A DNA stretch of 64,000 bases, taken from assembly GCA_030657355.1 (NCBI GenBank), contig CP131056.1:3740501-3804500 (forward strand), in the 5' to 3' direction. Of this stretch, positions 1 to 64,000 are shown piece after piece; position 1 is the stretch's first letter; every line of letters begins with the position of its first letter. The stretch comes from Radicibacter daui (lineage in GTDB: Bacteria; Pseudomonadota; Alphaproteobacteria; Radicibacterales; Radicibacteraceae). The notes beneath the pieces were generated by a model that was given only the letters and a program-made list of their open reading frames with translations, was not told the origin of the DNA and did not search any database. The position numbers and the translations under genes were made by a program.

Positions 1-1393
1 CCGCCTGTGGCCGGCCGGCACGCTCCGGCAGCAGGCTCTTGCCCTCGCGCACGATCAGGGAAGGGCGGGCCCAGCGGGGAATGCGTTCGCCCTGCGCCAC
101 CGGGCAATCATCGGCAACGCGATAGGTCAGCAGCTCATAGTCGCCGGGGGCACCGGGCAGTTCGAGTTCGGAGCGATCAAGCGGGCCGATGGCCGGCGGC
201 ACCACAAGGCCGAGGCGGCGGGCTACCGGCCGCAGCGTCCAGCCCTGCACCACCAGAGAGACGAAGACGACGATGAAGGCGAGATTGAACAGCAGGCGCC
301 CGCTTTCGAGCCCCGACAGCACCGGCACCAGCGCCAGCAGGATGGAAACCGCGCCTCGCAGGCCGACCCAGCCGATAAAGAGCGTTTCCTTGCGGCTGAA
401 ACCGAAGGGCAGCAGGCAAATCCAGACGGCCAGCGGACGGGCGACGAAGATCAGCAGCAGCGCAAGCGCAAGACCGGCCGGGGCCAGCGAGATGAACTGC
501 GTGGGCGTTGCCAGCAGGCCCAGCGTCAGGAACATGGTTATCTGGGCAAGCCAGGTCATGCCCTCCTGGAACCGGCCCAGGCTGCCGGCGGCATGCACCC
601 GGGAATTGCCGGCAATCACACCGGCGATATAGATGGCAAGAAAGCCGCTGCCGCCCAGCGCATTGACCACCGTTGCCAGTAACACCGCCGCCGCCAGGGC
701 AACGATGGGATAAAGCCCCGGGTCGAGGCGGATGCGGTTGAGGCCCTGAACCAGCAGCCAGCCGCCGGCAAGCCCGCCCACCAGACCAAAGCCCATCTGG
801 CGCAGGAATTCCACCACCAGCATCTGCCAGAGCCCGCCATGGCTCTCGATGCCGCCGAGGGTCGCCATGCTGGCAAGCGACAGGGTGAGAAAGATCGCCA
901 TCGGGTCATTGCTGCCACTCTCCACTTCCAGCGTGGAGCGCACACGGTCGCGCAGCGTGATGCCGCCGACGCGCAGCAGGAAGAACACGGCCGCCGCATC
1001 GGTTGAGCTGACAATGGCGCCCAGGAGCAGAGCCGACAGCCAGTCCAGATCCAGCAGCATGGCGCCAAAGAGCGCGATCATGCCGGCGGTAATGAGCACA
1101 CCCACCGTTGCCAGCATTCCGGCTGGCCCCGCCGCCAGCGCAAGGCTGCGCCAGCGGGTGGTAAAGCCGCTGTCGAACAGGATGATGGCGATGGCAACCG
1201 AGCCGACGGCATAGGCAAAGGAGGTATCGTCGAACGGGATGCCAAGCCCGTCTTCACCGAAGACAAGGCCAAGCAGCAGGAAGATCAGCAGCAGCGGGGC
1301 GCCGAAGCGGAACGCAATTACGCTGGAAAGCACGCTGGAGACCACCAGCGCGGCCCCCAGCATGATGGCGAGGTTAAGCGCCTCGATGGTCAT
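1..1393 (-). CDS. cvrA: K+/H+ antiporter, CvrA/NhaP2 type (3' end cut by window)
   Basis: This is a CPA1-family cation/proton antiporter in the inner membrane, exporting K+ or Na+ in exchange for protons. The frame runs without a stop from the ATG at 1393 to the window edge, giving about 464 residues and missing its C-terminus. It begins MTIEALNLAIMLG and has about 12 hydrophobic segments. The family core is present around SSTDAAAVFFLL and ESGSNDPMAIFL, with GLRGAVSILLAL near residue 340. The soluble part that follows (from about RRLGLVVPPAIG) resembles the TrkA-C-type regulatory tail of CvrA. The start codon overlaps the stop of the upstream membrane-protein gene by 4 nt (ATGA), so the two are translationally coupled. 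Family assignment is strong; the transported ion is inferred from the family. Confidence 0.88.
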   Translation of the reverse strand, partial: MTIEALNLAIMLGAALVVSSVLSSVIAFRFGAPLLLIFLLLGLVFGEDGLGIPFDDTSFAYAVGSVAIAIILFDSGFTTRWRSLALAAGPAGMLATVGVLITAGMIALFGAMLLDLDWLSALLLGAIVSSTDAAAVFFLLRVGGITLRDRVRSTLEVESGSNDPMAIFLTLSLASMATLGGIESHGGLWQMLVVEFLRQMGFGLVGGLAGGWLLVQGLNRIRLDPGLYPIVALAAAVLLATVVNALGGSGFLAIYIAGVIAGNSRVHAAGSLGRFQEGMTWLAQITMFLTLGLLATPTQFISLAPAGLALALLLIFVARPLAVWICLLPFGFSRKETLFIGWVGLRGAVSILLALVPVLSGLESGRLLFNLAFIVVFVSLVVQGWTLRPVARRLGLVVPPAIGPLDRSELELPGAPGDYELLTYRVADDCPVAQGERIPRWARPSLIVREGKSLLPERAGRPQA

Positions 1394-2295
1394 CGCCGCG
1401 CCCCCTCTTCTTCATCGTCATCGCTGTCCCGCCTCCAACCCGGCGGCGGCTCGCTCAGCAAGGCTGTCATCGCAGCATTCGTCGCCCGGCCGAGCAGCCA
1501 CAGCACGCCCAACGGTACCAGCACGATGAGGAACAGATAGGCAGCCGCCAGCCGCACCAGGCTCTCGACAATACGGTCCGCGCCGGAGAGCAGCGCATCG
1601 ACCGTGTGCTGAAGTTTCTCGCGTACCGCCGCCATGTCGGAGAGGGTGGAAAAAAAGCCCTGATCGGCACCCGGCGCCGGTATCAGCGTGCTGTCCTCCT
1701 GATGCAGGGCCCGAAGGTCCGCCTCGGCCTTTTCGATCTGCGGCTGGATCACCCCGTGGGAGAGCTGTTCCGCCCCGACGAAGGCGAGCGGCACGAGGAA
1801 GCGGCCAAGCAACCCCAGCATCAGGAACGCCCATGCCGTACGGCGCGCCACCATGGCGGCACTGCCCCCGCCCAGCAGAACCGAAACCGCGGCCGCCAGA
1901 AGGCCGATCGGCACCAGCAGCTTGAGGCCCCATTCCTGCCCGATATCGATCAGCAGCCGCTCGCCGCCCAGCGCCACCGTGGCCGTGAGCAGCACGGAGC
2001 CTGCCTGTTCCAGTACGTCATTCAGCGGGTCGAGCAGCTCGCCGACTTCAAGCGAACCGCTGACGCCAACGCCAACGGAAACGCTGGCCGTCTGCGCGGC
2101 CGAAACCACGGCATCAATACCCCGTACGGTGGCAAAGACGCCGAGCGCCGTACGGAGCATGCGTTCAACCGCTGTACTGCCGGCAACCGCCGGCTCGGCA
2201 CCGCCCAGCACGGTCAGCGCACGATCCCCCGCGCCTGCCGCACAAAAGGCGGCAAGCATCACACATAAAAGGGAAATGACGATGCGGCGTGACAT
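1390..2295 (-). CDS. Secreted/membrane protein of unknown function
   Basis: A 301-residue protein that I do not recognise. It begins with a hydrophobic signal-like segment (ISLLCVMLAAFCAAGAG) and has further membrane-spanning stretches around residues 125-145, 155-180 and 250-275. A soluble stretch rich in charged residues (about 185-240) lies between the last two. The C-terminus is very acidic then basic (DSDDDEEEGARR). Its stop overlaps the start of the antiporter gene by 4 nt, so it is the first gene of a two-gene operon and may assist or regulate the antiporter; that is only a contextual inference. The 105 bp on its upstream side separate it from agmatine deiminase on the same strand. Confidence 0.75.
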   Translation of the reverse strand: MSRRIVISLLCVMLAAFCAAGAGDRALTVLGGAEPAVAGSTAVERMLRTALGVFATVRGIDAVVSAAQTASVSVGVGVSGSLEVGELLDPLNDVLEQAGSVLLTATVALGGERLLIDIGQEWGLKLLVPIGLLAAAVSVLLGGGSAAMVARRTAWAFLMLGLLGRFLVPLAFVGAEQLSHGVIQPQIEKAEADLRALHQEDSTLIPAPGADQGFFSTLSDMAAVREKLQHTVDALLSGADRIVESLVRLAAAYLFLIVLVPLGVLWLLGRATNAAMTALLSEPPPGWRRDSDDDEEEGARR

Positions 2296-2356
2296 GCCCC
2301 AAGGCTGAAGGAGCCGTGGGGCAGAGTCAAATGCGTATGCGGGAAGGACGCCCTGT

Positions 2357-2383
2357 TACGGTGGCAGACCAACTGCCACCGTA
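2357..2383 (-). terminator. Perfect hairpin after agmatine deiminase
   Basis: An 11-bp perfect inverted repeat (2357-2367 with 2373-2383) encloses a 5-nt loop. It starts 18 nt past the agmatine deiminase stop on the minus strand. There is no clear T-tract on either side, so it may be a weak terminator or a 3'-end stabilising hairpin. Confidence 0.5.
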
Positions 2384-2400
2384 CGGACATAATGCTGAAA

Positions 2401-3432
2401 TCAGGCGCCGACGGCGGGCTGCTGCTGGGTGATGCAGTGAATGCCGCCGCCGCCATTGACGATGCCCATCGCGGGCAACTGCACCACCTTGCGGTCCGGG
2501 AACAGCTCGGCCAGCAGGCCGCGCGCCGGCTCATCCTCGGGTACGCCGAAAGCCGGCATGAGAACAAAGCCGTTGCCGATGAGGAAGTTGAGATAGGAAA
2601 GCGTCAGACGTACGCCATCCTTCTCCCGCCGCTCTGCCGGCTGCTCGATAGTCACCACATCCAGCTTGCGGCCTTTGGCATCCGTTGCCTGCCGCAGGAC
2701 GGCGAGATTGGCGGCAAAGGCCGCATGATTGGGGTCGTTCGGGTTGGAGCAGTTGAGGTGCAGCACCTGGCCTGGGCGGGTGAAGCAGGCAACCTCATCC
2801 ACATGGCCGTCGGTCTCGTCCTCTTCATAGATGCCCGGCAGCCAGATGGTCTTGCTGGCCCCCAGCATCAGCTCGAAATGCCCTTCCACCTTCTCGCGCG
2901 TGATGTGCGGATTGCGGTTGGCATTGAGCGGCACATTGTCGGTGGTGATCAGCGTGCCCTCGCCATCCACCGTAATGGCCCCACCCTCGAAGAACATGTC
3001 CACCGGCAGATGCACGGCCCCGACCCGCTCGGCGATGCGGCCGGCCAGATGGGTATCGTCTTCATGGCCGGGATAATTGCCGCCCCAGGCGTTGAAGCGC
3101 CAGTCAACCGCGCCCAGCTCGCCCGCTTCGGAGATGACGAAGGTCGGCCCGGTATCGCGGATCCAGCTGTCGGAAATCGGCAGCTCGATGATCTCGATGC
3201 TGCCATCCAGCCGCCGGCGTGCCTCCGGAGCAAATTCGGGATGGCACACCATCGAGAGCGGCTCGAAACCGGCAATAGTGTTGGCAACGCTGGCATAGGC
3301 ATCGAAAGCCACATCCATCGGCGCCCCGCTGAAGGTCTCCGGCCGGCAGGGCCAGGCCATCCAGCAGCGCGACTGCGGGGCCCACTCGGCCGGCATCAGC
3401 CAGCGGGGATGAACGGAGGAAGGATGGGTCAT
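2401..3432 (-). CDS. aguA: Agmatine deiminase
   Basis: Hydrolyses agmatine to N-carbamoylputrescine and ammonia, the first step of the arginine-decarboxylase route to putrescine. The 343 residues match the family length (about 340-370). Family motifs are visible: RDTGPTFV near residue 93, NAWGGNY near 118, FEGGAITVDGEG near 149, a DGHVDEVACF segment with the conserved His near 215, and the catalytic Cys about 333 in GGGGIHCITQQ close to the C-terminus. It belongs to the guanidine-modifying (PPAD) superfamily. N-carbamoylputrescine amidohydrolase (AguB), the usual next enzyme, is not in the window. The gene lies just downstream of a putrescine importer on the same strand, consistent with a shared polyamine theme. 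Confidence 0.93.
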   Translation of the reverse strand: MTHPSSVHPRWLMPAEWAPQSRCWMAWPCRPETFSGAPMDVAFDAYASVANTIAGFEPLSMVCHPEFAPEARRRLDGSIEIIELPISDSWIRDTGPTFVISEAGELGAVDWRFNAWGGNYPGHEDDTHLAGRIAERVGAVHLPVDMFFEGGAITVDGEGTLITTDNVPLNANRNPHITREKVEGHFELMLGASKTIWLPGIYEEDETDGHVDEVACFTRPGQVLHLNCSNPNDPNHAAFAANLAVLRQATDAKGRKLDVVTIEQPAERREKDGVRLTLSYLNFLIGNGFVLMPAFGVPEDEPARGLLAELFPDRKVVQLPAMGIVNGGGGIHCITQQQPAVGA

Positions 3433-3536
3433 GATGATCGGCCGCTTCTGACAACGGGAAGGCCGGGTGCGGTCTGCAGCACCCGGCCTGTTTCAGGGCA
3501 TTTGAGCCTGCAAGGCAGGGCAAGGCGAAAGACGCC

Positions 3537-4400
3537 TTACACCATGCCGGTATTTTCCTTCTCGCCCTCGGCATAGGCCATGCGCTCTTCGAGCTCGCGG
3601 CGCTTTTCCGAGCGTACCATATACCAGCCGCCGCTGATGACGCCGACGGTGACGATCAGCACGATGATGGTGGCAAGGGCGTTGATGTCCGGCGACACAC
3701 CAAGGCGCACCTTGGAGAAGATGACCATCGGCAGCGTCGAGGCACCCGGGCCGGTCACGAAGCTGGAGGAGACCAGATCGTCCACCGACAGGGTGAAGGA
3801 CAGCAGCCAACCCGACACCAGCGCCGGGGCGATGATGGGCAGGGTGATGCGCATGAAGACGCGCGTCGGCCGTGCCCCCAGATCCATCGCCGCTTCCTCG
3901 ATGGAAGCATCAAGGCTGACGAGACGCGACTGCACAATCACCGAGACGTAAGCCGCCGAGATGGTGATGTGGGTCAGGATGATCGTCAGCATGCCGCGGC
4001 CCTTCGGCCAGCCCACGAGTTGCTCCATGGAAACGAACAGCAGCAGCATGGAAAGGCCGGAGATGACCTCGGGCATGACGAGCGGCGCAGAGATGAGGCC
4101 GGAGAACATCACGCGGCCCCGGAAGACCGGAAACCGCGAGAGCGTCACGCCGGCAAGCGTGCCCAGCACCACCGCGCCGCAGGCACTGATGACGGCGATC
4201 TCCAGCGAGAGCAGCGCCGCATCCAGCACCTGGCCGTTATGCATCAGCTCGCCATACCAGCGGGTGGAGAAACCGCCCCACACCGCCACCAGCTTGCTGT
4301 CGTTGAAAGAGTAGAAGATGAGCGTGACGATGGGCAGGTAGAGGAAAACCAGCCCCGCCCACAGCCACAGGAAAACCAGACCAAGTCCACGCGCGTTCAT
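3537..4400 (-). CDS. potI: Putrescine ABC transporter permease PotI
   Basis: Inner-membrane permease of a PotFGHI-type putrescine importer, 287 residues. It starts MNARGLGLVFLWLWAGLVF and has six predicted membrane segments. The binding-protein-dependent permease (EAA) loop is around EEAAMDLGARPTRVF near residue 180, where the ATPase docks. The C-terminus is hydrophilic (SEKRRELEERMAYAEGE). The ATG at 4398-4400 overlaps the end of potH by 4 nt, which fixes the start even though the open frame continues upstream. It is the last gene of the potF-G-H-I operon. Confidence 0.92.
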   Translation of the reverse strand: MNARGLGLVFLWLWAGLVFLYLPIVTLIFYSFNDSKLVAVWGGFSTRWYGELMHNGQVLDAALLSLEIAVISACGAVVLGTLAGVTLSRFPVFRGRVMFSGLISAPLVMPEVISGLSMLLLFVSMEQLVGWPKGRGMLTIILTHITISAAYVSVIVQSRLVSLDASIEEAAMDLGARPTRVFMRITLPIIAPALVSGWLLSFTLSVDDLVSSSFVTGPGASTLPMVIFSKVRLGVSPDINALATIIVLIVTVGVISGGWYMVRSEKRRELEERMAYAEGEKENTGMV

Positions 4401-5392
4401 CGCTTCTCGGCCTCCTGCTGCTTGGCCTGCACATGCTGGAAGATCATGATCGGGATGACCAGCAGCAGCAGCAGTGCGATGGCGACGGCGGACGCCACCG
4501 GCCAGTCGCGGTTGCTGAAGAATTCCTGCCACAGCACCTTGCCGATCATCAGCGTGTCCGGGCCGCCCAGCAGCTCGGGGATGACGAACTCGCCCACTGC
4601 CGGAATGAAGACCAGCAGGCAGCCGGCGATGATGCCCGGTAGCGAAAGCGGCAGCGTGATGCGCCAGAAGGCCTTGAACGGCCGGCAGCCCAGATCTTCC
4701 GCCGCTTCCAGCAGGGAGAGGTCCATCTTCTCCAGCGTGGAATAGAGCGGCAGGATCATGAAGGGCAGGTAGGAATAGACGATGCCGAGGAACACCGCGA
4801 AATCGGTGTTGAGGATACGGATCGGGCTGTCGATGATGCCGATATTCATCAGCACCGAATTGACCAGACCGTTGTCCTGCAGCAGCGACATCCACGCATA
4901 GACGCGGATGAGGAACGAGGTCCAGAACGGCAGGATGACGAGCATCAGCAGCGGCGCCCGCCAGGACCGTTCGGCCCGCGCGATGGCGTAGGCCATCGGA
5001 TAACCGACCAGCAGCGTCAGCAGCGTGGAGATTGCCGCGATGCGCACCGAGTTGAGATAGGCGGTGACATAGAGGCTATCGGAGAAGATGTAGTCGAAAT
5101 TGGCGAGGTTGAGCGTGATCTTCAGCGCCCCCTCGGCCCACTCGGTCAGATCGGTGAAGGGCGGCACGCTGTAGGCGGCCTCCGACAGCGCGATCTTCAG
5201 CACGAAGACGAACGGGATAAGGAAGAACAGCAGGTACCAGAAATAGGGAATGCCGATCACCAGCCCGCGCCCGCGCAGGCCAAGGCGGTTCAGCCACTGG
5301 GTGACGACATGCATGGCGGCCGCATCGGAAAGACCTTCGATGCCGCCGCTGCGCGCAAGCCCGAACGGCTTGTGATGGTCACGCCCGCTCAT
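4397..5392 (-). CDS. potH: Putrescine ABC transporter permease PotH
   Basis: First permease subunit of the putrescine importer, 331 residues. After a hydrophilic N-terminus of about 45 residues come six predicted membrane helices. The EAA loop is EAAEDLGCRPFKAFWR near residue 225. I chose the ATG at 5390-5392 (MSGRDHHKPFG) because it overlaps the TGA of the ATPase gene in an ATGA junction; a longer start 33 nt upstream would lie inside potG. The gene overlaps potI by 4 nt downstream, so the subunits are translationally coupled. Confidence 0.92.
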   Translation of the reverse strand: MSGRDHHKPFGLARSGGIEGLSDAAAMHVVTQWLNRLGLRGRGLVIGIPYFWYLLFFLIPFVFVLKIALSEAAYSVPPFTDLTEWAEGALKITLNLANFDYIFSDSLYVTAYLNSVRIAAISTLLTLLVGYPMAYAIARAERSWRAPLLMLVILPFWTSFLIRVYAWMSLLQDNGLVNSVLMNIGIIDSPIRILNTDFAVFLGIVYSYLPFMILPLYSTLEKMDLSLLEAAEDLGCRPFKAFWRITLPLSLPGIIAGCLLVFIPAVGEFVIPELLGGPDTLMIGKVLWQEFFSNRDWPVASAVAIALLLLLVIPIMIFQHVQAKQQEAEKR

Positions 5393-6558
5393 GTGTAGAG
5401 CACCACGCCGGCATCGGCATTCCAATGCACCCAGACCTCATCGCCCCAGGTGATGGAATCGACCGAGTAGCGGCTGACATTCGGCGCCGTGACGCGGATG
5501 TTCTTTCCGCTCTTGAGCGTGACGTGGAAGATCGAGATGTCGCCGAGATAGGCGATCTCGATCACCTTGCCGCTCAGGAGGTTATATTCATTCTCCAGCG
5601 CCGGCACGGCCTTGGAGATCTTCATCTTCTCCGGCCGCACGCCGACCCATACACGGCTGCCGACGGTGCCGGTGATGCCGTGGCTGATCATGATCTGGCA
5701 GCCGGCTTCCGGCGCCTCGATCACCGCATGGTCAGCCTCGTCGATGACCATGTGGCCTTCGAAGAGATTGATCGAGCCGATGAATTCGGCCGAGAAGCGG
5801 GTGTTGGGATATTCGTAGACTTCGGCCGGCGTGCCGGTCTGCACGATCTTGCCGGCATTCATCACCGAGAAGCGCGTCGACATCGTCATCGCTTCTTCCT
5901 GGTCATGGGTCACCATGACGAAGGTGATGCCGACCTCTTCCTGGATATTCACCAGCTCGAACTGGGTCTTTTCGCGCAGCTTGCGGTCAAGTGCGCCGAG
6001 CGGCTCGTCCAGCAGCAGCAGCTTGGGGCGTTTGACGAGCGCACGGGCGAGCGCCACGCGCTGGCGCTGGCCGCCGGAGAGCTGGTGGGGACGGCGCTTG
6101 CGGAAGGAGACGAGCTGTACCAGCTCCAGGACTTCCGTCACTCGGCGGTCGATCTCGTCCTTGGGCACGCGGTCCTGATGCAGGCCGAAGGCGACATTGG
6201 CTTCCACCGTCATATGCGGAAAGAGCGCATAGGACTGGAACATCATGTTCACCGGCCGCTCATAGGGCGGGATGTTCGACATGTCGACGCCGTCGATATA
6301 GATCTTCCCCGACGTCGGCTGCTCGAACCCGGCGAGCATGCGAAGCAGCGTGGTCTTGCCGCAGCCCGAACCGCCCAGCAGCGAGAACAGCTCACCGCGG
6401 TAGATATCGAGGCTGACATTGTCGACCGCGACGAAGTCACCGAAATGCTTGGAAACATTTTCGATGCGCACATAAGGCGTGGCCTGTGGATCGAGCCACG
6501 GCTCCTTGGCATCGGGTTTCTTGGGCTGTTGCCGGACTTGCTGCGCGGTCTGAACCAT
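5389..6558 (-). CDS. potG: Putrescine ABC transporter ATP-binding protein PotG
   Basis: ATPase that powers putrescine import, 389 residues. Walker A is GGSGCGKTT near residue 62, the ABC signature LSGGQRQRV near 161, Walker B LLLLDEPLGALD, and the switch His lies in VMVTHDQEEAM. A TOBE/MOI regulatory domain follows from about residue 290 (VGVRPEKMKI). The ATG at 6558 is preferred over an in-frame GTG 9 nt upstream because an AGGCAGG-like ribosome site precedes it. The gene lies 93 nt after potF with a strong hairpin in between, and couples to potH by an ATGA overlap. Confidence 0.93.
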   Translation of the reverse strand: MVQTAQQVRQQPKKPDAKEPWLDPQATPYVRIENVSKHFGDFVAVDNVSLDIYRGELFSLLGGSGCGKTTLLRMLAGFEQPTSGKIYIDGVDMSNIPPYERPVNMMFQSYALFPHMTVEANVAFGLHQDRVPKDEIDRRVTEVLELVQLVSFRKRRPHQLSGGQRQRVALARALVKRPKLLLLDEPLGALDRKLREKTQFELVNIQEEVGITFVMVTHDQEEAMTMSTRFSVMNAGKIVQTGTPAEVYEYPNTRFSAEFIGSINLFEGHMVIDEADHAVIEAPEAGCQIMISHGITGTVGSRVWVGVRPEKMKISKAVPALENEYNLLSGKVIEIAYLGDISIFHVTLKSGKNIRVTAPNVSRYSVDSITWGDEVWVHWNADAGVVLYT

Positions 6559-6605
6559 GCGGACCACCTGCCTGCTTTTGCTGTTTGGAAAGGTAACAGA
6601 CCAAA

Positions 6606-6635
6606 CGCCCCGGCTTCACTGCTGAAGCCGGGGCG
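6606..6635 (-). terminator. Intercistronic hairpin between potF and potG
   Basis: A perfect 13-bp GC-rich inverted repeat (6606-6618 with 6623-6635) with a 4-nt loop lies 17 nt after the potF stop. In the minus-strand transcript it is followed by TTTGG rather than a long U-tract, so it probably acts as a partial terminator or 3' stabiliser. This is the classic way to make more binding protein than transporter subunits from one operon. Confidence 0.75.
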
Positions 6636-6651
6636 CTGGCGGTGCCGGTTC

Positions 6652-7755
6652 TTACTCGCCGGTGCGCATCTTCGTCCACACCCGCGTCATTTCACGGGTG
6701 AAGCGCGGCGAATAGAGCGTGCCGGGGAAGAGCTTGGCCTGTACCTCGGCCGGCGGGAAGATGGACGGATTGTTGACGATATCCTGATCCATCAGCTTGA
6801 GCGACGCCGGCACGGCATTGGCGTAGGAGACATAGTCGGAAATACCGGCCATGACCTTCGGCTGCAGCGCAAAGTTAATGAACTTGTAGGCGTTGTCGGC
6901 ATTCGGAGCACCGGCCGGAATGGCCATGGTGTCAAACCAGATCAGCGCGCCTTCCTTCGGGATCACATATTCGATGCTGACGCCGTTCTTGGCTTCCTCG
7001 GCGCGGGACTGCGCCTGGAAGATGTCACCCGAGAAACCGATGGAAACGCACACTTCGCCGTTGGCGAGGTCGGTAATGTACTTGGAGGAGTGGAAGTAGC
7101 GCACCGACGGACGCACCGCGAGCAGCACCTTCTCGGCCGCGGCCAAGGCCTTGGCATCTTCGGCATTCGGGTTGAAGCCGGCATAGTTCATCGCCAGCGG
7201 AATGACTTCTTCCGGGCTGTCGAGCATGGTGATGCCGCAGTCAGCCAGCTTGGCGGCGACTTCCGGCTTGAACACCAGGTCCCAGCTGTCGATCGGGTAA
7301 TCGGCGCCGAGGCGCTCCTTCACCTTGTCGACATTGTAGCCGATGCCGTTGGTGCCCCACTGCCAGATGGCGGCATAGTCGAGGTTCGGGTCAGCGCTCT
7401 TCACGCGCTCCATCAGCTTCGGGTCGAGATTCTTGAGGTTCGGGATCTTCGACTTGTCGAGCTTCTGCACGGCGCCGGCCTGGATCAGGCGGGCAAGGCC
7501 GGGCATCGCCGTCGGCACGATGAGGTCATAACCGGAATTGCCGGCCAGCATCTTGGCTTCCAGCACATCCATGCTGTCATAGACGTCGTAGTTGACCTTG
7601 ACGCCGCTGTCCTTCTCGAAATCGTCGATGGTGGTTTCGCCGATGTAATCGGACCAGTTGTAGAAGTTGAGCGTGCCGTCTGCATGCGCTGCACCGGCCA
7701 GCATGGCGGTGGCGAGAACGACGCCGGAAACCCCGGTACGGACAGATTTAAGCAT
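6652..7755 (-). CDS. potF: Putrescine-binding periplasmic protein PotF
   Basis: Periplasmic solute-binding protein that delivers putrescine to PotGHI, 367 residues. It has a Sec signal peptide (MLKSVRTGVSGVVLATAMLAG, cleaved after AHA). The mature part opens with LNFYNWSDYIGETTI, the polyamine-binding PotD/PotF signature, followed by VNYDVYDS and LIVPTAMPGLARLI. IWFDTMAIPAGAPN near residue 275 is also typical. The ATG at 7753-7755 is preceded by GGAGAGGCAGGGG, a good ribosome site; the open frame continues upstream but those residues do not look like a signal peptide. It is the first gene of the operon. Specificity for putrescine rather than spermidine is inferred from the PotF-like context. 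Confidence 0.93.
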   Translation of the reverse strand: MLKSVRTGVSGVVLATAMLAGAAHADGTLNFYNWSDYIGETTIDDFEKDSGVKVNYDVYDSMDVLEAKMLAGNSGYDLIVPTAMPGLARLIQAGAVQKLDKSKIPNLKNLDPKLMERVKSADPNLDYAAIWQWGTNGIGYNVDKVKERLGADYPIDSWDLVFKPEVAAKLADCGITMLDSPEEVIPLAMNYAGFNPNAEDAKALAAAEKVLLAVRPSVRYFHSSKYITDLANGEVCVSIGFSGDIFQAQSRAEEAKNGVSIEYVIPKEGALIWFDTMAIPAGAPNADNAYKFINFALQPKVMAGISDYVSYANAVPASLKLMDQDIVNNPSIFPPAEVQAKLFPGTLYSPRFTREMTRVWTKMRTGE

Positions 7756-8008
7756 GACCCCTGCCTCTCCTGCTATTTTGGTCTGGAGATCAGGGCACGG
7801 CCCCCGCCGCACCCCCGCCTCTTGAAAAACATATTGCAGAGCCGAAGGCGCGACCGACAAGCGGATTTTTCTGTCTGTTTTCAATCGTTGAGAGTTCGGC
7901 ACACGGCTCTGCCAGCCCTGTTTCCGGCACAAATGCGCACGCCCGGCGCAGCGACCTGATGCCGCACCGGCCCGTCAGACTTGTCATGGCCGCCGGAACG
8001 GCGTGCCG
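7756..8008 (-). promoter_or_regulatory. Upstream region of the potFGHI operon
   Basis: This 253-bp gap separates potF from the hydrolase gene, both on the minus strand. It must hold the potF promoter if the operon is transcribed independently. I could not pick out a convincing -35/-10 pair or a strong palindrome, so no exact site is claimed. Confidence 0.35.
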
Positions 8009-8797
8009 TCAGCCGGCAAAAAAGCCGGTCGCCTGCGCAACAAACTCGCCCGGATTATCCGCATGCACCCAATGCCCGGCGCCTTCGATGGCGTGAAAGC
8101 GGGCGGCGGGAAACAGGGCGCGGATCGCCGGGTGGGACGCCTCTTTGACATAGGAAGAGCGCGCGCCCGAAAGGAAGAAGGCGGGCCCTTGATACTGCTT
8201 GCCGGCAAGCGCCCCGGCCGGCCAGTCGAGGATGGACGCCATGTTGGTGCGCAGCGCTTCCAGATTGGGCTGCCAGGAAAACCCCTCCGGCCCGCGGGCG
8301 AGGTTGGAAAGCAGGAAAGCGCGAATGGCCTCTTCCGGCGCCGCCTCCATCAAGGCGTCGCCGATATCGCTGCGCCGCTCGGTCTCCAGATTGGCCGCCT
8401 GCATCGCCTCGATATAACGGATGAAGTCGCCATGGTTATAGGCAACCGGCGCCACATCCAGCACCAGCAGGCGCCGAACCAGTTCCGGCCGGGTCAGCGC
8501 CAGCACCATCGACGCCTTGCCGCCCATGGAATGGCCCAGCACATCGGCCTTGCCGCCCAGCTTCGTCTCGATGAGCCGGGCAAGGTCGGCCGCCATCAGC
8601 TGATAGTCATGCTCGTCCGTCCAGGGCGAGCGGCCATGATTGCGCAGATCGACCGCCAGAACCCGGCGCCCCTGGCCGAAGCGGCGGGACAGCGAGCCCC
8701 AGTTGCGCCCCTGCCCCAGCAGGCCGTGAAGAATAACGAGCGGCACCTGGCCTTCTGCCTGTTCCCCCGTCTCGTCATAGACCAGTTCCACGGTCAT
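8009..8797 (-). CDS. Alpha/beta hydrolase (YbfF-like esterase)
   Basis: A 262-residue soluble alpha/beta-fold hydrolase. HGLLGQGRNW near residue 24 supplies the oxyanion region. DLRNHGRSPW follows, GHSMGGKASM near residue 92 is the nucleophile elbow (catalytic Ser), and GAGHWVHADNP near 240 supplies the catalytic His. This order and length match the YbfF/esterase group acting on short acyl esters or thioesters; the substrate cannot be told. The ATG at 8797 follows an AGGACAGG site, and a TTG immediately before it is the only alternative. It lies between the pot operon and a divergent aldehyde dehydrogenase, with no clear functional link. Confidence 0.85.
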   Translation of the reverse strand: MTVELVYDETGEQAEGQVPLVILHGLLGQGRNWGSLSRRFGQGRRVLAVDLRNHGRSPWTDEHDYQLMAADLARLIETKLGGKADVLGHSMGGKASMVLALTRPELVRRLLVLDVAPVAYNHGDFIRYIEAMQAANLETERRSDIGDALMEAAPEEAIRAFLLSNLARGPEGFSWQPNLEALRTNMASILDWPAGALAGKQYQGPAFFLSGARSSYVKEASHPAIRALFPAARFHAIEGAGHWVHADNPGEFVAQATGFFAG

Positions 8798-9062
8798 CAA
8801 CCTGTCCTCGCTTGCATGCCACCTTTTGCGCCGCCCCGATGCCGCTTCCAGCCGGCAGCGCTTTCCTACCCTGCTATGTGCTTGCTTTCACGGGCTTTTG
8901 AAGTGCCCTTTTCGCATGGCTGCCCCATGGAGCCTTGCACAATCGTCGGTCGACATTGGGGTTGGATCCTTCTTTGATGAAAGCCATCTGAAGAAGAGAA
9001 TGACAAGCCGGTCCATCTTCCCCGTTCAAGGGCCGGCATCGACAGCCCGGAGGGTCTCACTC

Positions 9063-10688
9063 GTGACGGACACTGCCCAACTGACTTCGCTCTTCCCGCT
9101 GGAAAGCGAGATTCCCGCCGAACACCGGCTTGCCGGCGAGATCGACCAGCGCGTAACGCTGGTGAGCGGCGAGTTGAAGAAATGGGAGGGCCCGGTACAG
9201 GCTGTGGTCTCCCCCGTGCATATCCGCACCGCCGACGGCAGCCTCAAGGCGCTGAAGCTCGGCAGCGTGCCGACCGGCGGCATTCCAGAAGCAGAAGAGG
9301 CGCTGGACGCCGCCGTTGCCGCCTATGACAGCGGCCGTGGTGTATGGCCGACCATGACGGTCGCCGAGCGCATTGCCTGCATGCAGACCTTCACCAAGGA
9401 AATGGTGGCCCGCCGCACCGAGATCGTGCGCCTCATCATGTGGGAAATCGCCAAGAGCCTGCCGGATTCGGAAAAGGAATTCGACCGTACCGTCGACTAC
9501 ATCCGCGCCACCATCGACGCGCTGCGCGATCTCGACAACAGCGCCTCGCGCTTCACCATCGTGGAAGGCACCATCGGCCAGATCCGCCGCACGCCGCTTG
9601 GCGTGGTGCTGTGCATGGGCCCCTATAACTATCCGCTCAACGAAACCTTCGCGACGCTGATCCCGGCACTCTTGATGGGCAACACGCTGGTCTTCAAGCC
9701 GCCGCGTTTCGGCTCGCTCTTGTTTTACCCGCTGCTGGAAGCCTTCCGCGCCGCCTTCCCGAAGGGCGTCATCAACACCGTCTACGGCAAGGGTTCGGAA
9801 ATCGTCCCCTACATGCTGGAAAGCGGCAAGGTGAATGCCCTGACGCTGATCGGCTCCAGCAAGGTCGCCGACCATCTCAAGAAGCTGCACCCCAAGACCA
9901 ACCGCCTGCGTGCCATCCTCGGCCTCGATGCCAAGAACGCCGCCATCGTGCTGGCGGATGCCGACATCGAGCTGGCGGTCAAGGAGTGCATCACCGGTTC
10001 GCTGTCCTTCAACGGCCAGCGCTGCACCGCGCTCAAGATGCTGCTGGTGCACAAGTCGGTCGCCGACCAGTTCACCAAGCGCTACGTGGAAGAACTGGCC
10101 AAGCTCAAGATCGGCATGCCGTGGGACAAGGGCGTTGCCATCACCCCGCTGCCCTCGGGCAAGGCGGAATACATGGCCGAGCTGGTGGAGGACGCCAGGT
10201 CCAAGGGCGCGAAGGTCATCAACCCCGATGGCGGCGTGGCGAGCGCCAGCCTCTTCTACCCGGCGGTGCTCTATCCGGTCGCCGAGGGCATGAAGATCTA
10301 TCGCGAGGAGCAGTTCGGCCCGGTGGTCCCCGTCGTCCCGTTCGAGGATGTGGAAACCGCGCTCGAATATGTCATCACCTCCGAGCATGGCCAGCAGGTC
10401 TCGATCTTCTCGTCGAGCCCGGACGATATCGGCCATCTGGTCGACCCGCTGGTCAACCAGGTCTGCCGCGTCAACATCAACTGCCAGTGCCAGCGCGGGC
10501 CGGACGTGTTCCCCTTCACCGGCCGCAAGGATTCGGCGGAAGGTACGCTGTCGGTCAGCGACGCGCTGCGTTCCTTCTCCATCCGCTCGATGATTGCCGC
10601 CAAGCAGACCGATGCCAGCAAGAAGCTGCTGGACGACATCGTGCGCGGCAACAAGTCCAACTTTATCAACACCAACTTCATCTTCTGA
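9063..10688 (+). CDS. NADP-dependent aldehyde dehydrogenase, GapN-like
   Basis: Aldehyde dehydrogenase superfamily enzyme of the non-phosphorylating glyceraldehyde-3-phosphate dehydrogenase (GapN) type. It would oxidise an aldehyde to the acid with NADP+. Visible motifs are RRTPLGVVLCMGPYNYP (cofactor-domain entry), GSSKVADHL, the general-base region LGLDAKNAAIVL, and the catalytic Cys in SFNGQRCTALK. FTGRKDSAEGTLSV lies near the C-terminus. I chose the GTG at 9063 because GGAGGG lies about 8 nt before it, giving 541 residues; an ATG at 9000 is the main alternative. It sits between polyamine genes, so it may instead oxidise an aminobutyraldehyde intermediate; sequence alone favours GapN. Confidence 0.85.
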   Translation: MTDTAQLTSLFPLESEIPAEHRLAGEIDQRVTLVSGELKKWEGPVQAVVSPVHIRTADGSLKALKLGSVPTGGIPEAEEALDAAVAAYDSGRGVWPTMTVAERIACMQTFTKEMVARRTEIVRLIMWEIAKSLPDSEKEFDRTVDYIRATIDALRDLDNSASRFTIVEGTIGQIRRTPLGVVLCMGPYNYPLNETFATLIPALLMGNTLVFKPPRFGSLLFYPLLEAFRAAFPKGVINTVYGKGSEIVPYMLESGKVNALTLIGSSKVADHLKKLHPKTNRLRAILGLDAKNAAIVLADADIELAVKECITGSLSFNGQRCTALKMLLVHKSVADQFTKRYVEELAKLKIGMPWDKGVAITPLPSGKAEYMAELVEDARSKGAKVINPDGGVASASLFYPAVLYPVAEGMKIYREEQFGPVVPVVPFEDVETALEYVITSEHGQQVSIFSSSPDDIGHLVDPLVNQVCRVNINCQCQRGPDVFPFTGRKDSAEGTLSVSDALRSFSIRSMIAAKQTDASKKLLDDIVRGNKSNFINTNFIF

Positions 10689-10709
10689 AGACGGGTTGAT
10701 CGCTCGAAA

Positions 10710-10852
10710 GTGCCTCCCCCACCTTATGTGGGGGAGGTGCCGCGCAGCGGCGGAGGGGGTGTTGCCGGTGCGTCCGGGCAGCGTAAGCGCCTGCTTCACC
10801 GTCCACACCCTCATCCGGCGCTGCGCGCCACCTTCTCCACAAGTGGAGAAGG
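10710..10852. repeat. RIME-like palindromic intergenic mosaic element, copy 1
   Basis: Two related half-elements lie in inverted orientation. The first (10713-10760) contains a hairpin with arms CCTCCCCCAC/GTGGGGGAGG and a GCCGCGCAGCGGC core. The second (10807-10852) contains the related GGCGCTGCGCGCC core and a hairpin CCTTCTCCAC/GTGGAGAAGG. The reverse complement of one half aligns with the other along its whole length. Such elements are typical of rhizobial intergenic regions (RIME type). It fills the gap between two convergent genes and probably also ends their transcripts. Confidence 0.75.
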
Positions 10853-10861
10853 ATATTTTCT

Positions 10862-12238
10862 TCACATCGCGCCGATGCCCCGGGCGGTATCGTCCAGCAC
10901 GTGGCGGATCTTCTCTTCCAGCTCGGCGATGTTGTCATGGCTGAAGGTCAGCGGCGGGGCGAGGATCATGGTGTCGCCTACTGCGCGCATCACCAGATTG
11001 TTGAGGAAGCAGATATCGCGGCACAGCGTGCCGACCTTGCCGTCGCCCGGGTAACGCTCACGCGTCTTTTTGTTCCGGACGATTTCAAGCGCGGCCACCA
11101 GCCCGTCGCTGCGCACCTCGCCGACGATCGGATGATCGGCGAACTGCTGCAGCATGCGGCCGAGCGCCGGGCCGGTATCGTTTCTCACCTGCTCCACCAG
11201 CCCCTCGCGGCGGATGATGTCGAGGTTTTCCAGCGCCACGGCACAGGCCACCGGATGACCGGAATAGGTGTAGCCGTGATAGAACTCGCCGCCCTTTTCC
11301 ATGATCTCGGAAACCACCCGCTCGCCCACCAGCACGGCGGATAGCGGCAGGTAACCCGAGGTGATGCCCTTGGCGACCGTCATCAGGTCCGGCGTAAAGC
11401 CGAAGCGCTGGCTGCCGAACCAGTGGCCGGTGCGGCCAAAGCCGGTGATGACCTCGTCCGCCACCAGCAGCACATCATATTTGCGGCAGATGCGCTCCAC
11501 TTCCGGCCAGTAGGTCTCCGGCGGGATGCGCACGCCGCCCGCACCCATGATCGGCTCGCCGATCACCGCGGCCACCTTGTCCGCGCCCAGCTCCAGAATG
11601 CGCTCCTCAATGGCGCGCGCGGCGCGCAAACCGAACTCCTCCTGGCTTTCCCCCTCCAGCGCCTCGCCATACCAGTAGGGTGGCATGACGTGGGAGAAGC
11701 CCGGCAGGGTAATGCCGATCTGCTTGTGCACAGCGGACATGCCGCCCATCGAGGCCGAGGCGATGGTGGAGCCGTGATAGGCATCCTTGCGCGCGATGAT
11801 GATGTTGCGCTCCGGCTGACCCTTCAGCTTCCAGTAATGGCGCACGAGACGAATGACGGTGTCGTTCGATTCAGAACCGGAAGAGGCATAGAAGACGTTG
11901 CTGATGCCTTTGGGCGCGAGATCCACAAGCTGCTTGGCGAGCTCGACGGGCGGCACCGTCGCCGATTTGAAGAAGCTGTTATAGTAGGGCAGCTCCATCA
12001 TCTGCCGGGCGGCGGCATCCGCCAGCTCCTTGCGGCCGTAACCGACATTGACGCACCAGAGCCCGGCCATGCCGTCGAGGATCTTGTGACCCGCAGCGTC
12101 CCACACATGCACGCCGTCGGCGCGGGTGATGAGGCGCGCACCCTTTTCGCGCAGCGCCTTGTGGTCGGTGAAGGGATGCAGATAGTGCGCATTGTCGAGC
12201 GCCACGAGGGCCTCGGCACCGGGATAAGCCATCTTCAT
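10862..12238 (-). CDS. spuC: Putrescine-pyruvate aminotransferase (class III)
   Basis: PLP-dependent class III aminotransferase of 458 residues that would move the amino group of putrescine (or another omega-amine) to pyruvate, giving 4-aminobutanal. Features: YLHPFTDHKALREKG near the N-terminus and GLWCVNVGYGRKEL, both typical of the SpuC group. SSGSESNDTVIRL and DAYHGST bind phosphate and PLP, DEVITGFGRTG holds the PLP-pyridine Asp, and the Schiff-base Lys is in MTVAKGITSGYLPLSA near residue 285. The surrounding PotFGHI, PuuA-like and PuuB-like genes support putrescine. Related omega-transaminases with the same motifs use other amines, so the exact substrate is inferred. Confidence 0.9.
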   Translation of the reverse strand: MKMAYPGAEALVALDNAHYLHPFTDHKALREKGARLITRADGVHVWDAAGHKILDGMAGLWCVNVGYGRKELADAAARQMMELPYYNSFFKSATVPPVELAKQLVDLAPKGISNVFYASSGSESNDTVIRLVRHYWKLKGQPERNIIIARKDAYHGSTIASASMGGMSAVHKQIGITLPGFSHVMPPYWYGEALEGESQEEFGLRAARAIEERILELGADKVAAVIGEPIMGAGGVRIPPETYWPEVERICRKYDVLLVADEVITGFGRTGHWFGSQRFGFTPDLMTVAKGITSGYLPLSAVLVGERVVSEIMEKGGEFYHGYTYSGHPVACAVALENLDIIRREGLVEQVRNDTGPALGRMLQQFADHPIVGEVRSDGLVAALEIVRNKKTRERYPGDGKVGTLCRDICFLNNLVMRAVGDTMILAPPLTFSHDNIAELEEKIRHVLDDTARGIGAM

Positions 12239-12576
12239 GAAGGTAAAGCTCCGCCTGTTCGGGATTTTTTATCGGGTAGTGCTCAGCCGATCCCGATCAA
12301 AGGCGGGTTGAAGCCGATGCGGGCGCACATCAGCAACAGATCTTCACGCCGGGTTCTGAGACGTGTGTAGCGGTCCATGCCGGAAAGCCTAGCCGAGGAG
12401 ACCGGCCACCAGCAAGCCACCACCGGCGCTCCGGCAGGTGAGGCGATTTTCCAAAGGATTAGCTAACCTTCGGGGGCAGGGAAGAGAGGCCGCTTTTATG
12501 CAAGAATGCCCCCTCACGCCCTCACCGCAGAAAGGGCGCCTGCACGCTGGCAGGAACCGCCCGGAAACGCGACACG
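12239..12576. other. Intergenic region upstream of spuC and of the Cache-like genes
   Basis: This 338-bp region lies between divergent genes, so it should carry the spuC promoter (minus) and the promoter of the first Cache-like gene (plus). The T-rich GGGATTTTTTATC at 12261-12273 and GATTAGCTAACC near 12459 stand out. A related GGTTAGCTATCC occurs upstream of the second Cache-like gene near 13221. A minus-strand frame of 31 codons (12283-12378) is described separately. Confidence 0.45.
12283..12378 (-). CDS. Possible 31-residue leader peptide upstream of spuC
   Basis: A small frame beginning MDRYTRLRTRREDLLL and ending PPLIGIG lies upstream of spuC on the same strand. Its N-terminal half is strongly basic and it contains a Cys. 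I see no clear ribosome-binding site before the ATG, so it may be chance. It is listed because short basic peptides in front of amine-catabolic genes can act as leaders. Function unknown. Confidence 0.25.
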   Translation of the reverse strand: MDRYTRLRTRREDLLLMCARIGFNPPLIGIG

Positions 12577-13182
12577 ATGAGACACCCCCTCCCAACAGTG
12601 CTTCTGGCCTCGGCCCTTGCATCGGCAAGTCTGCCGGCGCTGCATTCCGCCGCCGCAGCACAGCAGAACAAGTATGACACCGTTATCCGTGCCTTTGCCG
12701 AAAACACGGTGCGGCAATGGATTGCCGACCCCCGTATCATCGCTGCCCTGCGCGAACAGAATGCCCATAACCGCCACATCACCCGGATGGCAATCGACAC
12801 GCTGGATGCACAATGGCGCGCCGAACTGACCTCCACCAGCCATCCCCTTATCGATACCGTGCTCGCCAAGCCGGCCTCCCGCCTGCTGCTTGCCGATGAA
12901 AAAACGACCGACGGGCTGGTCACCGAAATCATTCTCATGGATGAACACGGCCTCAATGTCGCGCAAAGCGACGTCACCACCGACTACTGGCAGGGGGACG
13001 AAGCCAAATGGCAGAAGAGCTTCGGTGCCGGCGCCGGGGCGATTTTCATCGACCGGCCGGAGCGCGATGAATCGACCCAGACCTTCCAGTCCCAGCTCAG
13101 CATGACCGTCAGCGATCCGGATACCGGCAGGGCCATCGGCGCCATTACCGTCGGCATCAGCATCGAGAGGATGCAACCCTGA
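12577..13182 (+). CDS. Secreted Cache/PDC-like sensor protein, paralogue 1
   Basis: A 201-residue exported protein with a Sec signal peptide (MRHPLPTVLLASALASAS, cleavage near AAA|AQQ). The mature domain has the look of a PDC/Cache ligand-binding fold: a long N-terminal helix (YDTVIRAFAENTVRQWI), then EIILMDEHGLNVAQSDVTT, DYWQGDEAKWQKSF and a final strand GAITVGISI. There is no membrane anchor or signalling domain, so it would be a free periplasmic ligand-binding unit. Its C-terminal half is nearly identical to the next gene, showing tandem duplication. The fold assignment is by motif, not by search. Confidence 0.75.
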   Translation: MRHPLPTVLLASALASASLPALHSAAAAQQNKYDTVIRAFAENTVRQWIADPRIIAALREQNAHNRHITRMAIDTLDAQWRAELTSTSHPLIDTVLAKPASRLLLADEKTTDGLVTEIILMDEHGLNVAQSDVTTDYWQGDEAKWQKSFGAGAGAIFIDRPERDESTQTFQSQLSMTVSDPDTGRAIGAITVGISIERMQP

Positions 13183-13335
13183 AAATCGATACTACCCAAA
13201 GGAGGTTCTGCATCCCAAAGGGTTAGCTATCCGATCGCCAGCGCGATTATCCCTTCATGTTATGGCAATAACAAAACCACGAGATGCCCTCGCCGGCCGA
13301 GGGCTACCGCCAACGACATATTAGGGAAGCGCCCC

Positions 13336-13935
13336 ATGAAGTCCCCCTGCCCCCGCGCCACTCTTCTGGCTGTTGCCTGCGCCGCAGGCCTCACCCTGCT
13401 GGTCGGCACCCCGGCCATCGCCGACAACGCCTATGAAGCGCCGATGCGCGAGTTTGCGGAAAAGACCGTAAAGCAGTGGGTCAGCGATCCTGCGGTTATC
13501 GAGGCGATCAATGCCCAGAATGCGAAGAACGCCGGCCTGACCCAGGCGGATGTCGATGCGCTCGACAAGAAGTGGCGCGCGGAAGTAACGGCGGCCAGCC
13601 ACCCGATGATCGACGGCGTGCTGGGCACGGCGGTCTCCAAAAAGCTGGCGGATGCCGAGCAGGCGGCCGGCGGGCTGGTCACCGAGATTTTCATTATGGA
13701 TGACAAGGGCCTCAACGTCGCCCAGAGCGAAATCACCTCCGACTACTGGCAGGGTGATGAAGCCAAGTGGCAGAAGACCTACAGCGTCGGGCCCGATGCC
13801 ATCTTCATCGACGATGTCGAGCAGGACGAGTCCACGCAGACCTTCCAGTCGCAGCTCAGCATGACCATCAGCGACCCTGCGACCGGCAAGGCCATCGGTG
13901 CCATCACCGTGGGCATCAATGTCGACAAGCTGTGA
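13336..13935 (+). CDS. Secreted Cache/PDC-like sensor protein, paralogue 2
   Basis: A 199-residue paralogue of the preceding gene. It has a signal peptide (TLLAVACAAGLTLLVGTPAIA) and the same blocks: MREFAEKTVKQWV, EIFIMDDKGLNVAQSE, DYWQGDEAKWQK, ESTQTFQSQLSMT and GAITVGINV. Differences cluster in the middle (about residues 60-110) and in FIDDVEQDE versus FIDRPERDE, as expected if the copies bind different ligands. An AGGGAAG site precedes the ATG. It ends 95 nt before a chemoreceptor gene on the same strand. A periplasmic co-sensor for that receptor is the natural inference; this is not shown by sequence. Confidence 0.78.
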   Translation: MKSPCPRATLLAVACAAGLTLLVGTPAIADNAYEAPMREFAEKTVKQWVSDPAVIEAINAQNAKNAGLTQADVDALDKKWRAEVTAASHPMIDGVLGTAVSKKLADAEQAAGGLVTEIFIMDDKGLNVAQSEITSDYWQGDEAKWQKTYSVGPDAIFIDDVEQDESTQTFQSQLSMTISDPATGKAIGAITVGINVDKL

Positions 13936-14030
13936 GTTTTAGCTGACAGGGCGGGCCATGCTTCGGGCCCGGCCTGCCCTCCAGCCTGGACACAACCCGT
14001 CCCGCTGTTCCCGAGCGACGGAGAACCGAT

Positions 14031-15686
14031 ATGACGACCGCTTCGAAGAGCGGCGCCGCCGCGCCGCGCCTGACCGTTACCCGCAAACTCGCCCTTCTCG
14101 TCACCCTGGCCATCACCCTGTGCCTTGCGGCGACGGTTGCGGTCTCCACCTTCAGCGCCCGCAAGGCGTTGACGGAAGACGGGCGCTCGTCCTTTGTCGA
14201 CCTCGCCACCCTGCTGGCCGGCAACGTCGCCGGCGGGTTGAAGTGGAACAAGGTGGACGCGGTGGAGGGCGCCTATTCCACCATGGTGCAGGCGCCGGGC
14301 TCGCTGGTTGCCAGCCTCATGACCTTCAACAAGGCCGGCGAAAAGGTAACGCAGTATGATGCGCCCAATCTCCCGCATGTCGACCTGTCGCAGGCCGTTT
14401 CCTGGCGCAGCAGCGCGGGGAGCGGGGTCTATGTCCGGCAGGTTGGCGACCACATCATCACGGTCGTACCGGCGGGCGTGGACAAGGATGGCAGCCCGAT
14501 AGGCACGCTTGCCATCGGCTGGAGCCTTTCGCGGGTTGAAAGCAAGGTGACCGACGCTGCTATCGGCCAGGGGCTGACGGCGTTGATCGCCGGCGCCATC
14601 CTCATCCTTGTCCTCATCCTGGCCGCCCGCGCCATGGTCGGCCGCCCGCTGGAACAGCTTTGTTCGGTCATGCGGCACCTTGCCGAAGGCAATCACGACG
14701 TAAGCGTGCCCGCGACCACCAAACGCGATGACATCGGCGCCATGGCCCGCGCGGTTGAGGTCTTCAAGCTCAATGCCGTCGAGATGGAGCGGATGCGCGC
14801 GCAGCAGCAGCAGGCCGCCGAAACCGCAGAGATCGACAAGCGCCGCGCCATGACGGAACTGGCCGACAGTTTCGAGCGGCGCGTTCGCTCCGTGGTCAAT
14901 GGCGTTTCCGCCGCCGCTACCCAGATGCAGAGTGTTGCCCGCTCGATGTCGGACGTCGCCGACCGAACGAGCCAGCAGGCCCAGCGTGCCGATGAAGCCG
15001 CCCAGGGCGCCGCCGGCAATGTCGCCTCCGTCAGCCACGCAACGGACGAACTTGGCTCGTCACGCGACAAGATTACCCAGCATGTCACCCGCTCGGTCGA
15101 GATCGTGCGTACCGCAGCCCGCCAGGCGCTCAGCACCAACGAACAGGTAAGCGGTCTTGTCTCTGCATCCGAGCGTGTGGGCGAGGTGGTGAAGCTCATC
15201 AACGATATTGCCGACCAGACCAATCTGCTGGCCCTCAACGCTACCATCGAGGCGGCGCGTGCCGGTGAAGCCGGCAAGGGTTTTGCGGTGGTGGCGCAGG
15301 AGGTCAAAAGCCTCGCCACCCAGACGGCCCGCGCCACCGAAGAGATCGCCCAGCAGATCGGCAGCATTCAGCAGGCGACCGGCGAGGCCGCCAGCGCCAT
15401 CCGCGAGATTGCCACCACCATCGATGAGGTGCGGCGCCTGTCGGACGCTGTCGGCACGGCGGTGGATGAGCAGGGACGGGTTGCCCACACCATTTCCGGC
15501 AATGCCCGCGCGGCTGCCGGCGGGGCAGACAGCGTTTCCGCTGCCATCGCCGATGTGACGAACGGAGCCCGCCAGACCGGCAAATCCTCGCAGGAAGTGC
15601 TGGGTGCAGCAGCCGAGCTTGCCCGCCAGGCTGAAACCCTGCGCGACGAGGTGGATGCTTTCCTCGGCCAGGTGCGCGGCGCCTGA
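14031..15686 (+). CDS. Methyl-accepting chemotaxis protein
   Basis: A 551-residue transmembrane chemoreceptor. TM1 is near residues 20-42 ([19 protein letters not shown]) and a compact periplasmic domain spans about 43-178. TM2 is near 180-200 ([18 protein letters not shown]), followed by HAMP at about 200-255 ([16 protein letters not shown]). A long coiled-coil signalling domain has the hairpin tip [18 protein letters not shown] and [19 protein letters not shown]. The periplasmic part is too short for a double Cache domain. There is no CheB/CheR pentapeptide at the C-terminus. No che or motility gene is in the window. It is downstream of the two secreted Cache-like genes. Confidence 0.92.
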
Positions 15687-15716
15687 CCGACCGCTCCTTG
15701 CCTTACCGCCAGAAAG

Positions 15717-15748
15717 AAAAAGCCCGGAGGATGCCCTCCGGGCTTTTT
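15717..15748. terminator. Bidirectional rho-independent terminator
   Basis: A perfect 10-bp stem (15721-15730 with 15735-15744), loop ATGC, is flanked by AAAA on the left and TTTT on the right. It therefore terminates both the chemoreceptor transcript (plus) and the convergent puuA transcript (minus). Confidence 0.93.
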
Positions 15749-15771
15749 CTGTCTTCAGGCACTACGCCCTC

Positions 15772-17118
15772 TCAGACATTGAGCAGCAGGTTCTCCCGCT
15801 CCCAGGCCGAGATCACGGAGTTGTAGAGCCAGTATTCCTCTTCCTTCACCACTTCGACCGCCTCGCAGAAACGCTCGCCGAGGATTTCACGCAGCGGGCG
15901 GGCGCTGTGGAAGCGGGCCAGCGATTCCTGCAGCGTCTGCGGCAGGCGGTGCGCCAGCTTGTAGGCCGACCCGGTGATGGGGTCGGACGGCTCCAGCTTC
16001 TGCTGGATGCCAAGCCAGCCGCAGGCAAGCGTTGCCGCCAGCGCCAGATAGGGGTTTGCGTCGGCGCCCGGGATGCGGTTTTCCACCCGGCGGGCGGCCG
16101 GGCTGCTGTCCGGCACGCGGAAGCTGGTGGTGCGGTTGTCACGGCCCCAATGCACATTGATGGGCGCATCGGCATGCGGCACCAGGCGCTTGTAGGAATT
16201 GACGTTGGGCGCCACCAGCGGCATGGCGGCAGGCATGAATTTCTGCAGGCCGCCGACGAAATATTTCAGGAGGTCGCTGTCCGAGCCATCGGGATTGGCA
16301 AAGACATTGCGGCCGGTCTCGATATCCAGCACCGACTGGTGGATGTGCATGGCGCTGCCAGGCTGATACTGCATCGGCTTGGCCATGAAGGTGGCATAGA
16401 TGTTCTTGCGCAGCGCGGCCTGACGCACCGTGCGCTTGAAGATGAACACCTGGTCGGCAAGGTCGAGCGCCTTGCCGTGGTTGAAGTTGATCTCGATCTG
16501 CCCGGCGCCGGCCTCATGGGTCAGCGTGTCGATATCGAGGCCCTGCGCATCGCAATAGTCGTAGATATCCTCGCAGACCGGGTCGAACTCGTTGACCGCG
16601 TCGATACCATAGGCCTGCCGGCCGCTTTCCTCGCGGCCATTGAGGCCGACGGCGGGACGCAGCGGATAGTCGGGGTCCTTGTTGATGGCAACGAGGAAAA
16701 ATTCCAGCTCCGGTGCCACGATGGGCATCCAGCCTTTTTCCTCATAAAGCTTCAGCACGCGGCGCAGCACGTAACGGGCGGAAATATCCACCGGCGCGCC
16801 ATCATGCTCCACCAGGTCGCATACCACCTGGCAGGTCGGCTCCTTGTACCAGGGCACCATGAACACGGCATTTTCATCGGGTTCCATGACGATATCGCCC
16901 GCAGCCGCGTCGATAATTCCTTCGTCATGCTCGGCAAAGCGCCCGGTAACCATCTGCACGCAGACGGCTTCGGGCAGGCGCAGGCCGCGCCCCTCAAAGG
17001 TCTGGATAAATTTGGTGGCGGGCAAAATCTTGCCGCGCGGAATGCCGGACATATCCGGCACAAGACACTCAACCTCGGTAATACGGTTCTCGCGGATGAA
17101 ATTCTGGAGGCGAGACAT
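15772..17118 (-). CDS. puuA: Gamma-glutamylputrescine synthetase (glutamine synthetase family)
   Basis: ATP-dependent ligase of the glutamine synthetase fold, 448 residues. It is probably PuuA, which joins glutamate to putrescine. Visible are VECLVPDMSGIPRGK near residue 17, the metal-site block EAGAGQIEINFNHG, the ATP/metal segment PGSAMHIHQSVLD, PNVNSYKRLVPHADAP, and SPAARRVENRIPGADANPY. The length and the absence of the adenylylation-site motif separate it from housekeeping GlnA. The ATG at 17116-17118 (MSRLQNFIREN) matches the usual family start. PuuB-like and putrescine uptake genes nearby support the putrescine role; other gamma-glutamyl-amine ligases look alike. Confidence 0.87.
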   Translation of the reverse strand: MSRLQNFIRENRITEVECLVPDMSGIPRGKILPATKFIQTFEGRGLRLPEAVCVQMVTGRFAEHDEGIIDAAAGDIVMEPDENAVFMVPWYKEPTCQVVCDLVEHDGAPVDISARYVLRRVLKLYEEKGWMPIVAPELEFFLVAINKDPDYPLRPAVGLNGREESGRQAYGIDAVNEFDPVCEDIYDYCDAQGLDIDTLTHEAGAGQIEINFNHGKALDLADQVFIFKRTVRQAALRKNIYATFMAKPMQYQPGSAMHIHQSVLDIETGRNVFANPDGSDSDLLKYFVGGLQKFMPAAMPLVAPNVNSYKRLVPHADAPINVHWGRDNRTTSFRVPDSSPAARRVENRIPGADANPYLALAATLACGWLGIQQKLEPSDPITGSAYKLAHRLPQTLQESLARFHSARPLREILGERFCEAVEVVKEEEYWLYNSVISAWERENLLLNV

Positions 17119-17459
17119 GAAACCCTGCTGCGGTTGCCAACGATGCCTCAAGACTACGCTGCCGCCCCCGCGGCGGTCCATCCGTTATCCGGTTTTATGT
17201 CATGCGCGCTTTCGGAAACCGGTATCCGAAAGTGAACCGGCTTCAATTTGCCTAAAAAGTAAGCGCTATGCGTTCGCGCATGGGAGCCATGCGAAGATGT
17301 GTCTTTTATTAAGGCACCTCGGACGGCACATTCGGGTTGTCCCATTTACATGGGCGTTTCCTCCCTAGACTTGGGCCGCGATCTACTGGTCGCGGCCTCT
17401 TTTCTTTTCTGGGGCAGGCTTCCCGAAAACCGAGCTTTTCCGCCAATTTCGGCCGCCCG
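17119..17459. other. Intergenic region with puuA promoter and a candidate sRNA
   Basis: This 341-bp stretch lies between puuA and the citrate-synthase-like gene, both on the minus strand. The left part must hold the puuA promoter. The right part has two hairpins, a pyrimidine-rich linker and a strong plus-strand terminator, although no plus-strand protein gene precedes it; see the sRNA entry. No convincing protein frame is present. Confidence 0.6.
17315..17410 (+). ncRNA. Candidate trans-acting sRNA with anti-Shine-Dalgarno linker
   Basis: Three elements follow in order on the plus strand. Hairpin CCCAT-TTAC-ATGGG spans 17341-17354. A single-stranded linker containing TTTCCTCCC (about 17358-17366) is complementary to ribosome-binding sites. 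A rho-independent terminator follows, with arms GGCCGCGA (17374-17381) and TCGCGGCC (17390-17397) and then TCTTTTCTTTT. A TTTATTAA near 17306 could be a -10 box, putting the 5' end near 17315-17320. This resembles the AbcR (alpha-r15) family that represses ABC-transporter mRNAs in rhizobia. The family call is tentative; the 5' end is a guess. Confidence 0.5.
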
Positions 17460-18671
17460 TCAATCCCGTGGCGCCGGCCCGCGATAACGTGCGCGCGGCC
17501 TGATGAGTCCCCCTTCGGCATATTGCTCCAGCGCATGCGCGCTCCAGCCTGCCATGCGCCCCAGCGCAAACAGGATGACGGGCGCTTCCTCCGGCAATCC
17601 CAGCGCCGTGGACAGCAGGCAAAGCGCCATGTCGAGCGAGGGCTTGGCCCCGGTCATATGCTCGCTCGCCCCGGCAATCCGCAGCATCTGCGGCCAGCGC
17701 TCCAGCTTTGCGCGGCCGGCCAGGCGGGCAATGGCAAACCAGCGTGGATCGCCCGCCGGATAAAGCGGATGGCCAAAGCCCGGCAGTTCCTCCCCGCGCT
17801 TCACCCGCGCCGCCATCGGCACCCGCGGATCGGTGGCCGCCAGCCACTCCGGCAGGCATGCCATGATGCGCCCGGTCATGCCGCCATGGCGGGGCCCCTG
17901 CAGGGCGGCGAACCCCGCCGTCAGCGCCGCCGCCAGCGGCGCGCCGGTCGCCGCCACCACGCGCACGGCAAAGGCGGAGGCGTTAAGCTCATGATCCGCG
18001 CTTAGAACCAGCGCCGCCCGCAGCAGCTCTTCATCCCGCCCTTCAAGCCCCCAGGCCATCGCCAGTTGCCGGTGCAGCGGCTCCGCCCCCGGCGGGCGCC
18101 GTGTGTCGGTCATGATCGCCGCCGCCCAGCGCATCAGGCGAGCGGCCGTGCGCATGACCGGCACCGGGGCCGTGTTGGCCGCCGCCAGTTCCTCCCCCGC
18201 CGCCAGCGCCAGCAGCGACTGGCACCGCTCCAGCGGACTGAGGCCGGCAGTGGCGGCGCGCGCGCCGGCAAGAGCGCTGCCCGTCGGCACGGCAGCCGCA
18301 AAAGGATCGTTCGCCCCGCTGGCCTCCGCTTGCCAGAGCAGCCGCGCCACCTCTTCCAGCGAGGCCCGCTCGGCCAGCCGGGCGGCATCATGGCCACGGT
18401 AATAGAGCCTGCCGTCCTGAATGGCGGTGAGCGCACTGTCCAACACCGGCTCGCCCCAGCTGAAACCGCTGGCGGAGCGCTCCTCCCGCGCGGCGCCCTG
18501 CGTGCGCGCCAGCAGCGCTTCCACATCGCCAGCCAGATACCAGCGCCGCCGGCTGGCATCGCGGGCATGAGAGAGGATGAGGCCGCGGCTCACATAGGCA
18601 TAAAGGCTGGCGACACTTACCCCCAGCCGGTCCGCCGCCTCCTTCGCCGTCAGATAAAGCTCGTTTGCCAT
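17460..18671 (-). CDS. Citrate-synthase-family protein fused to an N-terminal DNA-binding domain
   Basis: A 403-residue protein. Residues 1-55 form a MerR/excisionase-type helix-turn-helix (YLTAKEAADRLGVSVASLYAYVSRG). The rest is citrate synthase-like and keeps the three catalytic positions: His in SADHELNASAF (about 265), His in PGFGHPLYP (about 315) and Asp in KPSLDMALC (about 355). It could make citrate or methylcitrate from oxaloacetate and an acyl-CoA. The fusion suggests the enzyme fold is used as a metabolite-responsive regulator, or that the enzyme autoregulates. Similar HTH-citrate synthases are known in proteobacteria, generally uncharacterised. A methyltransferase is divergent across a 124-bp promoter region. 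Confidence 0.83.
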   Translation of the reverse strand: MANELYLTAKEAADRLGVSVASLYAYVSRGLILSHARDASRRRWYLAGDVEALLARTQGAAREERSASGFSWGEPVLDSALTAIQDGRLYYRGHDAARLAERASLEEVARLLWQAEASGANDPFAAAVPTGSALAGARAATAGLSPLERCQSLLALAAGEELAAANTAPVPVMRTAARLMRWAAAIMTDTRRPPGAEPLHRQLAMAWGLEGRDEELLRAALVLSADHELNASAFAVRVVAATGAPLAAALTAGFAALQGPRHGGMTGRIMACLPEWLAATDPRVPMAARVKRGEELPGFGHPLYPAGDPRWFAIARLAGRAKLERWPQMLRIAGASEHMTGAKPSLDMALCLLSTALGLPEEAPVILFALGRMAGWSAHALEQYAEGGLIRPRARYRGPAPRD

Positions 18672-18795
18672 CGCCGCCCTTTCCCCGGCCTTGTTTGCCG
18701 GAAAGCTTCAACTTGATTGTTATTATCATGATTGATCAATGTTGATGACAAGCGCCTGCTTCCTTCCGCGATCCCCGTTGATGGAGGAGAAGAAA

Positions 18796-19647
18796 ATGAG
18801 CGCCCTTTCCGCAGAACCCGATCTGCTGTCGCTCCAACGCCCGGGCCCGGAAGCACCCAAGCCGGTGATGCTGAACGGCACCGAGGCCGCCTTCGGCAAG
18901 ACGGCCAGCGACTACGGCAAACACCGCGCCGGCTTCCCGCCCGCTTTCTTTGACAGGCTTGCCGCCAGCGGGCTCGTCCGCCCCGGCGAGCGGGCGCTCG
19001 ATATCGGCACCGGTACCGGCACGGTGGCACGCGGCCTTGCCAGACTGGGGCTTGATGTGACCGGCATGGACCCGGCGGAGCCACTGCTGGCCGAAGCCCG
19101 CCGCCTCAGCCGCGAGGCACATCTGGCCGTCGGTTATCTGGCCGGCAAGGCGGAGGCGACGGGGCTTGCCGCCGGCGGCTTCGACCTCATCACCGCCGGC
19201 CAGTGCTGGCACTGGTTCGACCGGCCTGCTGCGGCTGCGGAGATGGCCCGGCTGCTGAAACCCGGCGGGCGCCTGATCATTTGCCATTTCGACTGGCTGC
19301 CGCTGCCCGGCAATGTGGTGGCGGCAACGGAAGCGCTGATCCGCACCCATAACCCGGACTGGAACATGGGCGGCGGGGCCGGCATCTATCCGCGCTGGTT
19401 TGCCGATCTTTCAGGCGCCGGCTTCAGCGGTTTGGAGAGTGCCAGCTTCGATATCGGCCAGCCCTACACCCATGAGGCCTGGCGAGGGCGCATCCGCGCA
19501 TCGGCCGGCATCAGCGCCAGCCTGCCGCCGCAAACGGTGGAAGCCTTTGACCGGGAGCATGGCGAGATGCTGGCACGGGATTTCCCGGCCGACCCGCTGA
19601 TCGTCCCGCACCGGGTGTGGTGGGTGAGCGGGGTGAAGGCTGAGTGA
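18796..19647 (+). CDS. Class I SAM-dependent methyltransferase
   Basis: A 283-residue methyltransferase of the Rossmann-fold class I type, UbiE/Methyltransf_11-like. Motif I is ALDIGTGTGTVARGL near residue 70, motif II LDVTGMDPAEPLLAEA, then FDLITAGQCWHWFD and LKPGGRLIICHFDW (motif III). The start is the ATG at 18796, 7 nt after a GGAGGAG site; further in-frame ATGs upstream lack one. The substrate is unknown. It is transcribed away from the HTH-citrate synthase and ends just before a RIME-like repeat that probably terminates it. Confidence 0.83.
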   Translation: MSALSAEPDLLSLQRPGPEAPKPVMLNGTEAAFGKTASDYGKHRAGFPPAFFDRLAASGLVRPGERALDIGTGTGTVARGLARLGLDVTGMDPAEPLLAEARRLSREAHLAVGYLAGKAEATGLAAGGFDLITAGQCWHWFDRPAAAAEMARLLKPGGRLIICHFDWLPLPGNVVAATEALIRTHNPDWNMGGGAGIYPRWFADLSGAGFSGLESASFDIGQPYTHEAWRGRIRASAGISASLPPQTVEAFDREHGEMLARDFPADPLIVPHRVWWVSGVKAE

Positions 19648-19666
19648 GGCCGATGGCAGGCCGCTC

Positions 19667-19795
19667 CTCATTACCCCCACCCGGCCTGCGGCCGACCTCC
19701 CCATGAATGGGGAGGTTTTATCTCACCATATCAGAACCTTATCCTTCCCCATTCATGGGGAAGGTGCCCCCGAAGGGGCGGATGGGGGTAATGAG
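19667..19795. repeat. RIME-like element, copy 2, with perfect terminal inverted repeats
   Basis: A 129-bp element bounded by a perfect 13-bp inverted repeat (CTCATTACCCCCA at 19667-19679 and its complement at 19783-19795). Inside are two hairpins, CCTCCCCAT-ATGGGGAGG and CCTTCCCCAT-ATGGGGAAGG, in opposite halves, plus short GGCCTGCGGCC and GCCCCCGAAGGGGC cores. Its half-sites align with those of copy 1 near 10.7 kb. It sits between convergent genes. Confidence 0.8.
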
Positions 19796-19815
19796 TCGAC
19801 CCCGACACCAGCCCC

Positions 19816-21099
19816 TCAAAGCATATCCCGCAGCCGGTACCACAACATCGCCAGCACCAGCGTCGGCGTCCGCAGCGGGCCGCCGGGGAACGGGCGGTGC
19901 GGAATGCGGGCGAACACGTCAAACCGTTCTGCCGTGCCGGCAATGGCCTCCGCCATCAGCCGGCCGGCAAGGCCGGTCAGCGCCACGCCATGGCCGGAGA
20001 AGCCCTGCGCAAAGAAGGTGTTGGGGCCTAGGCGGCCCAGATGCGGCAGCCGGTTCATCGAGATATCGACATAACCGCCCCAGCAATGCTCGATCTCCAG
20101 ATCATCGAGCTGCGGGAAATAATGCAGCATGGTGCGGCGCATGGCCTGCCTGAGCCCCGGCGCATCCATGCCGGAATAACTCACCCGCCCGCCGAACAGC
20201 ATGCGGTTATCCGGCGACAGGCGATAATAATTGAGCACGAAGTTGATGTCCGCCACCGCCATGCGGTCCCTGATCAGCTTCTCGGCCCGCTCCGCCGCCA
20301 TCGGCGTGGTGGAGACGATATAGGTGCCGACCGGCATGATGCGGGAGGCCATCTGCGGCACCTGGCGGAACAGCGCATTGCCGCCCAGCACCATATATTT
20401 GCCGCGCACCGTGCCGCGATCCGTCACCGCGGCCGGGCTGGCCCCGGTCTCGACGCGGGTAACTTCCGTCTGTTCATAGATGCGCACACCCGCCGCCAGC
20501 GCCGCGCGGGCAAGGCCGAGGCAGTAGTTGAGCGGATGGATCTGGCCGGCGGTGGGATCATACATGCCGGAGGTGTAGCGCTCGCTCTCCACCCAGCTGC
20601 CAATCTCCAGCTTGTCGAGATAACGCACGCCGGTAGCGCCATAGGCGTGCAGCTCTTCCTCATGCTCGCGCAGGGCGCGGTCATGCCGGGCCTTCACGCC
20701 GGCCAGCAGATAACCCCAGCGCAGGTCGCAATCGATGGCGTAACGCTCGACATTGTCGCGAACGATGCCCTTGGCCTCTTCGGCCATTTCCCACAGCGAC
20801 ATCGCCATGTCATGGCCGAACCAGCGTACCAGCGTGCCCATCTCGGGATTGTAGCCGGAGCAGATCTGCCCGCCATTGCGTCCGGAAGCGCCGTTGCCCA
20901 CGCGGTCGCCTTCCAGCACCACGCAGGAATAACCGCGCGCCGTCAGCTCCAGCGCGGTGGTGAGGCCGGTAAAACCGCCGCCCAGGATCACGACATCGCA
21001 GCTCATATCCCCGTCAAGGGGCGGCAACTCGGGAAAGTCTGTCGCGGTCGTCTGGTACCAGGAGGGGGCTTTGGCGAGCGTGGAAATACCGTCTTTCAA
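19816..21099 (-). CDS. puuB: Gamma-glutamylputrescine oxidoreductase (FAD-dependent)
   Basis: FAD-dependent amine oxidase of the DAO family, 427 residues. It probably oxidises gamma-glutamylputrescine to gamma-glutamylaminobutanal. The N-terminus has the PuuB-like SWYQTTATDFPELPPLDGD. The dinucleotide motif DVVILGGGFTGLTTALELT is followed by VVLEGDRVGNGASGRNGG (flavin site), and GGYVDISMNRLPHLGRL plus QGFSGHGVALTGLAG are near the C-terminus. I chose TTG at 21099 because AGGAGG lies 7 nt before it; a GTG at 21117 would overlap that ribosome site. The puuA-like gene lies about 2.7 kb downstream, so they are not one operon. It is convergent with the methyltransferase. Confidence 0.87.
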   Translation of the reverse strand: MKDGISTLAKAPSWYQTTATDFPELPPLDGDMSCDVVILGGGFTGLTTALELTARGYSCVVLEGDRVGNGASGRNGGQICSGYNPEMGTLVRWFGHDMAMSLWEMAEEAKGIVRDNVERYAIDCDLRWGYLLAGVKARHDRALREHEEELHAYGATGVRYLDKLEIGSWVESERYTSGMYDPTAGQIHPLNYCLGLARAALAAGVRIYEQTEVTRVETGASPAAVTDRGTVRGKYMVLGGNALFRQVPQMASRIMPVGTYIVSTTPMAAERAEKLIRDRMAVADINFVLNYYRLSPDNRMLFGGRVSYSGMDAPGLRQAMRRTMLHYFPQLDDLEIEHCWGGYVDISMNRLPHLGRLGPNTFFAQGFSGHGVALTGLAGRLMAEAIAGTAERFDVFARIPHRPFPGGPLRTPTLVLAMLWYRLRDML

Positions 21100-21145
21100 G
21101 AAAGCGCCTCCTGGCACCGGATCATCTGGCTAGGGGGAGTGCGGA

Positions 21146-21349
21146 TCAGCCGCCGGGCGTGACGCCCAGCTGGCGCTGGATCTGGGCCGCAAGCTGCGCA
21201 GCCGCCTGCGGATCGATGGCGAAGGTGAAGACCTCGTCCACCGTGCTCTGCATCTGGATCAGCACCACATTGCCGTCATTGGCAAGCTGGCTGCCAAGCT
21301 GCTTGACGATGATGGCCTCGATGCCGTCTCCGGGGTTCTGATCGCTCAC
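21146..21349 (-). CDS. Small conserved-looking protein, unknown function
   Basis: A 67-residue soluble protein starting at a GTG (SDQNPGDGIEAIIVKQLG) behind an AGAGGCGA site. It has alternating hydrophobic strands (NVVLIQMQST, VFTFAIDPQAAAQLAAQI) and no signal peptide. It sits upstream of puuB on the same strand, 46 bp away. The composition looks like a real small folded protein rather than a chance frame. I recognise no family. Confidence 0.5.
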   Translation of the reverse strand: MSDQNPGDGIEAIIVKQLGSQLANDGNVVLIQMQSTVDEVFTFAIDPQAAAQLAAQIQRQLGVTPGG

Positions 21350-21637
21350 GGGCAGGTCGCCTCTTTAAAAAAATGGGTCATTCCCTTGAAGATACTGCCA
21401 AAAGGACGCGACAAGAGGCACCCGGATGACAGTGGCTTGCCCTATCTCACACGCCCTGCCCCCCTTTGTCGACCCCGCCATGCCGCGCCGCTGCCCGCCG
21501 CCTCTTCGCCGGCGCAGGGCGGCCATGCGCAAAGCAGGGCGCAAAAGGCCCTTGATCTCCGCTGCCCCCTCCGCTAAATGATCCGCCACCGCAAGCGACG
21601 GCCCGGCCAGATGGCCCCTGCCCGCTGCGCCGGTAAC

Positions 21638-21713
21638 GCGCCCTTCGTCTAGAGGCCTAGGACGCCGCCCTCTCACGGCGGCAACACGGGTTCGAATCCC
21701 GTAGGGCGTACCA
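21638..21713 (+). tRNA. tRNA-Glu (anticodon CTC)
   Basis: A 76-nt cloverleaf with encoded CCA. Acceptor GCGCCCT (21638-21644) pairs with AGGGCGT. The D arm contains CGTCTAGAGGCCTAGGACG. The anticodon stem CCGCC/GGCGG holds loop CTCTCAC with anticodon CTC, and the T arm has GGTTCGAATCC. It reads GAG codons, which are abundant in this GC-rich genome. No integrase or duplicated 3' end follows, so it is not an occupied integration site here. Confidence 0.95.
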
Positions 21714-21806
21714 ACTTCTCCAGAACTGAAATTCTGCATCTGGTTCCGAATGGGCCCGGGCCGTTTCGGCTGCCCGCTCCCGGCATGCCGGATACCGAAA
21801 ACGAAA

Positions 21807-21836
21807 GCGGCGACACCGCGCAAGCAGTGCCGCCGC
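21807..21836 (-). terminator. Terminator of the inositol-phosphatase-like operon
   Basis: Imperfect GC-rich stem (21807-21816 with 21827-21836), followed in the minus-strand transcript by TTTCGTTTTCG. It lies 20 nt after the stop of the phosphatase gene and would end the ABC-transporter operon. Confidence 0.6.
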
Positions 21837-21856
21837 CAGAGATCGTGGGCGCTGCC

Positions 21857-22657
21857 TTAGACCCCCGCAATCCGCCTCAGATCGTCAATTGCCCCCGGCG
21901 CCGCCGCCAGAACGACAGAGCCTTTGGTCAGGCTTTCGCCTTCGGTCGGGAACGGGTGGAACCAGCCGCCGGCCTCGCGCACGAGGCAGTAGCCGCCAAG
22001 ACAATCCCAGGCGTGCATGTAGGGCTCGTAATAGCCAACCAGCCGGCCGGCCGCGACATAGGCCAGCATCATGGCGCCCGAGCCGTTGCGGATGAAGCTG
22101 GCGCCGGCTTCCAAAAGCTTTTCCACCATCTGGCCGACGAATTGCGGGGTGACGAAATTATTGGCGCCGAAGCCGGTGGGCATGTTGCGCAGGGTGCGGG
22201 CCGGGTCGAGCGTCAGGCGTTTGCCGTTGAGCGTCGCCCCCATGCCGGCAGCAGCGGCATAAAGCTCGTCCTGGCAGGGCGCCGAGATCACGCCGATCAC
22301 CGGCTCCCCGCCCTGCAGCAGGGCGATGGAGACGCACCAGTTGGGCATGCCGTTGACGAAGGGCGCGGTGCCATCGATAGGGTCCACCACCCAGGTGAAG
22401 GCGGAAGTGCCGCGCTCCAGCCCGTATTCCTCGCCCAGAAACCCGTCATCCGGATAGGCCCCAAGCAGGCGTTCTCGCACCAGTTTTTCAACATTGCGGT
22501 CGGCGATGGAGACAACATCCTGCGGGTCGCGCTTGGTCTCGATCACCAGCGTTTCGCGGCGGCGGAAATAATCGAGCGCCAGTTCCCCCGCCTCGCGGGC
22601 CACAGCCTCGGCAAGGGCAAGGCGGGCATCAAGGCCGGGGATGGAAGAAGCGGTCAT
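21857..22657 (-). CDS. Inositol monophosphatase family phosphatase
   Basis: A 266-residue Mg2+-dependent phosphatase of the IMPase/SuhB/HisN fold. The first metal motif is FLGEEYGLE near residue 73, the second WVVDPIDGTAPFVNG near 90, and the third MHAWDCLGGYCLVREAGG near 213. Family enzymes remove phosphate from inositol monophosphate, sugar phosphates, histidinol phosphate or 3'-phosphoadenosine phosphates. It is the last gene of an ABC transporter operon (47 nt after the ATPase), so it probably dephosphorylates the imported or derived compound. The substrate is not readable from sequence. Confidence 0.88.
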   Translation of the reverse strand: MTASSIPGLDARLALAEAVAREAGELALDYFRRRETLVIETKRDPQDVVSIADRNVEKLVRERLLGAYPDDGFLGEEYGLERGTSAFTWVVDPIDGTAPFVNGMPNWCVSIALLQGGEPVIGVISAPCQDELYAAAAGMGATLNGKRLTLDPARTLRNMPTGFGANNFVTPQFVGQMVEKLLEAGASFIRNGSGAMMLAYVAAGRLVGYYEPYMHAWDCLGGYCLVREAGGWFHPFPTEGESLTKGSVVLAAAPGAIDDLRRIAGV

Positions 22658-22704
22658 GGCAGTCCTTCAGAGGAGCGGGACAAGAAAGAAAGAGGTACCG
22701 GCGG

Positions 22705-23784
22705 TCAGCCGGCGATGAGGGCGATGCCGCGCTCACGCAAGCCCACCGCCACCTCCGAGCGGGGCGGCAGCGCAATGGCGGCGGAAGCATCGGTGACGAA
22801 GAGCGTGGCACCGGCCACCTCCACCTCATATTCCACATGGCCGCCCAGATAGGCGGCCGAGGTGATGCGCCCCTTGAGCGGGGCATCGCCGGCAAGCGGC
22901 GAGAGGGTAATGGCGCCGGGGCGGATGGCGAGCCGCGCCGGGCCGGGCCGGGCGGCACGCGCCGGCAGGCTTTGCACGAGGCCGGCATAATTGATGGTCG
23001 CCCTGCCCGCCTCCACGCTTTCCACCACGCAGTCCACCACATTCGCCTCGCCGATAAAGTCGGCGATGAAGGGGCTGGCGGGGGATTCGTAAAGCTCATG
23101 CGGCGCGCCCTGCTGGGCAATCACCCCTTCCTTCATCACCACGATGCGGTCGGAGACGGCCAGCGCCTCCTCCTGGTCATGCGTCACATAAACGGCGGTG
23201 AAACCGAGGCGCTGCTGCAGGTCGCGGATTTCGGAGCGCACACGGCGGCGCAGGCGCGCATCAAGGTTGGAGAGCGGCTCGTCCAGCAGCAGCACCTGCG
23301 GCTCCAGCACCAGCGCGCGGGCGACGGCCACACGCTGCTGCTGGCCGCCGGAAAGTTCGGCCGGCAGGCGCGCGCCCATGCCGGCAAGGCCGACAAGGGC
23401 AAGCCCGTCTTCCGCCTTCTCCCGCGCTTCCTTGCGTTTGAGGCCGGAGGATTCAAGGCCGTAGGCCACATTGTCCAGCGCGCTCATATGCGGGAAGAGC
23501 GCGTAGGACTGGAAGACCATGGAGACGTCGCGCTCGTTGGCGGGCAGCAGCGTCACGTCCTTGCCGCCGATGAGAATGCGGCCGGAGGTGGGGTGCTCAA
23601 GGCCCGCCAGCATGCGCAGCGTGGTGGTCTTGCCGCAGCCGGAAGGGCCCAGCAGCGTCACCAGCGTTCCCGGCTCGATGGTGAAGGAGAGATCGGGAAT
23701 GGCGGTAAAGACGCCGAAGCTCTTGCGCACATTCTCGAAGATCACGGAGCCGGGCTGGTTGAGGGCGGGGCTTGCCGGGTTCAT
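22705..23784 (-). CDS. ABC transporter ATP-binding protein (FbpC/AfuC/PotA type)
   Basis: A 359-residue ATPase. Walker A is LLGPSGCGKTTT near residue 44, followed by FQSYALFPHM, signature LSGGQQQRVAVARAL, Walker B VLLLDEPLSNLDARL and VTHDQEEALAVSD. A C-terminal TOBE-like regulatory domain starts at about residue 275 (RLAIRPGAITLS). The start overlaps the permease stop by 4 nt. With the neighbouring permease and binding protein it forms an AfuABC/FbpABC-like importer. Confidence 0.9.
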   Translation of the reverse strand: MNPASPALNQPGSVIFENVRKSFGVFTAIPDLSFTIEPGTLVTLLGPSGCGKTTTLRMLAGLEHPTSGRILIGGKDVTLLPANERDVSMVFQSYALFPHMSALDNVAYGLESSGLKRKEAREKAEDGLALVGLAGMGARLPAELSGGQQQRVAVARALVLEPQVLLLDEPLSNLDARLRRRVRSEIRDLQQRLGFTAVYVTHDQEEALAVSDRIVVMKEGVIAQQGAPHELYESPASPFIADFIGEANVVDCVVESVEAGRATINYAGLVQSLPARAARPGPARLAIRPGAITLSPLAGDAPLKGRITSAAYLGGHVEYEVEVAGATLFVTDASAAIALPPRSEVAVGLRERGIALIAG

Positions 23785-26012
23785 ACGGGTTTCTCCTGAC
23801 CGGGAAGCGCAGGCGAAGCCGGGCGCGATTGCACCCGGTTTTCGCGGCGCAGGCGCCGTTCACCCACCAGCAGCTGGAAGGCGGCGATGACGGTCACCAT
23901 GATGACGATGAGGGCGGAGGAGTAGGCGATGGCAACGCCATATTCGCCATTCTCCACCAGGCCGACGATGTAGGCGGTGGACATGTTGTATTGCGCGCTG
24001 ACGAGGAAGATGACGGCGCTGATCGAGGTGATGGCGCGCACGAAGGAATAGACGAGCGCGGCGGTAATGGCAGGCCGCAGCAGCGGCGCCACCACCCGGC
24101 GCACGGTGCGGAAGCTGTCGGCCCTGAGCGTCAGCGAGGCTTCATCAAGGCTCTTGTCGATCTGGCTCATCGCTGCCACACCGCCGCGCACACCCACCGG
24201 CATGTTGCGGAAGACGAAGCACATGACGAGGATGAGGGCCGTACCCGTCATCTCCAGCGGCGGCAGGTTGAAGGCCATGATGTAGCTGATGCCGATGACA
24301 GTGCCGGGGATGGCAAAGCTCATCATCAGCGCAAACTCGAAAAGCCCGCGCCCGGCAAATTTCTGCCGCACGATGATATAGGCGGTAAGCAGGCCGACGA
24401 CGGCCGTGAGCGGCGCGGAGATGAGCGCGATTTCCATCGTGGTCCAGAAGCTGTCCCACGCCACGCCGCTCCAGGCGATACCGCCATTATCGCGCAGGCC
24501 AATGGAAAAGGCCTTCACGTAGTGCTCGACGGTCAGCGTGTTATCGAGCCCCCAGGTGCGCACAAAACCGCCAAAGAGGATCATGACGTAGACGACAAGG
24601 GTAAAGATGCCCCACGGGATAACCAGTCCGTGTACGGCAAAGGAGAGGCCACGCGGCAGGGCGGCATGGGCCCCGCTGTCGCCCTTGCCGGTAACGGTCG
24701 CGAAGTTCTTGCCCGAGAGCCACAGCCGCTGCGCGATGAAAGCCGTCATGGTGAAGACGAGCAGGATCATCGCCAGCACGGCGGCGCGGGCGGGATCGTT
24801 CTGCGAGCCGACAACGGCAAAGAAGATTTCGGTCGAAAGCACGCCATGGCTGCCGCCCAGCACCATCGGGTTGCCGAAATCAGCCATGCTTTCGATGAAG
24901 GCGATGAGGAAGGCGTTGGCGAGGCCGGGCGCCATCAGCGGCAGCGATACACGGCGAAAGGTGCGCCAGCGGTCCGCCCGCAAGGTCTGTGAGGCTTCTT
25001 CCATCGAGGGGCTCACCCCCTCCACCACGCCGATGAGGACGAGGAAGGAGATGGGGGTGAAGGAGAGCACCTGCGCGATCCAGATGCCGGTCATGCCGTA
25101 GAGCCAGCGCCCCGGCTCGATGCCCAGCAGATCAGAGACCAGCTGCGTCACCACACCCGAGCGGCCGAACAACAGGATAAGCGCAAGGCCGATGACGAAG
25201 GGCGGGGTGATGATGGGCAGGATGGTGAGCAGGCGCAGCCCCTTCTTGAAGGGAAAGCGCGTGCGTGTGGCAACGAGCGCGAAGCTGAGGCCGAGGAGCG
25301 TGGCGCCGCTTGCCGTCAGGATGGCGAGCCACAATGTGCGCCAGGCAACGCCGCAGCGCCCGGCGCCAATCACGCAGTCGAGGCTCCAGATCGAGGGGTC
25401 GGCGATGTTGTGGAAGAAGCCGTCCGGCTTGAAGGAGCCGTCAAAATCCTGGAACGCCCCGGCAAACATGCTGAGCACGGGATAAAAGACGAAGATCGTA
25501 ACCAAGGCGATGAGCGTGGCGATGGAGCCGACGATAAAGGCATCGCCCTTCATCGCGCCGCGTTCGGCAAGGCCGAAGGACAGCAGCAGGATGAAGGTGA
25601 AGCCGGTGACGACGGCGCCGGCACCCATGGAGGGCTGGCCATCGCCAAGGCTGCCGAAAAGCCGCTCCAGCACACCCCAGCTCCAGCCGGAAAAGCCGAT
25701 GGCGAGCCCCTCGAAAGTCAGGAAAACCAGGCCGAGAACGCCGGAGAGAATGAGCAGGCGGGCACGCCGCGACGGCTCCCGCGTAAAACGCGCGGCAAGG
25801 CCGATCCCCATGAGGGCAGCGGCAATCGCCAGCCACCAGCGGCCATGCTGAAACACCTGCAGGATAGCGGGCGCACTGGCTGGCTTGCCGGGATAACCCT
25901 GAAGCCAGCCAAAGCCATAAAAGCCGCCGTCGATCCGGTACCAGGGCAAAAGAAGAAGAGCGGCAAAACCGGCAACCAGCGCGATGTTCAGCCTGCGGTC
26001 AGTACCCGTCAT
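23781..26012 (-). CDS. ABC transporter fused double permease (AfuB/FbpB type)
   Basis: A 743-residue membrane protein containing two permease domains in one chain. The first EAA loop is MEEASQTLRADRWRTFRR near residue 355 and the second LDEASLTLRADSFRTVRR near 640. An extra N-terminal membrane region of about 200 residues (several hydrophobic helices from IALVAGFAALLLLPW) precedes the first domain; such long forms occur in AfuB-like permeases of rhizobia. The ATG at 26012 (MTGTDRRLNIA) has a GGGGA site and fits the family better than the frame extension upstream. It is coupled to the ATPase by an ATGA overlap. Confidence 0.88.
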   Translation of the reverse strand: MTGTDRRLNIALVAGFAALLLLPWYRIDGGFYGFGWLQGYPGKPASAPAILQVFQHGRWWLAIAAALMGIGLAARFTREPSRRARLLILSGVLGLVFLTFEGLAIGFSGWSWGVLERLFGSLGDGQPSMGAGAVVTGFTFILLLSFGLAERGAMKGDAFIVGSIATLIALVTIFVFYPVLSMFAGAFQDFDGSFKPDGFFHNIADPSIWSLDCVIGAGRCGVAWRTLWLAILTASGATLLGLSFALVATRTRFPFKKGLRLLTILPIITPPFVIGLALILLFGRSGVVTQLVSDLLGIEPGRWLYGMTGIWIAQVLSFTPISFLVLIGVVEGVSPSMEEASQTLRADRWRTFRRVSLPLMAPGLANAFLIAFIESMADFGNPMVLGGSHGVLSTEIFFAVVGSQNDPARAAVLAMILLVFTMTAFIAQRLWLSGKNFATVTGKGDSGAHAALPRGLSFAVHGLVIPWGIFTLVVYVMILFGGFVRTWGLDNTLTVEHYVKAFSIGLRDNGGIAWSGVAWDSFWTTMEIALISAPLTAVVGLLTAYIIVRQKFAGRGLFEFALMMSFAIPGTVIGISYIMAFNLPPLEMTGTALILVMCFVFRNMPVGVRGGVAAMSQIDKSLDEASLTLRADSFRTVRRVVAPLLRPAITAALVYSFVRAITSISAVIFLVSAQYNMSTAYIVGLVENGEYGVAIAYSSALIVIMVTVIAAFQLLVGERRLRRENRVQSRPASPALPGQEKPV

Positions 26013-26093
26013 GAAGTCCCCGTCTGCCTCGTGCGGACAGCACGTCACTCAAAAAAGGCGGGGCCGGCGCCAGGCCGGCCCCAGGGAGGACAA

Positions 26094-27122
26094 TCAGTTG
26101 GCCTGAGAGCCAATTTCCTCATCCCAGCGGCTGAGCAGATGCTTGCGCACGTCGGGATCGCCAAAGAGTGCGAAATTGTAGTCAATCAGCTTGATGTCCT
26201 CGAACTTCGGCGCTTCCTTGGGCACCTCGGCCGACTTGTTGGACGGCAGCTGATAGGACTTGGCGTCCTTCATGTGGGACTGCGCCTCGGCGGAAAGCGC
26301 CCAGTCGTACCACTTCTTGGCGTTTTCCATGTTCTTGGCGCCCTTGACGATCGACATGGAGCCGATCTCGTAACCGGTGCCTTCACACGGGGCGACGACC
26401 TTGATGGGGAAGCCTTCAACCGTCTGCGCCACCGCATCATGCATGAAGACGATGCCGATGGTCGCCTCGCCGCGGGCCGCCGCCTTCACCGGAGCGGAGC
26501 CGGACTTGGTATATTGCGAGATGTTGGCGTTGAGCTTCTTCAGATACTCGAACGCCCCGTCCTCGCCCTTCAGCTGCACCAGCGTGGCGAGCGTGTTGTA
26601 GGACGTGCCCGAGGAGTTGGGGTTGGCGATCTGGATTTCGCCCTTGTAGGACGGGTCCAGCAGATCGTCCCAGCACTTGGGCTCCTTGAGGCCCTTCTTG
26701 GCCAGAAGCTCGGTGTTGTAGCCCCAGCCGAGTGCACCGGCATAAACGCCGACGGTGCGGTAGTTGGCGGCCTCGGCCTGCTTTTTCGCCCAGTCCTGCA
26801 ACTGGTCGAAGAGCGGGGATTTATATTCTTCCGTCAGCACCTCGGCAGCGGCCTGCAGATGCGGATCGCCAGTGCCGGCCCACCAGATATCGGTCTTGGG
26901 ATTGCGGGCTTCGGCGCGGATCTTGGCGTAGGTCTCGCCGGCCGACAGACGCACCATGTTCACGGTGATGTCGGACTGCTGCTCGAACAGGCCCTTCATC
27001 AATTCGCACACGGCCGGATCGGCGGAGCAGATCACGTTCAGCTCGCCGGCCGCACGGGCCGAATAGGCGGATAATGCAAGGCCTGCAGCCAGCACGGCTG
27101 CGGCCATCGTGGCAGAACGCAT
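26094..27122 (-). CDS. ABC transporter periplasmic binding protein (AfuA/FbpA-like)
   Basis: A 342-residue solute-binding protein with a signal peptide (MRSATMAAAVLAAGLALSAY, cleaved after ARA). The mature start ELNVICSADPAVCELM, then NPKTDIWWAGTGDPHLQAA, LGWGYNTELLAKKG, ANPNSSGTSYNTLATLVQL and PFIKVVAP-like strands, place it in the AfuA/FbpA family. I do not see the paired Tyr (YY) iron ligands near the C-terminus that ferric-binding FbpA uses, so iron is doubtful. A GGGAGGAAACCC site precedes the ATG at 27122. It is first in the operon, under a promoter with a LacI-type operator. Confidence 0.87.
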   Translation of the reverse strand: MRSATMAAAVLAAGLALSAYSARAAGELNVICSADPAVCELMKGLFEQQSDITVNMVRLSAGETYAKIRAEARNPKTDIWWAGTGDPHLQAAAEVLTEEYKSPLFDQLQDWAKKQAEAANYRTVGVYAGALGWGYNTELLAKKGLKEPKCWDDLLDPSYKGEIQIANPNSSGTSYNTLATLVQLKGEDGAFEYLKKLNANISQYTKSGSAPVKAAARGEATIGIVFMHDAVAQTVEGFPIKVVAPCEGTGYEIGSMSIVKGAKNMENAKKWYDWALSAEAQSHMKDAKSYQLPSNKSAEVPKEAPKFEDIKLIDYNFALFGDPDVRKHLLSRWDEEIGSQAN

Positions 27123-27161
27123 GGGTTTCCTCCCGGTATGCGGTGCTTTGGCGCACCTTTC

Positions 27162-27177
27162 TTGCAATGCTGTGCAA
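27162..27177. promoter_or_regulatory. LacI-type operator O1 in front of the binding-protein gene
   Basis: The 16-bp palindrome TTGCA-N6-TGCAA lies 40 bp upstream of the binding-protein ATG on the minus strand. A perfect -35 box TTGACA (complement at 27201-27206) lies just upstream on that strand, so a repressor here would block the promoter. It is the same pattern as O2. Confidence 0.75.
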
Positions 27178-27250
27178 CGGTGTCATACCGGGAAAAAGCC
27201 TGTCAACCTGATTGTCACAAAACTTTCATATTTTCCTTTTGAACAGTTTG

Positions 27251-27266
27251 TTGCACGCCCGTGCAA
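27251..27266. promoter_or_regulatory. LacI-type operator O2 in front of the lacI-like gene
   Basis: TTGCAC-GCCC-GTGCAA is a perfect 16-bp palindrome of the same TTGCA-N6-TGCAA form as O1. It lies 89 bp from O1 and 36 bp before the regulator's ATG. A further half-site GTGCAAA begins at 27271. It implies autoregulation and perhaps looping between the two sites. Confidence 0.75.
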
Positions 27267-27301
27267 ACCAGTGCAAAGCTGCCTCGCGAAGGAAGGGGAC
27301 G

Positions 27302-28315
27302 ATGGTGGCAAAAGTGTTTGTCAGCGCGCAGGAAGTGGCTGATCGGGCGGGGGTTTCACGCTCGGCGGTCTCGCGTACCTTTACCCCCGGCGCCAGCGTT
27401 TCACCGGAAACCAGAGCCCGGGTGATGGAGGCGGCGGACGCGCTTGGCTATCACGTCAACCATCTCGCCCGCGGGCTGATGCGCAATGAAAGCGGCATCA
27501 TCTGCCTGATCGCCTCCGATGTAGCGACTCCCTATCGCTCCGCCCTGCTGCGCGAGTTGACCCTGCAGTTGCAACAGGGCGGCAAGGTCGCCATGCTCAT
27601 CAATACCGACCGGTCGGACGGCAGCGTGGACCGCGCACTGCGCCAGGCGATCCGCTACCGGGCCGATGCCTCCATCATCCTTTCCGGCCTGCCCGACAAA
27701 TCCATTGCCCAGCTTTGCCTGCGCAGCGGCCAGCGGCTGGTGCTGATCAACCGCGACGATGACCAGCCCGGCCCGCTGCGCATCAATCTCGACGATCACG
27801 AAGCGGCCGGCCGCGTCGCCACCGCCTTCGTGCGCGCCGGTTGCCGCAGGCTGGCCTTTGCCAATTCCGAAGCCGGCACCCCCAGCCTGATGGCGCGCGA
27901 GGAAGGCTTCGTTGCCGCCGCCACGGCGCTTGGCCTCGCGGTGACGGTGGAGCGCTTCGGCTGGACGGGATATGAGGCCGGCAAAGTGCTGGCCCAGCGG
28001 CTGCTGACGCGGCGGGAGCGGCCGGATGCCGTCTTCTGCGCTACCGACCTTCTGGCCTGCGGCTTCATGGATGCCGCGCGCCAGCAATTTTCCCTCACCA
28101 TTCCGGACCAGCTCTGCATCGCCGGCTTTGACGATATCGAACAGGCCAGCTGGTCTTCCTACAACCTCACCACCTTCTCCCAGCCGATCCGGGAAATCGC
28201 CTCCCGCGCGGTGGAATGGCTGGGAGCGCCGATACCGGAAGACCATTCTCCCCGCCGCGACTCCCTGCGCCTCAAGGCCGATCTGGTCTGGCGGGGATCG
28301 ATCCGGGGCGGCTGA
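27302..28315 (+). CDS. LacI-family transcriptional regulator
   Basis: A 337-residue repressor. The N-terminal LacI helix-turn-helix is VSAQEVADRAGVSRSAVSRT, with hinge helix MEAADALGYHVNHLARGL. A periplasmic-binding-protein-like sensor domain follows (SGIICLIASDVATPYRS, ADASIILSGLP, GFDDIEQASWSSYNLTTF). The ATG at 27302 follows GGAAGGGG; the frame is open further upstream but that part overlaps operator O2. It is divergent from the ABC operon and probably senses the imported sugar or its derivative. LacI-type control is normal for sugars and unusual for iron uptake. Confidence 0.92.
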   Translation: MVAKVFVSAQEVADRAGVSRSAVSRTFTPGASVSPETRARVMEAADALGYHVNHLARGLMRNESGIICLIASDVATPYRSALLRELTLQLQQGGKVAMLINTDRSDGSVDRALRQAIRYRADASIILSGLPDKSIAQLCLRSGQRLVLINRDDDQPGPLRINLDDHEAAGRVATAFVRAGCRRLAFANSEAGTPSLMAREEGFVAAATALGLAVTVERFGWTGYEAGKVLAQRLLTRRERPDAVFCATDLLACGFMDAARQQFSLTIPDQLCIAGFDDIEQASWSSYNLTTFSQPIREIASRAVEWLGAPIPEDHSPRRDSLRLKADLVWRGSIRGG

Positions 28316-28318
28316 GGC

Positions 28319-30175
28319 TCAGCGCCTATCCTGTCCGAACACCTGGGTCAGGATATTGATGATCGCCCGTTCGGCGTAGGAAAGCTCGCGCTCGGCCGAG
28401 AAGATGACGGAGAGCGTGCCGGAGATTTCCTCCGGGTTGATCTGCACGGCAATGAGCCGGCCCGCTTCCAGATCCTGCCGCACGGACGAGGCCGGCAGCA
28501 CGGTGCAGAGGCGCGCCCGGCGCACCATGGCAATGGCAAGCGCCAGCGATCCCACTTCCACCGCCGGCTGGATATGCACATGGCGGGCATTGGCCGCCGC
28601 GATAAAGCTCTGATGGATGCTGAGATGGCGTGAGCCCAGCACCAGCGGCAGCTCGCTGACATCCGCCATGTTCACCATCTGCCGCCCGCCGAAATCGAGG
28701 GCGGGGTTGGCGACGACGGAGAGCGGCTCGCTCGGCCCCAGCAGCACGCGGGCGAACTGCGGCTGCACCACGCCCACGATGGCAAGGTTGAGATCGCCGG
28801 AGCGCACGCGCTCATGCAGCAGGCCGTTCGACCCTTCGCTGATCTGGAGATTGAGCAGCGGGTGCTGCTGGCTAATGGCGGTCATCGCCTCCGCCACTTT
28901 TTCCGTCAGCGCACTGTCATGGCCGGAGGAGGGAAGCGTGCCGATGGCAACCTTGTCCTGGGTGTGGGCGGCAATATCGCGCGACTGGCGCAGGATGAGG
29001 TTCTGCCGCCGCTCCATCTCCAGCGTCAGCGGCAATAGCCCGACGCCGGCAGGGGAGAGCACCACCCCGTTGCTACGCCGCTCGAACAGCGGCGCGCCCA
29101 GCACCTCTTCCATCGCATGGATCTGCGCCGAGACGGAGGACTGGGCGATGTTGGCAACCCGCGCCGCTGCCGAGATGCCGCCGCAGCGATGGGAAAGATT
29201 GAAATAATGCAGCTGGCGGGCAGAGAGCTGCGGGGCAAAGACGATGTTCTCATCCCCGCCCGCGATGTTGCGGCCGAGCAGATCGGCAAACAGCCGGGCC
29301 TTTTCCGCCAGCTCACCGGAAATGCGCATGCCCACCATCGAGGAGAGCGGCGGCGCCATATCCTCGCGGTGGATGCGGCTGAGCCCAAGCCGGTTCGCCA
29401 CCATGCTGGCCGGCAGCAGGAAGCGCATATGCGGAAAGTCCGCCAGCAGCCGGCCCAGTTCCGCCGGCTCCTCCTCGATCAGCTTCAGCTGCGGGCCGAG
29501 CCCGTTCTTGTCGGCATAGTCGATGGCCGCCCGCATCAGCGGCGGCGCCATCTTCATCAGCGCCAGCACATCCGTGCCCGCGCTCATGCGCTGGTCAACA
29601 TCGGCGGAACGAACGACGATCCACGGATCGTCGTAAAGCGGCGTCACCCCGCCGCCGCGCCGCGCTTCCTCGGGGCTGAAACAGCCGATCTCGATGCTGG
29701 CGCTGCGCTCGGGCGGAATATGGTCAAGCCCTTCGCCGGAAAAACCGGCCCCCGCCTGCCCGCCTGCCCCAAGGAACCGGCAGGCCACCATCACCTCGGG
29801 ATGCAGCGCCCCCATCTGCTGGATGGCGCGGCTGATCGCCTTGGAAAGCCTGCCGATGGCGAAGGTGAGGTTGACACGCACCTGCAGCTTTTCCACCTGC
29901 CCCGGCGGCAGCGCGGCGGCGCGCAGGGCATAGTCTTCCAGATGCAGCAGGGCGCAGGCGTTGCGGTAGAGCCAGAAGGCGGAAGGCAGCAGGCCGAGAT
30001 ACCGCCCGCTGCGCATGAAGAGCTTCATCTGCACGCGCTCTTCCAGCCCGTGCAGGGCGGTGCTGAGCGCGGACGGGGCAATGCCAAGCTGCCGCGCCGT
30101 GCGCGACAGGCTCGGATCCTGGCAGGCCAGGACGAACTTCGACAGGAGCCTCAGCTCTATCCCGGTATGTTCCAT
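28319..30175 (-). CDS. Tandem double LysR-type regulator (two HTH and two effector domains)
   Basis: A 618-residue protein made of two LysR units. Unit 1 has a helix-turn-helix at about residues 7-66 (LSRTARQLGIAPSALSTAL, ending RSGRYLGLLPSAF) and an effector-type domain to about 310. Unit 2 has a second helix-turn-helix at about 317-376 (ISAAARVANIAQSSVSAQI, then PLFERRSNGVVLSPAG) and a conventional LysR substrate domain to the end (VAIGTLPSSGHDSALT, LRLAIVG-like strands). Normal LysR proteins are about 300 residues. No stop or frameshift interrupts the join. I chose ATG 30175; ATG 30187 is equally possible. It is the last gene of the hutH-to-ubiD gene run and likely its regulator. Confidence 0.85.
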   Translation of the reverse strand: MEHTGIELRLLSKFVLACQDPSLSRTARQLGIAPSALSTALHGLEERVQMKLFMRSGRYLGLLPSAFWLYRNACALLHLEDYALRAAALPPGQVEKLQVRVNLTFAIGRLSKAISRAIQQMGALHPEVMVACRFLGAGGQAGAGFSGEGLDHIPPERSASIEIGCFSPEEARRGGGVTPLYDDPWIVVRSADVDQRMSAGTDVLALMKMAPPLMRAAIDYADKNGLGPQLKLIEEEPAELGRLLADFPHMRFLLPASMVANRLGLSRIHREDMAPPLSSMVGMRISGELAEKARLFADLLGRNIAGGDENIVFAPQLSARQLHYFNLSHRCGGISAAARVANIAQSSVSAQIHAMEEVLGAPLFERRSNGVVLSPAGVGLLPLTLEMERRQNLILRQSRDIAAHTQDKVAIGTLPSSGHDSALTEKVAEAMTAISQQHPLLNLQISEGSNGLLHERVRSGDLNLAIVGVVQPQFARVLLGPSEPLSVVANPALDFGGRQMVNMADVSELPLVLGSRHLSIHQSFIAAANARHVHIQPAVEVGSLALAIAMVRRARLCTVLPASSVRQDLEAGRLIAVQINPEEISGTLSVIFSAERELSYAERAIINILTQVFGQDRR

Positions 30176-30326
30176 GCGCGCCAGCATAGGGCCGGCACGC
30201 CGCTCTCTCAAGGCAGCGCCGGCCTTGCCGGCAGGCATGCGGGCGGGCATTCGGATGGATGGGGAGGCAGCCGCCCCGGCTCCCTCCCCTGCCCCGGCCC
30301 CACTGATCCGGCGCATCGCAGCCGGA

Positions 30327-31940
30327 TCAGTTCAGCGCGCCGATTGCGCCTTCCGCAGCAGCCAGCACGGCACCCGAGCGCACCATTTCGAGTGCCGGAC
30401 GGGTCTGGTTGGGCATGTAGCTGTCCTCTTCGGTGAAGGGGACATTCTTTGCCAGCGCGTCATAAAGCGCCTGGCTGCCCTTGCCGAGCTTGTACTCGGC
30501 CAACACACCGCGGGTGAGGAAGATGGCGCGGGCGGCCAGCAGGCATTCCACGCCAAGGATCTTCGGCATGTTGTCCAGCACCTGCTGCGCCTTGCGGCAG
30601 GACCAGGCGGCCATGGACACATGGTCTTCCTGGCTGCTCTTGGTCGGAATGGTGTCGGCCACCGACGGGAAGGCCAGCGTCTTGTTCTCCGAGGCCACGG
30701 CGGCGGCAGCGGTGGAGATGATGCCGTAACCGTAATTAAGACCGATGGGTTTGCCGGCAAGGTTGGGCGGCAAGCCATAGTTCAGCGTGGTGTCGCACAG
30801 GGCAAACAGGCGCCGCTCGGAGATGTTGCCGATCTCGATCAGCGCGATGGCGAGGATATCCATGGCAAAGCCGATCGGCTCGCAATGGAAGTTGCCGCCG
30901 GAGAGGAATTCCAGCGCGCCATTGTCGTTCCAGAACACCAGCGGATTGTCGGTGGCGGCGTTCAGCTCGCGGGTGATGAGCTGGCGGGCATGCAGCAGCT
31001 GGTCACGGCAGGAGCCATGCACCTGCGGCAAGCAGCGGAAGGAATACTGGTCCTGCACACGCGGATTATAGGTCGGGTGCAGGATGTCATCTTCCAGATG
31101 GACGGCGCGCGACCCTTCAGAGGTACGGCGCGAGCCCTCGATCAGGCGGCGGATGTTCTCGGCAGCGGCAATCTGGCCCGGCTGCTTGCGCACGGCGTGG
31201 ATGCGGGCATCGAAGGCCGCCTGCTCGCCGCGGATCGCCTCAAGGCTGAGGGCGCCGGCGGCGTCCGCCGTCTTCATGATCATCTCGGCATCGAAGAGCG
31301 TGAGCGCGGCCATGCCGGCGCACAGGCTGTTGCCGTTGATGAGGGCAAGGCAGTCCTTGGCCTTGAGGTCGAAGGCAACCGGCGAGATGCCGGCCTTGGC
31401 GAGCGCTTCCGGTGCGCTCATGCGCTTGCCCTGGTAGAAGGCTTCGGCCTGCTCGTAGCCGATCAGCACCGAGACCATGTGGGCGAGCGGAGCAAGATCG
31501 CCCGACGCGCCGACGGAGCCCTGGATCGGCACCACCGGATGCACGCCGCTGTTCAGCATCTGCACGAGGCGGTCCACCACTTCCATGCGCAGGCCCGACA
31601 CACCGACACAGAAGGCGTTGATACGCACGGCCATCATGGCACGCACGATCTGCTCGCTCGCCGGCTCGCCGATGCCCGAGCAGTGCGACAGCACGATGTT
31701 GCGCTGGAAGCGCTCGTTATCGGCCTGGCTGATCTTGTAGTCCTTGAGCTTGCCCACGCCGGTATTGAAGCCGTAGGTGGCGGGCGCGTTCTCGGTCAGC
31801 CAGTTTTCCTCGATATATTCGCGCTTGCGGATGATCTCCGCCCGGGAGGCCGGGGCGATTTCCACCTGCGCGCCGTCGCGGGCAATACGCACAACCTGCT
31901 CGATGGTCAGGCTGTCGCCGTCCAGAATGATCGTTTCCAT
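30327..31940 (-). CDS. Histidine ammonia-lyase family enzyme (aromatic amino acid lyase)
   Basis: A 537-residue MIO-dependent lyase. The cofactor-forming Ala-Ser-Gly is at about 145-147 in GSVGASGDLAPLAHM. Catalytic Tyr about 56 lies in TYGFNTGVGKL, and His about 86 in VLSHCSGIGEP. Arg is present in DQYSFRCLPQVHG, and the Gln-Glu pair in SQEDHVSM. It removes an amine from the alpha carbon to leave an acrylate side chain. It differs from typical HutH at GNFHCEP (usually GNFHGEP/GNFHAEP) and GLNYGYGI (usually GLNSGFMI), and no hutU, hutI or hutG is nearby. The substrate may therefore be a modified histidine, such as the ergothioneine handled by the related ergothionase, or another aromatic amino acid. 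GAGGAA precedes the ATG. Confidence 0.85.
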   Translation of the reverse strand: METIILDGDSLTIEQVVRIARDGAQVEIAPASRAEIIRKREYIEENWLTENAPATYGFNTGVGKLKDYKISQADNERFQRNIVLSHCSGIGEPASEQIVRAMMAVRINAFCVGVSGLRMEVVDRLVQMLNSGVHPVVPIQGSVGASGDLAPLAHMVSVLIGYEQAEAFYQGKRMSAPEALAKAGISPVAFDLKAKDCLALINGNSLCAGMAALTLFDAEMIMKTADAAGALSLEAIRGEQAAFDARIHAVRKQPGQIAAAENIRRLIEGSRRTSEGSRAVHLEDDILHPTYNPRVQDQYSFRCLPQVHGSCRDQLLHARQLITRELNAATDNPLVFWNDNGALEFLSGGNFHCEPIGFAMDILAIALIEIGNISERRLFALCDTTLNYGLPPNLAGKPIGLNYGYGIISTAAAAVASENKTLAFPSVADTIPTKSSQEDHVSMAAWSCRKAQQVLDNMPKILGVECLLAARAIFLTRGVLAEYKLGKGSQALYDALAKNVPFTEEDSYMPNQTRPALEMVRSGAVLAAAEGAIGALN

Positions 31941-31989
31941 GTCGGGTTCCTCAACTCTTCAAAAGGTTCGGTTTGGGTCAGCAGGCAGC

Positions 31990-33282
31990 TCAGCCCCGGC
32001 CAGCGTCATGGCGCTGGCGGTCGAGCTGCATCAGCGTGAGGGCGAGGACATCCGCCGCGCGGGCGAGGTCCTCCGGTTCGGTCCATTCTTCGGGGCAGTG
32101 GCTCCTGCCCTCATGCGAAGGGGCGAAAATCATGGCGGAGCGGGTGATGCGGGCGAGAAATGCCGCGTCATGCCCGGCGCCGGAAGCAAGAGGCAGGCTG
32201 GCGTGCCCGAGCGCCCGTGCCGCCTCGGCGATCACCGCCTGAAGGGCCGGATCGCAGGGGGTGGCGCGGGTACGGCTCAGCTGCTGCAGGCGGGTGAGCC
32301 GGCAACTCTCCGCATCGGCGGCGCTCTGGGCCAGCACGGCAAGCTGCGTCAGGTAGGCGGTCATCGCGGCGTCGCTTTCCGCCCGGATATCGACGGTAAT
32401 CTCGGCAGCGCCGGGCACCACATTGGCGCCGCCCGGCTCTATCTGCCAGACCCCGGCCGTGGCGGTGAAAAGGCCGGTTGCCTGCTGGTCTCGCGTGGCG
32501 TTGCGCAGGCCAAGGGCAAACCTCGCTGCCGCCAGCGAGGCATCGGCCCGCATGTCCATCGGTGCGGTGCCGGCATGGGCAGGCACACCCTCGAACCGCA
32601 CCTTCAGCCGGCAGATGCCCGCAATACCGCTGACGATGCCAACCGGCACGCCGCGCGCTTCCAGCACCGGCCCCTGCTCGATATGCAGCTCAACAAAGGC
32701 CGCGACATCACTGCGCCTGGCGGCGGCGATCTGCGCGCTGTCGCCGCCGATGCGGGTGATGGCATGCGCCAACGTTTCGCCGCCCGGTCCGGCAAGCGCC
32801 AGCTCCCCATCGCCCAGCGCCCCGGCCATGCCGCGGCTGCCGATGCAGGAAAGGCCCCACTCGCTTGGCTCCTCGGCCAGAAAATCGACCAGTTCCAGCG
32901 GATGGTGCAGCCCATGGCCGGCAGCCTTCAGTGCCCGGATGGCGGCAAGACCGCACAGGATGCCGGCAATACCGTCAAAGCGCCCGCCACCGGGCACCGT
33001 GTCGCTGTGGGAGCCGGTCATGATGACCGGAGCTGCCGGGTTCGCCCCCTCCAGCCGGCCGATAAGATTGCCGGCGGTATCGAGCCGCACGGTCAGCCCT
33101 TCCTCGGCAAAGCGCGCCTTCAGGAACTCGCGCCCTTCAAGAAAGAGCGGGGAGAAGGAGCGCCGCGTCCACGGCTTGTGCGGCTCGGTAATAGCGGCCA
33201 GCGCCTCGAAATCGGCCGCCAGCTGCTGGCGATCAACACCCGGCAGGACTGTGGACGCTTCGGGGGAGAGAACGATGTTCAT
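31990..33282 (-). CDS. N-carbamoyl-L-amino acid hydrolase / allantoate amidohydrolase
   Basis: M20-family metal hydrolase of 430 residues. Metal-site motifs in order: GSHSDTVPGGGRFDG near residue 90, FLAEEPSEWG near 138, ELHIEQGPVLE near 197, SGAGHDAAFLA near 365 and SHEGRSHCPEEWTEP near 387. The family splits an N-carbamoyl (ureido) group from an amino acid, giving the amino acid, CO2 and NH3. It overlaps the upstream cyclic amidohydrolase by 4 nt, so the two almost certainly act in sequence: ring opening of a cyclic ureide, then decarbamoylation. Confidence 0.88.
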   Translation of the reverse strand: MNIVLSPEASTVLPGVDRQQLAADFEALAAITEPHKPWTRRSFSPLFLEGREFLKARFAEEGLTVRLDTAGNLIGRLEGANPAAPVIMTGSHSDTVPGGGRFDGIAGILCGLAAIRALKAAGHGLHHPLELVDFLAEEPSEWGLSCIGSRGMAGALGDGELALAGPGGETLAHAITRIGGDSAQIAAARRSDVAAFVELHIEQGPVLEARGVPVGIVSGIAGICRLKVRFEGVPAHAGTAPMDMRADASLAAARFALGLRNATRDQQATGLFTATAGVWQIEPGGANVVPGAAEITVDIRAESDAAMTAYLTQLAVLAQSAADAESCRLTRLQQLSRTRATPCDPALQAVIAEAARALGHASLPLASGAGHDAAFLARITRSAMIFAPSHEGRSHCPEEWTEPEDLARAADVLALTLMQLDRQRHDAGRG

Positions 33283-34667
33283 GCCGCCCTCCCCACCGCG
33301 CCCAGCCGGCCAAGACGGCTCGGCTTCAGGAAACGGCCGGTGCCCGGCTCGGCCAGCACGTTCGTGCCGTCGAACACGGCCTTGCCGCGCAGGAAGGTGG
33401 CGACCGGCGCATGGCGGATGCGGCGCCCTTCATAGGGGCTCCAGCCGACGACATTGTGCCCGCTGGCGGCAGCGTCATAGAGGCGTGGACGTTCGGCGAA
33501 GACCGCGATATCGGCATCGAGCCCGATGGCGAGCGATCCCTTGCGGTCCCCGAGATGGAAGAGGCCGGCCGGGTTGCGGGCCAGCAACTGCGCAGCATGG
33601 GTCAGCGGCAGGCCACGTTCGGTGAGCCCGTCCAGCAGCAGGCAGCCCATCACTTCCAGCCCCGGCATGCCGGAGGCATTTTCCAGCATCACGCTGGAGG
33701 ATTTGGAGGCGAGCTTCCAGGACACATGATCGGTGGAGACGATGGTGATGTTGCCGGCGGCAAGATGCTTCCACAGCGCCTCGCGCTCGGCCGCGCCGCG
33801 CACCGGCGGGTTGCATTTGGCCCGACCGAGAAGGCGGGAGACATCTTCCTCCTCGCTCAGCACCAGATAATGGATGCAGGCCTCGATGGTGGCGGCGACA
33901 CCCTGCTGGCGATAGGCCCTGGCGAGCGTGTAACCCCGGCCAACCGAGCAATGGACGATATGGGCAGGGCAGCCCGTCGCCTCGGCGATCTCATAGACCT
34001 CGGCAATGGCGAGCGTTTCGGCAATCGGCGGGCGGGAGGCGCCATGGGTCAGGTAATCGGTGCGGCCGCTCGCCTTGACGACGGCGCTCCATTCCTTGAC
34101 GCACTCGTCGTTCTCGTTATGCACGCCGGCGATGAGGCCGGTCTTCGCCACCTCGGCAAAAGCGGCATAGAGCAGCGGCGTCGGAATACGCGGGAAGCGG
34201 TTGGGATCGGTCTCAAAGGTGGAAAACTTGAAACCGGCGGCCCCGGCCTCCGCCATGCCCGCGATGTGCTTTACCCCGTCGGAGGGGCGAATGGTGCCAT
34301 ACAGGGCAAAATCGACCCGCGCCTGCTCCGCGGCGCTCGCCGCCTTTTCGGCAATCGCCTCGGGCGTGCAGATCAGCGTGCCGGCATCATAGGGCATGTC
34401 GACGATGGTGGTGACGCCGCCGGCGGCCGCCGAACGGGTGGACCAGATGAAATCCTCCTGGTCCTTCTGCGAGCGGGAATGCACCTGGCCGTCGATGAGG
34501 CCGGGCATCACCAGCGCGGTACCGAAATCATGGACCTCACGGGCAGCAGGCGGCGCGCCGGTGCCCAGTGCCGCGATCTTGCCATCCCGCACCGCCACGA
34601 AGCCGCCTTTGGTAATCCCGTCATGATTGACGAGAGTGCCGCGGATCACCGTATCGAAATCGCTCAT
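33279..34667 (-). CDS. Cyclic amidohydrolase (hydantoinase/allantoinase-like) with altered metal motif
   Basis: A 462-residue amidohydrolase-superfamily protein resembling dihydroorotase, hydantoinase and allantoinase. The carboxylated Lys position is kept (GFKFS, K147), as are His183 (VHNEND), His236 and His239 (HIVHCS), Asp313 (STDHVSW) and CNPPVR near 285. The first metal motif, normally D-x-H-x-H, reads DGQVH (residues 59-63), so the first His is Gln. The protein may therefore bind a single metal, use a rearranged site, or be inactive. It is coupled to the carbamoyl hydrolase by an ATGA overlap. It would open a five- or six-membered ureide ring. Confidence 0.83.
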   Translation of the reverse strand: MSDFDTVIRGTLVNHDGITKGGFVAVRDGKIAALGTGAPPAAREVHDFGTALVMPGLIDGQVHSRSQKDQEDFIWSTRSAAAGGVTTIVDMPYDAGTLICTPEAIAEKAASAAEQARVDFALYGTIRPSDGVKHIAGMAEAGAAGFKFSTFETDPNRFPRIPTPLLYAAFAEVAKTGLIAGVHNENDECVKEWSAVVKASGRTDYLTHGASRPPIAETLAIAEVYEIAEATGCPAHIVHCSVGRGYTLARAYRQQGVAATIEACIHYLVLSEEEDVSRLLGRAKCNPPVRGAAEREALWKHLAAGNITIVSTDHVSWKLASKSSSVMLENASGMPGLEVMGCLLLDGLTERGLPLTHAAQLLARNPAGLFHLGDRKGSLAIGLDADIAVFAERPRLYDAAASGHNVVGWSPYEGRRIRHAPVATFLRGKAVFDGTNVLAEPGTGRFLKPSRLGRLGAVGRAA

Positions 34668-34703
34668 GCTGCTGGTCTTTCTGGGGGTGTTGGATGGCAG
34701 GGG

Positions 34704-35735
34704 TCAGGCGGCAGCGGCCTTGAGCCCGGGAGCCGGCTCGTCATGCGGGTGATGGCAGGCCACCAGTTGCCCGCCCGGAGCCGGCGATAGCAGCGGCTCG
34801 CGCTCGGCGCATTTGTCGCTGGCCCGCGGGCAGCGGGTGCGGAAGGCACAGCCCGAGGGCGGACGCATGCGGGAGGGTTTGAGCGAGCGTTCGCGCTCCG
34901 GCACCAGCTTGCGGCTGGCATCCACCACCGGCACCGCCTCAAGCAGGGTGCGGGTATAGGGGTGAGCCGGCCGGTCATAGATCTGCGCGCCGGTGCCGAC
35001 CTCGACGATCTTGCCCATATAGAGCACGGCCACCTTGTCGCTCACATTCTTCACCACCGCGAGATCATGCGAGATGAAGATGAGCCCCAGCTTGCGGTCG
35101 GCGCGGATGTCCTGAAGCAGGTTGATGATATGCGCCTGCACCGAGACATCGAGTGAGGCGACCGGCTCGTCGCAAACGATGAGATCGGGCTCGACCGCCA
35201 GGGCCCGTGCAATGGCGATGCGCTGGCACTGCCCGCCGGAGAACTGGTGCGGACGCCGGCCGGCCACGAGAGCCCGGTTGAACCCCACCGCCGCCAGCGC
35301 CGCCTCGATACGCTCGGCCCGCTCCGCCTTCGGGAAGCCCTGGATATCGAGCCCTTCGGCCACGATATCCTCCACCTTGCGGCGCGGGTTGAAGGAGGAA
35401 ACCGGGTCCTGGAAGATCATCTGCAGGCGGCCGCGCAGCTTGCGCATCTCGGCCCGGGAAAGCGCCGAGAGATCCCGCCCGCGATAGAGCACCTGCCCGT
35501 CGATGCTGGTGCCGGCCGAGGTCAGCAGGCGCAGGAGCGCCCGGCCGATGGTGGTCTTGCCGCTGCCGGATTCCCCCACGAGGCCCAGCGTCTCCCCGGC
35601 CTCGACCGAGAAGAATACATTGTCGACGGCGCGGAATTCCTTGCCCGACCGGGTGAAGGTAACGGAAAGGCCGCGCACCTCCAGCACGGGATCGGCCTTC
35701 AGCGGGCCTGCGGCGGGCATCTTGTTCTGGCTCAT
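34704..35735 (-). CDS. Peptide-family ABC transporter ATP-binding protein DppF/OppF type
   Basis: A 343-residue ATPase of the oligopeptide/dipeptide/nickel family. Walker A is LVGESGSGKTT near residue 53, followed by FQDPVSSFNPR, signature FSGGQCQRIAIARAL (Cys in place of the usual third residue), Walker B LIVCDEPVASLDVS and FISHDLAVVKN. The C-terminal oligopeptide-transporter region carries the Cys-rich GCAFRTRCPRASDKC near 300, typical of subunits that bind a 4Fe-4S cluster. It is coupled to dppD by an ATGA overlap. Confidence 0.9.
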   Translation of the reverse strand: MSQNKMPAAGPLKADPVLEVRGLSVTFTRSGKEFRAVDNVFFSVEAGETLGLVGESGSGKTTIGRALLRLLTSAGTSIDGQVLYRGRDLSALSRAEMRKLRGRLQMIFQDPVSSFNPRRKVEDIVAEGLDIQGFPKAERAERIEAALAAVGFNRALVAGRRPHQFSGGQCQRIAIARALAVEPDLIVCDEPVASLDVSVQAHIINLLQDIRADRKLGLIFISHDLAVVKNVSDKVAVLYMGKIVEVGTGAQIYDRPAHPYTRTLLEAVPVVDASRKLVPERERSLKPSRMRPPSGCAFRTRCPRASDKCAEREPLLSPAPGGQLVACHHPHDEPAPGLKAAAA

Positions 35736-36736
35736 GGTGCGGCCTCCGCCCCGGCGGCGACCGGAAAATGGCAGGCAAAACGATGCCGCCCGTCCGCGCT
35801 CACCGTCATGACGGGCATGGTTTCATGGCAGTCGGCTGTCGCCACCGGGCAGCGCGGCGCGAAGGGGCAGCCCTTCGGCGCGTTCGCCAGATTGGGCGGC
35901 TGGCCGGGAATGGTGGCAAGGCGGGTATGGGCCGGCTGGTCCAGCTGCGGCATGGCCGATAGCAGGGCCGCGGTATAGCGGTGGCGCGGGGTGGCGAAGA
36001 CACGGTCCGTCGGGCCGTGCTCCACGACATGGCCGCCATACAGCACCAGCACCTCGTCCGTGCGGCCGGCGACAATGCCCAGATTGTGCGTCACCAGGAT
36101 CATCGCCATCTGGCGCTCCTCCTGGATGACCTGGAGCAGGTCGAGGATTTCCTTCTGCACCGTCACATCGAGCGCGGTGGTCGCCTCGTCGGCGATCAGC
36201 AGATCAGGCTCGCAGGCAAGCGCCGTCGCGATCATGATGCGCTGCTTCATGCCGCCGGAAAAATGGTGCGGATAGAAGCTGTAGCATTCCTCCGGGTCGG
36301 CGATGCCGACGACACGCAGCAGCTCGATGGCCCGCTCTTTCGCCTCACGGCGGCTGAGGCCCAGATGGTACCGCGCATGTTCCTCGATCTGCCGGCCCAC
36401 CCGCACGAACGGATTGAGCGACGTCATCGGGTTCTGGAACACGATGCCGACCTTGCGGCCGATCACGGCATTGCGCTTCTTTTCGGCAAGGCTGGCGACA
36501 TCCGTGCCGTCCAGCCGGACGGTGCCGGTGATCCGCGCCGTCGGGTTGAGACCCATGATGGTCTTGATGAGCATCGACTTGCCGGCACCGGACTCGCCGA
36601 CAATGCCGAGCGAGGTGCGGCGGCTCACCGAGAAGCTGATGCCGTGCAGGACCTGCACCGGGCGCGGCTCTGCCGGCAAGTGGCAGCAGATACCCTCGCA
36701 GGCAAGGACGGTGGTGGGTTCAGGAGATGCAGCCAT
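35732..36736 (-). CDS. Peptide-family ABC transporter ATP-binding protein DppD/OppD type
   Basis: A 334-residue ATPase partner of the preceding entry. Walker A is IVGESGAGKSM, followed by VFQNPMTSLNPFV, signature FSGGMKQRIMIATAL, Walker B LLIADEATTALDVT and VTHNLGIVAGR. It has the Cys-rich C-terminal motif GCPFAPRCPVATADC. The ATG at 36736 starts one nucleotide after the stop of the permease gene (TGAGATG), which favours it over a start inside the permease gene. Confidence 0.9.
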   Translation of the reverse strand: MAASPEPTTVLACEGICCHLPAEPRPVQVLHGISFSVSRRTSLGIVGESGAGKSMLIKTIMGLNPTARITGTVRLDGTDVASLAEKKRNAVIGRKVGIVFQNPMTSLNPFVRVGRQIEEHARYHLGLSRREAKERAIELLRVVGIADPEECYSFYPHHFSGGMKQRIMIATALACEPDLLIADEATTALDVTVQKEILDLLQVIQEERQMAMILVTHNLGIVAGRTDEVLVLYGGHVVEHGPTDRVFATPRHRYTAALLSAMPQLDQPAHTRLATIPGQPPNLANAPKGCPFAPRCPVATADCHETMPVMTVSADGRHRFACHFPVAAGAEAAP

Positions 36737-36737
36737 C

Positions 36738-37664
36738 TCAGCCCTGCCTTTCACGGCTGCTGAGCCGGCGCGCGAAATAGTCACCCACGGTGTTGAGGGC
36801 ATAGACGGTGATCACGATGGCCAGCACCGGGCCGAAGATGAGCAGCGGATAACGGCTGAGCAGATCGGTGGAGCTGGCGATCATGCCGCCCCAGCTGGGC
36901 GCCGGCGCCGGAATGCCGTAACCGAGGAAACTCAGCGATCCTTCGGTGATGATGAGACCGGCCATCAGCGTGGGCACGATGGCGGTCAGCGCCGGCACGA
37001 GGTTGGGCAGGATTTCCTTCAGCAGCAGCCGGGCATCGCTGGCGCCCATGGCGCGGGCGGCAAGGATATAGTCGCGGTTGCTCTGCGAGATGACGCCGCC
37101 CTTGGCCACGCGGGCATAGGTGCCGATATCGAGGATGCCGAGCGCCACGGTGATGGTGAAGACCGAACTGCCGGTGGAAGCCACCAGCGCCAGGATGACG
37201 AGGATGGGCGGCAGCGAGGCCATGGTGTTGGCGTAAAGATCGACTGCCCGCTCGACGCTCCCGCGATAAAAGCCCGCCACCATGCCGAACAGCAGGCCGA
37301 AACCCAGCGAGATGAGCGTGGCGAAGAACACGATGGAGATGGACGTGCGGGCACCATAGAGCACGCGCGACAGGATGCTGCGGCCGATGGCGTCGGTACC
37401 GAGAATGCCGTTGAGCGTCAGATCCGGCGGCTGCGAAAAATCGCCGTAGGGAAAGTTGGGGCTGGCAAGACCGGGGATGAAATCCACGAACAGCGCCAGC
37501 AGCACCAGCAGGAGGAGAAAGGCGGCGCAGACGGCTTCCACCGGGGTACCGCCGGGAAGGCGCAGCCGGCTGAGGCGCGGCCTTGCGGCGGCCACGGCCT
37601 CGCTCAGCGACTGCGGATCGGCAACGGGCTTGCCGGCGGGTTTGCGGGAACGGGCACCGGTCAT
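36738..37664 (-). CDS. Peptide-family ABC transporter permease DppC type
   Basis: Second permease, 308 residues. After a basic N-terminus of about 40 residues comes a hydrophobic helix, then LGTDAIGRSILSRVLYGART near residue 88, a family hallmark. The membrane domain has the EAA loop ILAARAMGASDARLLLKEIL near 200 and GSLSFLGYGIPAPAPSWGGM. The start overlaps the DppB stop by 4 nt. Confidence 0.92.
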   Translation of the reverse strand: MTGARSRKPAGKPVADPQSLSEAVAAARPRLSRLRLPGGTPVEAVCAAFLLLLVLLALFVDFIPGLASPNFPYGDFSQPPDLTLNGILGTDAIGRSILSRVLYGARTSISIVFFATLISLGFGLLFGMVAGFYRGSVERAVDLYANTMASLPPILVILALVASTGSSVFTITVALGILDIGTYARVAKGGVISQSNRDYILAARAMGASDARLLLKEILPNLVPALTAIVPTLMAGLIITEGSLSFLGYGIPAPAPSWGGMIASSTDLLSRYPLLIFGPVLAIVITVYALNTVGDYFARRLSSRERQG

Positions 37665-38626
37665 GATACGTCTACCCGCGGATCGATGAGCGTGTAGCCG
37701 AGATCGACCAGAATGAAGATGACGACGAAGATGGCGACCGTCAGCGACAGGATGGCCTGCACCACAGGGAAATCGTGGCTGTTGACGGCGCTGAGAATGG
37801 TCCAGCCGATGCCGGGCACGGCGAAATAGCTCTCCACGATGAAGGAGCCGCCGAGCAGATAGGTCATCGACAGGCCCAGCACGGTCAGCACCTGCGGCAG
37901 CGACGGGCGCAGCACATGGCGCAGCAGGATGTAGGACAGCGGCATGCCCTTGGCGCGGGCCACGGTGACGAAATCTTCCTGCAGCGTGGCGAGAAACTCA
38001 CCGCGCGCCACCCGGTAGAGATAGGCGGTCTGGTGCGGGGCAAGGCACAGCACCGGCAGCGTCACGTACCAGAGGTTGGCAAGCGGATCGTCGCTGAAAT
38101 TCTCCCAGCCGGTGGCCGGCAACCAGCGCAGCACGATGGCGAAGATATAGGCCAGCAGAACCACGGTGACGAAGGTGGGCACCGACAGCAGGACCGAGGC
38201 GATGGAACGCAGCACCGTGTCCAGCAGCTTGCCCGGATGGCTTGCCGTATAAAGCGCCAGCGGCACCGCGATGATGAAGGAGACGAACATGGCGAGAAAG
38301 GCGATCTCGAACGTTACCGCCGCGCGGTCGACCAGCAGCTTGGCCACCGATTGCTGGCTGAAGAGCGTGCGGCCGAAATCGCCCTGCACCACCCCGCCCA
38401 GCCATTTGAAATAACGTTCCCAGACCGGCAGGTCGTACCCGTAGGCGGCATTGAGCTCGGCAATCTGCTGCGAGGAGGCATTCTCGCCCAGGATGAGCTG
38501 GGCTGCGGAACCCGGCGCCAGACTGGAGAGGGCCGTGGCGGCAAAGGTCACCAGGATGAAGACCGGAATACCGGCCAGCAACCTCGTGCTGATCGCCTTC
38601 AGATAGGGCAGAGCACCCGCGCTCAC
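37661..38626 (-). CDS. Peptide-family ABC transporter permease DppB type
   Basis: First permease, 321 residues. It has the N-terminal signal-anchor helix, a long periplasmic loop (LNAAYGYDLPVWERYFKWL), and GDFGRTLFSQQSV. The EAA loop is VTVARAKGMPLSYILLRHV near 222, and SFIVESYFAVPGIGWTILSAV lies near 270. It lies 146 nt after the upstream isocitrate-lyase-family gene; a small GC hairpin (GCCCC/GGGGC followed by TTTT, near 38700) in that gap may reduce read-through. Confidence 0.92.
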   Translation of the reverse strand: MSAGALPYLKAISTRLLAGIPVFILVTFAATALSSLAPGSAAQLILGENASSQQIAELNAAYGYDLPVWERYFKWLGGVVQGDFGRTLFSQQSVAKLLVDRAAVTFEIAFLAMFVSFIIAVPLALYTASHPGKLLDTVLRSIASVLLSVPTFVTVVLLAYIFAIVLRWLPATGWENFSDDPLANLWYVTLPVLCLAPHQTAYLYRVARGEFLATLQEDFVTVARAKGMPLSYILLRHVLRPSLPQVLTVLGLSMTYLLGGSFIVESYFAVPGIGWTILSAVNSHDFPVVQAILSLTVAIFVVIFILVDLGYTLIDPRVDVS

Positions 38627-38772
38627 TTTATCGCCTCGCTTGCTTGGCTGCGGCCATGGCCGACAAGGGTTTCCCGGCTTGGGGATACCCGCCTGTTTTC
38701 AAAAGCCCCGGGGTGGGGCGAATGGCGGCAAGCCCCCCGGCCTCTGCCATCCGCCCCTCCCGCCGGCACCGA

Positions 38773-39705
38773 TCAGAGCTTCTTCCACTCTTCCTCGGCG
38801 TCGAGCCAACCCGTATCGCGCTCCAGCAATTCGCGCTGCTGCTCCTTGGTATAGCCACCCATGTCATGCTCATCGGAATAGCGGGTGCTGCGGTCGGCAA
38901 AGACCCGGCGGCCGAAATCCATCATCCCGTACATGGAGCCGCGCTCCAGGTAGTGCATGGTGACGAGGTTGAAGCCGAGTGCAGCGATCTCATCCAGTTC
39001 GACGAAGGGCTTGCCGTTGACGGTCGCCACATCGCCGAACATCTTCCAGCCGGGCAGAGCCTTGGCGACCTTGCGGCATTCCTCGATGGTGCGCAGGCCG
39101 TGCACATAGGTCATCTCCGCGCCCAGCTGCTCGGCCCGCACGCAGCGCTCGATGGCGTCATCGAGGCCGAGTTCCAGCTTGCTTTCGGTGCGGGCGATGA
39201 CCACGCAGTCGGTGCCTTCGCAGGCATCGAGCGCGGCCTTGATCTTGGCGAGCCACAGCTCCTGCGACACCACCTCATGGCGCACATTGCCATCGACCTT
39301 GCCGGCCAGCGTGGCGGCTTCCATCGCCCGGCCGAAACGGGCGTAACCGCGCTCGTTGGGGGTATCTTCCAGCAGGATGGCGGCGGCGCCCGCCTTGGCA
39401 AGGCGGCGGCAGGTCCGGTAGGCCTGCGCCACATCGCCGAAGCAGTCATCGGCATCAATGATGAGCGGCAGCGGCGAATAATCAGCGATCCGGTCCGTCG
39501 CCCACACCAGTTCTTCCTGGTTATGCAGCCCCAGGTCCGGCACGCCCGACATGCTGAAACCCAGCGAGGCGCCGCTCAGCAGGATGGCCTGGAAACCGGC
39601 CATTTCCGCCGCCTTGGCGGAATAGCAGTCCCAGACGCAAGGGGTGAAGACCTGCCCGCGGGAAAACAGCTCGCGGAAGGTGGTACGGGGGCGCTTGTCG
39701 AACAT
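38773..39705 (-). CDS. Isocitrate lyase / PEP-mutase superfamily protein
   Basis: A 310-residue (beta/alpha)8 enzyme of the ICL/PEPM superfamily. Its metal motif is PLIIDADDCFGD near residue 80, followed by AAAILLEDTPNERGYARF, VIARTESKLELGLDDAIER and the closing GMMDFGRRVFADRSTRY. Isocitrate and methylisocitrate lyases carry KKCGH with the catalytic Cys after the second beta strand block; here that position reads PNERGYARFG, so lyase activity of that type is unlikely. Relatives act as oxaloacetate hydrolase or decarboxylase, 2,3-dimethylmalate lyase or phosphonopyruvate hydrolase. It lies in the gene run between the binding protein and dppB; its reaction in this pathway is unknown. Confidence 0.82.
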   Translation of the reverse strand: MFDKRPRTTFRELFSRGQVFTPCVWDCYSAKAAEMAGFQAILLSGASLGFSMSGVPDLGLHNQEELVWATDRIADYSPLPLIIDADDCFGDVAQAYRTCRRLAKAGAAAILLEDTPNERGYARFGRAMEAATLAGKVDGNVRHEVVSQELWLAKIKAALDACEGTDCVVIARTESKLELGLDDAIERCVRAEQLGAEMTYVHGLRTIEECRKVAKALPGWKMFGDVATVNGKPFVELDEIAALGFNLVTMHYLERGSMYGMMDFGRRVFADRSTRYSDEHDMGGYTKEQQRELLERDTGWLDAEEEWKKL

Positions 39706-39768
39706 CGGATCGGGCTTTCTTGAAAAAGGACCGGCTTTTTAGGTTGGCAGAGACTTAAGGTTGGTAGC

Positions 39769-39864
39769 GACCGGAGGAGACACCTTGCGGGCGCCCCTCC
39801 GGTCATGCGCCGGAAGAACAGCCTGCCCCGGGGGCTTCAGGAGCAGGCTGCGTTGCTCTTCCGG
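39769..39864 (-). terminator. Double hairpin after the binding-protein gene
   Basis: Directly after the binding-protein stop (39865) lies a long imperfect hairpin: outer arms 39810-39817 with 39857-39864, inner arms 39819-39826 with 39843-39850. A second hairpin follows with arms GACCGGAGG (39769-39777) and CCTCCGGTC (39796-39804). There is no long U-tract. It probably stabilises the binding-protein mRNA and limits read-through into the downstream genes. Confidence 0.55.
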
Positions 39865-41466
39865 TTATTTGTCCTTGCACGCCCCCTTGCAGACATAGAG
39901 GTACTGCTTCTGCAGGATGCCGCCGTTGGAGGGCACCACGCCGCCGGTATCGTCACGCAGCAGCAGGAAGCGGGTCTCCGAGCCAAAGATGTAGAGCGGC
40001 AGATCCCTGGCGACGAGTTCCTGAACCTTGCCGTAGGCAGCGTTCACGGCCGTGTCGTCCATGGTGGTGCTGGCGGCCTTGAGGGCGGCATCCATTTCCG
40101 GGTTGCTGTACTGGCCCCAGTTGAAGCCGCCGCCGGTGCCGAGGTGCGAGGTGACCATCGGCTCGGGGCCGTTGGCGACCAGCACGCCGCCATCGACGCA
40201 CAGGTCAAAATTCATCTGCTCCTTGCAGGTCGGCGGCAGCTGCGCCTGGTCGACCTCGGTGATGGAGACCTTCACATTCTCATAGGCGCTCAGCACCTGC
40301 TGCACATAGGCGGCCAGACGCTTGAGGTCAGAGTTGTTGTAGGTCACGAGCTTCATGTTGAACGGCTTGCCGTCCTTGGCCAGCGCGTTGAACAGCTCCT
40401 GCGCATGCTTGGGGTTGTAGGTCGGCAGCACGTCCTTGGTCTCGTAATAGGGCGAGCCCTTTACGAAATAATTGGTCGGCGGCACATAACCCGGCATCTG
40501 GGTATAGGCCTGCATCAGGCGCGCACGGTCGATCGCCTCATAGAAGGCTTCGCGGGCACGCACATCGGTAAAGGGGCCGCTCTTCTGGTTGAAGAAGGCG
40601 CGGTAGAGGCCGGCGATCTTGATCTCGTGCGTGGTCACCCCCGGCGCCGTGGCGTTGGAGCCGAACTGGTAGGGATAACCCGCCATCATGGTGGCGCCGC
40701 CCTGGACGACGGTGGAGATGCGGCTGTTGGTCTCCGGAATGACCTTGAACTTCAGCGTATCCAGATAGGGGCGCGGCTTGTCCCAGTAGTTGGGGTTGCG
40801 CTTCAGCGTCATGGAGACGCCCTGGTTCCAGTCTTCCAGCAGGAAGGCGCCGGCGCCGACCGGCTTGATGTCGGTCTTGCTCTTGGCGGCCTTGAGAGCG
40901 GCCGGAGACGCGACGAAGGGCGAGAGCTGGGCAATCTGCGAGGCGAAATTACGGTTCGCGTCCGGCAGGGTGATCTCGATCGTCAGCGGATCGACGATCT
41001 TGATGCCCTTGTTCCAGGAGGCAACGAAGGCCTGCACCGGGGAGAGGGTGGCCGGGTCGGCAGCGCGGTCCCAGTTGAACTTCACCGCCTCGGCATCATA
41101 GGGGGTGCCATCGGTAAAGGTGATGCCCGGGCGCAGCTTCAGCGTCCACACCCTGGCATCCTGGCTGGTCAGGCTCTCGGCCATGCCGCCCTGGATGTTA
41201 CCGTCGACATCCAGATAGACGAGGAAGCCGTAGACGGCATCCAGCATGTCCATCGGGCCGCCCGGGAAGGTGGCGTTGGTGACCGCCGGGTCCCAGCTCT
41301 TGATGTCGGAGCCGTTGATGATGGTCATCTCGCCGCCGCTAATCGGCTCGGCAAGGGCGGCAGTTGTGGCAAGCGCGGTGCCGGCACCGAGCAGGGAAAG
41401 GGCAAGGGCGGCAGCACGGGCTTTCTTGCCCGCCCGCAAAGGTCCGATACCAGAAATTCCAAGCAT
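39865..41466 (-). CDS. Peptide-family ABC transporter substrate-binding protein
   Basis: A 533-residue periplasmic binding protein of the DppA/OppA family (SBP_bac_5). It has a signal peptide (residues 1-39, ending ALAE). The mature domain shows DIKSWDPAVTNATFPGG, the family block VWTLKLRPGITFTDGTPYD near residue 105, PVGAGAFLLEDW, LKRNPNYWDKPRPYLD near 230, and DVRAREAFYEAIDRARLM near 315. A Cys pair near the C-terminus (VCKGACKDK) could form a disulfide. AGGAGAAG precedes the ATG at 41466. This gene defines substrate entry for the cluster; the ligand could be a dipeptide, ureide or modified amino acid. Confidence 0.9.
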   Translation of the reverse strand: MLGISGIGPLRAGKKARAAALALSLLGAGTALATTAALAEPISGGEMTIINGSDIKSWDPAVTNATFPGGPMDMLDAVYGFLVYLDVDGNIQGGMAESLTSQDARVWTLKLRPGITFTDGTPYDAEAVKFNWDRAADPATLSPVQAFVASWNKGIKIVDPLTIEITLPDANRNFASQIAQLSPFVASPAALKAAKSKTDIKPVGAGAFLLEDWNQGVSMTLKRNPNYWDKPRPYLDTLKFKVIPETNSRISTVVQGGATMMAGYPYQFGSNATAPGVTTHEIKIAGLYRAFFNQKSGPFTDVRAREAFYEAIDRARLMQAYTQMPGYVPPTNYFVKGSPYYETKDVLPTYNPKHAQELFNALAKDGKPFNMKLVTYNNSDLKRLAAYVQQVLSAYENVKVSITEVDQAQLPPTCKEQMNFDLCVDGGVLVANGPEPMVTSHLGTGGGFNWGQYSNPEMDAALKAASTTMDDTAVNAAYGKVQELVARDLPLYIFGSETRFLLLRDDTGGVVPSNGGILQKQYLYVCKGACKDK

Positions 41467-41567
41467 GAAGACTTCTCCTGTTAGCCCCGGCCGTGCCGGC
41501 CGCGCATTGTTGTTTATTGTGGAGGAAGCACATCGCCCGGGCGGCGCGGCGCTGCCTCCGGCAGTGC

Positions 41568-42143
41568 TTAAGCTGGCTCTCCCCGGCTCCACCGCTTCAC
41601 GGCGGGATGATCGATCCCGAACAGATCGAGCGCCCGTCCTGCGGTTTGATTTATGATGTCGTCGATGGTCTTGGGTGCGGTGTAGAAGCCCGGCACCGGC
41701 GGCATGATGATGGCGCCTGCCCGCGTCGCCAGATCCATGAGCGCGATGTGGCCGGCATGCAGCGGCGTCTCGCGCAGCATCAGCACCACGCGGCGGCGCT
41801 CCTTGAGGCACACATCCGCCGCCCGCACGGTCAGGTCATCGGCATAACAATGGGCAATGCCGCTCAGCGTCTTGACCGAGCAGGGCGCCACCAGCATGCC
41901 CTCGGCCTTGAATGAGCCGGAGGCGATGGAAGCGCCGATATCCTTGTGGCTGTGCACCCGGTCGGCAAGAGCCCGGATCTCGTCCGCGCTCATGCCCACC
42001 TCCTCTTCCGCCGCCGTGCGCAGGGCCGCCGGGGAGAGGATGAGATGGGTTTCCACATCCGCAATCTCGCGCAGCATCTGCAGCGCGCGGATGCCGTAGA
42101 TCGTCCCGGAAGCTCCGGTTATGGCGACGATCAGCCGGCGCAT
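41568..42143 (-). CDS. ubiX: Flavin prenyltransferase UbiX/Pad1
   Basis: A 191-residue enzyme that makes prenylated FMN, the cofactor of UbiD-type decarboxylases. It shows the N-terminal FMN motif LIVAITGASGTIYGIR, IASGSFKAEGMLVAPCS with the FMN-binding Ser, and VLMLRETPLHAGHIALM, which holds the conserved Arg-Glu pair near residue 122. PPVPGFYTAPKTIDDIINQT closes the fold. Its start overlaps the ubiD stop by one base (TGATG), so the decarboxylase and its cofactor-maker are coupled. Confidence 0.93.
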   Translation of the reverse strand: MRRLIVAITGASGTIYGIRALQMLREIADVETHLILSPAALRTAAEEEVGMSADEIRALADRVHSHKDIGASIASGSFKAEGMLVAPCSVKTLSGIAHCYADDLTVRAADVCLKERRRVVLMLRETPLHAGHIALMDLATRAGAIIMPPVPGFYTAPKTIDDIINQTAGRALDLFGIDHPAVKRWSRGEPA

Positions 42144-43519
42144 CAGACGAAATCCGGCCGGGTTTTGGCCAGCAAGGCCCGCATGCGCTCATAGGAAGCC
42201 GCCGGCGGCAGCGCCTTGTCGAAACCTTCCTTGCGGTCGCCGGCCTTGCAGGTTGCGTCATAACCCACCTTGGCCACCACGCCGCCCGCCTCCTGCGGTT
42301 CGGAGCGGTCAGCCGGCAGGTCGGTCACGATCAGGATGTCGCGCTCTGCCCGCATGCGGGTGGCCTTGGCCAGCTCCACCGCCGCCAGATCCCACGGGTC
42401 GACATCGCTGTCGACGATGGTCACGTTCTTGATGATGCTGACGGCGCCCCAGCAGATGGCCATGGCGCGCCTTGCCTGCCCGGGCCGCGGCTTGTCGATC
42501 TGCACCACCACATTGTTGCGCCCGCTGCCGGAAGCGGTGACGGCAACTTCCCCCACATTCAGCATGCTGCGGGAAAGCTGGGCCTTGAGGCTCGCCGCGA
42601 TGGCGACGCCGCCCAGATAGATATGCTCGGCGTGGTAACCGGGCTCGATCACCTGGAACATCGCATCCTTGCGCATGGTCAGGCAGTCGAAGCTTGCCCG
42701 CACGCCGGTGCCGTAATCCTCATACATGCCGTGATATTCCGACACGAGGCCTTCGAGGATGACATCGTCGGCATGGATCTCGCCTTCGATGACGATCTCG
42801 GCTTCCGCCGGCACCAGCAGGTCCATGGTCTTGCAGCAGGTAACCCGCACCGCCTCGCCCAGCAGCGCGCCGGCGCAGTGCAGCTCATCATCGCCAAGGC
42901 CGAGATAAAGGCAGGCAGCAAGCTGGATGGCCGGGTGCGCGCCCAGAACCACGGCAAAGCGCAGGTTGCTGCCACGGGCGGCAGCCTTGCGCGCCATGAT
43001 CGCCAGATGATGGTTGGGGGCGATGCCGATCAGCGCCTCGTTCGGGCCCAACACCTTCAGGCGGGCATAGGAGGCATTGCCGAGCCCGGTTTCGGGATCG
43101 ACGGCAACCATCATGCCGGCGGAGATGTAGGGGCCGGTTTCCTTGTCGAAGAAGGTCGGCACCGGCAGGCGGGCGAGCACGTTGTCGCGGATGACCACCT
43201 GCTGCACCGGGGCCTCTTCCACCAGCACCGGGGCGATGGGCTTGTGAACGGAGGCAAGCAGCGTCTTCTGGATATCGGCCTTCGGCACATCCAGCGCCAT
43301 CGCCACCCGGTCGAGGCTGGAGAGGAAGTTGCCGAAGATCGGCATGTCATAGCCCTTGATGCGCGAGAGCTTGACCGCCGCCTTTTCATCGACGAGCGAA
43401 AACATCGCCGAGACATCGAACACCGGATCGACCGGATCCTCGATCACCACCAGCTCGCCCTGGCGGGCCAGGGCATCCATCATTCCGCGGCAGGACTGGT
43501 CGCGCAGCGCCTCAGACAT
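42143..43519 (-). CDS. UbiD-family prFMN-dependent decarboxylase
   Basis: A 458-residue decarboxylase of the UbiD family, acting reversibly on aromatic, heteroaromatic or acrylic acids. The expected catalytic Arg-Glu-Glu triad is visible: Arg153 in GNASYAR, and Glu256 and Glu261 in LEGLVSEYHGMYEDYG, keeping the five-residue spacing of the family. NHHLAIMARKAA near 170 and LNVGEVAVTASG also match. The ATG at 43519 is preceded by GGAGGACGGG; a TTG six codons upstream overlaps that site. It is the first gene of the run, so its substrate is probably at the centre of the pathway. The flanking ammonia-lyase suggests an arylacrylate or a ring acid; this is inference. Confidence 0.87.
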   Translation of the reverse strand: MSEALRDQSCRGMMDALARQGELVVIEDPVDPVFDVSAMFSLVDEKAAVKLSRIKGYDMPIFGNFLSSLDRVAMALDVPKADIQKTLLASVHKPIAPVLVEEAPVQQVVIRDNVLARLPVPTFFDKETGPYISAGMMVAVDPETGLGNASYARLKVLGPNEALIGIAPNHHLAIMARKAAARGSNLRFAVVLGAHPAIQLAACLYLGLGDDELHCAGALLGEAVRVTCCKTMDLLVPAEAEIVIEGEIHADDVILEGLVSEYHGMYEDYGTGVRASFDCLTMRKDAMFQVIEPGYHAEHIYLGGVAIAASLKAQLSRSMLNVGEVAVTASGSGRNNVVVQIDKPRPGQARRAMAICWGAVSIIKNVTIVDSDVDPWDLAAVELAKATRMRAERDILIVTDLPADRSEPQEAGGVVAKVGYDATCKAGDRKEGFDKALPPAASYERMRALLAKTRPDFV

Positions 43520-43996
43520 CGGCCCGTCCTCCGGCAAGGGCAGTGCCGGCCCACAGGCTCATTCGTATCCGGAGATCGAGAAACGCCACGGAAAACCCCT
43601 TCCCTCGCCACCAAACCAGTCTCGTGAGGGGCATAATGAGAAGGGCGTACAGGCTTGAGTAGCCCGTGAAAATGAAAACCAGCCATAGGTTTTTTAGAAC
43701 GATTGCCCGCCATAACATTTGCGGCACAACCGATGGCATGGACCGGAGGAGCGAGTGACCAGCCTGCCGCGCCAACCGGCATCACAGATGCCAATCAGGA
43801 ACAATTTATAAATATATCAATTAATTAATCAGAAACAGCGACCAGAAAATCGATCTTTCCAGCGCCTACATCCATCAAAGGAAAACATCCCTTCAATTGC
43901 GAGATAGCGCCTTCCCCTCACGCATCGGGATACTCTGGCGATGGCACAGCCATCGGTCCGATAGCCCGTCATGAGCATTAGCGAGGCCGGCCGCCC
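43520..43996. promoter_or_regulatory. AT-rich intergenic region, promoter of the ubiD gene run
   Basis: A 477-bp gap upstream of ubiD and downstream of the sugar dehydrogenase gene, both on the minus strand. It contains the most AT-rich stretch I see in the window (about 43801-43840), with palindromes ATTTATAAAT (43805-43814) and ATTAATTAAT (43821-43830). These are candidate operator or bending sites for the tandem LysR protein. I see no clear sigma-54 (GG-N10-GC) box and no convincing gene; an 87-codon minus frame at 43512-43775 was rejected. Confidence 0.5.
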
Positions 43997-45235
43997 TCAG
44001 TTTTCCGGCGTCACCCGGATGAGCGCCCCATCGGCCTCATCGGTCAGCAGCATCACCGCCCCGTCCCTGGCCACCGCCACATCGCGCACGCGGCCGATGC
44101 CGTGGAGATACCGCGCCTCCCCGGTCACCTTGCCGTCTTTCAGCGTCAGGCGGACGAGATATTGGCTGCCAAGGCCACCGATGAGAGCGCTGCCGTTCCA
44201 GCCGGGGAAAAGATCGCCCTCATAGAAAACAAGGCCGCTAGGGGCGATCACCGGGTCCCAGTAATAAACCGGCTGCTCCATCCCGGCTTTGGCGGTAATG
44301 CCGTCGCCGATGGGCCGGCCGCTATAGTCGATGCCGTAGGTGATGACGGGCCAGCCGTAATTCTTGCCGGATTCCGGGTGGTTCAGCTCATCCCCGCCAC
44401 GCGGGCCATGCTCCACCGTCCAGAGGCGTCCTTCCGGATCAAGCGCGGCGCCCTGCAGGTTGCGGTGGCCCCAGGACCAGATTTCCGGCAGCGCGCCCGC
44501 GATCTTCGGATTGTCCTTTGCCGGCCCGCCTTCCGGGTCGATACGCACCACCTTGCCGAGATCGGTGGTGATGTCCTGCGCCAGCTGGCGCGGCTGCGGC
44601 AACATGCGCTCCCCCAGCGTCACGAAGAGCGCACCCTTGCCGTCAAAGACAAGGCGGGAGCCAAAATGCCCGCGTGAAGCCCAGCCGGGTTGCTGGCGGA
44701 AGATGACCTTCACGCCGGTCAGCGCCGCGCCATCCGGCGACAGGGTGCCGGTGGCAACGGCGGTGCCGTTCTTGCCGTCCTCGCGCGGCTCGGCATAGGT
44801 CCACCACACCCGCCTTGTAGCGGCAAAATCCCCCCGCACAGCCACATCCAGAAGCCCGCCCTGCCCCTCGGCCATCACGGCAGGCACGCCCTTGACCGGT
44901 GCCGACAGCCGGCCATCCGCCGCGACAAGACGCAGGCGGCCTGGCCGTTCCGTCACCAGCCAGCTCCCATCCGGCAGTTCGGCCATGCCCCAGGGACGCT
45001 CAAGCCCACTGGCGACCACCGCCGTTTTGAGCTTCACCCCATCCGTAATCTCCGGCGCCCGGGTCTGCCCGGGAAAAGCCGGCGTCTGGCCTTTGGCGTT
45101 GGGCGGGGCGGCGTTGAAATCCTGCGCCACCACCGGCCCGGCCAGCAAGGTGCCGATGCACAACAGGGCCAGAGCGAGGCGGGCGCGGGCCCGGCTGGCG
45201 GCATGCTCCAGGCTCTGCGATGTGAGGACGGACAT
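43997..45235 (-). CDS. PQQ-dependent aldose sugar dehydrogenase (YliI/Asd type)
   Basis: A 412-residue periplasmic beta-propeller oxidoreductase. It has a signal peptide (LALALLCIGTLLAGPVVAQ). Typical blocks are LERPWGMAELPDGSWLVTERPGRLRLV near residue 78, QGGLLDVAVRGDFAA, the Ca/PQQ-loop segment VRIDPEGGPAKDNP, IWSWGHRNLQGAALDPEGRLW, and EHGPRGGDELNHPESGKNYGWP. It oxidises aldoses or other sugars using PQQ. PQQ synthesis genes are not in the window. AGGAGCG precedes the ATG. It appears to be transcribed alone or with the cupin gene 83 bp upstream. Confidence 0.9.
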   Translation of the reverse strand: MSVLTSQSLEHAASRARARLALALLCIGTLLAGPVVAQDFNAAPPNAKGQTPAFPGQTRAPEITDGVKLKTAVVASGLERPWGMAELPDGSWLVTERPGRLRLVAADGRLSAPVKGVPAVMAEGQGGLLDVAVRGDFAATRRVWWTYAEPREDGKNGTAVATGTLSPDGAALTGVKVIFRQQPGWASRGHFGSRLVFDGKGALFVTLGERMLPQPRQLAQDITTDLGKVVRIDPEGGPAKDNPKIAGALPEIWSWGHRNLQGAALDPEGRLWTVEHGPRGGDELNHPESGKNYGWPVITYGIDYSGRPIGDGITAKAGMEQPVYYWDPVIAPSGLVFYEGDLFPGWNGSALIGGLGSQYLVRLTLKDGKVTGEARYLHGIGRVRDVAVARDGAVMLLTDEADGALIRVTPEN

Positions 45236-45318
45236 TGGAGGACGCTCCTTTTGCTTGTGGGCAGAAGGCCGGGTTCCGGCAGGCGTCCGGACAGGAGAGC
45301 GGGAGTTTTCTGTCAGCC

Positions 45319-45726
45319 TTATGGCAACTTGCCGCCGAGATAATCCTCGTCGCTCACCTGCTCCAGCCAGGTGACGGGCGAGCCGTTCACCGCTTCGGCG
45401 ATGGCGACATGGGTGACGGAGGTGGTGTCGGTGGCGCCGTGCCAGTGCTTTTCATCAGGGGCGAACCACACCACATCGCCGGGGCGGATTTCTTCCACCG
45501 GGCCGCCCAGCGTCTGCGCCCAGCCAAGGCCGGAGGTGACGACCAGAAGCTGGCCCAGCGGATGGGTGTGCCAGGCCGTGCGGGCGCCGGGCTCGAAGGT
45601 CACGATGGCGCCGCCGGTGCGGGCCGGCTCCGCCGCCTTGAAGGGCGTGTCGATGCGCACCGCGCCGGTGAAATAGTCGGCGGGGCCCTTGACGGAAGGG
45701 CTGGTGCCGTTGCGCTTGATATCCAT
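45319..45726 (-). CDS. Cupin-domain protein
   Basis: A 135-residue single-domain cupin. Motif 1 is [18 protein letters not shown] with two metal His and Gln in place of the usual Glu. Motif 2 is [17 protein letters not shown] with the third His. The sequence [16 protein letters not shown] at the N-terminus is common in small cupins linked to carboxymuconolactone- or hydroxynitrile-lyase-like proteins. It is either a metal-dependent enzyme or a small-molecule binder; the substrate is unknown. It lies between the sugar and alcohol dehydrogenase genes on the same strand. Confidence 0.85.
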
Positions 45727-45791
45727 TGTTCAGTCTCCAGTCTTGCCCTGCCACCGCCCAGGCGGCGGCAGCCAGCGAAAAATTCAAAAGC

Positions 45792-46847
45792 TCAGGCTGC
45801 CGGCTGCTTCAGCGAAGCCATGTCGATCACGAAGCGGTAGCGCACATCGGATTTTTCCATGCGCTCGAAGGCATGGTTGATCTCTTCCATGCGGATGATC
45901 TCGCACTCCGGCAGGATGTTCATGCGCCCGCAGAAATCGAGCACCTCCTGCGTTTCGCGGATGCCGCCGATGACGGAGCCGGCAATACGGCGGCGACCGA
46001 GGATCATCGGCACGGTGGTGAATTCCGGCATTCCGCCAACCTGACCGACAAGGCAGAGGGTGCCGTCGATGTCGAGCAGCGGCAGGTAGGGGTTGATGTC
46101 GTGCTTGACCGGCACGGTATCGATGATGAGATCGAAGCCATTGGCGGCAGCCGCCATGGCCGCCGTATCGGAGGAGACGAGAAAACCGTCCGCCCCCAGT
46201 TCGCGCGCATCATGTTCCTTGCCCGGCGAGCGGCTGATGACCGTCACATGCGCCCCCATGCCGGCGGCAAGCTTGATCGCCATATGGCCAAGCCCGCCCA
46301 TGCCCACCACGCCGACCCGGCTGCCGGGGCCGACATTCCAGGTGCGCAGCGGCGAGTAAGTGGTGACGCCGGCGCACAGCAGTGGGGCCACGCGGGCGAG
46401 ATGCAGGTTGGACGGCACGCGCAGCACAAACTCCTCGCGCACCACCAGATGCTTGGCATAACCGCCCAGCGTGTTTTCCCCGCTGATGCGGTCCGGCGCG
46501 TTGTAGGTGCCGGTCATGCCTTCACGGCAATATTGCTCCTCGCCGGCATGGCACTGGTCGCAATGCTGGCAGCTGTCGACCATGCAGCCGACGGCAACAT
46601 GGTCGCCCACCTTGTATTTCGTGACGCCGGAGCCAATCTCGGTCACGCGGCCGACGATCTCATGGCCGGGAACGGCGGGATAAACCGTCCAGCCCCAGTC
46701 ATTGCGGGCGGTGTGCAGGTCGCTGTGGCAGACGCCGCAATAAAGGATCTCCATCGCCACATCATTGGCGCGCAGGTCGCGCCGCTCGAAGGAGAAGGGC
46801 GCCAGCGGGGCGGTGGGGCTTTCGGCGGCATAGCCAATCGTCTTCAT
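45792..46847 (-). CDS. Zinc-dependent NAD(P) alcohol dehydrogenase (YahK/CAD type)
   Basis: A 351-residue medium-chain dehydrogenase. The catalytic zinc site is CGVCHSDLH near residue 37, with GHEIVGRVTEIGSGV. The structural zinc Cys set lies in MVDSCQHCDQCHAGEEQYC near 90-110, and the cofactor motif is VGVVGMGGLGHMAIKLA near 175. It reduces aldehydes broadly, NADPH-dependent in close relatives. A LysR gene is divergent across an intergenic palindrome, suggesting induction by an aldehyde or related effector. Confidence 0.92.
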   Translation of the reverse strand: MKTIGYAAESPTAPLAPFSFERRDLRANDVAMEILYCGVCHSDLHTARNDWGWTVYPAVPGHEIVGRVTEIGSGVTKYKVGDHVAVGCMVDSCQHCDQCHAGEEQYCREGMTGTYNAPDRISGENTLGGYAKHLVVREEFVLRVPSNLHLARVAPLLCAGVTTYSPLRTWNVGPGSRVGVVGMGGLGHMAIKLAAGMGAHVTVISRSPGKEHDARELGADGFLVSSDTAAMAAAANGFDLIIDTVPVKHDINPYLPLLDIDGTLCLVGQVGGMPEFTTVPMILGRRRIAGSVIGGIRETQEVLDFCGRMNILPECEIIRMEEINHAFERMEKSDVRYRFVIDMASLKQPAA

Positions 46848-46940
46848 CGAGGGGGCTTTCTGCAGGTGTGAAACAGGGATGGAGGGGCCGGCTATGCTGC
46901 CGCCCCTCGCCTTGCCCCGGACTCTATGCCTTGCCCGCCC

Positions 46941-46965
46941 TGCCGATTAGCCCGCATAATCGGCA
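46941..46965. promoter_or_regulatory. Palindromic LysR-type operator between adh and lysR
   Basis: TGCCGATTA (46941-46949), 7 nt, TAATCGGCA (46957-46965) is a perfect 9-bp inverted repeat and contains the T-N11-A pattern of LysR sites. A second palindrome, AATATC-G-GATATT (46972-46984), sits just before the lysR start. Both genes could be controlled from here. Confidence 0.75.
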
Positions 46966-46989
46966 TGAACTAATATCGGATATTCATGA

Positions 46990-47901
46990 ATGAAGCGCGA
47001 CGAGCTGGGCGATCTCGCGGCCTTTCTGGCAGTGGTGGAGGATGGCAGCTTTACGAAAGCCGCCGCCCGGATCGGCACCTCGCAATCCGCCCTCAGCCAT
47101 ACGCTGCGCCGGCTGGAGGAGCGGCTGGGAGTGCGGCTTTTAACCCGCACCACCCGCAGGGTGGCGCCGACACAGGCCGGCGAACAACTCGCCAGCACCC
47201 TGCGCCCGGCCTTTGACGATATCGGCGCGCGGCTGCAATCGCTGACCGCCCTGCGCCAGCAGCCGGCCGGCACTATACGCCTCACCTCCAGCAAGTTTGC
47301 CGCCGACCGGATCGTCTTTCCCGCCGCCGCGGCGCTGATGGCGGACTATCCGGAAATCCGCATCGAGATTTCCATCGACCAGCGCCTGACCGACATCGTG
47401 GCCGAGCGTTTCGATGCCGGCGTGCGGCTGGGCGACCAGGTGCAGAAAGACATGATCGCCGTGCCCATCGGCCCGCCGATCCGCATGGTAGTGGCCGGCT
47501 CTCCCGCTTATTTCGCCGCTCACGGCAAACCGGAAAGCCCGCAGGCCCTTGCCCGGCACAACTGCCTCAACCTGCGCCTGCCCACCCTCGGCGGGCTTTA
47601 TCCCTGGGAATTCGAGCGCGACGGCCGGCCGGTCAATGTGCGGGTGGAAGGCCAGTTTACCTGCAACGACCCGGCCATCCTGATAAGCGCCGCCATCAGA
47701 GGGCTCGGCCTCATCTGCCTGCCCGACGATCATCTGGGCCCACTGGTCGAGGAGGGAAAGCTGGAAGCGGCGCTGGAGGACTGGAGCGCCCCGTTTGCCG
47801 GTTACCACCTTTATTATCCCAGCCGCCGCCAGCAGACCCCGGCCTTCGAACTGCTGGTGCAGCGGCTGCGCTATCGCCCCGATGTCGGTCAGGTCAGTTA
47901 A
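46990..47901 (+). CDS. LysR-family transcriptional regulator
   Basis: A 303-residue regulator. Its N-terminal helix-turn-helix is GSFTKAAARIGTSQSALSHTLRR, followed by LGVRLLTRTTRRVAPTQAGEQL. The effector domain shows IRLTSSKFAADRIVFPAAAAL, VAERFDAGVRLGDQVQKDMIA and the closing LYYPSRRQQTPAFELLV, as in the aldehyde/quinone-responsive YhjC-like subgroup. It is divergent from the alcohol dehydrogenase gene and its stop overlaps the convergent ridA stop by 4 nt. It probably controls the alcohol dehydrogenase and itself. Confidence 0.92.
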   Translation: MKRDELGDLAAFLAVVEDGSFTKAAARIGTSQSALSHTLRRLEERLGVRLLTRTTRRVAPTQAGEQLASTLRPAFDDIGARLQSLTALRQQPAGTIRLTSSKFAADRIVFPAAAALMADYPEIRIEISIDQRLTDIVAERFDAGVRLGDQVQKDMIAVPIGPPIRMVVAGSPAYFAAHGKPESPQALARHNCLNLRLPTLGGLYPWEFERDGRPVNVRVEGQFTCNDPAILISAAIRGLGLICLPDDHLGPLVEEGKLEAALEDWSAPFAGYHLYYPSRRQQTPAFELLVQRLRYRPDVGQVS

Positions 47902-48299
47902 GCCGGGCGCCGCGCGATAAAGTCGATCTCCACCAGCGCATCATAGGCAAGGCCGGTCACGCCCACGCAGGTGCGCGCCGGCAGGCGACCTTCGGCGAAG
48001 TAGCTGCGATACGTCTCGTTGAAAGCGGCATAGTCCTGCTTGAATTCGGTGAGGAAGGCACGCGCCACCACCACATGCTCAAGGCCGAGGCCAATGCCGG
48101 CCAGCACGGTCTTGAGATTTTCCATCACATTGCGCGTCTGCGCCACGATGCCTTCCGGCAGCACGCCCGGCGTCGCCGGTGTATCGGGCATCTGCCCGGT
48201 CACGAACACCCAGCCGTCGGCTTCCGTGGCGTGGCTGAAGGGCGCGACCGGCTTCGGCCCGCCGGTGATCATATGAAAGGCAATTCCCGCGTCGGACAC
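47898..48299 (-). CDS. RidA/YjgF family enamine/imine deaminase
   Basis: A 133-residue Rid-family protein that hydrolyses reactive enamine or imine intermediates made by PLP enzymes, or a related Rid subgroup member. Blocks: MITGGPKPVAPFSHATEADGW, VFVTGQMPDTPATPG, MENLKTVLAGIGLGLEHVV and RLPARTCVGVTGLAYDALVEID. The Arg in LPARTCVGV is the conserved catalytic or carboxylate-binding Arg. I chose GTG 48299 (SDAGIAFHMIT) as the start; a longer frame would read through an 11-bp inverted repeat and lacks a ribosome site. Confidence 0.87.
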   Translation of the reverse strand: MSDAGIAFHMITGGPKPVAPFSHATEADGWVFVTGQMPDTPATPGVLPEGIVAQTRNVMENLKTVLAGIGLGLEHVVVARAFLTEFKQDYAAFNETYRSYFAEGRLPARTCVGVTGLAYDALVEIDFIARRPA

Positions 48300-48315
48300 T
48301 GGCCCTGCTCCCTGG

Positions 48316-48351
48316 TTGTGGCGCCGCAGCATGAAGCGCCCGGCGCCACAA
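48316..48351. promoter_or_regulatory. Inverted repeat upstream of ridA
   Basis: A perfect 11-bp inverted repeat TTGTGGCGCCG (48316-48326) and CGGCGCCACAA (48341-48351) with a 14-nt spacer, lying between divergent ridA and SDR genes. It could be an operator or a leader hairpin. Confidence 0.5.
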
Positions 48352-48442
48352 TGGCAAGGTTTCTTGACCCGCATGAATCGGGTGGTTGCGCTGCCCCAGC
48401 CCCTCTTATCTGGCCCTCCATGACCAACCGGAGGACACGGAT

Positions 48443-49192
48443 ATGCCTATGCTCGCAAACAGGATTGCCCTTATCACCGGCGCCTCGTCGGGGATCGGGC
48501 GCGCGACCGCCCTGCTCTTTGCCCGGGAAGGGGCGAAGCTGGTGCTGAATGCGCGCGGCGCGCGGTCGCTTGCCGGGGTCGTCACCGAGATCGAAGCCGG
48601 GGGCGGAACCGCGCTCGCCATCTCCGGCGACGCTACAGTGCCACAGACGCATGAGGCGATGGTGGAGGCAGCGCTTGGCCATTTCGGCCGGCTGGATATC
48701 GCCATCAACAATGCCGGCAGTGTCGGCGCAATGAAGCCGGCAGCGGAGATCACGGCTACAGAATGGCGGGAGACGCTGGAGACCAACCTCACCTCGGCCT
48801 TCCTCGGCGCCCGCGCCCAGATACCGGCGCTGCTGGCAACCGGCGGCGGCGCGCTGGTCTTTACCTCCAGCTTCGTGGGCACCAGCGTCGGCATTCCGGG
48901 CATGAGCGCCTATGCGGCGGCCAAGGCAGGGCTGATGGGGCTCGTCAAAGGCATTACCGCCGATTATGGCGCCGCCGGCATCCGGGCCAATGCGCTGCTG
49001 CCCGGCGGCACGGACACACCGGCGGCTGGCAGCGACGCCAACAAGGAATGGGCAGCGGGACTGCACGCGATGAAGCGCATTGCCCGGCCAGAGGAAATCG
49101 CCGCCGCCGCGCTGTTCCTTGCCAGCGACATGGCAAGCTTCGTTGCCGGCAGCGCGCTTTTTGCCGACGGGGGCAATGCTGCCGTTAAATAA
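48443..49192 (+). CDS. Short-chain dehydrogenase/reductase (SDR)
   Basis: A 249-residue classical SDR. The cofactor motif is LITGASSGIGRATALLF near residue 9, then DIAINNAGSVG near 83. Catalytic Ser is in VFTSSFVG near 137 and Tyr-x-x-x-Lys in MSAYAAAKAGLMG near 150. The C-terminus is ASDMASFVAGSALFADGGNAA. GGAGG at 48430-48434 supports the ATG at 48443. The cofactor Arg in LNARGAR suggests NADP preference. The substrate is unknown. It is divergent from ridA. Confidence 0.9.
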   Translation: MPMLANRIALITGASSGIGRATALLFAREGAKLVLNARGARSLAGVVTEIEAGGGTALAISGDATVPQTHEAMVEAALGHFGRLDIAINNAGSVGAMKPAAEITATEWRETLETNLTSAFLGARAQIPALLATGGGALVFTSSFVGTSVGIPGMSAYAAAKAGLMGLVKGITADYGAAGIRANALLPGGTDTPAAGSDANKEWAAGLHAMKRIARPEEIAAAALFLASDMASFVAGSALFADGGNAAVK

Positions 49193-49234
49193 CCGGCAGA
49201 ACGAGAGGGAGCGGGGCTGCGCGCAGCCCCGTTC

Positions 49235-49672
49235 TTACGCCTTGTTGCCCGGCAGGGTGCAGAGGGTGGAGCGGGTGAGGAAACGGCGCTCACGCCCGTT
49301 ATCGAGCGAGAACATGCCGCCCCGCCCGGGCACGACATCAATGATGAGATCGGTGTGTTTCCACATCTCGTACTGGTCGGCGCCGATATAGAAGGGCGCA
49401 CCGCCAATCTCGCCCAGCAGCACGTCACGGTCACCGACGATGAAGTCGCTGGCCGGATAACACATGGGGGACGATCCGTCGCAGCAGCCGCCGGACTGAT
49501 GGAAGAGAATCTCGCCGTGATCGGCGCGAATTTCCGCGATCAGCCTCAAGGCTTCCGGCGTTGCGCTTACCTTGGTGATGGAAGGCAGATCGGCAACCGG
49601 CGCGCCGCCGCCAAGGGCTGCGGTTGCGGCAGCGGCCGAGGCAATACCGTGAAGCGGAATGATTTCAGCCAT
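49235..49672 (-). CDS. DUF779-family protein, partner of aldehyde dehydrogenase
   Basis: A 145-residue soluble protein. Conserved blocks are ILFHQSGGCCDGSSPMCYP near residue 57, with three Cys, and YIGADQYEMWKHTDLIIDVVPGRG near 96. This family is usually found next to NAD-dependent acetaldehyde or long-chain aldehyde dehydrogenase genes, and its exact role is unknown; the Cys-rich segment suggests metal or thiol chemistry. GGGAGG precedes the ATG at 49672. It is 207 nt downstream of aldA, separated by a large hairpin. Confidence 0.85.
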   Translation of the reverse strand: MAEIIPLHGIASAAAATAALGGGAPVADLPSITKVSATPEALRLIAEIRADHGEILFHQSGGCCDGSSPMCYPASDFIVGDRDVLLGEIGGAPFYIGADQYEMWKHTDLIIDVVPGRGGMFSLDNGRERRFLTRSTLCTLPGNKA

Positions 49673-49768
49673 CTTTTTCCTCCCGGGCCGGATGTGTTTC
49701 AGGCCAATGACCGGCCCGCTTCCTTCCAGAGTAACCCCGATTGCTCTCCGGGCGTTCCCGCAAAAAGA

Positions 49769-49821
49769 CCGGCCCGGCCTTATCCGCTTTCCTTTGGGGG
49801 AAAGGGACAAGGCCGGGCCGG
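49769..49821 (-). terminator. Long hairpin between aldA and the DUF779 gene
   Basis: Perfect 13-bp GC-rich arms (49769-49781 and 49809-49821) enclose 27 nt that can itself pair partly (CTTTCC with GGAAAG). It lies about 60 nt after the aldA stop on the minus strand. On that strand it is followed by CTTTTTG. It is a partial terminator or mRNA stabiliser between the two genes. Confidence 0.65.
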
Positions 49822-49879
49822 CTGCTGCCGGCGGGAGGAGAAGCCGGCCCGGATCGCTTCCGTCAGGGACTGGCGACCC

Positions 49880-51397
<1,518 letters not shown>

Positions 51398-51536
51398 GTG
51401 TTTCCTCCTGTTATGGGCGCCGTCGCCTTGTCCGGCCCTCCCCGGTCGGGGGAGCCGGTGCGGCACCTTCAGGAAGAAACGCTACGCCCGCCGCCGGGCA
51501 CGCGGCAGTCCCCCGCCCACGCTTGCGCACCCGGTC

Positions 51537-51554
51537 TGTCGCAGTTCTGAGACA
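51537..51554. promoter_or_regulatory. Candidate operator upstream of aldA
   Basis: TGTCGCAGTTCTGAGACA is an 18-bp near-perfect palindrome (one mismatched pair) between the regulator gene and aldA. Its outer TGTC...GACA arms make it a likely binding site for the Fis-type helix-turn-helix of the adjacent regulator. Confidence 0.6.
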
Positions 51555-51587
51555 GTTCGGCGAATAAAATGAAAGCGGGCAAAAAAC

Positions 51588-52547
51588 TCAGCGCGCGCGG
51601 CCGATACCAAGGCGCGCCAGCTTGCGGTGCAGCGTCGCCCGGCTGATGCCAAGGGTGCTTGCCGCAGCGGAAACATTGCCGCCGGCCCGGGCAAGGGCCC
51701 GCTGTAGCGCCGCCCGCTCCGCACTCTCCAGCACCGCGCCCTCCTGCCCTTCACCGGTCAGGTCGGCGGCCGGCAGCGGGCGCTTCAGCCGCTGGTCGGT
51801 GATGCCAAGGGCAAGGCGGGCGCTGCGGGTTGCCCCGACCACCAGATCGTCGCGGTCGATGGCGATGAGCGCGGCCGAAGAGCGGCCCGGCACCAGCTGG
51901 ATACGCGCGCCGGGAAAGGCACGGCGGAAATTCTCCGCCTCGATGCGCATGGCAGCATCGGCCACCGCCATCGCCGTCAACTGGGCAAAACCCTCGGTAA
52001 AATCCGCCCGGCAGGAAGACACATCGAGTGCTGCCACCAGCCGGCCTTCATGATCGTGAATCGGTGCCGTGGTGCAGCTGAGGCCGGTATTGCGGGTGAA
52101 AAAATGCTGGTCGCGGTGGATCAGCACCGGCCGCTGCTCGACAAGGCAGGTGCCGATGCCGTTGGTGCCCTCGCTCTCCTCGCTCCAGATCGCGCCCGGC
52201 CACAGGCCCCAGGCCCGGAAATTGGCATCATCCACGCTTGAACCGCGCCGCTCCACCGGCACACCGTCGCTATCGGCCAGCAGCACGCAGCAGCCCGAGC
52301 CGCCGACGGCCTGATAGAGCCGGTCGAGGCAGGGCTGCGCTACGGCAATCAGTGGCTCCAGCCGCCCACGCGCCTGCGAGAGTTCGCGCTCGCCCAGGCG
52401 GGTCGGGTCGGTGTCGGCAGACGGATCGAGATGATGCAGGTTGCTGCATCTTGTCCATGAAGCTACCAGAGCGGAGGTCGCCGCCGCATCGGAAGATACG
52501 GCAGCTTCGATCACCGCCGCGTGGCGCACGCCGCTCGGCTCTTTCAT
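51588..52547 (-). CDS. AcoR-like regulator: GAF sensor plus Fis-type HTH, no AAA+ domain
   Basis: A 319-residue regulator. The N-terminal part (VASWTRCSNLHHLDPS near residue 28) and the GAF-like domain (WSEESEGTNGIGTCLVEQRPVLIHRDQHFF) match AcoR-type activators. The C-terminus is a Fis-type helix-turn-helix (NVSAAASTLGISRATLHRKL). The central sigma-54-interacting AAA+ ATPase, including the GAFTGA loop, is absent. It therefore cannot activate sigma-54 and must act with the main sigma factor. It lies 190 bp upstream of aldA on the same strand, with a palindrome in the gap, so it most likely controls aldA. Confidence 0.85.
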   Translation of the reverse strand: MKEPSGVRHAAVIEAAVSSDAAATSALVASWTRCSNLHHLDPSADTDPTRLGERELSQARGRLEPLIAVAQPCLDRLYQAVGGSGCCVLLADSDGVPVERRGSSVDDANFRAWGLWPGAIWSEESEGTNGIGTCLVEQRPVLIHRDQHFFTRNTGLSCTTAPIHDHEGRLVAALDVSSCRADFTEGFAQLTAMAVADAAMRIEAENFRRAFPGARIQLVPGRSSAALIAIDRDDLVVGATRSARLALGITDQRLKRPLPAADLTGEGQEGAVLESAERAALQRALARAGGNVSAAASTLGISRATLHRKLARLGIGRAR

Positions 52548-52871
52548 CGCGCGTTTCTCTCCCCAGCCGAAGTTGCCCCTCGGAGGTCAGCCGGTGCCGC
52601 AAGGCTTTTTGATGCGCCCGTCTCTTGTGGACCCTGCCCGTCCGACATCCCGGGGGACAGGGCGGCCTTTCCGCTGACGGGCAGCAGTGTAGACCATGTT
52701 ATCGCAAAGGGCGACAGTGCCCGGGGCCGGATATCCGTCCGCAAGGGTGCGGCAAATTTCAGGCTGAGGCCAAGTTACTGGCCCGTCTCCGATATTTCGG
52801 CACGGCACGAAGCCCTGCGTCGCACGGCGACGATGTATGACATTTTTCAAATCCTCTGGTATTTTAGTCGA
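52548..52871. other. Intergenic region between divergent regulators
   Basis: This 324-bp gap separates the AcoR-like gene (minus) and the GntR gene (plus). The last 50 bp before the GntR start are AT-rich (ATGACATTTTTCAAATCC, then GGTATTTTAGTCG) and probably hold its promoter and an autoregulatory site. The rest is GC-rich without a convincing gene or repeat. Confidence 0.45.
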
Positions 52872-53561
52872 ATGATGGAAGAGACCAGCTCCCCCACCGT
52901 TTCCGAGACCACCTACCGGCAGATCCGCACCGACATTATTTTCGGGCGGCTGGAGCCGGCGGAAAAGCTGAAGCTCGACCAGTTGCGCGAGCGTTACGGT
53001 GCCAGCATCTCGACCTTGCGCGAAATCCTGAACCGCCTTGCCTCCGACGGGCTGGTGGTGGCCGAAGGGCAGCGCGGCTTTGAGGTCGCGCCTGTCTCCC
53101 GCGACAATCTTTTTGAAATCGCGGCGCTGCGCCAGCTGCTGGAATGTTACGCGCTCGACCTTTCCTTCGCCGCCGGCGACATGGACTGGGAAGGCCGGGT
53201 GGTGGCCGCCCACCACAAGCTGAGCCAGATGGAAAAGCGCATGATGGCCGGCGACCGCACCGTGACCGCCGAGTGGAAGCGGTATGACTGGGAGTTCCAT
53301 CAGGCGCTCATTTCCGCCTGCGGCTCGCGCACGCTGATGGAAACTCACGCCGCCATCTTCGACAAATATCTGCGCTACCAGATGCTGTCGCTCACCTTCC
53401 GCGGCGAGATTGCCGCCATCGAGCACAAGCAGATGCTGGACTGCGCGCTGAAGCGGGATGCAGCAACGGCGCAGGAAATCCTGCGCCGCCATGTGGCTGC
53501 CGGCGTCGACCATGCCCTCGCCGCAGAAAAGAAACCATCAGAGCGCACCCGCCAGCGCTGA
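52872..53561 (+). CDS. GntR-family (FCD subfamily) transcriptional regulator
   Basis: A 229-residue regulator. It has an N-terminal winged helix-turn-helix (TYRQIRTDIIFGRLEP, LDQLRERYGASISTLREILNRL, GLVVAEGQRGFEVAPVS). An all-helical FCD effector domain follows from about residue 80 (RQLLECYALDLSF, WEFHQALISACGSRTLMETH, ALKRDAATAQEILRRHV) with the usual metal-binding Asp/His pattern. It is the nearest regulator to the quinate/shikimate-type locus and probably represses it in the absence of its inducer. The start may be ATG 52872 or 52875. Confidence 0.9.
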   Translation: MMEETSSPTVSETTYRQIRTDIIFGRLEPAEKLKLDQLRERYGASISTLREILNRLASDGLVVAEGQRGFEVAPVSRDNLFEIAALRQLLECYALDLSFAAGDMDWEGRVVAAHHKLSQMEKRMMAGDRTVTAEWKRYDWEFHQALISACGSRTLMETHAAIFDKYLRYQMLSLTFRGEIAAIEHKQMLDCALKRDAATAQEILRRHVAAGVDHALAAEKKPSERTRQR

Positions 53562-53566
53562 CGCGC

Positions 53567-54631
53567 TTACACCAGCCGGACCAGACCGCCCCCGGCTGCC
53601 GCCCGCTTGACGGCATCGATCACCTTGAGTGTCGCCAGCCCCTCCTGTCCGCTGACCAGTGGCTGCGCCTTGCCGAGCGCAACCTCGGCAAAATGGCGCA
53701 TCTGCAAGGCGAGTGGATCGTCGGCGGCAAAAAGCGGGGTGCGGCGCTCCAGCGGTGCCCACCAGTCCGGCTCCCCCGGTTGCGACCAGAGTTCGGCCGT
53801 TGGCAGGCTAAGCGAGCCGCGTGTGCCGCCGATGAGGTAACAGGCCTCGCCGCTTCGGGGATAGGCCGGGTTTTCCGCCGAGGTCAGCTCCCAGCTCCAG
53901 GGCGCAACGATGGTATCCGACACGTTGACGGTGCCGAGAGCCCCGCCGGCGAAATGCAGGATGATGGCGGCACTGTCTTCCACGGCAAAATCCCGGATGG
54001 CCGCTGAGTCCGCCGCCTGCACGGCTACCACCTCGCCGGCCAGATGCCGCATCAGATCGATATCGTGGATGAGGTTGAGGAAAACCGGCCCGGCGCCCGG
54101 CTGGCGCCGCCAGTCAGCCTTGAAATAATAGTCCGGCTTGTAGAACCAGCAGGTCGCGTGCACGGCAACAATCTGGCCGAGCGATCCCGCGACGATCTCC
54201 TCCTTCGCTTTTGCGATCAGCGGGTTATGCCGGCGATGGTGTCCGACGAGGATGGGCACGCCAACCGCCTCTGCCGCCTCGACCAGCCGGGTGGCGGCGG
54301 CCACATCATCGGCAATCGGCTTTTCCACCAGCAGCGGCAGCCGCGCCTCGACGCAGGCAAGCCCGTGCTCGACATGCAGCTGGTTTGGGGTGGCGATGAC
54401 GACGCCGTCCACATCGTCCCGCCGGCCGTCGGCCAGCAGATCCGCAAGCGTGGCAAAGTGCGGCACACCGTGGGCACGTGCCAGTTTGGCTGCCTCCGGC
54501 GCCGGGTCGATGATGGCGGCAAGCTGCGCTTCGCGCACCGCCTGCTCCACATGACGCCGGCCGATCAGCCCGGCCCCCATGACGGCGATCCGGGCGCCGT
54601 TTGTCCCGGCGCCTCCCCCGACAGTGCCCAT
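53567..54631 (-). CDS. Gfo/Idh/MocA-family NAD(P)-dependent dehydrogenase
   Basis: A 354-residue oxidoreductase. The Rossmann motif is IAVMGAGLIGRRHVEQA near residue 15, followed by VVIATPNQLHVEHGLAC, the catalytic-type EKPIADDVAAA near 102, and HHRRHNPLI. LNLIHDIDLMRHLAGEV near 185 carries the H-x-x-D-l motif. Family members oxidise sugars, cyclitols or hydroaromatic acids. GGGGAGGAAAAGG precedes the ATG at 54631. It is divergent from the TRAP transporter across about 230 bp and convergent with gntR. Oxidation of quinate or a related cyclitol acid is a reasonable contextual guess. Confidence 0.85.
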   Translation of the reverse strand: MGTVGGGAGTNGARIAVMGAGLIGRRHVEQAVREAQLAAIIDPAPEAAKLARAHGVPHFATLADLLADGRRDDVDGVVIATPNQLHVEHGLACVEARLPLLVEKPIADDVAAATRLVEAAEAVGVPILVGHHRRHNPLIAKAKEEIVAGSLGQIVAVHATCWFYKPDYYFKADWRRQPGAGPVFLNLIHDIDLMRHLAGEVVAVQAADSAAIRDFAVEDSAAIILHFAGGALGTVNVSDTIVAPWSWELTSAENPAYPRSGEACYLIGGTRGSLSLPTAELWSQPGEPDWWAPLERRTPLFAADDPLALQMRHFAEVALGKAQPLVSGQEGLATLKVIDAVKRAAAGGGLVRLV

Positions 54632-54861
54632 CCTTTTCCTCCCCAGACGGCCCTTTCCGGGCCTTGTTTTGCGCTCTGTCAGCAACCCGATGATCGGGCC
54701 GCCGATTGCAGGGCATCTAAATTCATATGATAAAATCAGAAATCTATGATGAACCAGAATCTGTTGGTTGAAAAGATATGGTAAACATGCGACGCTCTAC
54801 GGACTGATGACCTGCGACCACGCAGGCTTCCAGGGACATGCGATCTAGGGAGGAATAGAGC
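54632..54861. promoter_or_regulatory. Divergent promoter region of the dehydrogenase and TRAP operon
   Basis: AT-rich DNA around 54717-54785 holds the perfect palindrome TCATATGA (54723-54730), with ATAAAATCAGAAATCTATGATG after it. This is a plausible GntR/FCD operator region serving both directions. The exact site is not proven by the sequence. Confidence 0.45.
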
Positions 54862-55869
54862 ATGACCACGACGTTCGACCGCCGGAGCCTTCTGGCGGCA
54901 ACCGGCATTGCCATTGCTACCGGCGCCACTCTTGGCCTTCGTTCCCGCCGCGCGCTTGCGGACGAGAAGGTCACCGTGCGCCTTTCCGCGCCGGCGACCC
55001 CCACCGACCAGCGCGCCGTCGCGCTGACGGAAGTGTTTGCGCCCGCCGTGGCCGATTACATCAATTTCGAGCCGCACTGGAATGCGGAGCTCTTCAAGCA
55101 GGGCACCGAGCTGGAAGCGATTGCCCGCGGCAACCTCGAAATGTCGATCACCTCCGCCCAGGAGCTGGCGACCCTCATTCCCGAATTCTCCATCTTCACC
55201 GCCGGTTATCTGCACCGCGATGCCGACCACCAGAAGCGCGTCTTTGCCGCCGACTTCATGGACCCCATGAAGAAGAAGGTGGAAGACACGCTGGGCGTGA
55301 AGCTGCTGACGGTCATGTATCTGGGCCGTCGCCAGCTCAACCTGCGCACCGAAAAGAAGGTGATGGTTCCAGCCGATCTTGCCGGCGTGAAGTTGCGCAT
55401 GCCGGGCACCGATGCCTGGCAGTTCCTGGGCAAGGCGCTGGGCGCCAACCCGGTCCCGGTCGCCTTTACCGAAGTCTACACCGCGCTGCAGACCGGCGCC
55501 ATCGACGGGCAGGACAATCCGCTGCCGACCGACAAGGACAGCAAGTTCTACGAGGTCACCAAGCAGATCGTGCTGACGAGCCACCTCGTCGACCTCAACT
55601 ACCTCGCCTTCTCCAAGAAGGTCTGGGACAAGCTGTCGCCGGGCCAGCAGGCCGCCATCCAGCTTGCCGCGGATGACTGCGCTGAGTCTGCGCGCCAGAA
55701 GCAGCTGACCCTCGAAGCCCAGCTGGAGCAATTCTTCAAGGAACAGGGGCTGCAGGTCTACACACCGGATGTGGAAGCCTTCCGTACCCAGGTGCAGAAG
55801 GCCTATCTCGCCTCCGACCTCGCCAAGGACTGGCCGGCCGGCATGGTCGACAAGATCAACGCGATCTGA
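54862..55869 (+). CDS. TRAP transporter substrate-binding protein (DctP type)
   Basis: A 335-residue periplasmic binding protein. The N-terminus DRRSLLAATGIAIA looks like a twin-arginine (Tat) signal, cleaved near ALA|DEK. The mature part has the DctP blocks FKQGTELEAIARGNLEM near residue 80, the carboxylate-binding Arg in LAGVKLRMPGTDAW near 175, and YTALQTGAIDGQDNP near 208. TRAP systems import organic acids with Na+. GGGAGGAATAG precedes the ATG. With the downstream enzymes, quinate or shikimate is the likely substrate. Confidence 0.92.
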   Translation: MTTTFDRRSLLAATGIAIATGATLGLRSRRALADEKVTVRLSAPATPTDQRAVALTEVFAPAVADYINFEPHWNAELFKQGTELEAIARGNLEMSITSAQELATLIPEFSIFTAGYLHRDADHQKRVFAADFMDPMKKKVEDTLGVKLLTVMYLGRRQLNLRTEKKVMVPADLAGVKLRMPGTDAWQFLGKALGANPVPVAFTEVYTALQTGAIDGQDNPLPTDKDSKFYEVTKQIVLTSHLVDLNYLAFSKKVWDKLSPGQQAAIQLAADDCAESARQKQLTLEAQLEQFFKEQGLQVYTPDVEAFRTQVQKAYLASDLAKDWPAGMVDKINAI

Positions 55870-55884
55870 CGGGCTGAAACTTTC

Positions 55885-56409
55885 ATGCAGGCAACCTTAC
55901 GCTGGTTGCAGGCACGGGCGGACAACGTGGCGGTGGCTTTGCTCACCGCCATGTTTGCCGCCTTCATCCTGCAAATTGTCTCGCGCTATGTGGTCAACGC
56001 CCCCATCGGCTGGACGCTGGAAGCGTGCCTTACCACCTGGCTGTGGCTGGTGTTCTGGTCTTCCGCCTTCGTGCTGGGCGACAAGGACCATGTCACCTTC
56101 GACCTGTGTTACCTCGCCGCCAACCGCAAGCTGAAGCGCGTTTTCGCCATCGTCACAGCGGCGGCTCTGCTGGCCGGCTTCCTCGCCGCCCTGCCCGCCA
56201 CCTTCGACTACATCACCTTCTACAAGATCAAGAAGAGTGCCACGCTGCGCATCCGCCTCGATGTGGTGTTCAGCGTCTACGGGCTCTTTGCCATCGCCGT
56301 CATCTTGCGCTCGGGCGCCCGGCTTCTCGCGCTGCTGCGCGGCGGCCCGCTGCCTGAAGGCGCGCATGGCGAAGATATTCATGCCGGGGACGAGGCCGCC
56401 ACCCGATGA
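55885..56409 (+). CDS. TRAP transporter small permease (DctQ type)
   Basis: A 174-residue protein with four predicted membrane helices. It has the DctQ hallmark LTTWLWLVFWSSAFVLGDKDHVTFDL near residues 46-72 and a polar C-terminus. It starts 15 nt after the binding-protein gene and overlaps dctM by 4 nt, so the transporter is one operon. Confidence 0.9.
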   Translation: MQATLRWLQARADNVAVALLTAMFAAFILQIVSRYVVNAPIGWTLEACLTTWLWLVFWSSAFVLGDKDHVTFDLCYLAANRKLKRVFAIVTAAALLAGFLAALPATFDYITFYKIKKSATLRIRLDVVFSVYGLFAIAVILRSGARLLALLRGGPLPEGAHGEDIHAGDEAATR

Positions 56410-57701
56410 CACTCGCCTTTATCACCTGCCTTCTCGCTCTGTTCGTGCTCGCCGCCATCGGCGCCCCTATTGCCCTTTCCATGATTGTCTCCGCCATCGT
56501 CTATCTGGCGGTGAAGGGGCAGGATCTGGGTCTGGCGGCCGAGCAGATCATCCAGGGCCTCTACGACAGCTTCATCATCCTGGCCGTGCCGCTCTTCATC
56601 GTGGCCGCCAATATCATGAATGCCGGCACCATCAGCGAAAGGCTGCTGGGCTTCTGCATCGCCGTCGTCGGGCGCCTGCGCGGCGGCCTTGGTCATGTGA
56701 ACGTGGTGGCCAGCCTCATCTTCTCCGGCATGTCGGGCTCCGCCGTGGCCGATGCCGCCGGCATTGGCAAGATCATCATCGAGATGATGCGCAAGGAGGG
56801 ACGGTATCCGGCCGGATACGCCGCCGCCATCACGGCTGCCGCCTCCACCATCGGGCCTATCATCCCGCCCTCGATCCCGATGGTGATGTATGCGCTCGTC
56901 TCCGATGCTTCCATCGGCTACCTCTTCCTCGGCGGCATCCTGCCGGGCCTGCTGATGGGCGTGGTGCTGATGGGCCTCAATGCCTGGATCGCCCGCCGCC
57001 GCAACTTCGCGATGGAAGAACCGGTGCCGCTGCGCAAGCTGCCCCGGATCACCGCCAATGCCTTCCCGGCGCTGCTCATGCCCGCCATCCTGCTCTATGG
57101 CATCTATGGCGGCGTGACAACGCCGACAGAAGCTGCTGCCGTGGCGGCAGCCTATGCGCTGATCCTTGCCGGCCTTTTCTACCGGGCACTGACCTGGAAG
57201 AACCTTTATTCCATCATGTCGGAGAGTGCCCGCGCCTCCGCCTCGGTTGGCCTCGTGATCGGCGCGGCACTGATCTTCAACTACATCGTGGCAAGCGAGA
57301 ATATTCCGGCGCATCTGGCCGGGTATCTCGACGGTCTCAGCATGAGCCCGCTCGCCTTCCTGCTGCTGATCAACATCGTGCTGCTCGGTCTCGGCTGCCT
57401 GCTTGATGCCACAACCATCATTCTCGTCATCGTGCCGCTCTTCATCCCCGCCTGCCGCACGCTCGGCATCGACCTCGTGCATTTCGGCGTGGTGGTGGTG
57501 GTCAATTGCATGATCGGGCTCATCACCCCGCCCTACGGCATCCTGCTCTTCGTCATCAATGCCACCACCGGCATTCCGCTGCGCGAGATCATCCGGGAAA
57601 TCTGGCTCTTCATCGCTGTGCTCGTCTTTGCGCTGGCGCTGATGATCTTCATCCCCGGCATCGTGCTGTGGCTGCCGCGCCAGTTCGGATATCCGGGATG
57701 A
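56406..57701 (+). CDS. TRAP transporter large permease (DctM type)
   Basis: A 431-residue membrane protein with about 12 helices. Typical DctM blocks: FIILAVPLFIVAANIMNAG near residue 58, VASLIFSGMSGSAVADAAGIG near 100, AAASTIGPIIPPSIPMVMY near 142 and LITPPYGILLFVINATTGI near 375. It is coupled to dctQ and to the following aroE-like gene by 4-nt overlaps at both ends. Confidence 0.93.
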   Translation: MTLAFITCLLALFVLAAIGAPIALSMIVSAIVYLAVKGQDLGLAAEQIIQGLYDSFIILAVPLFIVAANIMNAGTISERLLGFCIAVVGRLRGGLGHVNVVASLIFSGMSGSAVADAAGIGKIIIEMMRKEGRYPAGYAAAITAAASTIGPIIPPSIPMVMYALVSDASIGYLFLGGILPGLLMGVVLMGLNAWIARRRNFAMEEPVPLRKLPRITANAFPALLMPAILLYGIYGGVTTPTEAAAVAAAYALILAGLFYRALTWKNLYSIMSESARASASVGLVIGAALIFNYIVASENIPAHLAGYLDGLSMSPLAFLLLINIVLLGLGCLLDATTIILVIVPLFIPACRTLGIDLVHFGVVVVVNCMIGLITPPYGILLFVINATTGIPLREIIREIWLFIAVLVFALALMIFIPGIVLWLPRQFGYPG

Positions 57702-58582
57702 GTGCCCCCACCCCGACCTCTGGCGCCGGCAACGGGCGTTTTCGCCTCGGGCTCATCGGCGACAATATCTTCGCGTCCCGCTCGCCGGATCTGCACCGCA
57801 TCGCCGGCGAGCTTTCGGGGCTGGATGTCAGCTACGACCTGCTGGTGCCGCACACCGAGGGGCTGGATTTTCCCGCCCTCTTCGAGCGCTGCCGGGAGGG
57901 CGGTTATGCCGGGCTCAACATCACCTATCCCTATAAGGAAAAGGTGGTGGCGATGGTGCATGTGCCAGAGCCGGCGGTTGCCCGGCTCGGCTCCGTCAAC
58001 ACCGTGGTCTTCGCCGAAGGCGGGCCGCTCGGCTACAATACCGACCATAGCGGCTTTATCGCCGGCTACCGGCTGCGTTATGCTGGGGCCCCGCCGGGCC
58101 GGGTCATGATGGTGGGGGCCGGCGGCGTCGGCAGGGCCGTTGCCTTCGGGCTGGTTGCACTCGGGGCGGAGGAGCTGACGATCCTCGACGCCGACATTGC
58201 CAAGGCGGAGCGCCTTGCCGGGGAACTTGCCGGGGCCGGCATCAGCTCTGTCACCGCCGCCAGCATGGGCAAGGTTGCCGATGTGGCGGGCCGTGTGGAG
58301 GGCATCGTCAACTGCACGCCCGTGGGCATGGTCGGGTACGAAGGCACGCCGGTAGAGGCGCGCCTGCTGGGCCCCCAGCGCTGGGCTTTCGACGCCGTCT
58401 ACACCCCCGTCGACACCCGCTTCAAGCAGGAGGCCGAGGCCGCCGGCATTGCCGTTCTCAGCGGATACGAACTGTTTTTCCACCAGGGCATTGATGCCTT
58501 CCGCCTCTTTACCGGCCGCCTGCCGGACGACCTCGGCGAACTGCGCCGCCGTCTCGGCGGGCCGGCGCCGGTTGTGGCGTAA
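57698..58582 (+). CDS. Shikimate/quinate dehydrogenase-like protein (AroE family)
   Basis: A 294-residue NAD(P)-dependent dehydrogenase. Substrate site FASRSPDLHR is near residue 25. The catalytic Lys is in LNITYPYKEKVV near 78 and the Asp in YNTDHSGF near 115. The cofactor motif is MMVGAGGVGRAVAFGL near 140 and the tail is GYELFFHQGIDAFRLFTG. It would interconvert shikimate and 3-dehydroshikimate, or quinate and 3-dehydroquinate. The gene sits between the TRAP permease and a dehydroshikimate dehydratase, which argues for catabolism rather than aromatic biosynthesis. It starts inside the dctM stop (ATGA). Confidence 0.88.
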   Translation: MSAPTPTSGAGNGRFRLGLIGDNIFASRSPDLHRIAGELSGLDVSYDLLVPHTEGLDFPALFERCREGGYAGLNITYPYKEKVVAMVHVPEPAVARLGSVNTVVFAEGGPLGYNTDHSGFIAGYRLRYAGAPPGRVMMVGAGGVGRAVAFGLVALGAEELTILDADIAKAERLAGELAGAGISSVTAASMGKVADVAGRVEGIVNCTPVGMVGYEGTPVEARLLGPQRWAFDAVYTPVDTRFKQEAEAAGIAVLSGYELFFHQGIDAFRLFTGRLPDDLGELRRRLGGPAPVVA

Positions 58583-58615
58583 GGCCATCCCGTTTCACAC
58601 GAGAGGTCAGGTTTC

Positions 58616-59518
58616 ATGCTGCCTTTGCAATCGCACCCCATGCGGCAGAAGATCGGTGTCAGCGCTGCGCTGACCACCCCCTTCGATCGTGCCGGGCGCA
58701 TCGACTGGGCGCGATTTACCGCCCATGCCAAAAAGCTGACCGAGGATGGCATCGGCCTCGTCACCGCCTTCGGCACCACCGGCGAGGGCGCCTCCCTCAG
58801 CGTGGAGGAGAAGGCCCCGCTTTATGACGAGATGGCCAAAAGCGGCCCCGGCGCCACCCGGCTGGTGGAATGCATCTATGGCCCGCCCAGCGATACCGCC
58901 GGCCGCCTCACCGGCCGCGCTCTCAAGGCCGGGGCTGCCGGCATCCTGCTGACACCGCCCTATTATTTCCGCGGCGTGCCGGATGAAGGCATCTATCGCT
59001 GGTACAGCGAAGTGATCGAGCGGGCGGGCGCCGACTGCCGCGACATTATCCTTTACAACATCCCGCAGGTGACCGGCGTGACCATCGGTCCCGATCTCGT
59101 CTCCCGCCTGCGCGAGGCTTTTGCCGGCATCATCGCCGGCGTGAAAGACAGCAGCGGCGACTGGCAGCAGACCGAGGCAATGCTGGCCCAGCACCGCGAC
59201 CTTGCCATCCTCGTCGGCAACGAAGCCCACCTTGCCCGCGCCGTGCAGCGCGGGGCGAGCGGCGCCATCAGCGGCGTTGCCAACCTCTCCCCCTCCCTCG
59301 TCGCCGGACTGGTGCGCGGGGAGGAGAACCCGATGATCGTGCCGCTGCTCGAAAAGCTGCTGGCCCTGCCGCTCATCCCGGCGATCAAGGCGGTGCTGGC
59401 GCTCATCCGCGGCGATGCCGCCTGGGCGCATGTGCGGGCCCCGCACCTGCAGATCGAGGATCAGGCCCTGCTCGCCGAATGTGCCGGCATCGCCGGAATG
59501 CTGCGCAAGGCCGGGTGA
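58616..59518 (+). CDS. DapA-family (N-acetylneuraminate lyase/DHDPS) aldolase
   Basis: A 300-residue class I aldolase-type protein. Blocks: ALTTPFDRAGRIDW at the N-terminus, TAFGTTGEGASLSVEEK near residue 49, the catalytic Tyr in IILYNIPQVTGV near 145, and the Schiff-base Lys in IIAGVKDSSGDW near 175. The pyruvate-carboxylate-binding GTTGEG is intact. Its substrate in this locus is unknown; it could act on a keto-acid from hydroaromatic or sugar-acid breakdown, or be a dehydratase-type relative. It lies 33 nt after the aroE-like gene and 20 nt before the dehydratase gene. Confidence 0.87.
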   Translation: MLPLQSHPMRQKIGVSAALTTPFDRAGRIDWARFTAHAKKLTEDGIGLVTAFGTTGEGASLSVEEKAPLYDEMAKSGPGATRLVECIYGPPSDTAGRLTGRALKAGAAGILLTPPYYFRGVPDEGIYRWYSEVIERAGADCRDIILYNIPQVTGVTIGPDLVSRLREAFAGIIAGVKDSSGDWQQTEAMLAQHRDLAILVGNEAHLARAVQRGASGAISGVANLSPSLVAGLVRGEENPMIVPLLEKLLALPLIPAIKAVLALIRGDAAWAHVRAPHLQIEDQALLAECAGIAGMLRKAG

Positions 59519-59538
59519 ACCAGCAAGGGAGGCCCCCG

Positions 59539-61446
59539 ATGAAAACCTCCATCGCCACCGTCTCCATCGCCGGAGACTTCAAGGAGAAACTCGCCGCCAT
59601 CGCGGCGGCGGGTTTCGACGGTATCGAGATCTTCGAGAATGATTTTCTCGCCTTCGATGCCTCCCCGCGCGAGGTGGGGCAGATGGTGCGCGATGCAGGC
59701 CTCGTCATCACCCTCTTCCAGCCTTTCCGCGACTTCGAGGGCCTGCCGGAGCCGCAGCGTGCCCGTGCCTTTGACCGGGCCGAGCGCAAGTTCGACCTGA
59801 TGGGGGAGCTGGGCACCGACCTGATGCTGGTATGCTCCAGCGTCTCCTCCGCCTCTCTGGGCGGCATAGACCGGGCGGCGGCAGACTTCCATGAGTTGGG
59901 AGAGCGGGCGGCAAAGCGTGGCCTCAAGGTGGGCTATGAAGCGCTCGCCTGGGGCCGGCACGTAAACGACCACCGCGACGCCTGGGAGGTCGTGCGCCGG
60001 GCGGACCATCCGAATATCGGCCTCATCCTCGACAGCTTCCACACCCTTGCCCGCAAGATCGATGTCGCCTCCATCCGCGCCATCCCGGCTGACCGCATCT
60101 TCATCGTCCAGCTGGCCGATGCGCCGCTGATCGATATGGATTTGCTCTACTGGAGCCGCCATTTCCGCAACATGCCGGGCGAAGGCGGGCTGCCGGTACG
60201 CGAGTTCATGCAGGCTGTCGCCGCCACCGGCTATGACGGCTACTGGTCGCTGGAAATCTTCAACGACCAGTTCCGGGGCGGCTCCCCCGGCTCCATCTCC
60301 GTCGATGGCCACCGCTCGCTCATCTACATGATGGACCAGGTGCGCCGGGCCGCGCCGGCGCTGCCGGTCGCCCTCCCGCCGATGCCGGACCGGGTGGGCG
60401 TCAGCGGTGTCGCCTTTGTGGAATTCACCGCCGACGAGGACGGGGCGGTCGCCCTCGACCGCCTGTTCCACAGCTTCGGTTTCCGCAAGACCGGCCAGCA
60501 CGTCTCCAAGAAGGTGACGCGTTATCAGCAGGGCGACATCAACCTCGTCATCAACCGCGAGAAGGAAGGTTTCGCCCATTCCGCCTATGTGATGCATGGC
60601 ACCAGCGTATGCGCCATCGGTCTGGCGGTGGAGGATGCGGCAACCACGGTGGAGCGGGCGCAGGCGATGGGGGCAGAGCCCTTCTCGCAGGCTGTAGGCC
60701 CTGGAGAACTTACCATCCCGGCCATTCGCGGCGTGGGCGGCGGCGTCATCCATTTCCTTGATGAAAAATCCGATCTGGCGAAGGTCTGGGAGATCGAGTT
60801 CCGCCCGGTGGAGGATGAAGCGCCGCCCCTTAAAAGTGCCGGCCTCACCCGCATCGACCATATCGGGCAAACGATGAATTCAGAGGAGATGCTGACCTGG
60901 CTTCTCTTCTACACCGCCATCTTCCGCACGCGCAGAACGCCGATGGTGGATGTGATCGACCCGGCCGGCATCATCCGCAGCCAGGTGATCGAAAGCCTGA
61001 ACGGGGAGGCGCCCAGCGGTTTTCGCCTGACGCTGAACGGCGCGGAGAACCGCCGCACGCTCGCCGGCCGCTTCATCTCCGACAGCTTCGGCTCCAGCGT
61101 GCAGCATCTGGCCTTTGCCACCGACGATATCTTTGCCGCGGCCGAAAACCTCGCCGCCAATGGCTTCGAGGCGCTCGCCCTCTCCCGCAACTATTACGAC
61201 GATGTGGAAGCGCGCTTCGGCCTCGACCCGGCGCTCGCCGACCGGCTGCGCGCCGCCAACATCCTTTATGACCGCGACGAGGATGGCGAATATTTCCAGC
61301 TCTACGCCCCGGCCTGGGGCGAAGGCTTCATCTTCGAGATCATCGAGCGGCGCGGGCGCTACAACGGTTATGGCGCCCCCAATGCCCCCTTCCGCATCGC
61401 CGCGCAAAAACGCCACCAGCGCCCGGCGGGTGTGCCCCGGGCGTAA
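59539..61446 (+). CDS. quiC: Two-domain 3-dehydroshikimate dehydratase (QuiC type: TIM barrel plus HPPD-like VOC)
   Basis: A 635-residue fused protein. The N-terminal sugar-phosphate-isomerase-like TIM barrel (1-280) keeps all four metal ligands of bacterial 3-dehydroshikimate dehydratase QuiC1: Glu134 (VGYEAL), Asp165 (LILDSFH), Gln191 (IVQLAD) and Glu239 (WSLEIF). The C-terminal half (about 285-620) is a double VOC domain like 4-hydroxyphenylpyruvate dioxygenase, with iron ligands visible in RIDHIGQ, SVQHLAFATDD and FIFEIIERRG. It converts 3-dehydroshikimate to protocatechuate. The role of the dioxygenase-like half is not settled for the family. An AGGGAGG site precedes the ATG at 59539. 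Last gene of the TRAP operon. Confidence 0.92.
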   Translation: MKTSIATVSIAGDFKEKLAAIAAAGFDGIEIFENDFLAFDASPREVGQMVRDAGLVITLFQPFRDFEGLPEPQRARAFDRAERKFDLMGELGTDLMLVCSSVSSASLGGIDRAAADFHELGERAAKRGLKVGYEALAWGRHVNDHRDAWEVVRRADHPNIGLILDSFHTLARKIDVASIRAIPADRIFIVQLADAPLIDMDLLYWSRHFRNMPGEGGLPVREFMQAVAATGYDGYWSLEIFNDQFRGGSPGSISVDGHRSLIYMMDQVRRAAPALPVALPPMPDRVGVSGVAFVEFTADEDGAVALDRLFHSFGFRKTGQHVSKKVTRYQQGDINLVINREKEGFAHSAYVMHGTSVCAIGLAVEDAATTVERAQAMGAEPFSQAVGPGELTIPAIRGVGGGVIHFLDEKSDLAKVWEIEFRPVEDEAPPLKSAGLTRIDHIGQTMNSEEMLTWLLFYTAIFRTRRTPMVDVIDPAGIIRSQVIESLNGEAPSGFRLTLNGAENRRTLAGRFISDSFGSSVQHLAFATDDIFAAAENLAANGFEALALSRNYYDDVEARFGLDPALADRLRAANILYDRDEDGEYFQLYAPAWGEGFIFEIIERRGRYNGYGAPNAPFRIAAQKRHQRPAGVPRA

Positions 61447-61453
61447 TCCCGAG

Positions 61454-61486
61454 CTGGCGCCGCCCGCGTTATTGGGACGGCGCCAG
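61454..61486. terminator. Convergent hairpin at the end of the quiC operon
   Basis: Perfect 9-bp arms CTGGCGCCG (61454-61462) and CGGCGCCAG (61478-61486) follow the quiC stop on the plus strand. The second arm overlaps the last codons of the convergent permease gene. A GTTTG follows on the plus strand, so termination would be modest. Confidence 0.5.
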
Positions 61487-62749
61487 GTTTGATGGGGCGA
61501 ACGGGCTGGCGGGGGCTGGCTGTTGGCCAGCCGGGGCCGGTGCTTCACTGGACGGTGCAAGCCCCGAGGGAGCAAACGCCCCGTTCGCCGGTGCCTGCGC
61601 CGGAGCAGGAGCAGGTTCAGGTGCCGGGCTTGAGAACAGGTTGGACGGCGCAAAGACGCTGCTTGCCGGTGCCTGAACCGGCGCGGTCGTTGCGGCGGGA
61701 GGCGGCGAGGCCGGGGCCTGCTGCTGCATGAATTGCTGCTGCAGTGCCCGCTTGTTTTCCATGATCTGCGCTTCGCACGCGCTGGAATCATGCCGGCTGC
61801 CGGCCCAGATACTGCCTCCGACCACGACCGCCAGCATTGCGCCCACGAAGGCCGGGTGCGTCAGACGCCGCACGGGTGCCAGCCAGAGATCAGCCGGGGC
61901 GGCAGGAACCCGCCTGCCCGCCGGCAGGAGCCGCCGCGCCTTGTCGCGCCGCCAGCTTTCATAAAGGATCGCCGCCACCAGCGTTGCGCCGATGATAATA
62001 ACGGCAACGGCGGAGATGGAGGGGTCGAGCCCGTAGCGCACCTTGGAGGCCAGCACGGTGGTGAAGGTGCTGCCGGAAACGATGGTGAAAACAGTGGTGT
62101 TGTAATTTTCCAGCGAGGCCAGAAATGCCAGCACCGTTGCCGAGCCGATGGCGGGCGCCATGAAAGGCAGCAGCACCTTGCAGAAGGCCTGCGTCGGCGT
62201 TGCCCCCATATCGAGCGCCGCCTCCGTCAGCGTCGGGTCGAAGCGCTGGATGCGGGAGAGAAAGACCAGCATCGAATAGGCGGCGATGAAGGTGACCTGA
62301 CCGAGAATGGTCAGGAAGGTGCCGTCATAAAGAAAGCTCTTGTAGGAAAGACCAAGGAAACCCGCGATCCGGCCCCAGAAGATGAGCGTCGACAGGCCGA
62401 TCACCACGCCCGGCACCAGAATGGGGGCGATGAAGATGGTGTAGAGCGCCGAGCGCAGGCGCGGCCCCACCTGCGAAAGCAGGATGGCCGCCGCAAGTCC
62501 GACGGGAATGGCGACGGCGATAACGCCGATGCCGATCACCAGCGAACTGCCGATGCCCGCCAGCAGCTTGTCGTCCGCCGCCAGTTTGGCAAACCAGCCG
62601 GTGGTGAAACACTCCCACGGGCGGATGCGCGGAAACTGCGAGGAGTTGAAGGCCGTGATCACCATGATGATCAGCGGGCCGAAGAGATAGGCGAAGAAGA
62701 GAAGGAGATAGAGGCCGGGAATGAGGCCGGTGCCTGTCTTGCGTGTCAT
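61469..62749 (-). CDS. ABC transporter permease (PotC type) with Pro/Ala-rich C-terminal extension
   Basis: A 426-residue permease. Residues 1-275 are a normal PotC-like domain with six helices and the EAA loop TEAALDMGATPTQAFCKV near 178. An extra membrane helix (about 297-318, FVGAMLAVVVGGSIWAG) follows. The tail of about 105 residues that comes next is rich in Gln, Pro and Ala and repeats a short block: VFAPSNLFSS, AFAPSGLAPS, PFAPSNLAPS. Normal PotC proteins are about 260-285 residues. No frameshift is visible. The tail would lie on the opposite side of the membrane from the preceding linker, probably periplasmic. It is 10 nt after the PotB-like gene. Confidence 0.85.
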   Translation of the reverse strand: MTRKTGTGLIPGLYLLLFFAYLFGPLIIMVITAFNSSQFPRIRPWECFTTGWFAKLAADDKLLAGIGSSLVIGIGVIAVAIPVGLAAAILLSQVGPRLRSALYTIFIAPILVPGVVIGLSTLIFWGRIAGFLGLSYKSFLYDGTFLTILGQVTFIAAYSMLVFLSRIQRFDPTLTEAALDMGATPTQAFCKVLLPFMAPAIGSATVLAFLASLENYNTTVFTIVSGSTFTTVLASKVRYGLDPSISAVAVIIIGATLVAAILYESWRRDKARRLLPAGRRVPAAPADLWLAPVRRLTHPAFVGAMLAVVVGGSIWAGSRHDSSACEAQIMENKRALQQQFMQQQAPASPPPAATTAPVQAPASSVFAPSNLFSSPAPEPAPAPAQAPANGAFAPSGLAPSSEAPAPAGQQPAPASPFAPSNLAPSQ

Positions 62750-62759
62750 CGTCCGCCCC

Positions 62760-63698
62760 TCATCGCCCTATAGCCCCGATGGAGACCTTGAAGAGCCGCA
62801 TCGTCAGAAGGACGAAGGCGATGCACACGACCAGCAGGATCATGGCGTAGGCGGATCCGCGCGGCCAGTTGCCGCCGGAATTGAACCATTGATAGACGAT
62901 CTGCGTGAACCAGAGGTTGGACGGGCCCCCGAGTATCTCCGGCGCTGCCAGTGCGCCCGCCGTCAGCATGAACACCATCGTTGAGCCCGAGGCGATGCCC
63001 GGCTTGGCATAGGGGATCACCACCTTGGTGTGCACCTGAAGGCGCGTCGCCCCCATGTCCCGCGCCGCCTCAAGCTGGTTGATGTCGAGGCTTTCGATGG
63101 CGTTATAGAGCGGGAAGATCATGAGCAGGATGTAGGCGTAGGCAAGCCCGGCATAGAGCGCCACATCCTCACGGATGAAATCGATGGGCGAGCCCCAGAG
63201 ACCGACCGCCATGCCGAATTCATTGATGACGCCGCTGGAGCCGAAGAGGATGCGGAAGGCAAAGGCCCGCAGGATTTCGTTGATCCAGTAAGGCACGATG
63301 AGCGCGAGAACCATCAGCCGCGCCCGCCCGGCCGAGGAAGATTTGGCGAGCATGAAGGCGACCGGATAGCAGATCACCAGATCGAAGACGGTGACGAAGA
63401 TGGCGGCGACGAGTGTGCGCACCAGCACGCTCATATCCAGCACGTTATAGGCCGAGCCATTGCCCGAGCCGCGCAGGAAGTAGCGGTAATGCTCCAGCGT
63501 ATAGACATCTTCCGGCCCGCCCACCTTGGCCGGCGGCAGGTTGTGATGGAAGGAATAGTCGAACATGGTGAGCTGCGGCAGGATGATCAGCAGGAATATC
63601 CAGATGCCGACAGCCGCAGTGAGATAGAGCGAGACGGCAAGCCCGTTGCGCTCTACGAGGCCGGCGAAGAACCGCCTGATGCCGAGAAAATCCTTCAT
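62760..63698 (-). CDS. ABC transporter permease (PotB type)
   Basis: A 312-residue permease of the spermidine/putrescine family. After LSRERNGLAVSLYL-like basic residues it has six helices. VYTLEHYRYFLRGSGNGSAY, near residue 65, is a typical periplasmic loop, and the EAA loop is NQLEAARDMGATRLQVHTKV near 215. It overlaps the ATPase gene by 4 nt. The whole set looks like a PotABC-type importer for a polyamine, opine or similar cation; the binding protein must lie beyond the window edge. Confidence 0.9.
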   Translation of the reverse strand: MKDFLGIRRFFAGLVERNGLAVSLYLTAAVGIWIFLLIILPQLTMFDYSFHHNLPPAKVGGPEDVYTLEHYRYFLRGSGNGSAYNVLDMSVLVRTLVAAIFVTVFDLVICYPVAFMLAKSSSAGRARLMVLALIVPYWINEILRAFAFRILFGSSGVINEFGMAVGLWGSPIDFIREDVALYAGLAYAYILLMIFPLYNAIESLDINQLEAARDMGATRLQVHTKVVIPYAKPGIASGSTMVFMLTAGALAAPEILGGPSNLWFTQIVYQWFNSGGNWPRGSAYAMILLVVCIAFVLLTMRLFKVSIGAIGR

Positions 63699-64000
63699 GC
63701 GCTGGCCAGCAGGCCGAGTGGCAGGGCCACGGCAAGCTCGGGCACAAAACCGACGGTGAGGCGTCCGTCCGCCCCGGCGACGCTGCCGCCAAGGCCGTTA
63801 TTGACCAGCGACATGCGCAGCTGATGTTCGCCCGCCTGCAGCAGCAGGTGGCGCATATGGCCCTCGAACTCCTCCTTCACCAGCCGGGCCTCGAAGCTGT
63901 TGGGGCTGCCGGACGTCATTGGCACCAGCGCTTCCGGCCGGATGAAGAGATGGCACGGCTCACCAACCGCCGGGGTCACGCCACTGTCGGCGCGCAGGGC
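63695..64000 (-). CDS. ABC transporter ATP-binding protein, C-terminal part (PotA type, cut by window)
   Basis: The frame is open from the right window edge to a stop at 63695, about 101 residues. The visible part is the C-terminal TOBE regulatory domain (HLFIRPEALVPM, then FEARLVKEEFEGHMRHLLL). The nucleotide-binding domain lies outside the window. The stop overlaps the PotB-like start in an ATGA junction, which ties it to the two permeases. Confidence 0.8.
   Translation of the reverse strand, partial: ALRADSGVTPAVGEPCHLFIRPEALVPMTSGSPNSFEARLVKEEFEGHMRHLLLQAGEHQLRMSLVNNGLGGSVAGADGRLTVGFVPELAVALPLGLLASA

Follow-up and report, generated by a model that had tools for sequence, protein, structure and literature searches.

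A winged helix-turn-helix protein with a citrate synthase fold and a conserved upstream element in Radicibacter daui and its relatives: a putative metabolite-responsive regulator

RESULTS

A citrate synthase domain preceded by a MerR-like helix-turn-helix

The window, the whole 64,000-nucleotide stretch of Radicibacter daui DNA that was analyzed, contains a gene for a protein, here termed HTH-CS, in which a winged helix-turn-helix (HTH) precedes a citrate synthase (CS) domain (Table 1). This arrangement, proposed in a preliminary description made from the sequence alone, was borne out by Pfam scores above cut-off (MerR PF00376, 36.0 bits versus 28.2, residues 8 to 45; HTH_17, 30.8 bits versus 27, residues 6 to 55; Citrate_synt PF00285, 199.3 bits versus 27, residues 72 to 393) and by an AlphaFold2 model with a mean pLDDT of 91.1, which comprised a winged HTH, a predicted helix at residues 47 to 68, which may correspond to the antiparallel coiled-coil dimer helix of MerR proteins, and then the CS fold; residues 62 to 75 had pLDDT values below 50. 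The closest PDB structures to the whole model were methylcitrate and citrate synthases, namely, PrpC (Foldseek E value, 8.0e-16) and type II citrate synthases. The HTH alone resembled SoxR, CarH, and other MerR-type proteins, with a Foldseek E value of 0.003 at best and no structure below 0.001; its top Z score, against SoxR, was a middling 8.1 (rmsd, 3.0; 64 aligned residues), and the HTH profile had no match among PDB sequences at an E value of 0.01. Among curated NCBIfam models, the nearest was PRK12350 (NF009005), a citrate synthase model, at 167.9 bits where 332 are required, and for none of the 21 models matched did HTH-CS reach the curated cut-off.

The gene that faces HTH-CS across a short intergenic region was confirmed by Pfam to encode a methyltransferase, in agreement with the earlier annotation. 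Its likelier start, judged by eye, is the ATG at 18796, which follows GGAGGAG, so that the intergenic region is 18672 to 18795, as previously described; the alternative start at 18739 (302 amino acids) would overlap the operator. Assignment as a trans-aconitate methyltransferase, appealing because of the link to citrate, was not adopted, as no such model or structure matched.

Genes for an aldehyde dehydrogenase, a class III aminotransferase, a glutamine-synthetase-like protein, and an FAD-dependent oxidoreductase lie around HTH-CS and the methyltransferase gene (8826 to 21117), and this neighborhood, assessed by eye, suggests putrescine use; the glutamine-synthetase-like gene matched a gamma-glutamylputrescine synthetase model below its cut-off. 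Between that gene and the 3' end of HTH-CS is an mmgR/suhB small RNA with a terminator-like hairpin at 17373 to 17398.

Table 1. Features of the HTH-CS locus in the window
Feature	Coordinates	Strand	Description or basis
HTH-CS gene	17460..18671	-	403 aa, ATG start; MerR/HTH_17 winged helix and citrate synthase fold
Winged helix-turn-helix, codons 6-55	18507..18656	-	Pfam, conservation, fold
Citrate synthase domain, codons 72-393, with H227, H262, H301, R310, D347, R372, R391	17493..18458	-	Pfam, alignment, fold
Candidate operator TTGATCAATCATGATAATAACAATCAAGTTGA (HTH-CS sense)	18708..18739	-	Matrix built without the window
Operator half-site TTGATCAA	18732..18739	-	
Operator half-site ATGAT	18725..18729	-	
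Operator half-site ATCAA	18713..18717	-	
Predicted sigma-70-like promoter TTGTCA-18-GATAAT, toward HTH-CS	18722..18751	-	Consensus match only
Class I SAM-dependent methyltransferase gene, divergent	18796..19647	+	283 aa; Methyltransf_11 (Pfam)
mmgR/suhB small RNA (RF00519)	17332..17413	+	50.2 bits (gathering threshold, 41)

Distribution of HTH-CS and its divergent partner genes

A total of 73 of 385 genomes of the same class matched HTH-CS at an E value of 1e-20, and according to the match table, 41 of these matches began at query residue 12 or earlier and so included the HTH; a forty-second HTH-containing relative (genome G147) had its start on a different contig. At least 594 relatives were found in GTDB genomes with two peptide patterns, and because one of the patterns is located in the CS domain, not all of these relatives necessarily bear the HTH. 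The best 80 were retained, all of which matched from query residue 7 or earlier. Among these best 80 of at least 594, the labels included Alpha-, Beta-, and Gammaproteobacteria and Calidithermus, together with metagenome-assembled genomes (MAGs) labeled Acidobacteria groups, Chloroflexota/Anaerolineae, Actinobacteria, and Eremiobacteraeota; the labels of the nonproteobacterial records are unsure because most of them are MAGs. With 30 class-level loci, they made up a set of 110 loci, numbered with the prefix L and including the window as L007, which are not independent, since only 106 of the 109 tree rows were different and some of L037 to L116 are near-copies of class-level loci. The recognition helix LYAYVSR was near-invariant, with L23, Y24, Y26, S28, and R29 kept in 109 of 110 alignment rows, the single exception being a row without that region.

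Across the 110 loci, the usual divergent partner was a second citrate synthase, prpB, or CoA-transferase gene and not a methyltransferase gene: citB was the partner in 57 loci, a CoA-transferase III gene in 25, and prpB in 15. Minor partners were a GltA-like gene (1 locus), a citrate:proton symporter gene, citMHS (1 locus), a threonine-dehydratase-like gene with citB beyond it (L060 and L070), and a methyltransferase gene (the window and L026 of G147, the latter completed by L172); no partner was recognized in 7 loci. Before manual curation, the counts were 57 for citB, 13 plus 12 for CoA-transferase, 13 for prpB, 2 for GltA-like, 1 for citMHS, and 12 without a partner; L081 and L084 were assigned to prpB by hand because long open frames had hidden the gene order. 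In 14 of the 15 prpB loci, prpC lay behind prpB (L078 was cut), 13 of the 15 were labeled Xanthomonadales/Lysobacterales, and the prpB-partnered proteins made up one side of a supported branch in the tree of 109 rows. The six partner labels needed at least six changes on this tree, the theoretical minimum being five.

The partner CoA-transferases, mostly from Burkholderiales, were about 475 amino acids long, with one or two Pfam stretches (for example, L073, 2496 to 3929, minus strand, and L079, 2436 to 3848, minus strand; 23 more loci). All 20 aligned CitB partners had Glu in an invariant column (E299, within NVEF) that we take to be the position of the catalytic Asp, which contrasts with the status of Caulobacter CitB as a working citrate synthase.

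A conserved element upstream of HTH-CS

Comparison of the regions upstream of HTH-CS in the 30 class-level loci, one of which (L026) is cut at a contig end, yielded a common element of about 30 bp, (G/A)TCAAT(C/A)TTGATT-N5-AATCAATA in gene sense, in which TTGAT and ATCAA half-sites are inverted about 11 bp apart and an extra ATCAA/GTCAA half-site lies about 7 bp from the inverted pair. This candidate operator was found upstream of HTH-CS in 91 of the 110 loci, selected by a threshold of at least 12 of 16 consensus positions; a held-out matrix and a search from the DNA side were added to this selection and make the pairing of operator and gene less circular. The held-out matrix, built from 22 class-level sites, was applied to 80 loci that had not been preselected, covering both strands of each locus over its full length (at most about 9 kb). 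In 75 of these 80 loci, the top match lay within 200 nt on the upstream side of HTH-CS; some of the 80 closely duplicate training loci, but those from Beta- and Gammaproteobacteria do not. Scores were at least 19 bits in 73 of the 75 and below 16 bits in two (L056, 8.7; L057, 15.3), and the highest matches away from an HTH-CS start scored 19.4 bits (L070) and 13.3 bits (L048). The five loci without a match in place were L051, which has a version of the operator with a 4-nt spacer, L060, L068, L069, and L070. Among the eight nonproteobacterial loci, the operator was clear in two (L062 and L105) and weak in three (L054, L056, and L057), and no match was in place in three (L051, L060, and L070).

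From the DNA side, the exact operator core was present in 28 of 299 genomes of the phylum, at one site per genome, and the reversed pattern was present in none; 2 of the 28 genomes (G065 and G182; sites L142 and L144) had supplied loci for motif derivation. Directly before an HTH-CS start lay 23 of the 28 sites, and the partners there were citB (19), prpB (2), CoA-transferase (1), or none recognized (1). The five sites without HTH-CS were L159, L162, L163, L164, which is within an ORF-filled stretch, and L168. The operator accompanied all three large partner groups (48 citB, 23 CoA-transferase, and 15 prpB loci). A MerR-type spacer of 19 to 20 bp was looked for around it in the citB loci, where several spacings scored alike: among 48 loci, matches to the -10 hexamer at 4 or more of 6 positions toward citB were found with a spacer of 20 in 18, 15 in 13, 18 in 10, and 19 in 4.

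The preliminary description had suggested a trigger enzyme that could report metabolite levels directly to DNA, which is partly supported. Direct reporting to DNA gains strong support, as far as sequence comparison goes, from the conserved HTH-CS-linked operator, which in the window falls within the intergenic region that had been named; the trigger-enzyme part is treated as a possibility (see below).

Active-site residues and the Caulobacter paralogues

The expected catalytic His-His-Asp was found in the alignment as H262, H301, and D347. H227, H262, R310, R372, and R391 were kept in all 110 rows, D347 was kept in 109, and H301 was kept in 106; these seven are presumably active-site and oxaloacetate-binding residues. 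Gln replaces H301 in L019, L032, L069, and L096, and in L096, where HTH-CS lies beside the citrate transporter gene, His also replaces D347; the operator is kept in L019 and L096 and absent in L032 and L069. Such replacements suggest that some family members can do without catalysis, and the near-invariance of the catalytic residues elsewhere would fit an active enzyme too.

According to the available text of PMC7083601, Caulobacter crescentus CitB, but not CitC, complements an Escherichia coli gltA mutant; by locus number, CitC and CitB (CCNA_03758 and CCNA_03757) are adjoining citrate synthase paralogues, with 32% and 30% identity, respectively, to the GltA-type enzyme. The terms helix-turn-helix and MerR are absent from the main text of that paper as available, which gives CitC no regulatory role (PMC7083601). 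In a Caulobacter MAG, three PF00285 loci were found, namely, the GltA-type enzyme, citB, and an HTH-CS gene divergent from citB with the operator (L100); identity to the GltA-type enzyme was 29.7% for citB and 32.1% for HTH-CS (over 196 residues only). By elimination among these three loci, and because the identities match the published ones, CitC is probably the HTH-CS protein of Caulobacter. Radicibacter daui differs in that the partner is a methyltransferase gene and citB was not found.

We consider it less likely than not that HTH-CS is a bifunctional trigger enzyme, which would make citrate or 2-methylcitrate and also bind DNA, with turnover altering binding. The retention of active-site residues in 106 to 110 of the 110 rows and the proximity of the fold to PrpC and the type II citrate synthases agree with this, but the operator persists in two loci with replaced residues (L019 and L096) among the four with Gln for H301, one of which also has His for D347; HTH-CS scores below the cut-off of every NCBIfam model that it matched; and a CitB enzyme already adjoins it in 57 of 110 loci. 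If CitC is indeed HTH-CS, the reported failure to complement gltA also argues against a trigger enzyme (PMC7083601, available text).

The operator and the methyltransferase partner in Radicibacter daui

Scored with a matrix from which the window was excluded, the window operator reached 28.75 bits, compared with 3.83 bits for the next nonoverlapping match in the 64 kb and a maximum of 11.45 bits when the 124-nt intergenic region was shuffled 2,000 times by mononucleotide. For the family it is weak, with only 2 of 91 training sites scoring lower and ATGAT as the middle half-site, and the window genome, one of the 299 searched, had no match to the stricter exact core. A loosened core, fitted to the window site, found that site as its sole zero-mismatch match in 5.06 Mb, with 0 for the reversed control; with two mismatches, it found 21 sites versus 0 for the reversed control. 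For 19 of the 20 other sites a 3-kb locus was available, and no CS, prpB, CoA-transferase, citMHS, or methyltransferase relative was present in any of the 19; the 20 sites were treated as chance, although the difference of 21 versus 0 is not fully explained in this way and may reflect the composition of the half-sites themselves. Spacers of 36 nt and 56 nt separate the operator from the start codons of HTH-CS and the methyltransferase gene, respectively. The predicted promoter had 10 of 12 consensus matches (1 found versus 0.2 expected) and was the sole promoter-like site in 17250 to 18900; because its second hexamer is inside the operator, autorepression is expected.

No citB orthologue was found in the window genome, in which the nearest protein was 37% identical, PrpC-like, and encoded beside a prpB-like gene. 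Six Pfam matches fell in five CS-fold ORFs of this genome: two strong ones, GltA-like (69% identical to the L028 partner) and the PrpC-like one, HTH-CS itself, and two short ones that lie close to CoA-transferase-like genes (assigned partly by eye). The short ORFs (L004, 1399 to 2241, minus strand, 280 amino acids; L005, 1195 to 2193, plus strand, 332 amino acids) are perhaps citryl-CoA-lyase-like, as judged by eye. In a genome of another family (L172), a methyltransferase gene whose product was 60% identical and an HTH-CS start were arranged divergently around a 46.4-bit operator. Apart from L172, none of the other 109 loci as first fetched contained a relative of the window methyltransferase, and no HTH-CS was found within the flanks retrieved in 15 of 17 genomes with a methyltransferase relative, one of which (L186) had a weak 13.4-bit operator match.

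These features bear on whether the system is decaying in the window genome, with citB lost, the operator degenerate, and the methyltransferase gene adjoining by accident. The missing citB orthologue, the low operator score, and the long branch of the window protein (0.96 in the tree of 109 rows) would be expected under decay, but the reading frame, HTH, and catalytic residues of HTH-CS are intact and the same gene pair recurs with a strong operator in L172, so we regard decay as unlikely.

DISCUSSION

HTH-CS is most probably a dedicated, autoregulated transcription factor in which the CS active site senses oxaloacetate and acyl-CoA or (methyl)citrate. As judged by sequence comparison, its HTH and CS domains are complete, its recognition helix is near-invariant, and a specific operator lies upstream in most relatives; this operator appears to be common to HTH-CS and the divergent gene, which in most loci is predicted to serve (methyl)citrate synthesis, 2-methylisocitrate cleavage, or acyl-CoA transfer. 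Known citrate synthases are dimeric and undergo an open-closed movement upon substrate binding. In an HTH-CS dimer, the two winged helices would contact the TTGAT and ATCAA half-sites, which are spaced by roughly one turn of the double helix. The intact active site would be occupied by oxaloacetate and acyl-CoA, or by the product (methyl)citrate, and this ligand would move the CS domain from one of its two states, open or closed, to the other and alter HTH binding in the manner of a switch. HTH-CS would repress its own promoter, whose predicted -10 hexamer is covered by the operator in the window, and would also control the divergent gene; in the window genome, where citB is missing, this control may have passed to the methyltransferase. 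On account of the partner genes, the candidate ligands are oxaloacetate with acetyl- or propionyl-CoA, citrate, and 2-methylcitrate.

On balance, we also lean, by a small degree, toward the broader view that these proteins constitute a widespread and unrecognized class of CS-derived sensors, in which the intact active site would read oxaloacetate plus acetyl- or propionyl-CoA, or the product, the dimer would read one dedicated operator, and the controlled gene would have been swapped among citB, prpBC, and CoA-transferase, citrate transporter, and methyltransferase genes, with the protein and its operator retained. The methyltransferase found here would possibly act on a citrate-related acid or a tricarboxylic acid (TCA) cycle enzyme.

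It is quite improbable that the element is instead a site for another regulator, a promoter, or an RNA feature and that HTH-CS is merely one of its targets. The element overlaps the predicted promoter in the window, but the exact core occurs once per genome in 28 genomes and at HTH-CS in 23 of them while the partners change (citB, CoA-transferase, and prpB), and the spaced half-sites suit an HTH dimer. Least probable is an ordinary accessory citrate or methylcitrate synthase whose HTH is a relic or serves nontranscriptional purposes (partner contacts or localization), for although the active-site residues are intact, HTH residues 8 to 31 are more conserved than the CS domain (mean column identity, 0.77 versus 0.57 in the 110-row alignment) and the pairing of the operator with the gene holds in searches from either side.

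As a regulator, HTH-CS would share with the MerR family (SoxR, CarH, and BmrR) an N-terminal winged HTH, a long next helix, and a separate C-terminal sensor, the difference being that in HTH-CS a complete citrate synthase fold would serve as the sensor. In the MocR, GabR, and PdxR regulators, an HTH is fused to an entire aminotransferase fold that is now a sensor; HTH-CS likewise joins an HTH to an entire enzyme fold, whereas the enzyme fold, HTH family, and pathway differ. To our knowledge, no enzyme-fold regulator with a citrate synthase fold has been described, and none was found among the matches listed for the open-access literature, most subscription journals being outside that scope. 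PRK12350 is the curated model nearest to the CS domain, and the Mycobacterium tuberculosis CitA structures are among the solved ones closest to it; both differ from HTH-CS, whose HTH lies outside the matched regions.

The regulators of prp genes (Fis/sigma-54 type, GntR type, and mycobacterial PrpR) resemble HTH-CS in adjoining prpB-prpC; going by the descriptions in the available texts, they are unrelated proteins, and 2-methylcitrate or propionyl-CoA is the reported or proposed ligand for several of them (PMC9765439, PMC12153269). All Xanthomonadales analyzed in PMC9765439 use a Fis-family PrpR, according to the text available, and the PrpR site in Xanthomonas citri, GTTGCAA-N2-TTGCAAC, is unlike the HTH-CS operator (PMC12153269, available text). 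Because of this Fis-family PrpR with a different site, HTH-CS would act alongside such a regulator or in its place at the prpB loci. X. citri PrpR itself, a prpB repressor encoded by an adjacent gene, was considered as a possible HTH-CS protein and rejected on the grounds of that different site and of its likening by the authors to Salmonella PrpR (PMC12153269, available text).

Proteins of the HTH-CS type are easily mistaken for surplus citrate synthases. Should they prove to be regulators, it would be wrong to read them as redundancy in the TCA cycle, and the complementation failure of Caulobacter CitC would be explained. Many Proteobacteria would then have a local regulator of citrate and propionate metabolism that is undescribed in the open-access papers searched, and this regulator would provide a sensor of central-carbon metabolites whose operator, about 30 bp long, is defined.
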